A stretch of 64,000 nt of DNA from Hyaloraphidium curvatum (taxonomy: Eukaryota > Monoblepharomycota > Hyaloraphidiomycetes > Hyaloraphidiales > Hyaloraphidiaceae), in the NCBI GenBank assembly GCA_025558095.1, contig JAIVFI010000037.1, positions 62,001 to 126,000 on the forward strand. Reading direction: 5' to 3'. Of this stretch, positions 1 to 64,000 are shown one piece after another. Position 1 is the first letter of the stretch, and the number at the start of each line of letters is the position of its first letter. Under the pieces are notes generated by a model that was not told the origin of the DNA, ran no database searches, and was given only the letters and a program-made list of their open reading frames with translations. A program made the position numbers and the translations under genes.

Positions 1-293
1 GCGCGTGCTTCCCCGCGAACAGCACCCGCGGCCTGGGGCCGGCCCCCCCCCCGGCCACGGACCCGGGGGAAGCATCGCGTGGTTCGAGCGACCTGGACAG
101 GTCCGCGGGATCGGAGCGGGACGGACCGCAGAGTGGGTCGGCCAAAACGGCCGGACAAAGCTCTTGATCTAGTACACGAATGCAAAGCTGGCGGGGCGGC
201 GCGCAAGGCCGCGGGTATCGCACCCCTCGAACGGGGGAGGTATGTACGGGTCCGAACGGTCCGACTGACGCGCCCCGTGCACGCTGCCACCGG
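1..293. other. left edge, no gene seen
   Basis: GC-rich sequence downstream of the minus-strand cyclin-like gene. Short open frames here have no recognisable protein character. I see no RNA gene or repeat. Confidence 0.4.
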
Positions 294-1097
294 TCACCAC
301 ACGCCGTAGTCCAGCATCTCCAGCATCTCCCTCTCTGCGGTCCTCACCGCCTCGACGGGGAACCCCCCCGCCTCGGCAAACACCCGCAGCGGCGGCCCCC
401 GCCCGTCCTCGGCAAACTTCCTCGCGAGCATGCACGAGACCACCATGACGAGGTAGTGCGTGCCCCACGAGGTGGAGGAGCGGCGCAGGCGGTCCGTCGA
501 TGCGGGTGCGCTCGTTCCCCGGGGGTAGGCGGTGCCGGATTCGAGCTTTGCCCGCAGCCTGCGGACCAGCCCGCACGCGCGCCGCAGCACGCCGTCGTCC
601 AGGCCCGCGGCGGCGGCCACCCTGTCCAGATAGCGGGCCAGCTTGTCCGCGTCGGCGTGTGCCCGCGCGAGGTGCAGCGCCAGGTCGTTTCCAGAAAGCA
701 GCCGCGGACAGCCCGGGTGCGCGCAGGCGCCGAACCAGCAGAAGTGTGCCGCCTCGAGGCACTCTGCTAGTGCGTCCGCGGGGTCCGGCTGGCGGGCGAC
801 GAGCGTGGCATCGGGGTCGTTGTCCGTTTCCGGCCACGCCGGCGGGCCCTTCCCGCCCGGCCACTCTGCCGGCTCCCCGCCCGGCGACGACGCCGCCGAG
901 TCCGCGCAGTCCGCCGCGCCGCACGCGCCGCACTCGCCGCCGCAGCTCCCCCCCGACCCGTGGGTCCGGTGCAGCCCCGAGGTGCCCCCCTGCCCCGCCC
1001 ACTCCTCCTCCTCCCCCACGGCGGGCGCAGACAGCGCGCGTATCATCGCGCGCAGCTTCTCCGCCGTCGCCGCGGGCGGCGGGTACGCGGCGTCCAT
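294..1097 (-). CDS. zinc-finger plus cyclin-fold protein, hypothetical
   Basis: Uninterrupted 267-aa frame. I chose the ATG at 1097 because the protein reads MDAAYPPPAATAEK from there, while the upstream part of the open frame (to 1439) is Arg/Gly-rich and looks like leader. The middle has a Cys-rich linker (CGGECGACGAADC) and then a C2H2-like finger with spacing C-x4-C-x11-H-x4-H (CAHPGCP...ALHLARAH). The last 70 residues resemble the PHO80/cyclin-box family: an alanine/cysteine helix (CMLARKFAEDGRGPPLRVFA) and a following EREMLEMLDYGVW helix, where cyclins have the 'E..LL..L.Y.V' motif. It ends right after that helix, so at most half a cyclin fold is present. A role as a CDK partner is only inference. 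The divergent-strand neighbour is the monooxygenase gene 0.9 kb away. Confidence 0.55.
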   Translation of the reverse strand: MDAAYPPPAATAEKLRAMIRALSAPAVGEEEEWAGQGGTSGLHRTHGSGGSCGGECGACGAADCADSAASSPGGEPAEWPGGKGPPAWPETDNDPDATLVARQPDPADALAECLEAAHFCWFGACAHPGCPRLLSGNDLALHLARAHADADKLARYLDRVAAAAGLDDGVLRRACGLVRRLRAKLESGTAYPRGTSAPASTDRLRRSSTSWGTHYLVMVVSCMLARKFAEDGRGPPLRVFAEAGGFPVEAVRTAEREMLEMLDYGVW

Positions 1098-1971
1098 CTC
1101 CGACAGCAGGGCGGTCCGGTGCGACGTGCGCCGTTGGTGGGCGATCGGCCGACCGACGACCCAGGCTGGACCCTTGGCGGGGGGCGGCACGTCCGCCCCG
1201 ACCCTGCCTCCGTGCGGCCGCCCCCCAATAGCGCCCATCCCGCGGGAGGATGCGATCCCGACCTGGCTTGCGCCGACGAACCCCGCGGGCACCCCGCTGT
1301 CCGCGACCGTCGGCCGCCGACCGGCCGCCGTTCGGATCTTCCGCGACATGAGCCTAATCCCATCGCGGCGGCATCCCGTCCCCACGCTCCTCCCCGCGCA
1401 TCCTCCACCGCCACGCACCGTCCCCGCCCATCCTTGCATTCACCCCGTTCGCCTCCCGGCTCCGTTTCCGGCCCCCGGTGCCGCCGATCCCGCGGCAGCC
1501 CGATGCGGTTGCTCCGCCCCTCCAGCCAGCACGATCCAACCGCCGTCGCCGCCCCTCCGCACGCCGCAGCCCCCGCCCCAAGCACCCTCCCCCGCGCACG
1601 GAAACGTGCTTCCGAACCCCCGCGGGGGCGCAGCGGGCGGTAGGTGAGGGTGGGGCGAGGGAATGACTAGGCAGCCGCGCCTGGACGGTCGGGCGGCAGC
1701 CGTCGCCTCACCGAACCTCCGCGGCACGGATCGCGACACGATTGTAGATCGCACGCCGGCCCCGCCTCCGCCCGTTCCAACGTGCCCGCGCCCGGACGTC
1801 CGGTCTACGCGGCGGAAGGACGTGCGGCGGATGAAGCCCTGCATCGTCACGAATACCACAGATACCCAGCCCGCACGCCCGTCTATCGCCTCCCGTCCCG
1901 TCCTGCCTCCCTTGCCGCCCCACAACGCTCCCACGCCCCCGCTCACGCCAGGACGCACCCCTTCGACCCCG
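1098..1971. other. intergenic, pyrimidine-rich, no gene recognised
   Basis: Between two minus-strand genes: the 3' end of the monooxygenase and the start of the cyclin-like gene. Long open frames exist on both strands, but they are low-complexity Arg/Pro/Gly translations of GC-rich DNA and none matches a family. The part next to 1097 should hold the promoter and 5' leader of the cyclin-like gene. Confidence 0.4.
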
Positions 1972-4323
1972 TCAGCCATTGTCCCCCCCGAAAGCGAGCG
2001 GCCCGCCCACCTCGTAGTTCTTCTCCTTGACCTCGGCGCACTTGGCCACGTACGGCGGGAACCCCAGCAGCGGCATGAACACCCTCGGCTTGCCCGGGAT
2101 GTTGGCGCCCAGGTACCACGAGTTGCACCCCGGGAATATCGTGAGCCCTGCGTGCGCCGTGCGGGGTCAGCCGGCGTGCGCGGAAACGCGGCGGGGGGAA
2201 CGGGTACCGGCGACCATGTTCACGTGCCCCACCCACTCCTTCTGCGCCTCCTCCGTCGCCTCGATCGTGCGCACGCCCTTGGCGTCCAGGTCCTTGATCG
2301 CGTCGGCGACCCACTCCGTGTGGTGTTCGCTGCAGCGTCCCGAGGGGGGTCAGCCGCGCGTCCCGGGGGAAACGACGCGAGCGGACCCACATGGAGGTCA
2401 GCATGTTGGTCAGCACGGACGGCGACCCCGGCCCTGCGATGTGGTACACTGCCCCGCCGGCCGCGCGTCAGCCCCCGCACGGCGCGCAAGGGCGCGGACC
2501 CACTGTTGGGGAACCCGTGGATGAACAGGCCGAGGTAGTTCACCGGCCCCGCCTCCCACTCCTGTTTGAGCGTGCGCCCTTCGCGCCCGACGATGTTGAT
2601 CTTGTCCAGGCTCCCCGTCATCGCGTCGAACCCGATCGCGAACACGATCGCGTCGAACGGCCCGTATTCGCTCCCGTCCTTCAGCACGATCTTGCCGTCC
2701 GCGCCGCCGGTTTTGGCGATCGGGTTGTCCTTGATGCTCACGAGGGAGACGTTCGGGCGGTTGTAGGTGATGTAGTAGTCCGTGTCGACGCAGAGGCGTT
2801 TGCAGAAGACGGGGTGCGAGGGGAGGAGCTTCTCGGCGACGGAGGGGTCCTTGACGAGGGACTTGACTGGGTGTGGTCGGCGCGGGTCAGCGGCCTTTCG
2901 GTAGCGACGGAGCGGTGCGGAAACGCACTTTTCCTATGGAAATAACCTTTCACGTACTTGGGAAATCGGTTTGGGAAGGGAGGGAGGACCGGTCAGTTGT
3001 GCGGGAGGCGGTCCGCCGCCCGGCCGCGACCCACGTCGTTGCACACGGGGTTGAACACCAGGTCCGTGAAGCACGTGCCGAAGCTGAGCCCCCCGATGGC
3101 CCAGAACTTGTCCAAATGCGCGTCCAGCTCCTCCTTGGGCACCTCGTCGAACGCCTTCTCGGGCACGGGGAACGACCCGGCGCCGAACCCGGACTCGGCG
3201 GACTTCTTGCACAGCTCGGCGTAGTCCACCTTCTGGTTCCGGACCTCCTCCTCGGTGAGCTTGCGGTTGTACGCGGGGGCGGTGTAGGTCGGGGTGCGCT
3301 GGAAGACCGTGAGGTGCTCGGCCTGCTGCGCGATGATGGGGATCGACTGGACCGCCGACTGCCCCGCCGTCCGGACCGTCAGCGACACCTTCCCACCCGC
3401 AGGCCGCGGTTGGGACCCACCGATCCCGTGCCGATCACCGCCACCTTCTTCCCGGTAAAGTCGACCCCCTCGCGCGGCCACTGCCCCGTGTGGTAGAACT
3501 CGCCCTTGTACTCGTCCAGCCCCTCGAATTTGGGCACCTGCGGCGCGCTGAGGCACCCCGTGGCCAGGACGAGGTGCCGGCCGCGGTGCTCCTCGGGGAC
3601 CTTGTCCTTGCCGCGGAGCAGCTTGATCGTCCACACCTTGTCCTTCTCGTCCCAGATGCAATCGGTAATGTTGGATTCGAACTGCACCAGCGGGGCGAGC
3701 TTCCAGCGCGCCATGAGGTACTCTATGTACTCCATGAGCTCGGGCTGCGGGGCGTAGACCTCCTTGAAGGACCACTCCTTGTACAGCTCGGGGTCGTGCT
3801 TCATGGTGTAGTCGGCGGATATCACGTCGACGCGGGCGCCGGGGTAGCGGTTCCAGTTCCAGGTCTGCCGCGGGGGAAGGCGGGAAGCGCCGGGGGAGCG
3901 GGTCGGGACGGTACGGGGATCAGGAAAACGGATCACGGGGATCGGCGCGGCCTGGGGGCCGCCGCCCGGGGGGAAACCCACCCCGCCCGGCTTGTCCGAC
4001 CGCTCGAAGACGCGGACGTTCTTGCCGTCGATGTTGTGCATGCGGTGGGCCTGCAGCATACCGGAAAAGCCTGCGCCGACGATGAGCTGCGTTGCCGGGG
4101 CCGGGGAGGAGCGGGGAGCGGCGGAAATCGGCGGTCGGGAGCGTCAATCGTCGAGAAAAGGGGTCGAAGGGGCAGACGACGCGTGGATGGGGGCCGATTG
4201 CGGTGCCGGGTGACATCCGATGCCGCGGGTTCGAGCGGTCCGTCAGCACGCCGGCCTTCGCGGAGGGCAGCGGAGGCGACGCACCGCATCGTAGACGGTT
4301 TCCTTCGCGTCCTCCTTGGCCAT
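1972..4323 (-). CDS. Baeyer-Villiger monooxygenase (FAD/NADPH)
   Basis: Nine-exon model, complement(1972..2147, 2208..2329, 2391..2448, 2504..2866, 2929..2956, 3035..3358, 3421..3864, 3982..4086, 4285..4323), 552 aa, a whole number of codons. Class B flavoprotein monooxygenases oxidise ketones to esters or lactones with NADPH and O2. Visible motifs are the FAD Rossmann site GAGFSG (residues 17-22), the diagnostic BVMO fingerprint YKGEFYHTGQWP (about 167-178, matching FxGxxxHxxxWP with Tyr first), the NADPH site IGTGSS just after it, RYPGAR, and a conserved GPGSPSVLTNM-type block near the C-terminus. Introns are 55-198 bp. The fifth exon, counted from the start codon, is only 28 nt and encodes YVKGYFHRK. 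The protein ends AFGGDNG, without a peroxisomal signal. Substrate cannot be told from sequence. Confidence 0.93.
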
Positions 4324-4851
4324 GGCGGCGGTTCGCCTTCGCTACAGGGGGTGGGAGACTCTGTTGTCGTCGGAGAGTGCGCGGACGTTGCGCCGCGGGC
4401 CGAGGGCGCCGCCGAAGGGACCAAACCCGATCGGTGGGAACTGTCTGCAGCCTAGGTGGCAAGTCGTTCCTTCACTTTTGCCCAACACGCTGACCAGATC
4501 CGATTGTTTGGATGGACTCGAAGTGACCGAGGGCCGATCTCGGTGCAGGGGCGAAGTTGCGGGCGGCATAGGGAGCAGGTGCCGATTGCCTGGGAACAGA
4601 AAACATGGCCATCAAGTATTACTGGAATGCAATCCATCTCTTTTCCAATAATTTGAAGAGCTGAGGCGGTGAAGTGACCCCGCGCAGGCCGGTCGGTCCG
4701 GTCGGTCCGTTCAACCCCTGGATCCATAAACAAACGCCCAATTCCGGACGCATCGCGGACGCCTGCCGCTCCAAGGCCCGAGCACGGCCTTCAGCGGGAA
4801 AAGGCGTCAACCGTCACGCGCTCGGGGGCTAGAACCGGCGGCTGCATCGCC
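4324..4851. other. divergent promoter region
   Basis: 528 bp between the start codons of the minus-strand monooxygenase and the plus-strand CCDC39 gene, so it must carry both promoters. It is more AT-rich than its surroundings around 4580-4670. I see no TATA-like element that I would trust, and no coding signal. Confidence 0.5.
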
Positions 4852-7800
4852 ATGGATTCCCCTGCCTCGCTCCCGTGGCCGGGCGGCTCCTCGGCCCTCC
4901 CCCCTTTCGCATCCCACGCCAACCGTGCCCTGGCGGAGGAAATCGACACCAAGCAAGCCGAGCTGGACCGGCTGCTGGGGCTGGTGGAAGACCAGACGGC
5001 CCGCGAGCGGAGGATGGCGGCCTACGCGGCCCGCGTGCGCGCCGAGAACGGCGAGGCGAGGAAGCTCATCGAGGTCCGGAGGAGGGAGGTGGACGAGGAG
5101 ATGGAGAGGACGGGGGAGGCGGCGGCGGAAAGCTCGAGGCTCGAGAGGGAGCTGGCGGACTTGGCGCGCGGGATCTCGAAGGCGGACGCGCAGGTGGGCC
5201 ATTGCAGCCGGAGGTGCTCCCCGGCCCAGTGGACGACAGATTCCCTTTTGCAGGTCAAGGAGCTCCAGGACAAGATTGCCGTTCGCCGACGGCAATCGGA
5301 CGCCCTCGGACAGGCGGCCGAGGCGACAAAGGACGAGCTCGGCGAGGCGCTCGACATCCAGCGCCTTCGCGACGAGCAGGAGGCCGCGTACCGGGAGAAG
5401 CAGAAGCAGATCCCGAAGGAGATGGAGTGCAAGTTCCGAGATATCCAGGACATAGATTCCGAGGTGGCCGAGCTGGAGAACCGGTGCTTCGAGGAGGTGA
5501 GCGGTCCAAGGCAGTCTTGGGATTGGCCGGCTCACATCGCGCTCAGGAATCCACCGCTCAGTCCCTGCGGAACACCCTCGCGGTCCTCGTCTCCCGCCTG
5601 TCCCATCTCCGTGCGCACAAGGCCTCGCTCGTGGAGCAGTGGCAGTCCCAGGTCTCGGCCCTTTCCACGGTCGACTCGCTCATTCACTCGACCGAGGCGT
5701 GGCTGGAAGATGCCCGCGCAGAGGTGCACGGGAGGATGGTCGAGGTCAAGAGGGCGGAGCAGAGGCTGCAGCGGGACGCCCAGGTTCTGGAAAAGGTCGA
5801 GATGCCCGCGCTGTCCCGCAAGGAGCGGGAGCTCCGCGACGCACGGAACAAGCTGGCCACCGTGCTGCGCCTGGTCGGCAGCCAAAAGTCCGAGCTCCAG
5901 ACACTGTCCTCCGCAATGGAAAGGAGCGGCAAGGATCTGAGCAGCGTGCGGGAGCTCAACTCGCGGAAGCGCAGGGGCCTCAACGAACTGGAGCACCACG
6001 TGATCCCGACCTTGGAAGACAAGATCGCTGCCATCGAAGCCGACATCCAGTGCAGCGAGACAAAACGGGCCGAGGAAGCTAAGGTGGTCGAAGGTTTGGA
6101 GGCCCTGGTGTCGAGCGAGGAAGCTCGGCTGGCCGAGCTCGAGGGAGACCTCGCGTCCGCCAAGGAGCAGCACCGCGACTTCTTGCAGGAGGCAGACCGC
6201 TTGAGGCAGGACGAGAAGCGCATTCTGTCCGAGGTTGCTGCCGGCGAAACTGCGATCCAAAAGGTCGACAAGCAGATTTCCAGGTGACCAATCGTCGGTC
6301 AAGCGCTACATGCTGGAGGCTGACATGCCCAATCAGCATCCTCAAGGACATCGAAACCCAGGAAGCGCTGATGTACGGCCACGAACTCGCCTCCCTCGAG
6401 CTACGCCGAAGCATGAGGCAGCTGCGCGGCCTGGATCTCCTGGATGCCGATCTCGAAATCCTCTCTGCCCGCATCAAGGAGCTCGGGCTGACCCTCAATG
6501 ACGACACTGGGAGACTGAAGAAGCTCCGGGACGAGTGCGTGACCATCGCCGGGCAGGTCTCGAAACAGGAAGGCCGGCTGTCGGGCGTCAAGGCCGAGCT
6601 GGAATCGTCAACGTGCAAATCCAAGGAACTCGATCTCGAGTGCTCCGCTCTCTCTCGTGAGCTCGCTCAGAAAGCACGCGAGCGCGAGACGCTGCTGGTG
6701 GAGCTGGCCATGACCAAGCTCCATCTCCGGCGACTTGAGGAGCGAAAGGCACTCGGCGAGGCCGACCTGGGCAGCTTCGCGGAGCGCATGGCACAGGCCC
6801 AGGCGGCTTTCGAAGAGAAGCGGGAGGAGCTCGAAGCTGAACTTAGCCGGCTGCGGAGCGCAGTCGCAAAAGCAGAGGAAGCAAAGTCGGAAACCCAACG
6901 ATTGGTTGCAACCGAAAGGCTGAATATGGACAAGCTGAAAAGGAGATGGGAGCTCCTTACGACGAAGCTTGAAGGCTTCCGCGAGCGTGCTGGAACATCG
7001 GACGGGTACAAATGGGAAGGTGCCACGGATGAGGACATGGCAGCAGAGTCAGAGCGCATCCAAAGGTCTCTCGCCGAAGACGTTGCGAGGCAGAAACAGG
7101 AGCTCCTAGATGCCCAGGCGAACCTCCGCGAGCAAACCGCCGAGGTCGAGGCACAGATCGCCAAGCTTCGAATCACGCTGGCGGAGACCAGGGCGGCCAA
7201 TGTCGTCTGGAAGAAACAGATGGAAATGCGCGGGGTGTCTGAGAAGACGGTTGAAGTCCGAAACGGGCTCGAAAAGCAGCTGCAGGATACCGTTGCTTTC
7301 ATGAACTCGCGCCGGGCCAAACTCAGGGAGCTGGAGGACGAGCTTCGGGAAATCCAGGTGTCCGTGACGGATTGGGAGCTCAAGAGAGAAGAAATCCAGC
7401 GGGATCGTTTGGTGGAAGAGACGAACGTGGCCAAGCTGGAGAGGGAAGCCAGCGATGGTCTCGAAAAGCTCGCCCGCGCAAAGGCAGCAGCGTCTCGCGC
7501 AATGGGCTCTTCCACGACCGCTAGAGTTCGCTTGGGCATTCGCATCCTGCGGGAGGCCAAGAAGGATCTTGGCGAGAGGATGCTGCACGCTCTCTCGCTT
7601 TCGGATGACACTCCGTTCGATCCGGCAAGCACCTCGAGGTGGCTCAACGTGCTTCGCGAGGCCGGGATCGGGCAACCAGAGAGCCGCAGAAGCACTGTAG
7701 CGCCAAGGTCTCAGGGCTTCTCCAAAGGATCGGTGGCACGGAGTAGGGCGAGCGGCTCGGCTGCGCAGGCGCCCCGTCCCGCCAGCCCTTCGGTGGTTCG

Positions 7801-8041
7801 TTTCCCCTCCAATCCAGATCAACTCGTGAAGTCGAGATCACAAGATCGCATTCGCACGCCCCCAAGGCGGCCAAGCACGACGTCCACGGTGCCGGCGCTC
7901 AGAAACTCGCGCGCGGCGACCCCTTCGGGGGCCGCGCTGTCGGTGGTTCCAGCTCAGACAAAGATCCTAGGAAGCACGGATAGCATGACCCTGGCAGGCC
8001 GATCCATCCCTGGATCACGGGGCTCCAAGGCGGAAATGTAG
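4852..8041 (+). CDS. CCDC39: CCDC39/FAP59 axonemal ruler protein
   Basis: Four exons, join(4852..5193, 5254..5496, 5547..6283, 6337..8041), 1008 aa (human CCDC39 is about 940). With CCDC40 it forms the 96-nm ruler along doublet microtubules that sets dynein-arm and radial-spoke docking. The protein is continuous coiled coil. Family blocks are clear by eye: an N-terminal LPPFASHANRALAEEI (LPDFANAENRKLEEEV in animals), a central QEALMYGHELASLELRRSM block, and a late MDKLKRRWELLTTKLEG block (IEKLKNRYEILT in animals). The last 170 residues are Ser/Arg/Pro-rich and disordered, as in animal CCDC39. Introns are 60, 50 and 53 bp. Its presence implies a flagellated life stage, or a lineage that lost flagella recently. 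Confidence 0.9.
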
Positions 8042-8213
8042 AACAAACTGAGCAATCTGAAGCAGACAGCGACTTCTAGTACGTTAAACAGCCCAGACAC
8101 AGTTCCTTGCGTTTGGCCGCCTACCCCAAAACCTACATTCGGTACAAGAGGCAAGAACGTGACGGCATTCTAGGCGGCGGGCGTGTAGCCTTCCTCGATC
8201 TGACGTTCCGCGA

Positions 8214-9570
8214 TCAGTAGCCACTCCACTCAGATCGGCCGCCCTTACCCACCATTTTCGAGATCTCCTCGACCGTCTTCTCGGCATCGGCACCTTCGAA
8301 CTCAAAGGTCTTGACCCCGACGACGGCACCCGTGGAGTCGGTTGTGGTCTGGGTGACGGTTGCCTTGACCCACTCCAGCGTCCGATCCGGGCCGTACTTT
8401 CGCCGCTTCTTCATCGTGTAGTCTGCGCAGATGCGGTTGATCAGACTTGGCCGCAATCAGATACGACTGTACTCACGGTGAACGGAGGGTGCGAAAGTCT
8501 TTTCGAGAACAGCTTTGACGTCCTGCAGGTCATTCGTAAAGTCCACGCGCGATGAAAGCAAGAGACATTTCCCACCGCAGGGATCCCCTTGACGGTCTCG
8601 CCGAGCCTCTCCTTCTCCGCCGGGGTCAGCGACGCGAGTGCGTCCTTGACCATCTTGGAGTCCTTGCCCTTGACGCCCTCCGTCACCTTCTCCAGAACGC
8701 TGGGGGGAAGGGCGTCCTTGATGTCTTGGGCCCAAACCGGAAGGCCGCCGTCCGCTCCGCCGGCAACGTCGCTCCCGACCACGAGCTTTGCCCATCCGGG
8801 AACGTCCTCGTGGTGATCCGATTCGACCTCGCCCCCGGCGGGCCCGAAACCGCCTCCACGAGCCAGCGCCATTCTCTTTTCGCTTTCCGCAGCGGCCGCA
8901 GCGGATTGGGCTTGGACGGTGGCAGGGTCATTGAGGAGGCCCGGAGCAGGCGAGCGTGAGATGTTGACAGGTCCAAGCTTCTTGAAGGCCGCAACGATGG
9001 CAGCGTTGGAGGGGTCCGATGGATTCTCGGCGCGGAACCAGTGATCCAGATCCTTCCTGGAATAGGCAAGAAGGCAAATGAGAGGCGCAATGCCGAACGC
9101 GTGCCGGTGAGCCTTTTGCTGGACAGGGGTCGAGGAAGCCGCGCCAAGCTCACCCTTCGGGCTTGCCCTCGTTCTCCCACTATCATTGTCGATGAAAAGA
9201 GGATGAAACGGGAAGAAAGGACCACGCCAAGGAGCGAATGGAGATAACGCCACTGGTGAGCGTGCGCCCGCAACCGCGCTTTCCATTCCACCCACGAGGA
9301 AGTAAGCTGCCACCTGATGGTCGTACTGTGCGGTGAGGTTGACGATTCGAGGCGATTCCATTGTTCACATCGGCACGGTGTGGTTGCGGTCGTCCGAGCC
9401 CGGCGCGCGTCGGCGACGTTCGGAAGCGAGAATGCAGGCGAACGGGCGTCAAATCTGCCCGCGAAAGCAAAGCATCGCGTTGAACGCACGAAGTCCATGA
9501 CGACCTTGTCGTCGGTGACATCCTTGACGTGCGCAATGAGCGCCTCCTCGGGTGAAAGCGGAGCCGCCAT
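8214..9570 (-). CDS. hypothetical spliced gene
   Basis: I do not recognise this family. Well-supported exons are 9490..9570 (MAAPLSPEEALIAHVKDVTD...), one ending at 8576, 8477..8522 and 8214..8422, joined by 53- and 54-bp introns. The stretch from 9325 to 8576 is ambiguous. It can be one open exon (361-aa protein), or a 30-nt exon 9296..9325 (YDHQVAAYFL) plus 8576..9052 (280-aa protein) after removal of a 243-bp intron ending AAG. The centre is Ala/Glu/Lys-rich and probably helical (SVLEKVTEGVKGKDSKMVKD). The last 70 residues look like a small alpha/beta domain (KYGPDRTLEWVKATVTQTTT). No signal peptide or membrane segment is evident. Confidence 0.6.
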
Positions 9571-10264
9571 GGCGTCGTGACAACACGGGCTGCCGCGGCG
9601 TTCAGGACGTTCGTGACGCGTCGGTGAGGGGCTTCGGCAAATGTAGCGTCAGCATTCACCTCCCGATGGGGGACTTTGGAGGGTAACGAGGGCTATCGCG
9701 TCGCCCGAAACTGCTCGGGGTCTTTGCGAGCGCGCCGCACCATCAGGGTGCACCGCCGCTTCCATCCCCGAACTCTGGGATTGTTGGCATGTTGGCTCAG
9801 ACGGCATGAATTTGATCTTCACAAGTCTCCATAGCTGTCTCTTCGCACTTGAAGACGTTTGTCTTGTCCCAGACGATCCGCCGGACAAGGATGGCTCTCC
9901 AATCCAGACAAGCATCAACGAAGAATCAAGGGAAAGAGAAGACTGCTTAATCTAGCTGAAACGGTACAAGTGTCATGGTCCTATTGATGGATGTGGCAAG
10001 GTCAAGCACAGGTGGCGAAAGAGGGCTTGATCGGGACGCCGGCTCGCAAATAATCCCGGGCCCCCCGGAGTCTCGCTTCTGCCTTTCCCCCTCCGCGGCA
10101 GCTCAGTGCTTCTGTTCCTAGTGCTCTTTTTGCCGTCTCGCACAGCTTCTGGAGCGCATTTCTCTCCAGAGCGCCCGTGGTCGCCCCGTGGTCGCCCTCG
10201 CAACGAGCCGGCGCGACGAGTTGGACAAACGCACAGCGACCTTCCTTCTGCCCACCAAATCACA
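9571..10264. other. divergent intergenic region
   Basis: About 0.7 kb between the minus-strand hypothetical gene and the plus-strand phosphotransferase gene. It should contain both promoters. No convincing coding signal, repeat or RNA gene was seen. Confidence 0.4.
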
Positions 10265-11800
10265 ATGTCCGTGGAGGCGGGCGGTGAAGGACAGCGCGTC
10301 ATTGACGAGCTGTTTGTTCCCATCGACCTGGACTCTTTCGCTCGCTGGGCGCGGCCTCGCATCCCCGGCTTCAAAGGCCCTTTGACTGCCAAGCAGTTCT
10401 CCAAGGGGCTCTCAAACCCGAAGTACCTCATCACGGACGAGGGCACAGGAGACCGCTATGTTGTCAAGCGCAAGCCTCCAGGAAAGCTCCTCATCGAGAC
10501 CGCTCACCAAGTCGACCGCGAGTTCCGCGTCTTGGACGCGCTCGGCCGCCACGCTCCCGACGTTCCTATCCCCAAGGTTTACGGCCTGTGGGCTTTCTTA
10601 CGCTGCGGCTGCAGTTGGTGAAGGCACTGACAGCGTTGTCTCCCACGATGTTTCTCAGCTGCGAGGACGACAGCGTCATCGGTGCCACGTTCTTTGTCAT
10701 GGAGTTCTGCCCTGGGCGCGTGTTCCAGGACCGCCCAAGTGCGTTATCCCCGCCGAGCTCTGACCTCGCCGTGTCTCACTCGGGGCTCTCGAAGCGCTCA
10801 CCCACCTTCCCCCGAACGAGCGGCGCGAGTGCATGATGGACTTCATTCGCAGCATGGCCAAGCTTCACAAGGCGGACCCCGTCCAGATCGGGCTCTATGG
10901 CCAGAAGGGCTACACGAAGATGGGAAACGGCTACCGTGAGTCGGTGCTTGTTTTGCATTAGCGCAGCGTCCCTAATGGTCCCCACGTTGGATGACCTTGT
11001 GTTTTCTGCCCTGCTGGTCGACTTCTCGCCGTGTAGCACGCCAGATGGCCACCTGGCTCCGCTCTGAGCAGGCCTACCTTGCGGCCATGAAGCGCTGGAA
11101 CGACCCGACGGCCAAGGACTGGGAGATTCAGGGTCACGATCAACTGATTGACTGGATGAACAAGAACCTGGTCAAGGACGAGATTGCCTGTATGCACGGT
11201 GATCTTGGCCTACACAACGTGGTAAGTACTCCGCGATGCTCGGTGCCGTTGTTTGGCTGACCCGGGCGTTCTCAGATCTTCCACCCGACGCGCCCCAAGC
11301 TCAGGGCAATGCTCGACTGGGAAAACTGCACCATCGCCCATCCTCTCTCGGTTTGTCGTTGAGTCAGCCACATTTTGGCGGAAGCTCATCGCTGGTCTTT
11401 CAGGATCTTGCCACGATCATCGGTTCGTACTACAAGCCTTCGTTCGAGCTGCCCGAAGGTTTCCCGACGACGGACGAGCTGATGAAGGCCTACTGCGCCG
11501 AGGTCGGCAGGCCTTACCCCATTCCTGGTTGGTCTGCTGCGCTGCAGCGTAATGTTTGAGGCCTAATCGCGTTTTCGCCAAGGGTTCAACTTCTGCCTCA
11601 CATGGAACGCCGTCAAGCTCATGATCCAGCTTCAGGGCATCTGGGCACGGTCGCTGGACCCGCAGCAGCGTTCGCCCGAGTCGCAGACCGATGCGAGCAA
11701 GCTGCTGCCCGGGTTCCGGCGTTGGAATGCCCTGGCTCTTGAGTTCTCGGGCCTCGGGCCGGCGTACGACGACAGCAAGGAGATAAAGGTCCGCCTGTAA
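10265..11800 (+). CDS. APH/ACAD10-type phosphotransferase
   Basis: Seven exons, join(10265..10587, 10659..10738, 10795..10935, 11037..11221, 11276..11350, 11404..11527, 11583..11800), 381 aa. The fold is the aminoglycoside-phosphotransferase/choline-kinase-like domain, in the subgroup found at the N-terminus of animal ACAD10/11, where it is thought to phosphorylate 4-hydroxy acyl-CoAs. Seen in sequence: an N-terminal nucleotide-binding region (NPKYLITDEG..YVVKRKPPGKLL), VMEFCPGRVFQDRP, the catalytic loop HGDLGLHN (residues 235-242) and the metal-binding DWE (257-259). No acyl-CoA dehydrogenase domain follows, so this is the stand-alone form. Six introns of 53-101 bp. One ends TCGAAG and one GTGTAG rather than CAG. 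Confidence 0.88.
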
Positions 11801-12064
11801 AGTCGAACAGTGTGAGCAAGGAGAATTGGAGGGTGGCGCTTTCAGATTTCTCCTTGTTTGAACGTCGAGATCTGCGGTTTGGGCGGCGCGAAGGCGGCGC
11901 ACGAAGTACTGTTGTTCCCTGGCTCCTGCTCTTCCGCCTATTCCCTCGTCCGGTGGCGCGTATTGAGGGCCTCCCGCTGCCTTTTGCCTGTTGTTAACGG
12001 CCATTCACGACGCCGTCGGCCGGAGGACGCGCACGACGGCCCTTTGGGGTTCCTGTTGCTGAGG

Positions 12065-13341
12065 ATGGAGAATGGCCATGATTTCGAGGACATGTCGATG
12101 GCAACGGACGCGGAGCTGGATCAGATGCTCGGGGAGGCTCTCGGCTTGCCACCTGGAGGCATTCCGGGGCTCTCGGACGCTCCAGTCCTCATGAAGGGGG
12201 ACGCGTTGCTCGCTGGCCCCGACTCTTCCGTCATGCTCGACGACCTACAGCAGCTTCAGAATCAGTTGCTAGCGCTCCAACCGCAGCCCAATGCACGGAC
12301 GGTCGGATCTTCGCAAATGATCCGCGGCGACCCAAACATAGGAGCGGGGACGCGATTGGGACCGGCAGCACCGATTATGGAACAGAACTTCTTGGCCCCG
12401 CCGAAGCAGACCTACGGGCATCAGTCTGGGACGGGCTTGGCGGGCCAAGCCTCCGCCGGGGGCATTTGGGCCGGGAAACTGGCAACCGCCCAGGGCGCTT
12501 TCGCCAACGTCCTCGCCCGGGTCTTGATTACCAAGGACCGACCGGCTCCTGCTTTGGAAGAGTAGTGGGTAAACATTTGCGGCGTATACTGTCCGACAAG
12601 TTGACGAGAGTCGCCCTCAGTGTCCTCCAGCGCTGGCCAACGTCCAACATTCTGCAGATCACCTCCTTCCACGCGGTCAACTCGAGCGACCTTCAGCTTC
12701 TCATCTCTAGAACTCAGTGTCCTCTGTTAGAGCTTGTTCCTATGTTCTCCAGTGCCGGTGATCTGCCTTCTGACGTGGATCCGGCATCGCCGAGGCAAGC
12801 CTGGGAACAGTTTCAAAACGAGATGATGAACGGACGTCTGGTGAGAACCACTGTGTTGGGCACCTTGTTGCTTCGCTTACTTCTGTCCCGCCAGATCGCG
12901 GTTGTTCCTTTCCCCGGCTCGATGTCGAGGACGCCGGAGGGTCTCGTGCTCTTTGCGCAACCCAACCGGATCTTTGCGGGTTGCTTTGTTGGACCTCGTT
13001 ACGCTCCTTTGCCGCACCTTGTGGGACCGAGCGTTCTTTTGAACTTCCAGCAGGCGCAGCAGCGCCTTCTTTCGCAGATGGGCGGACCGGGTCCGCGGCG
13101 TACCAACTCGCTGCCCGACGAACGGACCATCGGGCCCGCGGAACCGCGGTTCGCACCTCCGAACCCTTCAGCTCTAGCGATTCCGCGTCAGAACACTTCC
13201 CAGAGTGCTGCGGAAGCGACGATCGCGAACGATCTTCTCGCGGACTCGGACCTGGCGGTCGTCATCCGTAGCTGGCCTTCGCTCTCTTATGAGACAAAGG
13301 CCGCGATTCTCGCTGTTGTAAGGGCTGCTGGTGGCCGGTAA
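12065..13341 (+). CDS. possible Med25 ACID/SPOC-like protein
   Basis: Three exons, join(12065..12561, 12621..12840, 12895..13341), 387 aa. The second intron (54 bp) has no stop and a length divisible by three, so its retention would only insert 18 residues. The N-terminal 130 residues are acidic then Gln/Pro-rich, and the C-terminal 110 are Pro/Arg-rich with a helical tail. The middle looks like one beta-barrel domain: IWAGKLAT, a strand RVLITKDRP, ALEDVLQRWP, then LIAVVPFPGSMSRTPEGLVL and FAQPNRIFAGCFV. The order W-x-G-x-L / GxxxxFP / LxxFxxxxxxFxG resembles the activator-binding ACID domain of Mediator subunit 25 and the related SPOC fold. This is resemblance by eye only. A co-activator role is inference. 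Confidence 0.4.
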
Positions 13342-13422
13342 TCGGAATGCTTGGACTCGTGGTTCCGTTCGCGGAGGGACCGGGGCTGTGCACTTCAGAC
13401 CGCCACGCAAGCCACTTAGAAG

Positions 13423-13674
13423 ATGTCGTCCTCCGGCGCCGGAGGCTCTTCCGCGTCCTCCGACAAGGAGACCAAACCGCAGAAAGACGGCGGCAAGGAG
13501 CCCTACAACCCAAAGACGGACCCGTCGTCGCCGGAGTTTGATTTGGACGCTGTGCCTCCTCCGCCTCCCGGTGGCCTCCCCATCGACAAGCTGGTCGTGG
13601 AGCCCGCGTTGTTCACCGGCGGCATGCCCGGCATTATGAGCAAAGGCTCGAACGCCAAGAAGGACAAACATTGA
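13423..13674 (+). CDS. small hypothetical protein
   Basis: An 83-aa open frame that begins 81 bp after the previous stop codon. The protein is hydrophilic and probably disordered, with a Ser/Gly/Lys start, a Pro run (VPPPPPGGLPIDKL), and the end MSKGSNAKKDKH. Its composition is more ordered than the shadow frames around it, and it has a good ATG context (AAGATGTCG). Family not recognised. It could also be a 3'-terminal exon of a longer transcript. Confidence 0.4.
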   Translation: MSSSGAGGSSASSDKETKPQKDGGKEPYNPKTDPSSPEFDLDAVPPPPPGGLPIDKLVVEPALFTGGMPGIMSKGSNAKKDKH

Positions 13675-14014
13675 GAGGGACACTTGCTCTCACGGACCCA
13701 GATAGCGCGCTGTCACGCGGAGCGCCGCAGAGACTTCTTCGGACACGGGCATGCTTGGCTGCCGATAGACATCTTCTCTTTGGTGTACTTTCTCTTGCAT
13801 CTCTAGATCAGACTTGCTCGCGGGAAGTGCTTCGCGGGACGCGCAGTGTAGGTGCGGTCCACAAGCACACAGTACAAGCCGGTCGCGACAGCGCGTCAAT
13901 GGCGGCCAGAGATGGTACAGCGGTCGACGGCCGGTGATAGCATCGTCTGAAGCATCGGCGTATGGTGGACGGCTCGGCCGTTGGAGACCGTGCCGAGGCC
14001 CTTCAGCCTCGGAC
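13675..14014. other. intergenic, no gene recognised
   Basis: 340 bp between the small ORF and the PIN-like gene. The frame of the downstream gene is open back to 13814 but has no family-like content there, so I treat it as leader sequence. Confidence 0.4.
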
Positions 14015-15166
14015 ATGTGCGCGCTTGTTCCCCTGGGAAGAGTCGCTGCCCGGTCCCAACGACTACCGGCAGAGCCATTCCGCCCCTGGTTTCGATGGCG
14101 GCGAACACTTTCCGTCGTGACGAAGGAGCCTGCAGCTGTGCCGGAGGGTCCCAAGCGGCTCTTCGTGGACGGCATGAACTTGGCGTGTTCCTTCTTCCCC
14201 TCCTCACACCATTTCCACCTCCTGACCGCCTTCCGAAAGATCCGACGTTTTTCTCTGGCATGCGCCGCGTCGGGCTACGAACTGACCGTGTTCATCGATT
14301 CCGCACCCAAGGAGCGCGTTGCGGCTGGGAAGTTCGCCCGGAAGACGGCCAAGAGCATCCGAATCGGCGAGAAGAGGAACCCGATGGGGATGCCGTGCCT
14401 GTTGGGCGACATGTTCAGGGACTGCGGGGTCGAGGTTCGGTACGCGCTGGACGAGGAGGCGGACGGGACGCTGCTGGCCAGCGCCGTCGCCGAGGGCGCT
14501 GCCGTCCTGAGCGGGGACAGGGACTTCTACCGATTCGTGCTGGACGGTTCGCAGGTGCTACCCGTGGAAATCTTCCAGAACTATGTTTTCCTGGACGATG
14601 GGTTGGAGCTGGTGCCTTCGAGCCCACCGTCCAGGATGAAGACGCCCAGAACGCTCCGGATGCCTCCTGGTCGGACAGATCCCCTCTATTCCACCGGCTT
14701 CATTGAGTCACTTTTGAACACGAGGCGGTACATTCGCGGGGCGCCGACGCCGCTGCTGCGGCGAATCGGTCGGAATCCGCACTTGTCGGCCCTTCCATTG
14801 CGGCAGGCCGTTTACTCCCGGATCCTCGGTTCCGCAAGTGTGATCACGGAGGTCTTTCCCGAGTGGGATTCTTTGTCTGGCAAGGTCCAGTACCGGAGCC
14901 ACGACGTTGTGCCGGACCCGTCCCTCGACGCCCTCCTCGATCGGCCGAAAGAGGCCCTGGAGCACATCTTCCGGACGGAATCCCTGGCTTCGGAAAAGCC
15001 GGAAGATGTTTCCGAGCTGATGTGGGAGAATCACTTGTATTCCTTGCATGCTATCACGTTCGAACTGTGCAGCGTCGCGACGGGCAAGCCGATGTGGACC
15101 ATCTTCCAGGAGAACTGTGATCTGATGCGTTTCTACGGCGAGAACGGCTTCCTATCTCCGATGTAG
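14015..15166 (+). CDS. asteroid/PIN-like nuclease-fold protein
   Basis: Intronless, 383 aa from the ATG at 14015. The open frame extends further 5' but has lower quality there. The core resembles the XPG-type PIN domain of the asteroid / PPAR-gamma coactivator-like group: a first strand RLFVDGMNLACSFF with the leading Asp, a helix and strand ELTVFIDSAP, the acidic DEEADGTLLASAVAEGA segment, and AVLSGDRDFYRF with the two Asp that normally bind metal. The C-terminal half is helical. The first 40 residues are Arg-rich and lack acidic residues until KEPAAV, which could be a mitochondrial presequence. Nuclease activity is plausible but unproven, since asteroid relatives are often inactive. Confidence 0.65.
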   Translation: MCALVPLGRVAARSQRLPAEPFRPWFRWRRTLSVVTKEPAAVPEGPKRLFVDGMNLACSFFPSSHHFHLLTAFRKIRRFSLACAASGYELTVFIDSAPKERVAAGKFARKTAKSIRIGEKRNPMGMPCLLGDMFRDCGVEVRYALDEEADGTLLASAVAEGAAVLSGDRDFYRFVLDGSQVLPVEIFQNYVFLDDGLELVPSSPPSRMKTPRTLRMPPGRTDPLYSTGFIESLLNTRRYIRGAPTPLLRRIGRNPHLSALPLRQAVYSRILGSASVITEVFPEWDSLSGKVQYRSHDVVPDPSLDALLDRPKEALEHIFRTESLASEKPEDVSELMWENHLYSLHAITFELCSVATGKPMWTIFQENCDLMRFYGENGFLSPM

Positions 15167-15504
15167 CACTACTGCGCAATGACAGAGGTGTCCCCAGGCA
15201 ACTGACTCTGGTCAGAAAGGGACCGCTAGGAGGGCCGCCGCCGTCTCCCGACGACAAAAAAAGTCTCGAGACGGAAACCTCAAAAGGCTGCCGGCAGCCG
15301 CTCGTTAGCCCCTCGAGGCGCTTACGACTTGCCCTGCTTTCGGCGTCGCGGGCTCATCCGGTCGCTCTCGGCCTGCGCCACCGCGGGGCCGCCGCGGACG
15401 ACTTGGTCCCTCGCCCCGCGTCACCGCCCGCCGTTTTCTCGCCCCCTCGGACATCCTCTCCGCCTTGATTCCGCTCGACCTCGGCATTTCAAGTTTCGAA
15501 GACG

Positions 15505-17154
15505 ATGGCGTCCGTGGAAGCCGAGCTCGCGCAGCTCCGCGAGATGGTCCACGACCTCCAGCGGCGGCAGAGCCCCACCTACCAACCCGGCGACACGGGC
15601 TTCATCCTGATGAGCACGGCGCTCGTCATGCTCATGCTGCCCGGCCTGGGCTACTTCTATTCGGGCCTGGCGCGCGCCAAGAACGCCCTGTCGCTCATCT
15701 TCATCTGCTACCTCTCGATGGCGGTGACCGCGCTGCAGTGGTGGCTGTTTGGCTACTCGCTGGCCTTCTCGGCGTCGGGCAACCCCATCATCGGCAACTG
15801 CCAGTACTGCCTCCTCCGCGGAGTGTGGGGTGACATCCCCGCCGGCCTCATCTCGGTGAGGCGCACGGCGTCGCGCGAACTCCGGTCGGCCGTGCTGATC
15901 CCGGAGCACACCCGCAGGCCAACACCTTCCAGATCTTCCAGCTCATGTTTGCCAGCCTGACGGTCGCCCTCATCTTCGGGTCGGGAGCCGAACGGATCAG
16001 AGTCGTCCCCTCGGCCATCCTCATCTTCGTCTGGGTCACGGCAGTCTACTGCTTCATCGCCTTCTGGACCTGGAACCCCGACGGGTGGATGAAGAAGCTC
16101 GGCGTGTACGACTTTGCCGGCGGCAACGTGGTCGAGATCGCTTCCGGCTTCTCGGCGCTGGCCTACGCGTTTGTCGTCGGCAAGCGCCACGGCGAGTCAC
16201 ACGAGTTCAAGCCGCATTCGGTCTCCAACGTCGCCCTGGGCACCGCCATGCTCTGGTTCGGATGGTTCGGGTTCAACGGCGGCTCCGCCCTCGGCGCCAA
16301 CGACCGCGCCACCATCTCGATCGCCAACACCCACTTCGCAGCCTGCGCCGGTGGCCTCGTTTGGTGGGCAGGATCGGACGCGGGCTTGCCCCCCGTGATC
16401 TCACTGACGAGTTCGCTTTCCAGGGCCGTCCTCGACTACCGCAAGAACCGCAAGTGGTCCATGATCGGGTTCTGCTCCGGCGCCGTCTCGGGCCTGGTTG
16501 CCATCACCCCCGCCTGCGGCTTTGTGGGCATGCCGGCCGCCTTTGCCGTCGGCGCGCTGGCCGGTCTGGGATGCCACTTCTCCTGCGACCTGAAGCACTA
16601 CCTCGGATACGACGACGCTCTCGACGTCTTTGGCGTCCACGGCGTCGGCGGCCTGATCGGCACCTTCCTCACCGGCGTTTTTGCCGAACAGTCCGTCGCC
16701 GCGCTCGACGGCGCCGTCATCGCAGGCGGCTGGGTAAACCTGCACTGGTGCGTGGCGCTCGGTGGCCTGTCTGGATCGCCTGCCTCATGCGCCACACGAC
16801 CACAGGATCCAAGTCCCCATCCAGCTCGCCGGCATGGCCGCCACCGCCGCCTGGTCGTTCGTCATCACCTTCGGCCTCTGCTGGGTGATGAACAAGATCC
16901 CCGGCCTGCACCTCCGCCTGGACCGGGAGCACGAGGAGCTCGGCATCGACCAGACCGAGATGGGCGAGGTTGCTTTCGATTACATGGAGTCTCTGAGCAA
17001 CACGCAGGAGTTTGGGTGGAGCCCGGCGCCCAAGACGGCAAAGAACCTCAAGGTGCCGAGCGAGGTGGTGGTGCAGGGGATCGAGCTGGCGGGGAGCGAG
17101 TCGGCGGCGAACGACGCGGCGTCGGGGAGCAGCTCGACGAGGCCGGCGATCTGA
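15505..17154 (+). CDS. ammonium transporter (AMT/MEP family)
   Basis: Four exons, join(15505..15855, 15918..16363, 16424..16747, 16806..17154), 489 aa, with introns of 62, 60 and 58 bp. Membrane ammonium channel of the Amt/Mep/Rh superfamily with about 11 helices. Family signatures: PGLGYFYSGLARAKNALS, GSGAERIRVVPS, the DFAGGNVVEIASG pore segment, MLWFGWFGFNGGSALGAND and DVFGVHGVGGLIGTFLTG. The second twin-His residue is present (VFGVHG), but the first is Glu at residue 190 (VVE), the replacement known from fungal Mep1/Mep3. The C-terminal tail carries the usual GLHLRLDREHEELGIDQTEMGE trans-activating segment and then a short Ser/Ala tail. It would feed nitrogen into the cell, like the amino-acid permease and D-amino-acid oxidase elsewhere in the window. 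Confidence 0.95.
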
Positions 17155-17831
17155 TCGGGACGGGGGAGCTCTGGGAAGGGAGTGGGGACGGGGAAAACAC
17201 TTTATTGCACGGACACAGCCTGAAAAACGATGATGTATCGATTGTACAGAATCCGGGGAAGCCGATCCACCGCCCGAACCTTTGCTGTCCTCGTCCTCGG
17301 CCTCGTCGTGCATCGGCCTTTTTCGGAGCGGAACAAATCAGGCCGTTCGATGAAGACCAGCAACACAGCGTGCTCTCTCCGCGATTCGGAGACCAGCAAA
17401 TCAACCGTCCCAACGTTTTCCAGAAGATCTGGAGACCAGCAATCAACCGCCACGCTTTTCCAGAATGTGAGGGAGCGGGAGTGGAGCGGCTGCACGAGGC
17501 TCACTCGGCAGCTCCGGATTTACCCACCACTCCCGCGCCGGCTCGAAAGAGGGTCCCTTGCTCGCTCGCCGCGCATCCGGTTGCAACGGTAACCACACGG
17601 CCATTGAGCTGAATGGTTCCCGGCTGACTGGGCAGGATGCCCGACGCTACCGAGGTGAATTGAGTGAGGGGTGTAGGAAAGCCGCGTGAGTGACGTCTTG
17701 CAGGCTGTGCGGGACCGGCAAGCGGCGCGGGAGCGGTACAGCACCCAGCAACCGCTCCATTGCGGAAGAATATAAGAACACCGCGGCAGTCCGCGATCAG
17801 TTCAAGCTCGCAGTCGCGACTGTCGATCGAA
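17155..17831. other. intergenic, AT-richer, with a short repeat
   Basis: 677 bp between the ammonium transporter stop and the first kinase gene. It includes the likely 3' UTR and an imperfect direct repeat at 17388-17466 (listed separately). No gene recognised. Confidence 0.45.
17388..17466 (+). repeat. imperfect tandem direct repeat, two units
   Basis: Unit 1 (17388-17430) and unit 2 (17431-17466) both start GGAGACCAGC, continue AATCAACCG, and end with a TTTTCCAGAA block, with a few differences and indels. A weaker third copy of the start (GAAGACCAGCAACACA) lies at about 17352. Non-coding as far as I can see. Confidence 0.7.
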
Positions 17832-18950
17832 ATGTCCTCCGCGTCGAGTTCGTGCAGCGCGCCGCCCTCCTCCCCCCCTCCGCCCGCCGTGGGTCCCTGG
17901 CAGCTCGAGGGCCGCCTCGGCTCCGGCAGCTTCGGCCAGGTGTTTTCTGCGCGCCATGCCGCCACCGGCGAGCGCGTCGCGGTCAAGCGCTGCTGCAGAT
18001 TCGCGCCCGAGACGGCCGCGGAGGTCAACGCGCTCCGTGCCCTGAAGGGACACCCCAGCGTGGTCCGGCTGCTGGACGTCGTTCACGTGCGCGAGTCGAC
18101 GTACATCGTCGAGGAGCTCGTCGACGGCCCCGACCTGTTCGACTTTGTTCAGCTGCACGGCGGCGCGGTGCCCGCGGCGGTCGCAAAGGACGTCGCGCGG
18201 CAGCTGCTGGACGCCCTCCGCTTCGTGCACTCGCGCGGCTTCCTGCACCGCGACGTCAAGCTCGAGAACGTCGTCGTCGCCAAGGACGGCCGCGTCAAGC
18301 TCGTGGACTTTGGCCTCGCCGCCCCGTTCGACCGCTCGTCGCGCTTCACCGGCGCCGCGGGCTCGGTGCGCTACGCCGCCCCGACCGTGCTCGAGAGCGC
18401 CGTGCGCGGCGTGCCTTACGGCGCCGACGGCGGATTCGTGGACACCTACTCGACCGGCGTCGTCGTCTTTGGCCTCCTCTGCGGCGTCTGGCCGTTCCTG
18501 TCGTCAACCGTCGAGGGCCTCTGGGACGAGGTCCTGGCCAGCTACTCCCCCACCGGCGAGTTCTCCCTCCCCTTCCCCTCGGGCTGCGCGGTCGACCCCC
18601 TGGCCAAGCACTTCGTCCGCCACCTGATGGACTGCCGCGTGCGGAGCACGGCCGAGGCCGCGCTGCAGCACCCCTGGCTGGCCGATGAGACGGCCTGCGA
18701 TCCCGCGCCGGCAGAGGCGCAGGGCGCGGTGCTCAAGAAGGACGCGTCGGCGGGGGTCGAGGGGCTGCCGAAGCTGAGCTCGCGGCGGAAGGACAAGAGC
18801 CCCGTGGCGTGGTTGAGAAGGGCTTTTGGGAGGGGCAAGCCCCCGGCCGAGGAGGAGGATGCGAGGCCGGACCTGAGCCTGACGCTAGCCGTGCCGCCGG
18901 TGCCGCCGCCGAAGCCGGCGAGGATGAAGGGTGTGGCCGTCGGCGGTTGA
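17832..18950 (+). CDS. atypical Ser/Thr protein kinase (APE to APT)
   Basis: Intronless, 372 aa from the ATG at 17832. The kinase domain spans residues ~20-280: glycine loop GRLGSGSFGQVF, VAVK lysine, HRDVKLEN catalytic loop, DFGLA metal site and a terminal MDCRVRSTAEAALQHPWL helix with the conserved Arg. Two departures stand out. The APE motif is APT (GSVRYAAPTVLE), losing the Glu that normally pairs with that Arg, and the DxWSxG motif is DTYSTG. The tail of ~90 residues is Lys/Arg- then Pro-rich (PPVPPPKP). Its closest relative in the window is the kinase at 25.5 kb, which shares the APT change. The catalytic Lys, Asp and DFG are intact, so it may be active. The fold is CAMK/SNF1-like, but I cannot assign a subfamily. 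Confidence 0.85.
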   Translation: MSSASSSCSAPPSSPPPPAVGPWQLEGRLGSGSFGQVFSARHAATGERVAVKRCCRFAPETAAEVNALRALKGHPSVVRLLDVVHVRESTYIVEELVDGPDLFDFVQLHGGAVPAAVAKDVARQLLDALRFVHSRGFLHRDVKLENVVVAKDGRVKLVDFGLAAPFDRSSRFTGAAGSVRYAAPTVLESAVRGVPYGADGGFVDTYSTGVVVFGLLCGVWPFLSSTVEGLWDEVLASYSPTGEFSLPFPSGCAVDPLAKHFVRHLMDCRVRSTAEAALQHPWLADETACDPAPAEAQGAVLKKDASAGVEGLPKLSSRRKDKSPVAWLRRAFGRGKPPAEEEDARPDLSLTLAVPPVPPPKPARMKGVAVGG

Positions 18951-19104
18951 TCGGAGTGAATTTGGGGGTGAAGAAGCTGAAAAAGCGCAGCAGCGCAAAC
19001 ATTGATAATGTACATTTGATGGATTCCATTCAATTGAATTTGGATGATGCAGCTACGTTCTTCGGAAACGGACGTCGCGCATAGCGAGCAACTACCTTAA
19101 ATCA

Positions 19105-19500
19105 ATGTCGCGGTTCCGCAAGCTCACTCCGCGAATTGCTGTCACGGATCTCGAACGCGCTCTAGGATTCTACTGCCAGGTCCTAGACTTCCGGGCGGTC
19201 ACCCTCTGGCCCAAGGAGTCCCCAATGTTCGCCATCATCGAGCGCGACGGGGTCAGCATTGGGCTCTATGTCCCCGACAGCGGCCACGGCCGGCCCGGCG
19301 TGCCGGGCGCGACGGAGCTGCATTTTGACGTCGAGAACGCAACGGAACTGCACGATGCGCTGGTCGGACGCGTCGCCGTCGAATGGGGGCCGGAGGTTTA
19401 CTTCTACCATCGACGGGAGTTCGCCTGTCGCGATCCTGACGGCCACCTCGTCATCTTCAGCGAGGAGACCGACGACCCAGTGACAAGCCCCGAGCACTGA
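19105..19500 (+). CDS. VOC/glyoxalase-fold protein
   Basis: Intronless, 131 aa. Vicinal-oxygen-chelate superfamily (glyoxalase I / bleomycin-resistance type). Two beta-alpha-beta-beta-beta modules are visible. The first runs RIAVTDLERALGFYCQVLDF and AIIERDGVSIGLYVPD. The second runs ELHFDVENATELHDAL and FACRDPDGHLVIFSEE, the latter being the family's near-universal C-terminal strand motif. Such single-domain proteins often bind or degrade small electrophiles. The substrate cannot be predicted, and the first metal ligand position is not a clear His. Lack of introns and bacterial-like length would fit a transferred gene, but that is only suggestive. Confidence 0.82.
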   Translation: MSRFRKLTPRIAVTDLERALGFYCQVLDFRAVTLWPKESPMFAIIERDGVSIGLYVPDSGHGRPGVPGATELHFDVENATELHDALVGRVAVEWGPEVYFYHRREFACRDPDGHLVIFSEETDDPVTSPEH

Positions 19501-19671
19501 CCCAATGCTAACTCAATGCAAGGCATGGGAACTCGATTCGCTGCCCGGCCTCGCCCGGGCATGTCGGAAGCAGCCTTGCCCTCGCCATGTCTGTGCGCAG
19601 TTGATGACGAGGCCGAGCGGGCGGTGGCAGTACCGGCATGAACAGATGTTAGATGTGGGATTCGATTAGTA

Positions 19672-20454
19672 GATTGGACGACGGCCAGCAGGTATCCCGG
19701 CCTCGATCGCCTTGAGGGCAACTGGTCGCATGGCACCACGCTTGCCGACGTGATCGCGCGCTGCCTTTCCACCCTGGCTCAGGCGGCACCTGCCGAGACG
19801 TGGGACGCGCAGCACGGCACGGACGCCACGGCGTTCGAGCGCGTCGCGGGGATGCTGTTCTCGCGTCGGTGCAACAGCCAAGGCCACGCCCGCGGAAAGA
19901 CCATCATCGAAGTGCTGGGGCTCGACTCGCTGCGCGAGCCCCCGATCACGGAGCTCTACTCGGTGGGTTGACCTGCAGCTAGTGGTGGCCGCTCTCTGTC
20001 CCCCGTGGGAACGTCTGATCGGCCTTGGCAAGGTTTTTCCCACCAGGTCGTGCAGCGCCAGCAGCTCCAATCTCTCCGCTCCATAGCCGACGCCGCAGGC
20101 GAGCCCGACAAGATCGCTGGGGTGCGGCCGCATGCCACGCGGTACCGGATGGAAGCCGCGGGGGACCAGTTCGGCATGTCGGACCTGATGGATTCCGTAG
20201 AAGACATCAAGGCCCGGCTCTGCACCTCTTGCTCGAAGCCCGATGCCGGGCTGAGGTGCTCGCGTTGCAGGAAGACGAGGTACTGCGATGCGGAGTGGTG
20301 GGTGCTCCCGTTTTGATGTTCCGAATAACGAAACGCGCTGACGGTTCAAATTGCCGTTGCCAGCCAGCGAAAGCACTGGCCCGAGCACAAGAAGCACTGC
20401 GTGAGGGTGGTCGACAGGTCGAAGAAGGTGTTCACGGCGCAGGCGAACAAGTGA
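19672..20454 (+). CDS. MYND zinc-finger protein, 5' end unresolved
   Basis: Resolved exons are up to 19962, 20047..20297 and 20364..20454, with introns of 84 and 66 bp. The last two exons rebuild a full MYND finger: CTSCSKPDAGLRCSRC, then RYCDAEC, then QRKHWPEHKKHC, with the intron splitting the sixth Cys codon. The protein ends 15 residues later. The first exon is open from about 19642 but has no in-frame ATG before LADVIARCLSTLAQ. A start in an upstream exon (an ATG at 19561 reads MSEAALPSPC) or at MLFSRRCNS (19852) is possible. MYND fingers bind proline-rich partners. This is one of several MYND loci in the window. Confidence 0.7.
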
Positions 20455-20534
20455 GGAAGCAGGTGGAAAAGTATGTACGATTCGACGAGCGGTATTGACG
20501 ACTCCAAGAGTGTGCCGCTGCAGGGGCTGCTCAT

Positions 20535-21847
20535 CTAGCGTGCGGCCTCTTTGATTCGCAGCAGCTCACGCGCTACCTCGGCCATCGTCGGCCGGTCGCC
20601 CATGTCGTCCATCCAGCACGACTCCACCAGCGACCAAAGGGCATCAGGCACGCCAGAAGGCCTCGGCGGGCGCTTGCCACTGAAGATGGCGTTGCTGAGC
20701 TAAGCGGAGACGACGGGCAGTTGGAATGTTGGGTCCGGCGGGGGAAACAGGATGGTTTTCTCCTCCTTGATTCTCGCAGCGCGCTTTCCTTTTCCTTCTC
20801 GGCAAGCAGCCTGGAACAGCTTCTGCTCCTCCTTTGCCGCCACGTAGATGGGCAGCTTGTCGAGGCTCTCCCTGGCCGTGGATCCGGAGGTCGGTTCCTC
20901 GCCAGACGGCGCAGGAGGCTCCCGTGGCGGTCTTGGGACGGCCTGCAATCGAGCTTGATGCTGCTCAAGGATCTGCATGGCCGCTTTGATCGTTGCAGGA
21001 GCAAGATTGTCCGCGTCGGCCGGCGCGGGAGCCTCTCTCGGCAGGTCAACCAAGATGTCGTCGTTCTCCTCAGGATCAAGCAGGGTGGAGAACTGCGCAA
21101 GAATCTCTCCCTCCCCGTTCAGAATGGCTTGATCGAGGTCGTCGTCGAATGGGTACTCCTCAGTTTCGTCCCTCCCGGTCGGGGCGCTGCTGGCGGCCGC
21201 GCTTCTTCACCAACTCCGAGTTCTCCTCCGGTTCCAGGAGCTGGAGCAGATAGTCCGTGGACCTCAGATGTCGCCTGCGCAACAGGCGGCGGCCTGACCG
21301 CTTCTTCAGTCTTCCCGCCAACACCGAGTTGTCCGCCCGCGGCAGGTGCCTCCGCCGTGAGCAAATCGTCCGCGGCGGCCGTCCGCGGACCGACTGGCGC
21401 CGCTGGTTCTTCACGGTGTCCAAGCCCCCCTCCAGCGCCGGATGCCAGCCCCGAAAGCGCGCCGTTCTCGGGCGTTGCCAGCATCCCAAGCGCCGGCGCC
21501 GACTCCACACGAAGTTCGGGTTCCCCGCCGCCGACGGGAGCCGGCGCGGATAGCGCCGCATCTTCCAATGTTGGCTGCGGCTCGTCCTCCTCGGATTCGG
21601 GCTCCTGGTTGCGCGACAGCAACCCGTCCGTCCTCTGCTGCGTCGGATCCCTCTTCGAGCGGCGGTTGCCGCCTCGCGGTGGGCCGTGCCATTTCCCCTC
21701 GGCCTCCAACTGGCGCTGTCGCTCAGTTTTCTTCGGTGCCCCCCTGGTCTTCTTAGGGGATCCCCAGGACGTCGTCCGCGGCGGCGGGGCCGGGTCCGGC
21801 GGCGGCGACGGCTCTCTCTTCTTCCGACCACTCCCTGTCCCGCCCAT
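20535..21847 (-). CDS. uncertain minus-strand locus with orphan kinase C-tail
   Basis: Exon structure is not resolved. From 21847 an open frame reads MGGTGSGRKKREPSPPPDP and is basic, then Pro/Ala/Glu-rich. Further on, frames give DYLLQLLEPEENSE and then DETEEYPFDDDLDQAI..FSTLLDPEENDDILVDLP, two related LLxPEEN motifs, and an Ala/Gln-rich helical stretch to about 20760. After a TTAG acceptor-like site the final segment (20701-20535) reads LSNAIFSGKRPPRPSGVP, DALWSLVESCW and DRPTMAEVARELL. This is subdomain X-XI of a tyrosine-kinase-like kinase, similar to the tail of the receptor-like kinase at 31.4 kb. No other kinase motif precedes it. It could be one chimeric gene, two genes or a decaying locus. 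Confidence 0.35.
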
Positions 21848-22068
21848 CCTCGCCAGATAGATCTTCCGGCGAGGCTGACCGAGTTGGAAGCTTCTCCGGC
21901 GTCGCTATGTGGAGGTGGACGAGGAATTCGAAGAGAGGTTATCAATATAGCTTTCGGAGTTATCACAATAGCTTTCGGGCCGGGTTATCCCTATAGCTTT
22001 GCGGTGCTGGCATAGCATATAGACCCGATTTCGCTGCTCGGTCCCAAAGTGTCCCCACCAACTCGAGA

Positions 22069-23091
22069 ATGGAGGGCCGAATCGACACGCACATCCACGT
22101 GATCCCGCCATCATACCGCGCGGCGCTCGATGTCGCGGGCGGGGACCCTTCGGGCTGGCCGACGCCGGAATGGACGCCCGAGAGCTGCCTCTCGTTCATG
22201 GACAGCGTCGGCATCCATTTCGCCGTGCTTTCGGTCACGTCACCCGGTCCTGCGATTCTGGGACCGACGGCCCTAGGGAGGAAGGTCGCCCGGGCTGCGA
22301 ACGAGGAGGTCGCCGGCTACGTGACGGGTCCCGGCAAAGGGCGCTTCGGGTTCTTTGCCTCCCTTCCCGATTGGAACGACGTCGAGGGCACGCTGGAGGA
22401 GATTGAATTCGTCTACACGCAGCAGAAGGTGGCCAACGGGCTCGTGATCATGACGTCCTACGGGGAACCTTTGCCCGGTGACCCGTCGTTCGCAGCTATC
22501 TGGGAGGCACTGGAGCGGAACAAAGCCCTCGTGTTTGTTCACCCGGGTACGACGGCGCCCTTGCTTCCTCCCGTCGCTGGATTCCTGCCCCGGCCGGTCC
22601 TGGATTACCCATTGGCGACGACCCGCTGCGCCGTCGACCTCATCCTGACGGGCACCATGTCCCGCTGCCCCTCGATCGACGTCATCCTCTCCCACGCCGG
22701 GGGCACCCTGCCCTTCATCGGGCCCCGCGCCCTGGGCGCCCCCGCGAGCCCGCTCATGGCGGACAAGTGCGGCGTCGACGCCGCCGGCGCCATCCGCGAC
22801 GCAAAGCGGCTCTACTACGACATTGCCCTCTCGACCAGCGTGCCGCAGCTCATGGCGCTGCTGACGAACCCGACCGTGGACCACGGCAGGATCCTGTTCG
22901 GCTCGGACTTTCCCTACGCCCCGACGCCCGTGATCAGGCAGGTCCTGCAGCAGTACAAGTCATTTGTCGGCGAGCAGGCGCTCGGCAAGGCGGTGGAACC
23001 GGCGAGGCTGGATGCAAACGGGTTGGCCCTGCTGGCCAGGCACAGACTGGAGCGGAGTGTGGTACCGAGCGTGGGAAAGGCGAAGCATTGA
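22069..23091 (+). CDS. metal-dependent amidohydrolase (ACMSD-like)
   Basis: Intronless, 340 aa. TIM-barrel amidohydrolase 2 family, which holds ACMSD, gamma-resorcylate decarboxylase and 6-methylsalicylate decarboxylase: zinc (or similar metal) enzymes that hydrolyse or non-oxidatively decarboxylate small acids. Motifs in order: IDTHIHVIPP (metal HxH at residues 8 and 10), GFFASLPDWNDVEGTLEEIE, NGLVIMTSYG, LVFVHPGTT (metal His), IDVILSHAGGTLPFI, and ILFGSDFPYAP with the catalytic Asp. Length is normal for the family. Substrate is unknown. It sits between the messy kinase-tail locus and the GH16 gene with no obvious functional link. Confidence 0.88.
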   Translation: MEGRIDTHIHVIPPSYRAALDVAGGDPSGWPTPEWTPESCLSFMDSVGIHFAVLSVTSPGPAILGPTALGRKVARAANEEVAGYVTGPGKGRFGFFASLPDWNDVEGTLEEIEFVYTQQKVANGLVIMTSYGEPLPGDPSFAAIWEALERNKALVFVHPGTTAPLLPPVAGFLPRPVLDYPLATTRCAVDLILTGTMSRCPSIDVILSHAGGTLPFIGPRALGAPASPLMADKCGVDAAGAIRDAKRLYYDIALSTSVPQLMALLTNPTVDHGRILFGSDFPYAPTPVIRQVLQQYKSFVGEQALGKAVEPARLDANGLALLARHRLERSVVPSVGKAKH

Positions 23092-23332
23092 GTTGCTCCC
23101 ATTTTCATCACTAGGTTATGTATTCAGAGAGGTCCTCGCATCCCATGTAGGGGAAGCTAATTGGCCTCCGTTCCAAAAGAATGTCGTCTGTCTTCGGGGC
23201 CTGCGGCGTGCGGCAGGGGCAATTTGCTGCGGCAGTCGAGTTCTGGAGGTTTTCGCGACCACATGTCCCAAAAGCGGGTGCCGCCGTCCTTCGTGTGGCG
23301 GAGTGCAAAAGTCCCCCGACCCCACCCGCACC

Positions 23333-24431
23333 ATGCGACGGCGCATCGCCCTCGCGGCCCTCGCGGCCGCGTGCATCGCGGCGGCCTCTTTCGGCCCCGC
23401 GCCCGCGGCGGCGCAGGGCGTCAAGGCGCTCGGGCGGTTCCCGCCGTCGGCCGGCGGCGGCCTCGCGCCCAACGCGCCCGCCGCGACGACCAAGAAGACG
23501 ACGCCGACGCGGCCGCTCGTCAAGGTGTCGGCGGAGCGCACCAACATGCCCTGCCGGAGCGGCACCTGGCCCATGTCGGCGCCGTACTTGGCTGTTTACG
23601 AGGACGAATACGACCCCGCAAAGACGGCCATGCTGGCCACGGTCAACCAGTTCGGCGCCAACGTGCGGCACGCACCCGGCGGCGCCGCGACCATGCACCT
23701 GCTCCGCAACGCCCCCGGCAAGGCCCCGCGTATCTTCCCGGGGCTCAAGACCAAGACGGGCGGCCCTGTATACATCGGCGGCGGCGCCGTGATCACCTCC
23801 TCCATGCTGCTGAGCCACGGCCGCGTGGGGACGTGGATCCGCGCCGGGCCCCGCGCGGGACCGGGGGTCATCTTTGCCTGGATCACGATGGCGGACAATG
23901 CCGTCTACGGGACGGGCGACGAGATCGACTTCGAGTCGGTGTTTGCCGGCAGTGCTTGCCTTCGTCGCCTGCTGACCCCGTTTCCGTTCCCGCAGATGGG
24001 TCATCGGCTCCGAGGGCCCCAACAAGGTCGAGTACGCCTACTACCTCGGCGGCATCCCGACGGACGCGCCCAACTTCTACAACTACGGCGGCGTCATCTC
24101 CAACCCCACCAAGAAGGACTTCCAGCGCAACTTCCACTACTACGAGATCGAGTGGACTGCGTCCTTCATCAGCTGGTACATCGACAAGATCAAGGTCAAG
24201 ACCGTGCGCAAGGCCGACCTCAAGTACGAGACGCTCAGGAACGGCACGCGGTATAAGCAGTTCCCGGTCAAGTTCCCCAACGTGCAGTGGGGCATCTGGG
24301 ACGCCGGGTCGAGCCCGCTCGAGGGGACGCGGACGTGGGGCGGCGGGCTGACCAACTGGGCCAGGCCGTACAACGACGCGGACGGGTACTCGATGACCAT
24401 CCTGAACTTTACCGTGACGTGCTACACGTAG
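23333..24431 (+). CDS. secreted GH16 glucanosyltransferase (Crh-like)
   Basis: Two exons, join(23333..23934, 23996..24431), 345 aa, 61-bp intron. A signal peptide is evident (RRRIALAALAAACIAAAS). The GH16 beta-jelly-roll active site DEIDFE supplies nucleophile E197, D199 and acid/base E201, and the intron interrupts the E201 codon. Downstream are the family-typical FHYYEIEWTASFISWYIDKI and the WGIWDAGSSPLEGTRTWGGG strand. The order and lengths fit fungal Crh/Utr2 enzymes that cross-link chitin to beta-glucan in the wall. There is no C-terminal GPI-like hydrophobic tail, so it is probably a soluble or wall-associated enzyme. It is a good indicator of a fungal host genome. Confidence 0.9.
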
Positions 24432-25509
24432 TGGGGCTGGGGGCGAAGGTCGGACGGCTATTTTTGTCCACGCTGTTGTAGGGCAAGTCATCTCTGTCTC
24501 TGGAAACAACCTAATACACTCCACGCAACACCACGGTGCGGATGGCGGAATGGAAGGACGGGGCGTGGAACGTGGCCGAGGCGGCGGTTACCCGCGGGGG
24601 CAACGGGGCGAGGGATGGCTGGGACGCGGGGGGAGTTGTTGGCTCGGACCGGGAGGGACAGGAGCGAGCGGTGCCGCGGCACGGCACGGAGGCTGTTCGC
24701 TGTCTGAATGCAATGTTTGTACTGCCGGCCGGTCCGACACGGAAAGCGTGGCGGTCGGGAAGACGAACGTCAACTGCTGGCGACTTGCCGCATCACCGGG
24801 CTTCTACAGGCCCCGATCCGCCCCAGGGCACCGCCGATCAACGCCGCGCGCGCAAACTCCTTCCCGACCGCCGGCACCGCCCGCCATGGCGGTGTTCCGC
24901 GCCGGCCATCGGCTCATTCCTTGCCCGCTCTTCCGGCCCGTCGGTCCGACAGGTCCCTTCCGACCGCCCGCCGAAACCTTGGGGAAGGGACCTGCTCGCC
25001 CGGCACCGCCAGCAGGACGCAGATTGCTGCTGACAGGGATCGCGTCAGCGCGCAATGGCACCCGGGCTGTGTCGGCAACCGGGGTGATCGGAAGCGCGCG
25101 GCGGGGCTGCAGGGCAGGGGGAAGGGTACTGGGGATTGAATGAATCCGTTTGCGGTGCCGATTTGTGCTCCGGAGGGCCGGAGGGCGCGGGAGAGGCGGT
25201 TGCTCGCACGGGCTGGTGGAGTGACGTGGGGCGGCGGGTCCTCGGGCCGCCGTGCCAATTTGCCGGTTACTCACCGGCGCCGTCCGCGCCGACCCCGGCC
25301 GCCCGGAACGCGCTGCGCGAGAACGGGGCAAGTTATCGCGCGCGTCTTTTGTGTCGTCGGCCGCGTTGTGGGCGTTCCGCCGGGGATGCCTGGGGTCGGG
25401 ACCGAGTGACGTTTGCAGCACCGCCAGCTGTGGCCCGCCATCCCGACCGGGCAGGCGGGCAATGACGAAAACCGGGTCATTAATTCGATTACCAGCGCGG
25501 GGTGACGGG
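24432..25509. other. intergenic, no gene recognised
   Basis: About 1.1 kb between the GH16 gene and the second kinase gene. Open frames on both strands are Arg/Gly/Pro-rich and without family resemblance. The kinase frame is open upstream of its chosen ATG, so part of this region may be leader or an extra N-terminus. Confidence 0.4.
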
Positions 25510-26675
25510 ATGCCCGACGGCGGCTCCGCGATGGCGCCGACGCCCCTGCGGCAGACGCCTCCGCCGTGCGCGCCCGACGCGCGCCCGCCGCCCGCGCGGC
25601 TCGGGCCGTGGCGGCTGACCGGCCGCGCGCTCGGCGCGGGCTCGTTCGGCACGGTGTTCGAGGCGGTCCACCGCCAGACCGGCCAGCGCGCCGCCGTCAA
25701 GCGCGCTCGCCTCGCGTCGCCCGAGGCAAAGGCCGAGCTGGACGCGCTGGCGGCGGTGGCCGGGCACCCCAACGTCGTCGCCCTCCTGGGAGCCTTCGAC
25801 GCCGGCGACCACACGTACATCGTGCTCGAGCACATCGACGGCACCGAGCTGTTCCACGCCGTCGCGCGCGCGGGCGGCAAGCTCCCCGAGCCCGCCGTGC
25901 GCGCCGTGCTGCGGCAGGTGCTCGCGGCCCTCGCGCACGTGCACTCCCGCGGATGGCTGCACCGCGACGTCAAGCTGGACAACATCATGGTGTCCGCCGA
26001 CGGCGGCGTGAAGCTGATCGACTTTGGCCTGGCGTGCCGGTACGGCCCCGGCACCGTGTTCCGCGAGGCCGTGGGCTCGGTGCGCTACGCCGCCCCCACG
26101 GTGCTCGAGTACATGGTCGCCGAGGTGCCCTATACCCCCGACGGTGAGCGCCGCGCCCTCGTTCCCATCCTGTATACGGCCCTGACCTCCCTCCGCCGTT
26201 GCTAGGAGGCTGGATCGACGTCTACGCCGCCGCCGTCTGCCTCTGGGGCGCCCTGCACGGCGTCTTCCCGCACCGCCCCTCGCTCCCCCGCCCCCTCTTC
26301 ATGGACATCCTGGCCGCGCACTCCTCCGGCCCCCTCCGCCTCCCGTCGCCGCCGGGTGCCACCGCCTCCCGCGAGGCATCTGCATGCTGCGCGGCGCTGA
26401 TGGACTGCCGCGCACGGCCGACGGCAGAGGAGGCGCTGGCCCACCCGTGGCTTTCCGGCATCCACCCGGGGAGGACTTCGGACTCGAGTTCGGGCTCGGA
26501 CGGGCGGACGGAAGCCAGGGACAAGCCCCTCCCCGCGCTCCCCCGCGCCGGAACGCCGCTGCGGGGGTGGTTCCGCCGCAAGCGCGAGGACGGGCGGGGG
26601 AGCCAGTCCCCGAGCCCGTCTCCCGGACCGGGGCAGGGGACGCTGGGTAGGGCGGGGGTGGCTGCGGCGTCGTGA
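25510..26675 (+). CDS. atypical protein kinase, paralog of the 17.8-kb kinase
   Basis: Two exons, join(25510..26143, 26206..26675), 367 aa. An in-frame ATG at 25462 would add 16 residues. Kinase motifs: GRALGAGSFGTVFEAV, AAVK lysine, HRDVKLDN and DFGLA. As in the kinase at 17.8 kb, APE is replaced by APT (GSVRYAAPTVLEY). The DxWSxG motif has become DVYAAAV, and the helix ends MDCRARPTAEEALAHPWL. The 62-bp intron falls just before GGWIDVYAAA, a position where the 17.8-kb paralog has none. The C-tail is Ser/Pro/Arg-rich. The two genes share order of motifs and tail style, so a local duplication is likely. Confidence 0.85.
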
Positions 26676-27655
26676 TGGACGGAGGGGGGCTGGGGATGCA
26701 CGGAACGTAATGCCAGGCGGAAGGTGTCGGGGTGCGGGGGGCCTTTGGATGGGGCGGCGATGGGATGGTATACCTGCTTTATCACGCTGTGGTGCACTAG
26801 ATGGGATGTTCAGATTTCGTCTTCCACGCAGGTGCCAGCCCTCTGCGGGGCACCAACGATCGTCCGGGGCGGTCCCGTGACCCCAAGGCCCTCGCGGCGG
26901 CCATGAACGCCCCCGATCTGCTCGGCGGGCATGCACGCGATGATGTCTCCGGCCCGCGAGGAAACAAGTGGACGCTTGCGGGGGTTTTGTCTCGACCGCA
27001 ACCGGGGACGCGCGCGTGGGGACGGTTTCTCGGGGCCGCCGAGGTGTCCGCGGGCCCCGGACCCCGCAGCCCGATTCTATGTGGTCTCTGCTGCACTGGA
27101 AAGCTTCTGACTGCTGTGCAGATAAGCTTCTACAGCTCGGCATCAGTCAGTATGTGCGCGCGGTCTAGCCAGCAATTGACGAAGTGCGGCTTTGCGGAAA
27201 GGTTCTGATCTCTGGATCGATACTTTCGGCATTTATTGCGCTGGCTGGACTTGCTGTTCGGTCGGCCAGTGGAGACCGTCGATCACGAGGAGGAGTCAGT
27301 CAAGGAGTCCGTCAGTCACGGGAAGTCCGTCAGTCAGTCACGTTCAGGCACGCATCCCTGCCAGGCCGATAGCGCCCTTGCGCTGCGTCCCCCCTGGGCC
27401 AGGTGGGCCTGCGATGGAGTACGCGCAGAAGCGGCGGCGCTGACGCGCGGGCGGCGGCCGCCGCCCGTCAGTCACCGAGACGTCGTCTGGCCCAGTTTAC
27501 TCACCGCGGTCCCGAGAGCCTTTGGCCAGCCCGTCTCGTCCCACGGTGCGTCGGCATTGATTCCGTCGCTCGGGAGTTTCCCGCGCGGCCCGGATCTGCA
27601 CCGGGCTGCCGACCGTTTTGGGGGCACGGGGTGCTGACGCCACCGCCACCCTCAG
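26676..27655. other. intergenic with GTCAGT-type short repeats
   Basis: 980 bp between the kinase and the EGF-like gene. Around 27295-27350 the motif GTCAGTCA or TCCGTCAGTCA recurs several times, an imperfect short direct repeat. No coding sequence recognised. Confidence 0.4.
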
Positions 27656-28402
27656 ATGCTCCCCCGCTTCGTGCTCCTCGCCGTTGCCGTCCTGGCCTTC
27701 GCTTCCGGCACCGTGGCCCAGAACACCTGCGGCCCACTGCAAACGGAGTGCGACGACAACGCCCACTGCGAGTACCACTACGGCAGCGCGTACTGCTCCT
27801 GCAACTCGGGCTACGAAGGCACTGGCAGGCCCGGCGAGTGCACCGAGATCTACGACCGGCCGCTGTACGCGCTCTGCCGCTCGGGTGCCCAGTGCTGCGG
27901 CAGCCCGTTCACCACCGCCCCCGCCTCGACCCTGCGCGATTGCGAGATCCGGTGCGACTACGACGGCCGGTGCTCGCACCTCGCCTTCCGGGCCGGCACC
28001 GGCGACTGCTTCCTCTACAGCGCCTGCACGGGCTACAAGACCGGCGGGTCGTGGCAGCTGAGCACGCGGGACGCGGATTACTGCCCCTCCCGCTCGGGAT
28101 GCAAGATCGACCTCCGCATCGCCGTCACCCATGCGCCCGTGCGCAGGGGCCAGCATGTCGTCCTCCGTGCGACCGTCACGCGCTCGGACAATGGCCGGGC
28201 TGTCAAGGACGTCAGGATCAACTTCACGGTGCTCGGCAGGTACGGCGCGGGGAGCTCGGTCACCAACCACCAGGGCGTGGCGACGTACAGGTACAAGTAC
28301 CCGCAGAACTACCCGAAGGGGAGGCAGAGGTACACGGCCAGCCACCCTGGTTCATCGGGCACCAACGCGGTGCACGCGGATGGGACCCTGAACGTCAGCT
28401 GA
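27656..28402 (+). CDS. secreted EGF/PAN-like cysteine-rich protein
   Basis: Intronless, 248 aa. Signal peptide (MLPRFVLLAVAVLAFASGTVAQ). An EGF-like module follows at residues ~25-62, with six Cys spaced C-x6-C-x5-C-x7-C-x1-C-x12-C (CGPLQTEC...AYCSCNSGYEG). Next is a second Cys-rich module of ~75 residues (LRDCEIRCDYDGRCSHLAFR..GDCFLYSAC), which looks like a PAN/apple domain. The final ~85 residues (DLRIAVTHAPVRRGQHVVLRATV..TYRYKYPQ) resemble an Ig-like/Big-type beta sandwich. No membrane segment follows, so the protein should be secreted. An adhesive role is inference from architecture. Confidence 0.75.
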   Translation: MLPRFVLLAVAVLAFASGTVAQNTCGPLQTECDDNAHCEYHYGSAYCSCNSGYEGTGRPGECTEIYDRPLYALCRSGAQCCGSPFTTAPASTLRDCEIRCDYDGRCSHLAFRAGTGDCFLYSACTGYKTGGSWQLSTRDADYCPSRSGCKIDLRIAVTHAPVRRGQHVVLRATVTRSDNGRAVKDVRINFTVLGRYGAGSSVTNHQGVATYRYKYPQNYPKGRQRYTASHPGSSGTNAVHADGTLNVS

Positions 28403-28509
28403 GGAGGCGCGGACGATGATTTGGCATTTGGGCAACTCTGGACATGGAACCAGGCATGCATCGTCTCCGGCAGCCCTCATTGTATCGAGAATTTAGAGAG
28501 GGGGGGGCA

Positions 28510-28938
28510 ATGGAGGGCGTCTCCGTCCCGTACGCCGTTTTCGACGCCTCGGAGAAAACGTGGCGGCCATTCCGTACGGAGCTCGAAGCGCCGGGCGCCG
28601 CGATCCGCGACGCAGTGGCGCGGGAGCGCCCCGGAGAGGCACTCGGCGACCCGCTGGACCGATTCCTCGCCGATTGCAACGCGCTGCTCGACGAGACGTG
28701 CGCAGGCTGCGGCGGCCCTGGCGGTGACTCGGCGAACAGCATCGGCCTGGCAGCGGTGGCCGAGGGCGAGGCGACGGCGGCGAAGTTTTCGCCTACCTGC
28801 ACTTCCGGGCCTACTACTGCGGCGAGAAGCCCTTCTGCGAGGCCGTGGCGACCAGCACGGCCAAGGATGAACTGGCGGCGTTCTTTGACGGCTCGGGAAA
28901 GGGGCATTCGAAGCAGAAGACCGTGGTCCGCGTGCAAA
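28510..28938 (+). pseudogene. truncated copy of the MYND-family gene at 31.65 kb
   Basis: Starts MEGVSVPYAVFDASEKTW and is nearly identical at DNA level to the start of the gene at 31653 (differences every 20-30 bases). After ~92 codons it has two extra T residues (TTTT at 28786-28789 where the other copy has TT). This shifts the frame, so that the following homologous DNA (the counterpart of YLHFRAYYCGEKPFCEA) is read out of frame. DNA homology continues to about 28938 and then stops abruptly. No MYND finger is present in this copy. It lies just 5' of the receptor-like kinase, while the longer copy lies just 3' of it. Confidence 0.8.
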
Positions 28939-29052
28939 AATGATGTGCCCCCGGCTGCGGTTCCAGAAGGGGCCGAACTGTGACCGCGAGACACACGGCG
29001 CAGCGCCACCGATCCCCCACAACCTAAACAGCGTACAGTGCCGGGACCGGAG

Positions 29053-31550
29053 ATGCCACGGCTTTCCGCATCCTCCTCGGTCCGCAGGCCTGGCGCTGCC
29101 GGGACGCGCCGGATGGCGGCGCTCTGCTGCCTGGCTGTCCTCACCGCCATCCCCCTCGCCGCCGGCGAGCAAGCGGCGCAGGTCTCCGCCGGCGGCGGCT
29201 TCTCGCTCGCGCTGCTGCGCAACGGCACCGTCCGCGCGTGGGGCTCCAACTCCGTCGGGCAGACGGCGGTGCCCTCCGGCCTCGGGGACGCGGTCGCCGT
29301 GGCGGCGGGCAGCTCGCACTCGCTTGCCCTGCTGCGGGACGGCACCGTGCGGAGCTGGGGATCGCTGACCGACGTGCCCGCCGGGCTCGCGGGCGCGGTG
29401 CAGGTGTCCGCGGGCTTCGGGGCGTCGTACGCGCTGCTCGCCGACGGCAGCGTGCGCGGCTGGGGCCCCGAGATGCGCGCATCGTTGGATGCGCTGGCCC
29501 CGGCCAAGCAGATCTCCGCGGGCGACTTCCATGTGCTATCCGTGCGCACCGACGGCTCGATCGCGGGGGCCGGCGCGGACGACTACGGGCAGGCCACCCC
29601 GCCGGCCGGCCTGGGGCGCGCGGTGCAGGTCGCCGCGGGGAACGACTACAGCCTCGCGCTGCTGGCCAGCGGCTCCGTCGTGGCCTGGGGCAGGCAGATC
29701 GACGGGCGCACCTCGGTCCCGCCCGGGCTGGAGGGCGTGGTGCAGGTCGCGGCGGGGAGGTACCACGGCCTCGCGCTGCTCTCCAACGGGACATGCGTGT
29801 CCTGGGGCGACGCGAGGAACGCACCTCCGCCGCAGAGGTTCGCGCAGGTGTCGGCTTCGATCGGGCAGTCCCTGGGCCTGCGCCTCGACGGAGGCGTCGA
29901 AGCCTGGGGGCCGGACGCGTTCGCGGTGCCGGCGGACGTCGCCACCCCGGCTCCGTCGCCCCCAGCGCCTCCGCCGGCTTCTACCGAAGGCAGCTCGGCC
30001 CCGATCGGCGCGATCGTGGGGGGTGTCGTCGGGGGACTGGCTGCCGTCGCGGGCGTCGCCGGGGCCGTCGTCTACGCGCGCAAAAGGTCGCAGAAACCGG
30101 TTCCTGCACCGGAAAAGGGGGATGCATCGGCAATCGGAGGGGACAAAGGAGCCGGGACTCATGCCAAGGACGACAGCGGCCATCCCGGCGACTTGACTTG
30201 GGGAATCCCGCCCTCCAATGGGGATTCCGCGGCGGCATATGACTCCTACAGGAGCGCCTATCCAGCATCCGACCAGACCTCCCCTCCCCAATTCCAACCC
30301 GCCTTGCCGAAACAAGCAGCGCCGGCTGCGAGAGCGTGGGAGGCTCCGATCGACGCGATCTCGGGCGCTCGTCCTTCCTTTGCCCCCGCCTCATCCAACG
30401 CGGGGTCCAGCACCGCCTTCGGATCTTCCCCGGGGTCGCTGCAAAGCGGACTTGGCGCCGAAACCTTGGCTGTGCCCACGATCGCGAGCAATGGCGGCGG
30501 GCGGTCACCGGCTGTGGCTGCATCATCCACGCCCGCAGTCAGCACTGAACAGCAATCCATCCCATCGGTGCCGGTCGTCACCGAGGTCGCACGGCTCGGA
30601 TCAGACGGCGCGCCCGCGGCGGATGCGCCCCACGCGCAGCAGCAGAGCAAGCTCCTCGTGCCCGCCTCGGACATTGAGATCGACCACTCCAAATCCCTCG
30701 GGCAGGGCACCTTCGGCGCCGTCTACCAGGGCCGGCTCAGGGGCAGCGTCCGCGTGGCGGTCAAGACGCTGAAGGACACGGACGCGGCTGCGGCCGCGGC
30801 GTTCGCCAGGGAGGTGCGCAACTGGGAGGGCCTGGTGCAGCGCAACGGTGGGTCGGTCGCTCGGCTTCGCATCCATCCCGGTGCTGACGGCAGCGCAGTG
30901 ATGCCGCTTATGGCGTACTGCCTCGATCCTCCGATGATGGTCTGCGAGATCGCCGACGGCGGCAACATGCGGCAGTACCTCGGGCGCGCCGGATGGGACC
31001 AGGGCCTGGGCCGCAAGCTCCTGTCCGAGGTGGCCGCGGGCATGACCTACCTGCACTCGGCGCACGTGCTCCACGGGGACCTCAAGTCCGTCAACGTGCT
31101 CGTGGACGGGGGCCGGGCGCTCATCACGGATTTCGGGCTCTCGCGCGTGCGCGCGGACAACGCGGCGAGCGCGACGGTCGGGGGACTGTTCGGCACCCCG
31201 GGGTTCATCGCGCCGGAGCTGATGAACGGAAAGTCGCTGCGGGCCCCCGCGGACGTCTATGCGTTCGGGATGGTCTGCTACGAGGTCGTGAGCAAGGGCC
31301 TGTACCCGTTTCACAACGTCACCAACATCATGGCGCTGATGTACCAGGTGGGTTGTCTCCTCTGCTCTGGTCCGACAGGATGCAATGATGACTGATCCTC
31401 ATGCAGGTTGGCGTGGAGAACAAGAGGCCCGAGAGGCCGGCGGGCGTCCCCGAAGCCATGTGGGCCTTGATGCAAGCGTGCTGGCAGCCGTCGCCCGAAG
31501 AACGACCCAAGATGGAGGCGGTGCGAGACACCCTCGAGGACATGGTCTGA
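29053..31550 (+). CDS. receptor-like kinase: RCC1-type ectodomain, TM, TKL kinase
   Basis: Three exons, join(29053..30847, 30899..31347, 31407..31550), 795 aa. An ATG at 29113 would start directly at the signal peptide (MAALCCLAVLTAIPLAAG). The ectodomain has about seven RCC1/BLIP-II-type repeats of the form QVxAGxxxSLALLxxGTVxxWG. A Pro-rich stalk follows, then one membrane helix (IGAIVGGVVGGLAAVAGVAG) with a stop-transfer ARKRS. A ~190-residue low-complexity linker leads to a tyrosine-kinase-like domain: LGQGTFGAVYQG, VAVKTLK, HGDLKSVNVLV (Arg of HRD is Gly), DFGLSRV, APELMNG and PEERPKM. The first intron is 51 bp, in frame and without a stop. This is plant-like receptor-kinase architecture and unusual for a fungus. 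The ligand is unknown. Confidence 0.88.
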
Positions 31551-31652
31551 GCAACGATTTATCTGTCTCTTCGCATACACTTATTACGTGGTTCCGCGGC
31601 TCTGATCCGAGCCCGCGAGTGACGACGTGCACCAACAAATATCGCCGACGCA

Positions 31653-32675
31653 ATGGAGGGCGTCTCGGTCCTGTACGCTGTGTTCGACGCCTCGGGTAAA
31701 ACGTGGCGGCCATTTCGTACGGAGCTCGAAGCGCCGGGCGCCGCGATCCGCGACGCAGTGGCGCGGGAGCGCCCCCGAGAGGCACTCGGCGACCCGCTGG
31801 ACCGATTCCTCGCCGATTGCAACGCGCTGCTCGACGGGACGTGCGCAGGCTGCGGCGGCCCCGGCGGTGACTCGGCGAACAGCATCGGCCTGGCAGCGGT
31901 GGCCGAGGGCGAGGCGACGGCGGCGAAGTTCGCCTACCTGCACTTCCGGGCCTACTACTGCGGCGAGAAGCCCTTCTGCGAGGCCGTGGCGACCCGCACG
32001 GCCAAAGATGAACTCGCGGCGCTCTTTGACGGCTCGGGAAAGGGGCATTCGAAGCAGAAGACCGAGGTCCGTGTGCGGGTGCAGATGCTGGGCCCCCGGA
32101 TGCCCGGGGACGAACACTACCGCATCTTGACCGCGTTCAAGGGCACCGCATTAGTCCCTGTGGATGTGGTGGGAGGCGGGACCCCGACCTCGGCGCCGGC
32201 GCTCAACAGGGCGCGGCAGTGGTGGGCGCCGAAGCCAATAAGTTTTCGGACGAGGCCTTCCGGCGCCGCAGCAACTGGCAGTGCTGCGCTTGCGGACGCG
32301 ATGGGGCGACCACGTATCAGTCGACCATGGGCCTGACGGAGGCGGTGGATGACGAGGGGAAAAGATCCATTTTCGTCGACGCAATGCCGGCTTGCGGCGA
32401 GTTGCCGCACCCCTGCGCGATCGAGATCGAAACCTTTCTCCGGGACGTGACCTCCATCACGAGGGGGCGGACGACGAAGCACCTGGGCGTGGAATGCGCC
32501 TTTTGCTACACGGTTGCGGCGGACAAAACAGACGTTCAAACGGTGCGCGAGGTGCCGGAAGGCCCCGTACTGCAGTACGGTGTGCCAGCGCCAGGACTGG
32601 CCCCGGCACAAGCTCGTTTGCAAGGAGCGATCCGACTCGCCGGCCGAGTCGGCCCTTCCTGGCGGAGCCTCTTAG
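31653..32675 (+). pseudogene. MYND-family gene with one-base frameshift
   Basis: Starts MEGVSVLYAVFDASGKTW. The frame runs to VPVDV at about 32171. A short 41-bp GT-AG gap (GTGGGAGGCG to CAACAG) would restore the frame into AVVGAEANKFSDEAF..NWQCCACG and on to HLGVECAFC. The MYND finger starts there, but its second half (KRCARCRKAPYC, then QRQDWPRHKLVC) lies in the next frame, with the stop at 32675. Dropping one A from the AAAA run at 32525-32528 would join the halves, so this is either a real disabling insertion or a base-calling error. The N-terminal ~145 codons are duplicated at 28510. A full-length product would be about 325 residues. Confidence 0.7.
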
Positions 32676-32918
32676 TCACTCTGATGGATCGGCAAAGCTG
32701 TGACCTAGTAGCCCCGTCTCGTTACCAGAATTAAATCTCATCCAGATGAAGCTGAAACGGATCGTTGGTTTCTGATCGCTTTCGAGGTCGCCAGTCTTCT
32801 GTTGAAAGCTCGAATCGGTGAACCGCCCCAACCGAGCTTGGCGTCTCTTGCCACGCGCGAGTCAACGCGGGCCTCCTTCAGGACCACACCGACTCTCGGC
32901 GCGCCGGATCCCGCGCAA

Positions 32919-33747
32919 ATGAGGCGCCCGCCGCGGTTACCGAGCTCCGCCGGCCTTTTGGCCGCGCTGCTCGCGCTCCTCCTGGCGCTCGCCCGCGGCG
33001 CGTCCGCGGATAACCTCCTCCACCCCTTCTCGATCTACGTTGAGGGCGGCGCCGAGGAATGTTTCTACCAGGATCTGAAGGAGGGCACCGTGGTTTCGTT
33101 CTTGTTCGAGGCGTCGGAGGGGGAGGACTTTATCGTCCGGGCGTCGGTCAATGGACCGGTGGGGTGGCCGGGCGACGCGTTCCCGCGCGGTCCTGAGCTC
33201 TCCTTTCCCTGACAAATAGGACGGCAAATCAATCTACGACCACGTGGCGCAGGAGGACTTCGTGTCGCACACGGCGACGCAAGCGGGCGAGCACGCGTTC
33301 TGCTTCGGAAACGACATGTCCAACGACCGGAAGAAGGTCAACTTCAACATCCTCGTCGAGGACGACCTGGACGGCGACGGCTCCGACGGCACGCCGGCGC
33401 GGAACCTGACGGGGCTGGCCGAGACGAACCCGGCGCTCGCGGCCACGTTTGCCGCCGTCGGAACGATCACGTCGAGGGTGCAGAACGTGACGCGGCTGCT
33501 GGACGCCCACGCGCTCCGAATGGTGGGTCCCGTCGTCGTCGTGATCCATATTATTGCCCTGATTTCTGCTGTTTAGCACCGACACGCCTACCTAGCCGAA
33601 TCCCTGCTGGAGCGTGTCCAGCGGTACGGCACGGCGCGGGCAGCCGCCGCCGTGGCGTGGGCGGTGGCCTCGGTGCTCGTCATCAGGTCGTTCTTCTCGC
33701 AGCGCGCTTCGTACGTGGGAGGGCGCGCATCCAGGGTTAACATTTGA
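32919..33747 (+). CDS. p24/emp24 (TMED) cargo receptor
   Basis: Three exons, join(32919..33158, 33220..33522, 33577..33747), 237 aa, introns 61 and 54 bp, both ending TAG. Early secretory pathway type I protein that packages cargo into COPII and COPI vesicles. A signal peptide is clear (SSAGLLAALLALLLALARGASA). The GOLD domain contains the conserved Cys pair (EECFYQDL and HAFCFGNDMS) typical of p24 proteins. A membrane-proximal coiled coil follows, then one membrane helix (AAAAVAWAVASVLVIRSFF) and a short cytosolic tail (SQRASYVGGRASRVNI). The FF at the helix end is a typical COPII-type p24 feature, and a KKxx motif is lacking. Subfamily not assigned. Confidence 0.9.
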
Positions 33748-33969
33748 GGCGTGCCCGCTGAGCTGGCGGCTAGCCCTCGGGCTGGATCATGCCGGCAGGG
33801 CCGTCGACGTTCGCACAGAGAGCAGTGAGATGCTTGCTGCTGTAGCTTTCGCGACGGATACAAATGGCGACGTCCGAAGATCACCACAACATGATGATCA
33901 GTGTTTGGGCTCGCCGTACCGCACGACCGAAACCGCCGCCAAATTCTCGACAGAGAAAGCTGCACAACC

Positions 33970-35801
33970 ATGCCGCAGCGCACGATCCTCGTGCTTCCAT
34001 TCATTGCCGACTCCGAGGGCGGCAGCTTCGTGCCCGCGGAAGCCGAGACGGTGCGCGGCGACCCCGCGACCGTCTTCCGCCTTGACGGCGTTCGCGGCGG
34101 CGACTACGAGCGGGGCCGCCCGCTGCTCACCAAGCTGATCAACGCCGCTATCCAGTCGGGCCGCACCGCCGTGCGCCAGTTCCGCGGGGGCAGCGTGGCC
34201 TGCGTCGCGTGCGGGAAGCGGTCGCGCGCCGCGACGGCGGACTTCGCCGACGGCCTGCCAATCGAGCTACTACAGCGACCCCACGGCTGGATCCCCCGCG
34301 GCGCCGAGCCCGTGCCTGGCGCGCTGCGGCTGCCCATGATGATGTGGCCATTCTGCCCCGGCAGCGCCGCGTGCTTCGACGCCGCACGGGACGCGATGAA
34401 CGCCCACCGCGTCCTCGTCTTCTTCAGCGATGACACCCCCGACGTGGATCCCACGCAGTACCACCCCACCGAGGCCTCCATCTTCGCCGTGACCCTCGTC
34501 GGCGACGCCGAGTCCCACCTGACCCGGGAACATCCTTACCGCATCCCCACCTCCCTCGCCAGAGGGCGAACTTCCGAGGGGAGTAAGAACAACTCACCCC
34601 TCGTCATGCGCGCCGTCTCCCTGGCTGAAGCACACCTTCGCCAGTCGCTGCTGTCTCTCGGCGCCCCATGCCGCGGATGCGGGGGCCGGCCCGACCCGGG
34701 AGCCACTCTTACCAGTTACTGCGCCGGAAACGGTAAACCTCCAAACCACTGCAGCGTGACCGTACGCGCGGTGCCCAGTTGCACGCAGGCAAAGTGCCGC
34801 GCAGCTGCCGACAGGAAGCTTCGCTCGTGGGCGAAGACCGACGAGTGCCTCTGGGACAATTGCCGAAAGAAAGTGCGATACCCGTGCTCCTACGGGAACT
34901 GCAAGTCGGACGAGCCGGCATCACAGAGGTGCAGCGTATGCAGGATGGCCCGCTATTGTTCTCGGGAGTGCCAGATCGCGGACTACCCGGCCCACAAGTC
35001 GTCCTGCTCGCGCTTGGAGAAGGGCAAGGACGACAAGGAGAACGCTGGTGGAAACCGGGAACGCTCGAGCGGGATGGAGCGCATGGGTGGTCTGCTTGGC
35101 GCGCTGCCTCCTTCCGTCCCGAACCTTAGCGCCGGGAGCCCCGCGCAGGTGCAGGGGATTCGTGCTCCAGCCGCCGTCTCCGCGCTCGTCGGGTCCATGG
35201 CCAGTTCTCCCCTCTTTGCCCAGAGCGGAAGCCGTAAGTTCCTCCTCGGGGGGTCGCAACTTCTTGGCCTCCCCATGGAGGAGCTGCTTGCTTTCGAGGC
35301 TCGGGTTGAGCAGCAGCTTCCGGTGGCAGCGGACGACCTGGCATATCTCGCAGGGTTCGCTCGTTCTGGTCTGCCTGGTCTGCCCGGTGTCTGCCTGATC
35401 GTGGCGTTAGTCAACTCCGCTTGCTCCGGAACCACTTTCAAACACCGTTGGTTGGTCTGGCGTTCGGGACGGACGTGGCACGCAGCAACGCGGACCTCGA
35501 GTTCGCCCCGCGGATGGAGGCGAAGGACATCACCGGCCACATCGCGGCCCTGACCTCGCTGCTCGCACTCCACGACGGGCATTCTGCCGAGGATTGGGCC
35601 CTCGCCTATGCGGACGCGCTGCTGGCGGAGCCCGAGGAGGCGGTGACCGCGCTGCGAATGTTTTCGAGGCTCGAGGAAGGCGGACGCAGTCTGCAGCCCC
35701 TGGTGCTGGTGCACGCGTTCAAAGCCGACGAGGCGGGCTGCGTTGCGCGGGTGGAGAAGTTGGCGAGGGCCTTCGGATTCAATCTCGGTTTGAGGCCGTG
35801 A
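33970..35801 (+). CDS. large MYND zinc-finger protein
   Basis: Two exons, join(33970..35354, 35411..35801), 591 aa, 56-bp intron ending TTAG. The N-terminal ~300 residues are a globular domain with several scattered Cys pairs (VACVACGKRS, APCRGCGGRP). The C-terminal part of this domain leads into the MYND finger CSYGNCKSDEPASQRCSVC, RYCSRECQ, AHKSSC. After a disordered Lys/Glu linker, the C-terminal ~230 residues are helical (PMEELLAFEARVEQQLPVA and LTSLLALHDGHSAEDWALA). The first 120 residues share layout with the MYND gene at 31.65 kb (a Cys-x2-Cys after ~75-100 residues, and an acidic/aromatic domain), suggesting a local gene family. Function unknown; MYND fingers mediate protein contacts. 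Confidence 0.8.
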
Positions 35802-36161
35802 CAGCTCTGGACGTCGAGTAGGCAGCCACGTTCGCCATCTTATGTAGATTCTTGTGTTGTCTTTGGCTTCTTTGCTAAAGCTGATTCGATGGACGTTACC
35901 TTACGCCCATTGAGCTGGACAGGACCGAAGTGAGGGGCGGACGCCAGTAGCAAGACTCCTCGCGGGCGCATACCGCGAAGGCGTTCGTGTCGCGCTGTTT
36001 CTATTTAACGGGGCAACTTTCTCATCTTCAGCCGTTGGGCTGACCGATGCCTTCCGCGTCGGTCCGATTAGGTTGTTGTAGTGGGGCGAGTAGATCAGCT
36101 TGCCTCTGACTCCTCTGAACCAGGACGCGAAACGACCGAACCTGTGCTCGAAGCCTCCGTA
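35802..36161. other. intergenic, no gene seen
   Basis: 360 bp of lower GC between the MYND gene and the D-amino-acid oxidase gene. TATTTAAC at about 36001-36008 could be a TATA-like element for the oxidase, 154 bp before its ATG, but this is a weak guess. Confidence 0.35.
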
Positions 36162-37327
36162 ATGGACCGCATCCCCGTCACCGTCGTCGGCGCCGGCGTC
36201 TCGGGTCTCACGACAGCGCTGCTGCTGCAGGCGCTGGGCCTTTTCTCCGTCACGGTCGTGTCCGCAGCCTCGCCGGAGCTGCCCGACGGGGACCCCCTCT
36301 ACACCGTGCGTTTCAGCCGCATCCCGCGCGGCGACGCGTCTTAATCATGCTTTTACTTTCAAAACGACAGTCTCCCAAAGCCGGCGCCCACTGGAGAGTC
36401 TCGCTCTCCGATCCCCCGGAAATGCAGAAGTGGCAGGGCGCTGCACTCCGCGACCTCCTCCATCTCGCCTCGCTCGATTCCGGGAAGCGGACCGGCATTT
36501 GGCCCATGACTGACGTGGACTATTGGCGCGTTCGTCCGCCGGCGGACCTCCTTCCGCCGTGGTTCGCCGCGGACGTTTCGGACTACGCCGAAGTCCCCGT
36601 CTCGGAGCTGCCGCCGGACTGCGAGTTCGGGATCGCGTACGTGGGGTTGACCATCAACGTTCACAAGTACCTTTCGTGGTTGCTCGAGTCGTTCAGGAAG
36701 CTGGGAGGCTCCTTGGAGCACCGTCGCGTTGGATCGCTGGCCGAGGCGGTCGGCGATAGGCATTTGGGAAAGGACCTACCAATCGTGGTAAACTGCACCG
36801 GACTCGGCTCGAGGGCGTTTGGCGCGCTTGCGGACAAGGATACCTACCCGACTCGAGGACAGACGGTGGTCGTCCGCGCGCCAAAGGCGTTCAGGACCGT
36901 GACCAAGATCTATGACGAACGGCCTGGGATGCCGTACGATTTTGGCTACGTGATTCCGCGCGACGACGGGACGGCCGTGCTGGGCGGCACCTACCAGGCA
37001 CGCGCGGAAGACCTGGAGCCCTCTGCCGAGACCGCGGACACCATCCTCGCGCGGTGCTTGGAAATCTGCCCCGAATTGCAGGGTTGCGAAGTCTTGGATC
37101 ATCGCGTTGGCCTGCGGCCGACTCGGATCGGCGGGATCCGGATCGACAAGGTTGTCGTGGAGGAGGGTGGGCGTCCGTTCGCGGTTTTCAGCAATTACGG
37201 GCACGGTGGATGCGGCTACCAGACGAGCTACGGCTGTGCGAGGGACGTTTGCGCTCTCGTCCTGGAACACGTCAGGGCCGGCGAGGTCGCGATGGACCTG
37301 GGGGCGTTGCTGAAGGATGTCATCTAG
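36162..37327 (+). CDS. D-amino-acid oxidase
   Basis: Two exons, join(36162..36305, 36371..37327), 366 aa, 65-bp intron. FAD enzyme that deaminates D-amino acids to 2-oxo acids with H2O2 production. Visible: the FAD dinucleotide site VVGAGVSG (GxGxxG at residues 10-15), the YTSPKAGAHW block formed across the splice junction, GLTINVHKYLSWLLESF, VVNCTGLGSRAF, YVIPRDDGTAVLGGTYQ, the DHRVGLRPTR motif with the substrate Arg, and the C-terminal NYGHGGCGYQTSYGCA signature. Most eukaryotic DAAOs end in a peroxisomal SKL-type tripeptide. This one ends LLKDVI, so peroxisomal import is not supported. It fits with the ammonium transporter and permease as nitrogen-scavenging genes. Confidence 0.93.
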
Positions 37328-37527
37328 AGAGGAGAACGGCGGATGCGGGGCCCTGGCCATTCGTAACCTCCATGAACCAAGACTGTTTCGAGCTTATCTG
37401 TCCCACCTTCGCACTCGGTGTTCGAGGTCGGACCCCGAAAAATTGCCGCCGGGGCCTCCGAGGATGCAGCGGTCCAGGCCACGATCGCGCAACACCCAAC
37501 AATCAGACCCTCCGTCGTCGCGCTCCG

Positions 37528-38713
37528 ATGCAGCATATTGACCGGAGATTGTGGGTCTCCGCGACCCTCCGCGCGCCGACCTGCGCCGTGTGGGGCCGCC
37601 GCCTCGCCGCGGCGGCCGCCCGCCGGCCGCCGGCACGCGGGGGGACCTCCGACGGCGCCCCGAGCTCACGGCCGACCGCCCGCTCAGGCTATACACGGAC
37701 CGCGCCTACCGTTTCAAATATGTGACGGACTTTATCGAGTTCGGCGAGAAGGACCTGGCCGCCATCCGGGCCATCAGGGAGCCGCTGCTGGACCTTGTCC
37801 CCGCCATTGTCGATGCCGTCTACGATAAGCTTTTCTCGTACGATATCACAAAGGTGGGCACTTCCATGGCCTTTGTGTCGGCGTGTGCCCGCGAGGCTGA
37901 CCCGCGGTGGGCCCCGGAAGGCCCTCTTCATGACCCCCCGCGTGACCGACTACGACGGCGACTACCCGGCCAACCTCGCCGACTTCGGGCTGGACCACCC
38001 ACTCATGAGCAAACGGAAGGACCACCTGGGCCGTTACCTGCGGATGGTCATCTCGGGGGAGCTCAACGAGGCGCTCCCTATGTACATGGAGCTCGTGGGC
38101 AAGGTCCACAATGGTTGGCAACGGGACGGCAACGTCAGGAAGGCCGGGAAGAAGGGAAGAGACAGGCTTCACATCGACTATGTTCATATAAACGGGTTAT
38201 TCGTTGGTTTTGCTTGGGGCATGGGTTGGAGAAGGATCCGCTGACATTGACCCGCCTCGACACCAGGGTTGGCTCAATTCCTTCGTCAGCTCCACGCTGA
38301 TAGACTCTGGGCTGCCCATACGCCAGGTGGAGGGGGCAGTGGCGGCGTTCACGCGGATATTCTGGCTCCAGAACGATTTCTTCGCGCGGCAGTGGGTACC
38401 GGGCGCCGAAGGCACACGCGGCCACATTATCTGACCTCGTCATCCCTTCCTCAGATACGTGACCATGGACTGGACCGAGAACGATGAGGCGGCCGCTGCG
38501 GGCGAAGAACCGGCGGCGCCCTCAAAAGCCTCGTCTCCCCCGGCGCCTGGGCTCTCCGAGGAGGCGGCTTCTTCGGAGCTTCGACCAACTACGAACTCTG
38601 TGGTTGTCGCGCCGAGTCCGGGAGGGCTGCGGACCGACGTCGCCACTCTGGCTGCCGTGGGTATCGGGAGCCTGCTGGTCGGGATCCTGGTGGCGCGCCT
38701 GATAGACCGATGA
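37528..38713 (+). CDS. tail-anchored protoglobin-domain protein
   Basis: Five exons, join(37528..37550, 37688..37853, 37921..38202, 38267..38391, 38455..38713), 284 aa. Family: fungal/archaeal protoglobin (globin-sensor fold) that binds heme. The first 23-nt exon joins to give MQHIDRRLLYTDRAYRFKYV, matching the start of fungal protoglobins. Further blocks are FIEFGEKDLAAIRAI, AIVDAVYDKLFSYDIT, TPRVTDYDGD, the F-helix region MELVGKVHNG with a candidate proximal His, LHIDYVHINGLFG, and FWLQNDFFARQ. After the domain there is a ~45-residue Ala/Ser/Pro/Glu linker and a single C-terminal membrane helix (LAAVGIGSLLVGILVARLID) ending at the stop. This topology would leave the globin facing the cytosol. 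A gas-sensing or redox role is inference. The third intron-free stretch around 38113-38165 may hide a further short intron. Confidence 0.88.
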
Positions 38714-39015
38714 CGCGTAGACCGTGTGTATTTCGCCGATTTGTCTCCTGCTAATGATGATGTGTTCTCGATGTTGCTCGCTACAACACTTCGTAGGCGC
38801 GGAAGCGGAGCTAGCGTCCGTGATATCTGCGATGGGGTGGGCTGTTTCAGCTCACGCAGACGTGACGGCGCTTTCCACGATATCTCAGGCCGCCATCAAC
38901 ACTTCCCCTGCGCACAATTCTGGGCTCCGGTGCGGCGCTATAGGCATTGTGCCACCCGCAACACAGTCTTTGCGTCCGACTCGGAGTTTCCGGAGGGCCG
39001 TGGGCCGCGCCTTCC
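38714..39015. other. intergenic, no gene seen
   Basis: 302 bp between the protoglobin stop and the RGS start codon. Open frames cross it but show no family content. Confidence 0.35.
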
Positions 39016-40158
39016 ATGTCGTCCGGCGTGGGCGCTTCCAAGCCCGCTGGGATGGCGACCGCACCCGCCGCCCGCATCCAGCTCTACGAGGTGCTCAACG
39101 GCGAGACCGACCCTCCATTCACATTCCCTGCCTTTGTGTCCTACTTGACGAAGCAGCATGCCGAAGGTGGGTGCCGTCGCGAGGCGATGTCGGGCAGGAA
39201 GTGACGCGACGGGCGTTGAAGAGAACATCGAGTTCTACGACGCCGTCGTGCAGTACAGGCAGGTGCCCTTCTCGGCATCGCAATGCATTTTGTGCTGACC
39301 GGTTGAGTAGGAAGGCGGCACGGCAGCTCTCGAACCGCATTGCCCAGCAGATGCAGTCCAAAGAGGGCTCAAAGTCCGCCTCCCCCAATCCCGACGCACC
39401 CGGCGCCCAGCCCTCAGCCCTCCCCTCCGCGATACCTGCCGACTCGGGACGGAACAGCCGGCGTCGTAGATCCTCCGTGTTCATCTCGCTCGCCGAAATG
39501 GAGTCGGCACCGCATCTGCATGCGGCCGGGAGGCGGGGCTCGATCGGGGCCAACACCGCGTTCCCCGTCGACGCATCTACCGCGGCTCTTCCTAACGGAT
39601 CCGAGCTGAAGAACTTGCTTGAGATGCAGGAGGGCGGTGCGGAGGGAGAAGAGGCGAGGATACTGACGGAGCGGCTCGCCAAGCTCCGCGAGAAGCTGGA
39701 CAGGATCGTCGAGATCTTCCTCACCGAGGTGGCGCCTTTGAATGCTCTGCAATCCAGCTTTGATGACCGTTCCGTTCCAGGGGGCCCCGAAAGAGATCAA
39801 CATCCCGGGCAACTTCCGGTCCCAGATCCTGCACGAGATCCGGGTCAACAGGAACTACGACCCCCGTATCTTCAAGGCCGCCATGGAGAACCTGTACAAC
39901 AGCATGAAGGGGAACTTGATGGGCTTCCGGAACGAGGGCGAGAAGCTGCTTAAGGCGGCGAGAAGCAACACGATCGCGCTGGCGGAATCGGAGACGATCG
40001 AGGAGGAGAACGAGGCTATTCCCAGCTTCCTCGCGGGCCCGGACGTGGCCAAAGCGATCGAAGTGAAGCGTGACCAGAAGCGGCGGATGAGCACCGTCCC
40101 GGGCTTTGTGCGGAACGGCCCGACGACTGGTGAAAAGGCAAATCCCCGAGCACAGTAG
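39016..40158 (+). CDS. RGS-domain protein
   Basis: Four exons, join(39016..39166, 39222..39262, 39315..39728, 39781..40158), 327 aa, introns of 55, 52 and 52 bp. Two of the three introns end AAG. RGS domains accelerate GTP hydrolysis by heterotrimeric G-protein alpha subunits. The domain is split. Its first half, IQLYEVLNGETDPPFTFPAF then SYLTKQHAEENIEFYDAVVQYR, is followed by a ~130-residue Ser/Ala/Arg-rich insert. The second half is KEINIPGNFRSQILHEI and NRNYDPRIFKAAMENLYNSM. An acidic helical tail follows. The long insert inside the RGS fold is a known feature of some fungal RGS proteins. No DEP, PX or membrane region is present. Confidence 0.85.
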
Positions 40159-40252
40159 ATTGGCACTTTTCCTCTTTCTTGTTTCCTGTGTACACGGTAA
40201 CCTACATGACAAAGTAGGACTACATGTCCCTTCTTCCGGGTATCACCCTTCT

Positions 40253-43200
40253 CTATGTTCGCTCGAGCGTTCTCGCAGCCTTCGGAGCATGCGCCAGCTT
40301 GATGAGCACGTCCGCGCTCTCACCCGTCTCATCCACGAGCCTGCGGAAGAGCCCGTCCTTCTTGTCCACCAGTTCCGCGGGCGTGCCAATCTCGGCTATC
40401 TCTCCCTGCTCAAGCACGCAGATCCGATCGTAGTCGATGATCGTCTGAAGGCGGTGCTGGAGCCAAACGAGGGCATCAGCCGTAAAGTGATTTGAGCATG
40501 GAGGCAGCTTACAGCGATGGTGATGATGGTTTTGTCCCTGAAAGAGGGATGCTCGCGAAGAACGCTCTGCATCAGGGCGTCAGAGTCGTAGTCGAGGCTT
40601 GCAGATGCCTAGTGCCGACAGCCAATCAGGAAAGACGATAGCAGCAGACCGCAGAAAGCGCACCTCGTCCAGGCAGACGATCCGCGAATTGCGGATGATT
40701 GCGCGCGAGAGACACAGGAGCTGCCGTTGGCCCTTCCTTACGCGTTAGCACGACTTCCATGTCGCACACGCCCATCCCCACCTGCGACAAGTTCTCCCCG
40801 CCTTCCGCGATGGGCATGTTTAGGCCCAGCGGGTTGGCCTGGACGACTGTCTTTAAGTCGCCGCACGTCTCCAGCACGGAAAGGATCTCCGCGTCCGAAT
40901 GCTCGCCGAACGGGTCCACATTGTATTGGAGCGTGCCCGAGAAAACCTGTGACAATGCCAGTTAGGGATCTCGCCCGCAGAGACCATGCTGGAACTCCAC
41001 GAACCACCGGGTCTTGCGGAATGACCGAGAGAGCGCGGCGGAGGTGCGCGAGGCCGAGCTTCGAGATGTCGATGCCGTCGATGAGGATCTGTCCGCCGCA
41101 CGGCTCCACCAGGCGGAAGAGGGCCAACGTGATAGACGATTTCCCGGCTCCGGTGCGCCCGACGATGCCGATCCGCTCTCCAGCAGCAATCGTGAGGTTG
41201 ATCCCCTTGATGACAAGCGGCAAGTCCGGCGCGTATCTCATCTCCAGGTTCTTCAGCTCAATCTGCCCTTTGGAAGGCCAGCTGGGTGGCGGCTTCAGCT
41301 CGGTCACTTCGGCGGCTTCCGACGGCAGGTGGTCGATGTAGTACTGAAGGCGTTCGACGCCGTTCAGCTGCAGCTCCATTTCCGTCAGATTGCGCATGAG
41401 CCCGTTTAACGTCCCCGTGATCCCCAGCGCGTACGTGACGGCGAGGCCCAGGACCGCAGGCGAACCCCCGCCCGCGACCGCGCCGACCGCGAACATCGAA
41501 GAAGAGAATACAAGGAGCGCCGACATGACCTCGATCCGCAGTCCGAGCCAACGTCCAACCTGGATGGTAAGCCAGTTGAAACGGTTGTTAAAATCGAGGC
41601 GGTTCTGATTCTGCTTGATGAAGCTGAGCTGCAAGTGATACGACCGCACCGTCGAGAGCCCGGAAAGCGTCTCCGAAAAGTTTGCGTACAAAGGGCTACG
41701 CGAGTTGGAGTCCAGTCTCTTGAGCTCTCGAGCCGTGTTGCGAGCGACGCGCGAAACGAAGTAGTAGACCACCAGCAAGGGAAGGCAGACGGCAAGGAAG
41801 ACCGGCAAGAGTGTGGCAATAAGAACGATGGTGGTGAGGACGATGCTGAACATGAGGAGGAACAGCCTGCAAAGAGCGTGTCAGACGGTCCGCAATGCAA
41901 AAATAGAGGCCCAAACCTGAAGAATTCGACGAGCTGAGTGTCCACGGCATCAACCTGCAAGCCGGCTGTGGTCAAAAGGACAGATGAGGGAGATTACGGG
42001 CGCTCTCACGTCGCGGCTGAACCGGTTTAGAATCCTGCCCGCTGGCGTCCGGTCGAAAAAGGAGACAGGTGCTCGGACGAGCCTGAGCGCAGGTCAGCTC
42101 CCGAAACTCCCTTCTCGAACAGCAACTCACTTTGCGATGGCTTTCTCGTGGATCCCCCGCGAAGCGAGCATGCCCGCAAATGCAAACATCAGGCCGCTGA
42201 TGAGGAGCAGCGCTGCCATGCACGCGCCGAGCGCAAAGTACACCCCCAGGTACTGCGACAACGAGTAGGTCGGGAACCGGTTCTGGGTCCATGCCGTGAG
42301 CCAGAGGTTGATTCCGATCCCGGCCACCTGGCTCAGGACCATGGTCGAGACAATGGCGATCCAGAGGAACCAGCCACCGCCGTTGGAAACGTAAGCGGCA
42401 TAGACACTGAAAGGAATCCGACCCGTGTTGCGCTCCTCCTCCAAGTTGTGCTTCCGGCCAGCAGTTCCGGCGCGGGCAAACGTATCGGCTGCCGGAGCTC
42501 CATCTGCAAGTCCCCGCTGCGGAGCCGAGCTGCGGCGACGTGCTTTGCCCTGATCTGTGGACATCTTGACCACTTCCGTAGCGTCGGAGCCGTCGCCCCC
42601 CGCAGTGCTCGTCCCGTCATCGCCGCCCACGATACCGAGGGTGTGCGTCGCGGGTACAATGCCCTCTTCGACATCTTCAGCGTCCTCGACTTCGCCGAAC
42701 ATGTCCATGTCGTCGCCCGGATCGGTCCTCGCAGTACTCTGCCGGCGTTGGAGTGGAACGCCATCCGCTTCGCGCAGCTTCAAGACCTCGTCAACCGAGC
42801 TCACGTCCGATTCGTCCTCGTCCAGCAGATCGTCCTCATGAGAGGTCGTCGAGTAATCCGCGACGAGCTTCGACAGATAACCGTTCCGCGCCAAGAGCTC
42901 CTCGTAGGTTCCCTGCTCAACGATCTCGCCCCTGTCCAAGCAAACAACGAAATCGGCATGCGGGAGGACGTGGAGTTGATGCTGGTAGAGGCTTCAGCTC
43001 ACGGTTCTTGTGCACCGAAAGAGAAAGACCTACCGTCGCCATCAGGATGGTTTTCCCCTTGAGAACTCCCAAGACGGCCTCGTGAAGGATGTGCTTCCCA
43101 ACGTGCGCGTCCACAGCGGAGAGAGGATCGTCCAGGAAAACGACGTCGTGCTGCGAATAGACAGCCCGGGCCAGAGAGATGCGCTGAACCTGTCCACCGC

Positions 43201-45363
43201 TGCAGTTTATGCCGCGTTCGCCGATCTCGGTCAGGTCACCGTTGGCGAAAATCTCGAGGTCCCTCTGCAAAGCACACGCCCGCACGGTTTCCCAGTAGCG
43301 CTTCTCGTCGTACGCCTGCCGCGTCCCGAGGGTAATGTTCTCCCGAACCGTGGCGTTCATCACGAAAGCACGTTGGGCGCAGTAGGCAATGGTAGGCCGC
43401 GACGACGATCCGGCATAGACGACACTGCCGTCCACTAGCTTCATCTCGCCCGCCAACGCCATGAGGAGGCTCGACTTGCCGCTTCCGACCGGGCCAACAA
43501 TGCACACAAGAGACCCCTTGGGCACGGACAGGTTGATCGAGCGGAGAGACGAAAACTTGTCCTCTTTGGCCTTCTCCAGCTCGGTCTTCGTTGCGGTCGC
43601 CTTGGTGGATTCCAGCGGGACGACGGATGTTCCGGCCTCCAACTGCGCCAACGAGTCTGTCGGGTTCGCCGTGAGCCCTCGGTTGCCGAAAAAGCGCCTT
43701 CGCGGTCCGTTCGAGGCGGTCAGAGTGGCATTGGGCGACGCTCGTGCCGAGAACGTGAGGTCGTTCGGGTCCAGCTTTCCCTTCTTCACGGCCTTCAAAT
43801 CGGGAACGGCCTCCTCCGGAGACTCCCACTTGAATGTGGCATCCGAGACAACGATGGCGACGGGAGAGGAGGCACTCGCGACCGAATCGGTCGTTCCGGT
43901 CGTACCGAGACCCGGGTGCCCGATGGCCTTCTCATCCAGCTCATCGGCCATGAGAAGAGCCTGCAGCCGCTTCAAGGAGACCAGCGCGTCTCCCACGGTC
44001 GAAATCGAGGTAGGCTGATGAGGTGTCAGTCCTCTTCAGGGAACGGCACGCGGACTGCAGCTTACAAGAGACATCAGGGGAAAGCGAAGGACGTTCATAT
44101 ACGCCAGCGAACCCAGGATGGTAGCAGCGTTCATGCTGCCGCCGAGAGCAGCATCTGCGTGGGACAGGGGCTCAGCAAAGCATAATCCGATAGCGCGAAA
44201 ACACCAACACGTGGCAAACATGCCCATGGAAGCGAGAACCGGTTGCAGCACGTAGATGCTCATGACAAAGGCGCGCAGTAGCGAAGCTTTCCTGATGATG
44301 CGCAGCTCCTCCTCGCGGAGTTCCGACAGGTGCTTGAGCATAGCGTCGCCCCAACCGTACAGCTTTATGACCCGAATGCCGCTAACGAGCTCGCCGGTGA
44401 CTTTGACGCGTTGGTCGGTAAGCTTGTTTGCCGCCTTCCTGTACGCCATGGTGAACTTCATCAGGCTCCCACTCAGGGGGATCATCACGACCAGAATCGT
44501 CAAGCCGACGAGCGCAGCAGGGGCGCCGAGGTTGATGATGAGGACGATTGTAATCTCGAGAACCAAGAGTGGAGAAGCCCACAAGGACTGCGCTTCTGCG
44601 AGGGTCCGTTCCATCCGCGAAGTGTCGGTGGAGAGCACGTTGATGGCCCTGCCCGCCGAAAACTGCGTCCGGGCAGCCTGAGAGAGGCGCAAGCACTTCT
44701 GGAACACCGCAGCAATCAGCGACGTCCGAACTTCGAGGCCTGAACGCTGGGAGAACGTCCAGAACTGGTTGGCCGAGAAACTGTTCAGCAGCTGGAGCAA
44801 CAGAATGCCCGTCGCGTAGCCGAATCCCACGGCGGTGGAAGGCGCAGGGGCTCCGGGGGTCGGGGGCCCAATGAACCAGAAGGTCCAGTACGCCGTCAGG
44901 AAGGCAATGAGCCTCTGCAGGAGGATCGGGCTGATCACCTGGTAGACCGGGGTCAGGAAGGCAATGAGGCGCTGCAAGAAGAGCGAGTCACCTGTGAGAA
45001 ATCACCCATGAACCGGAACACCGAGCCGGTCAGCCAAGTCCGGCGGAATGACCTCCAGAGCGCTATGGCGAGCGAAGGCTTCGGGCGACCGAGCTCGGCT
45101 TCCCACTCCCGCAGAAAAGTCTGCTCGCACAGCAGGTTCGACCGCAGCCACCTCGACAACGGAGGCGCATCTTTGGCCTCCACCGTGTTGCGGTAGCCGA
45201 ACCATATCAGGGGATCGAGCCAGGTGTAGGTCAGCAGCTGGAAGATGTTGGCTCCGTCCTCGGGCGATTCCGCGTGCCGGGAGTAGAACGGCGAGAACGG
45301 GTCCGCTTCCGGATTGTCCGAAGCCAATTCGTCGTCGCGATCGAGGCCCGTCCTGGCCGCCAT
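40253..45363 (-). CDS. MRP/ABCC-type full ABC transporter
   Basis: Twelve exons, complement(40253..40456, 40513..40608, 40664..40732, 40782..40946, 41008..41866, 41917..41954, 42010..42082, 42131..42981, 43034..44014, 44066..44154, 44209..44938, 44992..45363), 1508 aa, 4527 nt. It exports organic anions or glutathione conjugates across the plasma or vacuolar membrane. Topology is TMD1-NBD1-TMD2-NBD2 without an N-terminal TMD0. NBD1 has Walker A GPVGSGKSS (~571), signature CSGGQ and Walker B VFLDDPLSAVD, where Asp replaces the catalytic Glu as usual in ABCC. NBD2 has GRTGAGKSS, LSQGQRQ, VCLDEASAS and H-loop IAHRLQ, all intact. A ~130-residue acidic/Ser linker follows NBD1. Intron 1 (44939..44991) is a copy of the next exon (see findings). 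Confidence 0.95.
44885..44991 (-). repeat. tandem duplication forming intron 1 of the ABC transporter
   Basis: On the minus strand the 53-bp intron 1 (44991-44939) and the first 54 bp of exon 2 (44938-44885) start alike (GTGA after CAG), contain a T/C-rich stretch ending TGCAG, and then share a perfect 17-base core CTCATTGCCTTCCTGAC followed by similar tails. In the frame of exon 2 the intron copy would read LFLQRLIAFLTPVYQ, against ILLQRLIAFLTAYW in the exon. The CAG/GTGA at both unit borders supplies the donor and acceptor. Confidence 0.8.
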
Positions 45364-45750
45364 CGCGATTCGCCGTGGGGGGAGACGAGGTGCGGCAGAA
45401 CTCTTCGCCGTGCTCCCTCGGTTGTTTCTGATCGGTCGGAAACCGAAAGGCAACGCGGCCATACCGCTTTTTAGGGAGAAAGGATACAAATTTCCGACGG
45501 CCGCAGATGCGGCCTAATGTATTGTAGACGTTCACCCGCATTAGATCCGTCAGACATTGAAACCGCTGGCCCTCCGCGCGCCACATGTCTCCGCTCCTGC
45601 TGCAGACCGTCGAGATCGTGCCCGCTCTCGTGCAGCACGCGACTGCACAACCTAGTGGTCCAGATTCCTGCCACTCTCCTGCGAAGGCGTCGCGCGGGCC
45701 TGGAGACTGCGGGCTCGGGGCAGCATGCGGGAGCGCGGCACGGTCGATCT
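45364..45750. other. intergenic, no gene seen
   Basis: 387 bp between the start of the ABC transporter and the 3' end of the repeat-protein gene, both minus-strand. It should carry the transporter promoter. The transporter frame is open upstream to 45489 with an alternative start MYPFSLKSG, which I consider less likely. Confidence 0.35.
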
Positions 45751-47913
45751 CTATTGCTTCCCGGGCACGGCCGCGGCGAGGCTCGCGATCCGCCGCCGGA
45801 GCTTGAGCTCCAGCAGCCTCTCGTACTTGAGCTTCATCAGCTGCTCGGCCTTCCTCAGGAGCAGCTCCTCCAGCTGCAGCATCCGGAGCTCCTCCTGCTC
45901 CAGCGCCAGCAGCTCGTCGAACTCGGCGATCAGCAGCTCCTCGCGCACCTTCCGGAGCGACCGGTGCGCGGAAGCGATGCGCTCGCAGTCCTTTCTCGAG
46001 AGCTCGTGCAGGCAGCCCGCCGGAAGGGGATCGACGTCGTGCAGCCCAGTCTCGCTCTCCAGGCGACGCTTGGGGATGTTAGCCTCCCGATTCGCGCGCG
46101 CGTCCGCACGAATCGTCCTCGGGCTCCGGGGGTCGTTCTCCTGCAGGCCAGCGGCCCAGGCGTCGGCGCCCGAGACGCCTTTGGCGGCACCGCGGGCTTC
46201 GAACGTTTCGAAGACGCGGGGGCCGCCGACTTCACCCCCCCTCGTCCGGTTAGACTGCGCGTCCGCACGAATCGTCCTCGGGCTCCGGGGGTCGCTCTCC
46301 TGCAGGCCAGCGGCCCAGGCGTCGGCGCCCGAGACGCCTTTGGCGGCACCGCGGGCTTCGAACGCTTCGAAGACGCGGGGGCCGCCGACTTCACCCCCCC
46401 TCGTCCGGTTAGACTGCGCGTCCGCACGAATCGTCCTCGGGCTCCGGGGGTCGTTCTCCTGCAGGCCAGCGGCCCAGGCGTCGGCGCCCGAGACGCCTTT
46501 GGCGGCACCGCGGGCCTCGAACGTTTCGAAGGCGCGGGGGCCGCCGATGGGGCCGCCGATCCGGCCCACGAAGGAATGCTCGAGGTAGTTGCACACGGAG
46601 CTGTTCAGGGTCGGCATCTCGGCGGCGGTCGGCTCGCGCTGCTGCTCAAGGCAGCTATCCAGAATGCGCTTCGCCGCGGTGTCCTCCTTGTGACGGAGGC
46701 ACTCCAGCACGTGCCACAGAGGCCGGCCCTCGGCCTCATCGTCTTCCCGAGCGTCCCACAACTCGACTGCCGCGCCATCCCCGCGGCGCAGTAGCGCCTC
46801 CAGAACTGTCCGAGCCGTAAGATCTCGTTCCGCGATGGCGGCGAGGTTCCTCGTGCGGGTGTACGACTCGACGACGGTGCGGAGCTCGCGTCGCGCGTCG
46901 GCATCGTCGCGGAGAAGGCGCGCCACGGGCAAGTCCACACGGGCAATGTAGGCGAAGGTGACGAGAATGGCCGCGGCTTGCAGCGTCGCAGGAGGTCTGG
47001 AGGGGTGGGTGAGTACGTAGAGGAGGCGACCGTGGCGCAGCCGGCGGAGGTGCAGGTCAGCGCCGCCGAAAAAGTCGTCATGGATGCCCAGCGCGTCGGA
47101 TCCGATCCACTCCGCCCCCGCAAGCCAATCCACTGCGAATCGTTCGAAACGATGGCCGATGTGGCGCGAGGCGATGGCAAGATCGCAGTGTTCGCCAACG
47201 GGTCCTTCGACGAGGCATCGAAAGGTGCGCGAGATGAACGGTTCCCAAACCTCGCGGAGGCTCGCCTTGTTCTCCGACCACGCAGACGGCTCGGCAACAA
47301 AAGGAACGGCGTCCACAATGGCCATGCAGACCCGGTGGCCACACGCGTCCGCGATGACGGTCATGATCGGCACCCAGAAAGCCCGTATCCAGAACATGGT
47401 GATGCAGAGCTTCCCGTCAGCGACGGCACTGCCGTGCATAAGCCACGAGATTCGGTGGATAGCGAAGTGCAGAAGCATGACGAAGCGGAGGACGAATGCG
47501 GCATCCTCGGCGGTGATCTTGCCGAACCCGGACCGTCCGCCCGGCTCCACCCAAAGCCCGAAAAGCACTGAGTCAACAACTTCGCCGGCGCCGTTCGACA
47601 GGGCTTCCTCACGAATCTCTGTGCTGTGTGCCGCGAGATCCGCGATCACCTCGGCGCCGAGCGCGGCGCCGAGCAGGGCCGGGTGCATGCCGGGCGCGGA
47701 AGCGTCGGAAGGCGTCGCCGTTCCATCGCTGGCGGGGCGAGCGTCCTCCACGAGACGTAAGGCGCGCCTGATGCTGCGCAAAAGCTTCTGAGACGGTTCG
47801 TCTTTCGAAGGTTCAGGCTCTGCGCCCGGTGCGGTCAGAGGCACGGGAGCGCCCGGCGACGCAGATCCCGAAGAGTGAGGGAGCGAACCCGCGGCAGAGG
47901 TCATGGCTTGCAT
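45751..47913 (-). CDS. large protein with 53-aa tandem repeats, hypothetical
   Basis: Uninterrupted frame, 720 aa from the ATG at 47913 (a second ATG at 47904). Family not recognised. The N-terminal third is Ser/Pro/Ala-rich. Residues ~120-430 look globular and mostly helical, with hydrophobic stretches (FVLRFVMLLHFAIHRISWLM, ITMFWIRAFWVPIMTVIADA) that might be buried helices rather than membrane spans. Three 53-residue repeats follow, with a consensus of the type FETFEARGAAKGVSGADAWA, then AGLQENDPRSPRTIRADAQS. The last ~100 residues are a strongly charged coiled coil (RKVREELLIAEFDELLALEQ). It may be an organelle- or cytoskeleton-tethering protein, but that is only a guess from architecture. 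Confidence 0.6.
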   Translation of the reverse strand: MQAMTSAAGSLPHSSGSASPGAPVPLTAPGAEPEPSKDEPSQKLLRSIRRALRLVEDARPASDGTATPSDASAPGMHPALLGAALGAEVIADLAAHSTEIREEALSNGAGEVVDSVLFGLWVEPGGRSGFGKITAEDAAFVLRFVMLLHFAIHRISWLMHGSAVADGKLCITMFWIRAFWVPIMTVIADACGHRVCMAIVDAVPFVAEPSAWSENKASLREVWEPFISRTFRCLVEGPVGEHCDLAIASRHIGHRFERFAVDWLAGAEWIGSDALGIHDDFFGGADLHLRRLRHGRLLYVLTHPSRPPATLQAAAILVTFAYIARVDLPVARLLRDDADARRELRTVVESYTRTRNLAAIAERDLTARTVLEALLRRGDGAAVELWDAREDDEAEGRPLWHVLECLRHKEDTAAKRILDSCLEQQREPTAAEMPTLNSSVCNYLEHSFVGRIGGPIGGPRAFETFEARGAAKGVSGADAWAAGLQENDPRSPRTIRADAQSNRTRGGEVGGPRVFEAFEARGAAKGVSGADAWAAGLQESDPRSPRTIRADAQSNRTRGGEVGGPRVFETFEARGAAKGVSGADAWAAGLQENDPRSPRTIRADARANREANIPKRRLESETGLHDVDPLPAGCLHELSRKDCERIASAHRSLRKVREELLIAEFDELLALEQEELRMLQLEELLLRKAEQLMKLKYERLLELKLRRRIASLAAAVPGKQ
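46102..46578 (-). repeat. three tandem 159-bp coding repeats
   Basis: Units begin at 46102, 46261 and 46420, each marked by GTCCGCACGAATCGTCCTCG on the plus strand, and differ at only a few bases. The period is 159 bp (53 codons), so copy number can change without frame loss. The third unit is cut short on its high-coordinate side. The near identity points to recent expansion or gene conversion. Confidence 0.92.
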
Positions 47914-48215
47914 TGTACGGGTCAATAATGTGCGGCAGAAGTGCTGGCACGTTCCAAAGTGCCGATCTCGAGGGGGCGCGGAGGGCGACGGTCGGAAACG
48001 CGGGGGGGAAGTGCGAGGCGTAGGAAGGCGAATACACCTTAGGGCCGCCGCAGCACGACAAGCGCGGCGAGTGCTGTCGATTCCAACTACGCGCTCAGGA
48101 CGTCCGATCGGCAGCACGGGGTCCGGATTCGGCGGCGTTTGGGACGCGGGGACCACCACAGGTGAACGAGATGACGTTGATCGATCACGTCGATTCGGAA
48201 TCACGAGGTACATGT
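47914..48215. other. intergenic, no gene seen
   Basis: 302 bp between two minus-strand genes. The open frame of the repeat protein continues into it, but the translation is Arg/Ser/Pro low-complexity. Confidence 0.35.
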
Positions 48216-48651
48216 CTACATCAAATCCACCGCATTTTGCAACTCATTGATCATCTTCTCCAATTTCTGCACCCTCCCCTGGGTGTCGACGATCCTCTGT
48301 CGGATGCCCGCTTTTGCATTACGCGCAGAACGGACCTCCTGGAAAGTCTCCGCGACGTGCCGCCGCGTGACTTCCGATATTTCTCGGGTGGAATGCACCG
48401 GATCCGACTTCTCGGCCTGATGCAACAAAAGATCAGGAGCAGTCCGGGACCCAGATGCCGCAAACCAACCGGGTCTTCCGCACGAGGTCTCTTCGCCTTC
48501 GTCGCCTGCGCCGGTCCCTGATGCAAGCCACCACTCCGTTCCTGTGACGCAGTAGGCTCTCCCAGGGTCCGATCTGTCGCGGATCGATCGTCAGCAAGCT
48601 CCTCATCAGCCCCAGAGCACACGCACCGTTGTTTGAGGGCGCGTTTGGCAT
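48216..48651 (-). CDS. small basic coiled-coil protein
   Basis: Three exons, complement(48216..48416, 48470..48573, 48627..48651), 109 aa, both introns exactly 53 bp. The start is a 25-nt exon (MPNAPSNN). Residues 10-45 are Gln/Ala/Lys-rich with a nuclear-localisation-like TKAKRPR. The rest is a helical coiled coil (SEVTRRHVAETFQEVRSARN, QGRVQKLEKMINELQNAVDL). I do not recognise the family. The size and shape recall small subunits of BLOC-1-, kinetochore- or SNARE-related complexes. The clean joining of three frames is the main evidence that it is real. Confidence 0.55.
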
Positions 48652-50417
48652 GGTGGGGAAGCCGTGAGTCATCAACGAGTCAGGCCAGTTGGCTGGGCAC
48701 AGAGGCGATCAGATCCCTTCAATGCCGGACGATCGGCACTCAACTCACCGGGTGGAGGCAGGCCTTGCGTCGTGGTCGACTTGATGCGTGGTTCCCGGAG
48801 TACTGAGCCGAGGAGATTTATCGCGCCAGAGAGGGGACCTGCCATCATAACGCAATGATCAGACGGGAGCTCGCCAGCAGCGAGCGCCGACGTACTCTCG
48901 GAACGAGAGGCCGCCTGACCAGACGGAGGAGCTTGATTCGGGTTCTCTTGAGGACGACCTACACCGGAATAGGAGTGATCGGGCTTCAGTGGGCGGGTTC
49001 TCGCCGGTTTGCGCGACGGCACGTACCCGCGGGGTAGACTCGTACCGCGGGAGCTCGTTGTACAGCAGTAGGATCCTCCATGAGCGACTTGAGCGTGCAC
49101 AACATCTTCTGCAGCGAGGCGTCGACGTCTGGTTCCCGCGTTAGCGCCGCACGGAGAAAGACGAGCGGCCGCCAGCACCCACGCGGCGCCGGCGACTTGT
49201 CGGTATACACGGATCTAGAGACGATTGACACAAAGCTTCTGCAATGGGAATCGTGAGCTCCAATCGCCAATTTAAGCTCGGTGAGTCCCACGAGCGCCGA
49301 GGGCCGGGTTTGGCGACAGAGCCGCAGCATGATCGAGATCCATAGCGACGGCTGTCCAAGGGCACCAGCATGGGCAGCATGGTGTAGAAATGATGATCGG
49401 GGGGAAGAGCAGCGGCGCGAAGGGTCGTCAGAAACGAGGAGGGCGCGACGGGCCGGGTAGCCGTGCGCGTCGCCTGGGTTCGGCGGCAGTCGGTCCCGCC
49501 CGAGGTGACACCAACCCCGCGTGGTCGCGTATGTGAACTTCATTTTGGTGAGGGGGGCTTGAGAGGCAGTTTCGGCCGGTTTCGGGGCGGGCGAGCGAAA
49601 GGAGGGGAGAGGTGCCTTCGACGCGCCATGCGCGTCGGTCGGCACCGAGAACGCAGTACCGGTCAGAGGCTTTGTCTTCAAGTCCATTCGGAGCGAAGGC
49701 AGCGCCCGGAAAAGGTGCGGAAGGGGCGGCGAGCCCGCAGAAGGAAAGCGCCTCCTTGGCGGTGAAGTCAGAATTCAAAAGCGCTTCGGCGTGCACATCA
49801 CCGAGCGGATCTAGCGTTGAATTCTGCCTCGTGCAAGCACCAACGACTTCATCATGAAATTCTTGTATGCACTCCAAGACCCAAGTCTCGAAACTCGCCA
49901 CGTCATCGACACTTGTGCTGTCAGTCTGTCCCCTCCTGCGCATCCCTCCACTGGAAGCCCCAGGCGAACGTCATCCGCCACCGGCAAGCGCAATGCGACT
50001 GGTGCGTCCGCAAGAGCCGCTCAACCCCCCCGACCTCCCGATACCCCGCCCTCTCACGCCTAGCGGCCACCGATCTGACTGCAGAACGGCATGCAGATCT
50101 TCCGCCGGGCCCAACTGCGCCCCTGTTCCACCGCTACGGGCGCCCGATGCCGGTTGCGGGTTGGATGGATGCCGGGGAGCTGTCCGGTGGCACGGCAGCC
50201 TTCGAGGAGGGCGCCGGGTTCTCGGGGGCACCCGCCAACAAACCCATCCCTCCGCCGTGCTCTCCAAAACTCCACAGGCTTTCACGCGGAGAGGAGATCA
50301 TCCGCACAGATAATCGCAAAAGACTACAGTTTCTAGGGGGGTTTGGCAATCGCCCCACGGGCCGTCCGAGCCGGACTTGATGCGGCCTCAATTGCTACCT
50401 GCATCGTGCCGCCGGAT
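48652..50417. other. 1.8 kb without a recognisable gene
   Basis: The best coding-like content is on the minus strand. An open frame at 49428-49943 starts MRRRGQTDSTSVDDVASFET, and another nearby contains LWISIMLRLCRQTRPSALVG and LTREPDVDASLQKMLCTLKS. They may be exons of one unidentified minus-strand gene, but I could not join them into a model with credible splice sites. No repeats or RNA genes seen. Confidence 0.3.
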
Positions 50418-51511
50418 CTACTTGGACACAGCACCAGCAGCGCTCTGGATCGCCCCTTGGGCGCCGTCAGACGCGGCCTGGATGGCTCCCTGTGCACCCT
50501 CGGATGCCTTGCCGAGGAGCTGGCTCAGGCTGTCCTTCAGCTCGCTACCGGAGCCCTGGAGCTTTTCCGCCAGCGCGTTGAAGTCCGTGCCTTCGGGCAA
50601 GACGCCCTTGAGCTGCTCGCCGAGCTTCGAGATGTCGAAACCGCCTTCACCGCCGGTCAGCTTGGCGCTGAGGGCCTTGAAGTCGAGCTTCGACAGGTCG
50701 GTGCCCTCCGGCAGGACGCCCTTGAGCTGCTCGGTGATCTTGCTAAAGTCCAGCGATCCACCCTCGCCCGAACCCAGGGCGGCCTTGATCTTCTCCCCGA
50801 TCGCGGAGACATCGGTGCCCTCGGGAACCAGCCCCTTAAGCTGCTCGCCAATCTTCGAAAAGTCCAGGCTGCCGCCCTCGCCCGTGAGCTTGCTGAGGTC
50901 GAACTTCGACAGGTCGGTGCCTGGCGTGTCGCGAGTGAGTGATTGCAAGGAGGGCCGAAGCGCGAGAAAGTCCACCTTCAGGCAGGTGAGAGCTGATCGA
51001 CGACTTGATCTTCTCGAGGTCGAGGTTACCCGCGAGCTTCTGCAGCGACTAGAGGCACGCTGTCAGCATTTGGTTCCGAGACGCGCCGGAGAACGGACCT
51101 CCTGGATGTTGCCGCCACCCTCGCCAAGGCTGTCCTTCAGCGACGACACGATGCCGCCGAGACCCTCCTTTCCGTCGCCGACGGCATCCGTCAGCTTGCC
51201 GAGTAGGCTCTGGAGGCCCTGCTGGCCCTCGCCGACGGCGCCCTCGGCCGAGTTGGAGATGGCACCAAGGAGGCCCTGGAGGGCGTCGCCGACGCTCTGC
51301 TGCTCGACGAGAACGAAGCGTTAGCGCAAATCGATGCCGGGACCAATAGCTGCGCGGCATGGGCGCGCGCCGGGTGGCCGCGAGTTCTGAATAGCTGGCC
51401 GACGGGTGGCGGTCCCGCTCGACGACCGAGGCACCCGCGGCTCGAGAGGCCGTCGCCGCCGCGGCCATCGCATCGCAGCACGCATGCCCTCGTGCTCACC
51501 TGCTCAGCCAT
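50418..51511 (-). CDS. repetitive LEA-like amphipathic protein
   Basis: Four exons, complement(50418..50920, 50976..51048, 51099..51299, 51500..51511), 262 aa. The first exon is only 12 nt (MAEQ). The protein is low-complexity and amphipathic. It has an N-terminal Gly/Gln/Ala section (SVGDALQGLLGAISNSAEGA), then about four degenerate repeats of LPEGTDLSK, FDxSKLxGEGGSLDFSKIGE and QLKGLVPEGTD type, then an Ala/Gly tail (GAQGAIQAASDGAQGAIQSA). No signal peptide or membrane helix. Composition and periodicity resemble LEA-type or lipid-surface-binding proteins, but no family signature is visible. The exon 3/4 junction rebuilds the repeat motif LPEGTDLSK, which supports the splice. Confidence 0.75.
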
Positions 51512-51762
51512 TGCTAACGGGTTTCGGTGGGTTCGGACGAAGCAGATGGTGCTATTCGCGGGGTCCCTTCCGGCGGCGGTCGAGGACCCCGCGGCGTCGC
51601 CAGGACCCTGACCTGAAGCAGACCGAGTCGTTGGTGCTGAGCGCAATCACCATATAATCATAGAAATAGACAGCAAACGAAGCTCAATAGCTAGCTACGA
51701 CCCGTACCATGCACCCAGCTTGTCACTTCCGCCAGCCAAACCACCCTGGATCGTCAGTTCCG

Positions 51763-53097
51763 TCAGTCAAACCATCCGGGATCGTGCGCCTCGCCAGCGC
51801 CCGGTGGAGCATTGCCCTTCGAAATTTCCCAGACGTTGGGGCACATGTCGGCGAGCCGGCTCCTGTTCCGCCCCACGATCGTCACAGAGCCCCTCCACCA
51901 GGGTGAGCCAGCTGACTTTGCCGCGGCGACGTCCTCGAACGTCGAACTCCACCACCAGAGGCCGGCCTGAAGGCGGGGCAGCCTCCGCGGATCCTTGGCG
52001 AAGCCGTTTAGGTGAACGATCGCGGGCACCGATCCAGTGATGTTGTGGCGCCAGAAACGCGTCGGCGCGGCGGGCTCGGGGGTCCCCGCGAGCTCCATTT
52101 CCCGATCGTGGGACCAGTGAGATGAGTAGGATAGCCGAGAAGCATAGTCCAGCTTCACTCCGAGGCCATAGAGGCTCGCGTTCAGGACCAACCAGCTGGC
52201 CAGCGCTTGGTCATCAAGTGGATCGCTGCGCGAATTGCCCATCCAATGACGATAAGGAACCAGATAAAGCAGCATAGAATAGAAGGACAGGAGTGTAGAG
52301 CGGGTTCCAGCAAAGACACCCGTGTTGAGGTACCGCTGCCACAGCTTGTGAGGCTTCGGAGAAGCCAATGGCGGAGGCAGTTCTGGATAACCCGTTCCGG
52401 CGCCTCGTTTGGCGTCCTCTGCCTCTCGCTCCACGTCGGAAGGCCAGGTCTTGGTCGGAAAAGAGGCACAAAAGTCGTACGCTTTCGATCGGGAATCCAG
52501 TGTCGCGTTCCACGCTCCCCAGACGAACCACGGGGAGCACCAAGCCTCTGCGCTCATGACCATGGTCCTTTCCCTGCCACCCTCCGCCGCCAGGACCTCG
52601 AAGCGGCGCAGAATCTCTTCCGGGCCAACCTGTGCGAGCGCGTCGAACGCGTCGACGAAAAGGAGCACGTCGTCCGGCGCCTGCCGCGCGACCCAGGAGA
52701 GGGTGTGCACCCACTTGCCCATCGTGGGGTGGAAAAAGGCAGGGTGCGGAATACTCATCTCGATCCTCGCCCTGGCCTCCGGCGCAGGGTCGGGGATGTG
52801 GGGACCTTCGCCCCAGAGCAGCGTGCCGTGGATGTTGTTCGCGACCCAGCCCTTGGCGACGTGGCAGATGCTCACGTTCCCGTGGCTGACGCGATCCGCC
52901 CACGAGAACACGCGGAGAGCTCGAGGGGATGACCGTGCTGGCCGGTCCGTTGTCCGTGGCGGAAGGGGCACGTCCGCAGCCGCATCTGGGCACACGGGAC
53001 ACGTGGCAACGGGTGATCCGGTCCTCGAATAGCTCCATACAAGAAGGAAGCATGCCGTAACGAGCGCTGCCGTCGAGAGGGAACCGAACCGGATCAT
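51763..53097 (-). CDS. PLOD-like glycosyltransferase, type II membrane protein
   Basis: Intronless, 444 aa. One N-terminal signal-anchor helix (LSTAALVTACFLLVW) after a short cytosolic MIRFG, so a Golgi/ER lumen enzyme. The catalytic domain resembles the glycosyltransferase domain of procollagen lysyl hydroxylase (PLOD): GKWVHTLSWVARQAPDDVLL followed by the metal-binding FVDAFDAL (VDAYDVLF in PLOD), then MVMSAEAWCSPW, RYLNTGVFAGTRSTLLSFYS and DPLDDQALASW. Late HLNG (IVHLNGFAKDPRRL) also matches the family's HxNG motif. Several N-glycosylation sequons are present. Such domains transfer sugars to hydroxylysine or related acceptors in animals. The acceptor in this organism is unknown. Confidence 0.78.
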   Translation of the reverse strand: MIRFGSLSTAALVTACFLLVWSYSRTGSPVATCPVCPDAAADVPLPPRTTDRPARSSPRALRVFSWADRVSHGNVSICHVAKGWVANNIHGTLLWGEGPHIPDPAPEARARIEMSIPHPAFFHPTMGKWVHTLSWVARQAPDDVLLFVDAFDALAQVGPEEILRRFEVLAAEGGRERTMVMSAEAWCSPWFVWGAWNATLDSRSKAYDFCASFPTKTWPSDVEREAEDAKRGAGTGYPELPPPLASPKPHKLWQRYLNTGVFAGTRSTLLSFYSMLLYLVPYRHWMGNSRSDPLDDQALASWLVLNASLYGLGVKLDYASRLSYSSHWSHDREMELAGTPEPAAPTRFWRHNITGSVPAIVHLNGFAKDPRRLPRLQAGLWWWSSTFEDVAAAKSAGSPWWRGSVTIVGRNRSRLADMCPNVWEISKGNAPPGAGEAHDPGWFD

Positions 53098-53379
53098 GGA
53101 GGGCGCGGTGCGCGATCAAACGAGACAATCGAATCGGCGTCGCCTCCGACTTCATATTATAGTAGGCACGACGCCCAAAGAAAACAGCGAGAATGGGTAG
53201 ATTTAGTCGAATCAGTACATGCAGAGCGTGCCGATCAATCCTTGATAGCTCTTGAGCTCCAGCCGCGTCTCCAGTCCCTCCACGATCACTTCCGACTCTT
53301 CCAGGATCGCTCCTCACTTCTCCTCCAGCTTAGCCTTGAGGTCCTCCACGATCGCCTCCGACTCTTCCAGGATGGCCCA
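53098..53379. other. intergenic with decayed coding repeats
   Basis: Between the glycosyltransferase start and the SRPBCC gene stop, both minus-strand. The half next to the SRPBCC gene (53276-53379) repeats that gene's last coding segment (see the repeat entry). Nothing else recognised. Confidence 0.5.
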
Positions 53380-53407
53380 TCACTTCTTCTCCAGCTTGGC
53401 CTTGAGG
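53276..53407 (-). repeat. 66-bp tandem repeat covering the SRPBCC C-terminus
   Basis: On the minus strand GACCTCAAGGC(C/T)AAGCTGGAG recurs 66 bp apart, each copy followed by a stop codon and ATCCTGGAAGAGTCGG. The unit is 22 codons. The upstream copy encodes the real C-terminus DLKAKLEKK. The next, beyond the stop, would read AILEESEAIVEDLKAKLEEK and another stop. A third partial copy follows. Confidence 0.8.
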
Positions 53408-54143
53408 TCGCCGAGAGCCTCCTTCTTCTTGTACTTCGAATCCTCGACGACGGCAAGGGCCTGATCTCCGGCCGACGAGAATTCGGTCGTCCACGAGACG
53501 AAGGTCGAGTTGTCGGCGGTGACGCGGTGGAGAGTGATCGTGTGGTTCGCGCCGAGGTACGAAGGAGCCGGCGTGGCCGTCACGAGCTCCCAGCTGAGCG
53601 AGGGCGTCAGATCTGGGGGAGGAACACGTCGCAGGGGATAGAACAGGAGGAATCGAGGGACCAGAGGTAATCCGCGACACATGCAATGCCATCGACACGA
53701 AAGATGAGAGGCAGGATGGCGGAAACGCGTCTGGGAATGCCCACCGCTGAGTTCAACCAGGCGAATGACCTGGTTGGAGCCGTCCTTGTATTCGACCGTT
53801 CGGGTGCTCCCGCCGACCTGATCCGGGGCACCGCCCTCGACCTTGGAGCTTTTGACGGCCGACCAGAACGACGAGAGGTCGAGGGGCCGGATCTGGGATG
53901 CGTCGCGACGTCAGCAACGAGGGAAGAGGCGCGCCCTCGGCATCCCGCCGATGCGCCCTCGCAACGACTCGATGGAGATGCCAACGAGCCGAACAAGACG
54001 CCTTGGGAGGGGAACGCACCGTTGCCCAAACGTCTTCCAGGGGGGCTCCAATGACGACCGACTCGACCTTCAAGACGCGTCGTCAGCCATACTCCGGCGG
54101 CCCATCGCGGCGACGCTCTCACGCTGCGGGTTGCGGACTGCAT
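53380..54143 (-). CDS. SRPBCC (START/Bet v1-like) protein
   Basis: Four exons, complement(53380..53612, 53745..53892, 54020..54067, 54123..54143), 149 aa. The 21-nt first exon (MQSATRS) joins through a 55-bp AAG-ending intron to VESVVIGAPLEDVWATIR, the typical first strand and helix of the polyketide-cyclase/START superfamily. Next come PLDLSSFWSAVKSSKVEGGA, TRTVEYKDGSNQVIRLVELS, SLSWELVTATPAPS and TITLHRVTADNSTFVSWTTE. A long C-terminal helix (QALAVVEDSKYKKKEALGDL) closes the cavity. Such proteins bind hydrophobic ligands in a helix-grip fold. The ligand cannot be guessed. The 3' flank repeats the coding end with stops. Confidence 0.82.
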
Positions 54144-54345
54144 TTTTGACGTTTCGATGAGGGGATTCGACCGGGTGTCTCGGCTGAATGGAATGCGGTA
54201 GAAGCTTGACGCTGCACCTCCAGCCGTGTGCGCTGAGTTCGAATCACGGAGCACAACCCCCGGTCCAAGGCTATATGGAGCGTCTCCTACATACGCAAGC
54301 CCATGAATCCAATAGATAGACAACTTACGTCGCGCCCTCGGGGGC

Positions 54346-56401
54346 TCACACCTTGACCGCCGCGTCCTGCAACTTCGCGGTCTCCTTGGCCACCTCGGCC
54401 CCCTCCGACGCGGCCTCCGAGTCGACCTCCCCGCCGAGCGCCCTCATCTCCGCCTCGAGCTGCTTGATCTCCTCGTCAGACACGGTCTTGAGCGGCCCCT
54501 TGTACCGCGTCCGTGCCCAGAGCAGCCAGAAGAGCTCAACGCCGATAAGGAAGGCAGCCATTACCAGGGGAGCAAAATTGAAGTTACTGAGGTCGCTGGC
54601 GATGGGCATCTCGGTCTGCGGTGCCGGAGGGGTCAGGCAAAGATCAGCGGAAGGTTGGCGCCCGGACGAACCGGCAGCATGAAGATCACGAAGAGGAAGG
54701 CGACAAAGATCACGGCGATCCATCCGCTGGCAAACGTGTAGCGTCCGAGGTTGAACGGCCCCGGAACGAAAGTGTTTCTTGCAACCTGATGATCGGTGGT
54801 CCGATGAGAAGAGCTCAGCGATCGCCGCAGCCCGACTCACCGTGATGCGGAAGAAGGTCGGAATGACGCATGACACGAAGAAGCACGCGGTGCTGATCGA
54901 GGTCATGGCCGGAAAAACGAGGTCCGAGAAGAGCGTGAACATGCCCAGGACGAGGGTGATGAAGGTCGTGAGGAGGATGGCCCTGACGGGGCTTTTGAAG
55001 CGGGGGTTGATGTGGTACCAGAACCCGCTGTACGGGAGCGCCTTGTCCCGAACCAGGGAGAAGAACATCCTCGATGTGACGACCACGGAGGCGCACGAGG
55101 TCATGAGGAACGAGATCATCATGATGGCGAGGAACGCAGTGGTCGGGCCCAGGCCGACCGTGTCGAGCCACATCTGCACGAAGGCGTCGTAGTCGCTGTT
55201 GAGTGTGGCTTCGAGGTCCTGCACGATGAAGAACTGGCAGCACCAGAGGAAGAATCCGCCGACGAATCCGAAGACGCAGGTCCAGACGAGCGACCAGCTT
55301 GCGCTGGTGCTCGAGGCGGTCGTTTCCTCGGCGATGTGCGACGATGCGTCGAAGCCAACGATGTTCCACGCCGCGGGGAGCAGTCCGATGAGTGCAACGA
55401 GCACGTTAGAGTCCCACCCGGTGTAATTCTGAAACTCCAAGAAGACGAACGATCCAGATTGGAGCGTGGGTGCCGTGCACAACGGCCAGATGGCGATTAT
55501 GATGGTACCTGGCAAGAACGAGTAAGCCTGAGAGGTCTCCCACGACCTCTCTCGACAGTACCGATCATCACAAAGTACGAAGTCCATTGCGAGATCATCG
55601 GGAGCCAGTGCTCGCCGAAAATGTTGATACCTGGCGATCCGGACGTCAGAAACGGCGTGCGGCGACCCCCAGGCCAGTCAACTCACATGCGACGAGGACG
55701 AGGAACAGCACGTAGAAGCCGTACTCGACGTTCCTGAACTCTTGGATCTCGGGAGACCATTCCGAGTTGATCTCCCACATCAGGAGCACAAGGTACGCCG
55801 ACCCCTGACAGGCGTTCGCCAGGCCAGCCACGTTCGCGAAGTAGTTCATCCAGGCCGTGTTCCAGGCAGCAAACGGCCCCCACTTCTCGCCTCCCAGCTT
55901 GTAGGCGAACAGGTAGAGCCCGCCCATGGACGGGAACGCGGAGCAGAGCTCGGCCATGGAGAGCGCGACGCAGCCGACGAGCAGCGAGACGGGGAGGAAG
56001 GACCACATGACCGTGGCAGGGCCACCGGTGGTCAGGGCGTAGTTCTGGTTTGTGGGCAAGGAGTGGTTGATCACGAAGGGGTGGGTGGGGCAGGTCAGCT
56101 TGAATCTCCGGGATTCCGCCCCATTCCGAGGTACCCACCATGAGCGGAACATTGAGCAGCACGCAGACGTTGACGTACTGCCGGAATGCGCCCGGGGGAA
56201 CGGCGGAATCAGCATCCTCCCGGATACGCTCGACGCGCGAGGACCGGAACGCACGTTGAGCGCGAACGTCGTGATCCGGTTGAACGGCCGGTCGGTCTCC
56301 TGCTTGTACCCGAGGTTCGCGAGCACCATGCGGTCCTCGATGGGTATCTCCTTCTCGGCGAGGCCAAAGAGCTTCCGCAGAAAACCCTGACTCTCGAACA
56401 T
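54346..56401 (-). CDS. amino-acid/GABA permease (APC family)
   Basis: Seven exons, complement(54346..54615, 54672..54785, 54841..55508, 55562..55630, 55687..56044, 56139..56177, 56255..56401), 554 aa. Fungal-type APC permease of the GABA/choline group with 12 helices. Motifs: LANLGYKQETDRPFNRITTF at the N-terminus, NYALTTGGPATVMWSFLP (helix 1-2), MAELCSAFPSMGGLYLFAYKLGG, WNIVGFDASSHIAEET, ISFLMTSCASVVVTSRMFFS, ALPYSGFWYHINPRFKSPVR, and RNTFVPGPFNLGRY before helix 11. A 39-nt micro-exon (YVNVCVLLNVPLM) belongs to helix 1. The C-terminal ~60 residues are an acidic cytosolic tail. Imports amino acids, polyamines or GABA; the exact substrate is unclear. Confidence 0.93.
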
Positions 56402-57084
56402 CTCGGCGGGGGCGCGGCGGCGCGGGGGCGGGAGCGGCGGGGGCGGGGAGAGGGACTTATGGGGAGCCGGCGCGGCCGCTGTGCCCGGCGGGGGGGGGGA
56501 CGGCGCGGGAAGCGCGGGGGGAGGGGAGATACGGCCGCGGGTTTCGCGCCTGAAGGCTGGCTGATCGGGGCGGTGCGATGCCGCCCAGTTGACTCGCCGG
56601 CCGCAGCTCAGCACGGCCGGACCGACTCCATCCGTTGTACAACGCCGTCGTATCCTTCCGAAGCTAATGGGGATGCGATCGGTGGGCTGGGATCGGCGGG
56701 ATTCCAGGCCCCGGGCGGTGATGGGAGGGGGTGGCGCGGGACCCATCATCGGCGCCCGATGGTGTTGCGCTCCGGGGCGCCGAGACGCGGGGAATCATCC
56801 GACATTCGTGGAAAATGAATCATGACTTATATGCTGCGGGGATGCTGGCTGCTTGGAATGATCGCAGGCGGCTACGGGGGTGGAATATGCGGGCCGCCTT
56901 GCGTACACGTGAGAACGATCGGCCCCGAGGCGCTTCCGGCCGAACACCTCGAACGGGACCGAGCGCCGGCCGTAATCCGGCTTCCCTTAGTCCATCCGAT
57001 ACGCGGATCCATCTAGTCCGCTAGCTCCAATACACCCGCCCATGGCGTCTCGCCAACCGTGCCAAAGCTCCCTCCTTGCCGTCG
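56402..57084. other. intergenic, no gene recognised
   Basis: 683 bp between two minus-strand membrane-protein genes. The part next to 56402 is a G-rich leader of the permease. No coding or RNA signal beyond that. Confidence 0.4.
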
Positions 57085-58395
57085 TCACACCTTCGCCTCC
57101 GCACCCTCCCCTCCGCTACGTTCCCCAACCACTTCCCCCTCTCCCTCCCCCAGATCCGCCTCCTCCTCCTGCGCCGCGGCCACCAACCCCCTCTCCACCT
57201 CGACGCTCGCCACCTCCCTGATCGATATCCCCCCTTCCCCACCGGGCACCGCGACGAACCCCTCCGCGGCCGGCGGCGCGCCGCACAGCGCCCTCGTCAG
57301 CCCCTTTCCCACGTTCACGCCGACGAAGCCGAGGACGACCAAGGCGCCGCCGGCGACGTGGAAGGGCGTCGGCACGCTCCCCTTGAGGAGAAAGTCGCCC
57401 AGCACCGCGAGGGGGATGGTCAGCGAGAGGCCGACGGTGACGACGAGCGGCGTGACGAGGACGACGGCGAGCAGCCAGAGGAGGTCCGAGAGCGCGGTGC
57501 CCACGCAGGCGTTGAGCGCCAGCGCGCCGGCCGTCCGCGCGGGCAGGGAAGAGGGGAAGGGTTCCAGACCGAAGAGGTGGAGCGGGATGAAGGCGGGCCA
57601 GAGGAGGGCGACGTTCCACAGGCCTACGAAGCCGAGGAAGAGGACGGGGGAGGTGCGCGGGGGGAGGCGGTGCAGGAGGACGGAGTAGCCGGCGTACAGG
57701 GCGGCCGAGAGCAGCGCAGCGGCGTCCCCCGGCAGGGTGCGGGGGCGGGCGGCGGCGCCGTCGTCGAGCGAGACGGCGACGACGCCCAGCAGCGAGAGGA
57801 GCACCGAGGCCAGCTGCACGGGGTCGACGGGGGTGCCCTCGGCGAGGTACGAGAGCGCGAGGGTCCAGAGGCCCGAGGTGGAGGCGAGGATGGTGGCGGA
57901 GGAGACCGAGGTGAGAGAGAGGGCGAGGTTGGAGCAGTAGTTTGCGGCGAACCACAGCAGGCAGAATGCCAGCGAGAGGGCCGCGGTGTTGCGTGCCGGG
58001 ACCGGCTCCGAGACCGAGTCGGGGACGTCCTCCTCGATGTCGGACGGCGGGGCGACTCCGCCGTCCGCGGCCTCCGCCTTGCGCGCCCTGCCGACCCAGG
58101 TCGCCCACCAGTCCGCCCACCGCACGCCGGCGCGGTCGGAGCGCGCCACGGCGGCGCCGAACCCGAACGCCAGCGCGGCGGCGCGCGCCCCGGCGGGCAG
58201 CAGGTACACGGCGAACGACGCCGTGTTGACGAACGTGACGAAAAAGGGCGCGTCGATGTCCGCGTAGATGTCCTGCGTGAGGAACGACGACGCCGTCCAA
58301 ATCAGCACGACGGCGCCGACCAGCAGCAGCCCGAGGGCGCGGGGCCCCAGCCGGGCCGGCGGCGGCGGGCCCAGCGCGGCGTCGATGTCCGCCAT
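57085..58395 (-). CDS. SLC35F/THI74-like drug/metabolite transporter
   Basis: Intronless, 436 aa with about 10 membrane helices. Drug/metabolite transporter superfamily, closest in style to the SLC35F5 / yeast THI74-YML018C group: an opening helix LGLLLVGAVVLIWTASSFLT followed by the characteristic APFFVTFVNTASFAVYLLPA, a cytosolic Arg/Asp/Glu loop, LAFCLLWFAANYCSNLALSL, TSVSSATILASTSGLWTLAL, and in the second half LSAALYAGYSVLLHRLPP, FLGFVGLWNVALLWPAFI and TIPLAVLGDFLLKG. The C-tail is acidic and Gly/Glu-rich. Substrates of this group are poorly known. A large antisense open frame overlaps it and is a codon shadow. Confidence 0.88.
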   Translation of the reverse strand: MADIDAALGPPPPARLGPRALGLLLVGAVVLIWTASSFLTQDIYADIDAPFFVTFVNTASFAVYLLPAGARAAALAFGFGAAVARSDRAGVRWADWWATWVGRARKAEAADGGVAPPSDIEEDVPDSVSEPVPARNTAALSLAFCLLWFAANYCSNLALSLTSVSSATILASTSGLWTLALSYLAEGTPVDPVQLASVLLSLLGVVAVSLDDGAAARPRTLPGDAAALLSAALYAGYSVLLHRLPPRTSPVLFLGFVGLWNVALLWPAFIPLHLFGLEPFPSSLPARTAGALALNACVGTALSDLLWLLAVVLVTPLVVTVGLSLTIPLAVLGDFLLKGSVPTPFHVAGGALVVLGFVGVNVGKGLTRALCGAPPAAEGFVAVPGGEGGISIREVASVEVERGLVAAAQEEEADLGEGEGEVVGERSGGEGAEAKV

Positions 58396-58904
58396 GCCTC
58401 CCGCGGGGTGCCGCTGCGGCTCCGGTCGGTGCCGGCTCGCCCCGAGATTGGCCCGGGGGCCTCAATGGGTGCCGGTCTCCAGGCGGCTGCCCCGGCACGC
58501 TATGCGGCTCTGCGGCGCGGGTGGCGCGCCGCGCTCTGCCGGGCCGCGGCCATCTATCTGCCGCTGTGCGTTTGCAATGCCGGGAGACTGGGGCGTTTGG
58601 GGCTCTCCGGCCGCTGCGATTGCGTCGGGTAGGCAAACCCCTTATTTACAACCTGCGAGGTCAGACGCTTTTGTTACTGGCCACTCACGCTGACCGCGGC
58701 TCGCTTGGCACGATGTCGTGAGTAGCGCCGGCCGGCACGGGGACGGGGGACGGGAGGGGATTGCGGGCGACGTGGCGGAGGGAGGCGGAGGCCCGGCGGG
58801 CTCGAACGGCGCGGCAGACGGCGCGCACGGACGACGTCCGGTTCCTCCTCCTCCCGGCGACCCCCTCCCACTCCTTCCCCCATTTCCCCCCCAACTCTTC
58901 CAGC
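58396..58904. other. divergent promoter of SLC35F-like and eS7 genes
   Basis: 509 bp between start codons of divergent genes. CT-rich tracts directly upstream of the eS7 ATG (CCTCCTCCTCCCGG, CCCATTTCCCCCCC) resemble the pyrimidine-rich leaders of ribosomal-protein genes. Confidence 0.45.
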
Positions 58905-59840
58905 ATGCTGACGACCGCCCCCTCCAGGCGCTCCAAAATCGTGAAGCCCGCGGGCCAGAACCCGGACGAGCTGGAGAACCAGGTCGCGGCCAACCTCGCC
59001 GACCTGGAGAACGTGGCGGAGCTCAAGGCGGACCTGCGGCCGCTGCAGATCACCGCCGCGAAGGAGGTGCGCTCGGTTGCGCGCGGGATGGCGGGACGGA
59101 GGGCTGACGACGGGTTCCCCTGCGTGCGCATCTTCGCCTTTGCCGACGTGCCTCGACGACCGCGACCTGCCTTCTCTCGCCGTGCTTCCCCGCCGTGCTT
59201 CCCCGCGCGTGCCGCTCTTTCCCCTCCTCCCCGCCTTCTGCCCATCGTCGCTCGTCTCCTTCTCCGCACACGCTCCCTCGGCTCCCTTAGCTCGACGTCG
59301 GCCACGGCAAGAAGGCCATCCTCATCTACGTCCCCCCTCCCCTCCTCAAGTCCTTCCACAAGATCCAGCCGAGGCTGGTCCGCGAGCTCGAGAAGAAGTT
59401 CTCGGAGCGGCACGTCCTTTTCGCGGCGCAGCGCCGGATCCTGGGCAAGCCCGGCAAGGGCACGCGGTCCAAGCAGAAGCGGCCGCGGAGCCGCACGCTC
59501 ACGTCGGTGCACGAGAAGCTGCTGGAGGACCTGGTGTACCCGACCGAGATTGTCGGGAAGAGGACCAAGGTGCGGACGGACGGGAGCAAGGTCACGAAAG
59601 TGTGGGTGTCTCTCTCCCTGCCGCCGTGCCTGCGCGGCCGTGCTGACCTCCACGGCCCCCCTCGCGAACGATTCCGTCGACCTCCTTCGCCGGCCCCTTG
59701 AAAACAGCTTCCTCGACCGCAAGGACCACACCTCGCTCGAGTACAAGCTCGACACCTTCTCGGCCGTGTACAAGAAGCTCACGGGCAAGGACGTGGTCTT
59801 CGAGTTCCCCAAAGAAGGGACCTACGTGGGCCAGGACTAG
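58905..59840 (+). CDS. RPS7: 40S ribosomal protein eS7
   Basis: Three exons, join(58905..59066, 59291..59601, 59708..59840), 201 aa (human eS7 is 194). Small-subunit protein involved in 18S rRNA processing. Family blocks: [11 protein letters not shown] joined to [96 protein letters not shown] (across intron 2) and [20 protein letters not shown]. The introns, 224 and 106 bp, are longer than the window norm, as is common in ribosomal-protein genes, where introns may host regulatory or snoRNA sequences (none identified). The start context and the first residues ([15 protein letters not shown]) match fungal eS7. A good single-copy marker for placing the organism. Confidence 0.96.
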
Positions 59841-60424
59841 GCTTGTACAGCAGCTGGGGCAATTGATGGCTTCGGAATGAGCTCGTGCGTGGTGGGAAGG
59901 GGGTGGGGAGTCCGGTTGGGTGGTGGTGCGGGGCGTCCGAGACGAGGGCCACCGTTCGGATCGCGCTGCCTCCCAGGGGAACCCTGATCGAAGTCGCACG
60001 CAACGCGGGTTCATCGTTGTCCGCTGTGGCACTTCGGTGCGGCGCGCGGTGTGGTTGAGTCCGATCAGATCTCTATCACAGGCTCTGAGTCCGATCACCG
60101 CCCGCCGCGCGTCGAATCCTACCGTCCGCCGCGGGACACCCGCCTTCCACCGGGCAAGATCGGATCCCGCTAGGCATTGTCGGAATTGTTCCGTGCGTTT
60201 ACGGGGGTTAGGACGCCGATGATTGACACCTGGATGAGCGCGGGCGTGTCCCGTCCAGTCCGGGACTTGGCACCTGCTCGTTCGGCCGCAGGAAACGGAT
60301 AGCGGGGCAAAAGGCATTCTGATGTCTATGGCTTTAGTGGCAAGGCGATACTCGCCCTACTGCAACGAACGAACGAACGAATAGGAATGGGGATCTCGCC
60401 TTTTTCAATGCGCGGTCGGGTGCA
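59841..60424. other. intergenic with short AACG repeat
   Basis: 584 bp between convergent 3' ends of eS7 and the lectin-like gene. At about 60362-60380 the tetranucleotide CGAA/AACG repeats four times. Otherwise nothing recognised. Confidence 0.45.
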
Positions 60425-63400
60425 CTACAGCGGCCAAGATCCGGCCACCGAAGAGCACGTCGAGCACATTCCCGAGGAAGCAGCAACTGCGGAGCGGTAC
60501 GCGGGCCTGAGCCGCCCGTAGGCCCACATCTCCACCTGGACGCCCCACACCCCGCGCCAGTCCCACCCGGGCACCGAGTAGGCCGACTCTCGCACGGTGA
60601 ACCTCGCCAGGGGGGTAGGCACGTAGAACTTGGCCGCGTCCTTGTCCGCGAGGCTCCCGGGCACGACGACCTTCCACGACGCCGAGGGCTGCAGGGAGAT
60701 GCCCCAGCGGTACGGGGTGGCGAGGAAGGCTGCGAGCCAGGGCTGCCCGTTCCCGTCGGTGAAGATGTTGAGGTACTCCCCCGACGGGGCGACGTCGAGG
60801 TGCAGCACGGGGGTGGTGCCGGGGACCGCGGTGCCGTTGAAAGTTATGCCGTACGGCTTAAGCACGAGCTGGAACAAATGCAGGTTCTCGTAGGGGCCGA
60901 AGATATTGGCCAGGGCGGGGAGCGTGGGGTCGGTGAGGTCCAGGACCGCGGATCCGGTGGAGGAAAGGTTTCCGATGAATGCGGGATCGGTGACGACGAA
61001 GGAACCGTTGCAAATGCTTGGAAGGGGTGAGGGTCAGGCTTCGTCAAAGTCACCACCGCGCTGCTCTCGCCCACCATTGGCTTTGGAGCGAGGCCTGGTC
61101 GAGGCCCTGCAGGGCCTCGAGGGCGGCGATCTTGAAGGTGGCGGCGGGCGACGACGGATCCGGCATCTCTCCCTTGACCTTTGCCGGGCACGGCGCCGTG
61201 AACGCGTACTCGAATGCGAGGCACGCCTCGGTCACCAGCTGCATCGCGCGGACCTTTGCGTCCACCGAATCCAGCCCGAGCTCCAGGATCGCGCGGTTCA
61301 CGTCCACCAGCCTGTCCTCGACCCCGGCGCGCGCCGCCGCGACCCTGTCCCGGGCGGCCTGCGCGGCCTGCAGCCTGGCGGCGGCCGACACGACGTCGTT
61401 GTTGGCGCCGAGGAGGGCGATGTTGGCGGCGATCATGTCGCCGCCGGCGTTGGCGGTCTCGGCGAGCGCGATGGCGAAGTCGGCGGCGGTCGAGATGCCC
61501 TGCTGGATGGCCGGGAGTAGGGATAGGTGGGCCTGCGCGGAGAGGTCCTTGAATGCGAGAGCGGATACGGTGAGGTCGGCCAGGGCGTTGGGGTCCGCCG
61601 TGTCGACGCCGGGGAAGGCGATCTGGGGCTTCTTGGGGTTGAGGCGGGCCGCGGTCACCAGAGGATACGTGCCCTGCAAGTTTGGACAAAGCTGATCAGA
61701 ATGCGAGGCGGACAGGATCGTCTCTCGAACCCACCTTGAGGAAATCCGACACGCCCTTGACGGTCTTCTGTATGGTCTCGAAAATCTTGGACATCTTGTC
61801 CAGGTTCGACGTCACGTCCTTGAGCTTGGCCACGTCCTTGAGCAGGTTCTTCATGCCCGAGCCCCCGTAAACCCCGCCGGCGATCATCGCCACGGCGTCT
61901 GTGAAGAACGACACCACCGTCATCGCGATCTGCTCCCCGATCTTCTCCCTGATCTGCCGCGCCATGGCCTCCCTCTCCACCTCGACGCCCGCGATCCGCT
62001 CCACGTACGTCGCATTGAGCCGCGACGCCGCCGCTGCGAGCCCCTCGGCGTGCGACAGGGCCCCGCGCAGCTCCGCCTGCGCCGCCGCGATCTCGGCATC
62101 CATCGCCGCCAATCCCCCCTCCAGCGCCGCCGCGGCCGCCTCGTGCGACAAACCCTTGGCCACCGCCGCGCGGATCAGATCCTCGACCGTCTCGAGGGCA
62201 ACGAGCTGGAGCTCCGCCTGGGCGGTGATGGTCTCGACCGAGAGGTAGGGCACGCGGCGGACGTTCCGCGCGCGGGAGACGGCGAGGTCCCGGGAGAGTG
62301 CGAGCAGCGCGCCGCGGGCGGCGGTGGAGCCGGCGTCCGGGGTGGCGGTCGAGCGTGCGCCGAGGGCGGGCGACGATGCGGTGCCTTCGTCGCCGGGGAA
62401 GGAGGAGAAGATGTCCAGGATGAAGGCGGTGGCCTCGGTCCTCGCGAACCCGGCCATCTCGGATGCGCATCCGGCTGCCATGCGCATGACGAGCGGGTCC
62501 GAGTCGAACGGAGATGCGACGGCCGAGTCCAGCGCGATGGTTCCTTGCGGGAGGCGCACGGGGGTGCGGCTGCGCACGTGGCAGATCCCGTCGTACAACC
62601 CCGATGCGTCGGCGTCCAGGGGGGCCGCTGGGGAAGACGTGGCGTGCTTGGCCGAGAAGGATAGGAGGCCGAGGTAGGACAGGTCGGGCTTGGGCGCCCT
62701 GCGTGCATCCTGCAGGGCCAGGTAGTCGGCGGCGGGGTGCTGGGCGAGCTCCACGGTGTAGTCCGAGGTCGAGAATAGGCCGATGCGGCGGGCGCGGTCG
62801 GCGACGGTGCCTGCGGGGCTGCCGTCGAGGGCGTGGAACGCGCCGATCTGCGACGTCGTTCGGCCGTAGGTGGTCGTCCTCGACGACGCGTTGAGGCCGT
62901 TCCAGGTGCCGCTAAAAGCCGGCCACGTGAACCGGTCGACGCCCAAGGCAAGCCAAGGCCCGCCCCCTTGCGAGGGCACGGAGAAGGCGGCGCCGCCGTA
63001 GTCCTGCATGGTCAGCTCGACGGTGGCGTTGATGCAGGTCCGCGTGGGGTCGTCCCATTGGTTGCAGCTCCCGGATCGGAAGCAAAGGGGCGCGTAGGTG
63101 GTTTCGTTGACAGTCGAGCAGTTGGGCACCGAGAGGGCGGCGAGGGTGTCGAACAGTCCAGTGTTTGCGCACATATCGATGGCGTTGTCCCCCGTCTGGG
63201 GGCGCAGCGCGGCTGAGAGGCAGAGCCTGGTTAGTTCTCTGCGTACGCATGCTGAGCGAAAGCAACTTGCCGTTCACGGTGATGTCCTTCTTGGCAGCCA
63301 CGGGGTGGTAAGCCGGGAGCCCGTTGTGCGAGACTCCGAGGGATCCGAACACCTTTGCGGCACGGATGTGCACATCTGGCCCGTAGGCACCCTCCGCGTT

Positions 63401-64000
63401 GGGGCCGTGGGACCACACTTCGAGCGTCCCGTTGTCAGACACCACGTTGATTGCCTCGATGCGGACCTTGGTGTATCCCGCGGTGTCCTTGCCGATGGAG
63501 ACGGTCGTGTCCCGGGGAAAGACTACGTTGACCGCGGTCAGGTTCAGCTCGGTGATCTGCGAGAGCTCGACGCCCTTGGCGGCCCCGCGCACGAAATCGG
63601 CGAGGTGCGACATGTCGAGGTCGACAAAGGCCAGGGCGAGGCGGACGTCCGTGATGTCGGGGACGATCGCTGCGGTCTCGGTTGCGGCCAGGACGCCGGC
63701 GGCCAGCTTGGGGCACTTGCTTGCCGCGAGCAACGAAGGCCGGCGGATCGAGAGCGGGTCGGGGTCCGACTGCATTGCTGCCGACTGCGTGCCGAGCCAA
63801 CCGTCGATGCGGCAGTCGTACTCCACGCGCCAGAACTTGGAGGTATCAGGGCACGAGTCCCCGAAGAGGGCGACTGCGTCGACGGCCGGCACACAGCTCT
63901 GCTGCCCGTCGCAGAGCCTAGCGACGTGGGCCGCCAAGGCCGCGCGGATTGCGGGGCTGTACCCGCATTCATCGTCGGCACCGTTTCCGAGCACGGGACA
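60425..64000 (-). CDS. large SUEL-lectin-type surface protein, 5' end beyond window
   Basis: Partial. Exons 60425..61016, 61075..61673 and 61735..about 63200 are firm, and the first (to 64000) is cut by the window. The junction near 63180-63260 is unsettled (34- or 82-bp intron). The visible N-terminal part looks like the end of a SUEL/rhamnose-binding lectin domain: LCDGQQSCVPAVDAVALFGD followed by CPDTSKFWRVEYDC. Next come ~250 residues of beta-rich sequence, a second Cys-containing region (SVPNCSTVNETTYAPLCF), and two long Ala-rich helical segments (HEAAAAALEGGLAAMDAEIA; ANIALLGANNDVVSAAARLQ) with a hydrophobic MTVVSFFTDAVAMIAGGVYG between them. A beta-rich C-terminus ends with Cys pairs. 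Many N-glycosylation sequons suggest a secreted or cell-surface protein. Function unknown. Confidence 0.65.

Follow-up and report, generated by a model that had tools for sequence, protein, structure and literature searches.

A predicted intron resembling a decayed copy of the following exon in an ABCC-type transporter gene of Hyaloraphidium curvatum

For most gained introns no source is known, and this holds even where the gain is recent (PMC4974935). Tandem duplication accounts for some of them, a review listing 188 such events by 2012 together with an in vivo demonstration (PMC3443670). In the model of Rogers (1989), as outlined in the part of PMC4974935 that deals with it, duplication of an exonic segment containing AGGT creates an intron bounded by the first GT and the second AG, and the protein is left unchanged; the same part allows the upstream portion of the duplicated unit to be short. 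The intron of ATP2A1 (Hellsten et al. 2011) follows this scheme and, in the portion of PMC4974935 concerned with it, resembles the one analysed here, the first intron of an ABCC-type transporter gene (intron 1). In both, a copy of an AGGT-containing exon gives, or would give, donor and acceptor; the branch point lies within copied coding DNA (a putative CTGAC in our case); and the host gene encodes a membrane transporter whose coding sequence is unchanged. Unlike the ATP2A1 intron and the Rogers scheme as related there, intron 1 is known from sequence alone, its copy contains a 4-nt gap, and its acceptor half is untraceable. Introns of the fission yeast genes SPOG_01682 and SOCG_00815 (Zhu and Niu 2013) likewise come from duplicated AGGT exonic segments, but in the passage of PMC4974935 describing them they span several 24-bp repeats, whereas intron 1 corresponds to one unit of ~53-57 bp. 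In potato, a local tandem duplication also made a new intron in an RdRp gene; its unit, however, extends across the boundary between an exon and an intron already present, whose signals it takes over, while intron 1 needs no older intron (PMC4974935).

On the minus strand of the window, the whole stretch of 64,000 nucleotides analysed, an ABCC-type ABC transporter gene begins near position 45363. Matches of its translation to MRP1-type proteins (best E 1.5e-114) and to Pfam ABC_membrane (PF00664, 4e-32) place it in the MRP-type (ABCC) class, which is defined by an ABC_membrane domain and a nucleotide-binding domain (NBD) nearest to MRP-type proteins. Exon 1 (44992..45363), defined by its open frame and homology, runs from the ATG to ...FMGDFSQ, and exon 2 (44066..44938) is an open frame carried on by homology to MRP1. 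Between them lies the predicted 53-nt intron 1 (44939..44991; GTGACTCG...CTACCAG), with donor CAG/GTGACT and acceptor CTACCAG/G (slashes mark splice junctions). Intron 2 (44015..44065, 51 nt) contains a CTGAC branch-like motif, and neither it nor intron 3 (42982..43033, 52 nt) shows similarity to an exon. These lengths can be set beside a wider predicted sample from the genome, in which the median intron length is 57 nt, donors resemble G/GTGGGT and acceptors are CAG. Retention of the 53 nt would cause a frameshift and an in-frame stop, while their removal yields a protein that aligns without gaps across the junction with MRP1 and with paralogs. Of the three introns of the gene that were scored, intron 1 has the top total, with log-odds of 4.03 for the donor and 4.55 for the acceptor; its splice score of 11.6 lies above the median of 500 predicted introns (10.4). 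Reading frame, splice signals and gap-free fit thus support the prediction of an intron made in the first-pass annotation, and we infer that it is spliced in vivo.

Intron 1 and exon 2 share a direct repeat, 44987-44952 against 44930-44895, at a spacing of 57 and with 30 of 36 positions identical. Inside it lies the perfect 17-base core that had been reported, CTCATTGCCTTCCTGAC. It had also been noted that both units, the intron and the initial 54 nt of exon 2 (44938..44885), begin with GTGA straight after CAG, and indeed CAG/GTGA occurs at 44991 and again at 44938. The offset between these two sites is 53 while that of the repeat core is 57, so one copy must have gained or lost 4 nt. The two peptides quoted for the units, LFLQRLIAFLTPVYQ and ILLQRLIAFLTAYW, are correct. 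A Smith-Waterman comparison of intron 1 with exon 2 scores 43, whereas 20,000 dinucleotide shuffles average 14.3 (sd 2.5) and peak at 35, so that none of the 20,000 shuffled exons reached the score of the intron; the second-best 36-nt match of the core anywhere in the gene has 20 of 36 identities. The source segment (44895..44930) encodes PILLQRLIAFLT in the first transmembrane region, at a position conserved in paralogs, and the copied segment (44952..44987) ends at its 3' side in the branch-site-like CTGAC. The terminal 13 nt of the intron (44939..44951, CCCGGTCTACCAG) are of untraceable origin: outside the CAG they match the end of exon 1 at 3 of 10 positions (P=0.55), no better than chance, and the upstream part of the unit would therefore have been short, replaced by filler or decayed. 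Judged from the alignment, the 53-nt intron is for the most part a decayed copy of the start of exon 2, which bears out the similarity noted earlier.

No intron occupies this position in any of the 10 alignable paralogous loci of the same genome (L004, L005, L006, L007, L009, L010/L011, L008/L014, L012 and L013, where a slash joins overlapping loci), which represent nine distinct genes once overlaps are joined; the alignments of L013 and L012 are the weakest. Since the intron is absent from all of them, a gain in the ABCC gene is most likely, and the loss of an old intron in every other paralog is unlikely. The closest paralog is only ~36-39% identical, which makes this an argument of parsimony and not a proof, and it is in this sense, relative to the paralogs, that the gain proposed earlier is supported. 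We infer the direction and time of the gain from these comparisons. Unlike most gained introns, intron 1 has an identifiable source.

We consider it likely that this spliceosomal intron was gained by tandem duplication of a short segment around the present start of exon 2. The duplicated unit would have measured ~53-57 bp and contained CAGGTGA plus at least 36 nt of the following coding bases, the AGGT itself presumably lying inside it. The GTGA of the first copy would have become the donor and the CAG preceding the second copy the acceptor, so that exactly one copy would be spliced out and the protein would stay unchanged. CTGAC, within the copied coding bases, would be the probable branch site, a role that is plausible because the same motif precedes the acceptor of intron 2. 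The intron copy would later have lost 4 nt and diverged by ~17% in the core. A donor and a branch-like motif arriving ready-made with the copied coding DNA are a detail that the duplication model predicts. The first-pass annotation had proposed tandem duplication of an AGGT-containing segment: the local copy of the neighbouring exon stands, while the clean AGGT step fits the data without being proven, as no copying can be demonstrated for the acceptor half. Its description of a mechanism rarely caught "this fresh" was overstated on both counts, given a core divergence of 17%, a 4-nt indel and 13 untraceable nt, and given the 188 events known by 2012, one reproduced experimentally (PMC3443670). 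Intron 1 is neither especially fresh nor rare, and intron gain by tandem duplication was already known.

The untraceable acceptor half and the two registers 4 nt apart would also fit an older intron at this position that acquired a duplicate of part of exon 2 afterwards, with no intron birth. We regard this as unlikely, since none of the paralogs has an intron here and a length of 53 nt, usual for a genome with a median of 57, leaves little room for an old intron plus an insert. The duplication could instead have arisen in frame, as 57 nt or 19 codons, and been translated until a frame-breaking 4-nt deletion led to its intronization. The core spacing of 57 agrees with this, as do the core differences, which fall at codon position 1 in five of six cases and at position 2 in none, and all six of which are synonymous or conservative; moreover, an uninterrupted in-frame tandem duplication still scores 268.7 bits against a paralog-derived profile, compared with 276.6 for the spliced form. 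However, so uneven a codon-position pattern arises by chance about 5% of the time (six differences, simple binomial, post hoc), and a transporter carrying 19 additional residues beside its first transmembrane helix should be disturbed by them, and we find this course of events improbable.

The suggestion that the copy is coding in another isoform fares worse still, and we give it very little weight. The copy could be exonic in some transcripts through a 20-nt intron (44972-44991) ending at TTCTTGCAG, within intron 1, a good acceptor (6.12) that keeps the frame and adds 11 aa; or through a 98-nt intron (44992-45089), which an ab initio gene finder chose, leaving the copy translated. But 20 nt is far under the 5th percentile of intron length (49 nt), and the 98-nt intron starts from a poor donor (log-odds -0.42 against 4.03), deletes the conserved PSLAIALWRSFRRTWLTGSVFRFMGDFSQ stretch and gives a clearly worse protein. 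The paralog-derived profile scores fall to 260.5 bits for the 20-nt form and 239.1 for the 98-nt form, drops of 16 and 37; Pfam ABC_membrane, at 112.4, 110.6 and 110.3 bits, barely distinguishes the three isoforms it was given. Finally, background similarity is slightly raised by the hydrophobic, pyrimidine-rich sequence that both copies encode, but chance or an assembly artefact deserves next to no credence: no shuffle reached the observed score, outliers are as scarce as described below, and an artefactual duplication would be near-identical, against 83% here.

A duplication origin for intron 1 can be set against the genome background. A simple gene finder, run on ~334 kb made up of the paralog loci, the window and 23 random 10-kb pieces, gave 581 predicted introns of at most 200 nt with enough flank. 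Scores for intron-exon similarity have their median at 14 in 462 introns, with the 99th percentile at 23. Besides the target (43), the only outlier among the 581 is L025:8681-8737 (G000:C17:458681-458737; score 44), a 57-bp predicted intron containing a copy of the final 50 nt of the exon before it, with an 8-9 nt stretch, TAGGTTGC, ahead of the copy forming the donor. Its host gene is a PDR-type ABC transporter that stays collinear with CDR1 over the junction, and a paralog 63% identical to it (L035) has no intron at that position. In a gene-model-free repeat scan, the repeats of both introns coincide with introns and have spacings not divisible by 3. Mispaired intron-exon comparisons reached the target score in 12 of 18,432 cases, with values up to 140, presumably owing to repeated neighbouring sequence. 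The L025 intron differs from both intron 1 and the potato RdRp intron in that it copies the upstream exon alone.

Together with this second such intron, from a random genome sample, intron 1 suggests that local duplications of coding DNA, arising by accident, give this organism new introns, by a route that is known but has seldom been documented. Counting only the random pieces, one of 400 introns is an exon-copy outlier (95% interval 0.006% to 1.4%); at a density of ~1.8 introns per kb, a genome of 31.9 Mb would contain on the order of 100 such introns, with very wide limits. We suggest, tentatively and with more doubt than conviction, that coding duplications of 50-60 bp are a standing source of introns, with enough recent cases for tens to several hundred datable introns genome-wide and with more than one geometry: a copy of the downstream exon, as in the ABCC gene, and, as in L025, an upstream-exon copy in which a short filler forms the donor. 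A second independent case in a small sample lifts intron 1 slightly above an ordinary example; coming from a modest survey of a compact genome, it means that this genome could serve to measure the rate and geometry of duplication-born introns.

Introners (PMC9860276) resemble these cases in placing new introns across many genes of one genome, but they form dispersed families of similar sequence, whereas intron 1 and the L025 intron are each present in one copy and similar only to the exon adjoining them. An Introner origin was rejected for intron 1, which has a single match genome-wide, so that no family is seen. A search for known RNA families in the window returned none, as did a search for relatives in viral contigs. 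The idea of a photosynthetic alga was likewise dropped, the search for a chlorophyll a/b-binding family having come back empty. As both hosts and ATP2A1 are membrane transporters, we also considered whether transmembrane-coding DNA is predisposed to become introns. Its pyrimidine content is higher (61% vs 49%), but its AGGT sites are rarer (0.8 vs 2.6 per kb) and simulated duplications in it yield fewer good introns (0.18 vs 0.36 per kb); neither AGGT density nor the simulations support the idea.

The window holds further repeats. At 46098-46547 there is a coding tandem repeat with a 159-bp unit (53 codons), 2.8 copies and 97% identity, situated in an 830-aa open frame (45751-48243, minus strand) that adjoins the ABC gene and for which a Pfam search gave no match. 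A 66-bp tandem duplication at 53277-53409 is 89% identical, with a spacing divisible by 3. At 29585-29827, a repeat with a spacing of 113 lies in a gene; its translation, VQVAAGNDYSLALLASGSVVAWG, resembles RCC1-type repeats, which points to ordinary protein repeats.
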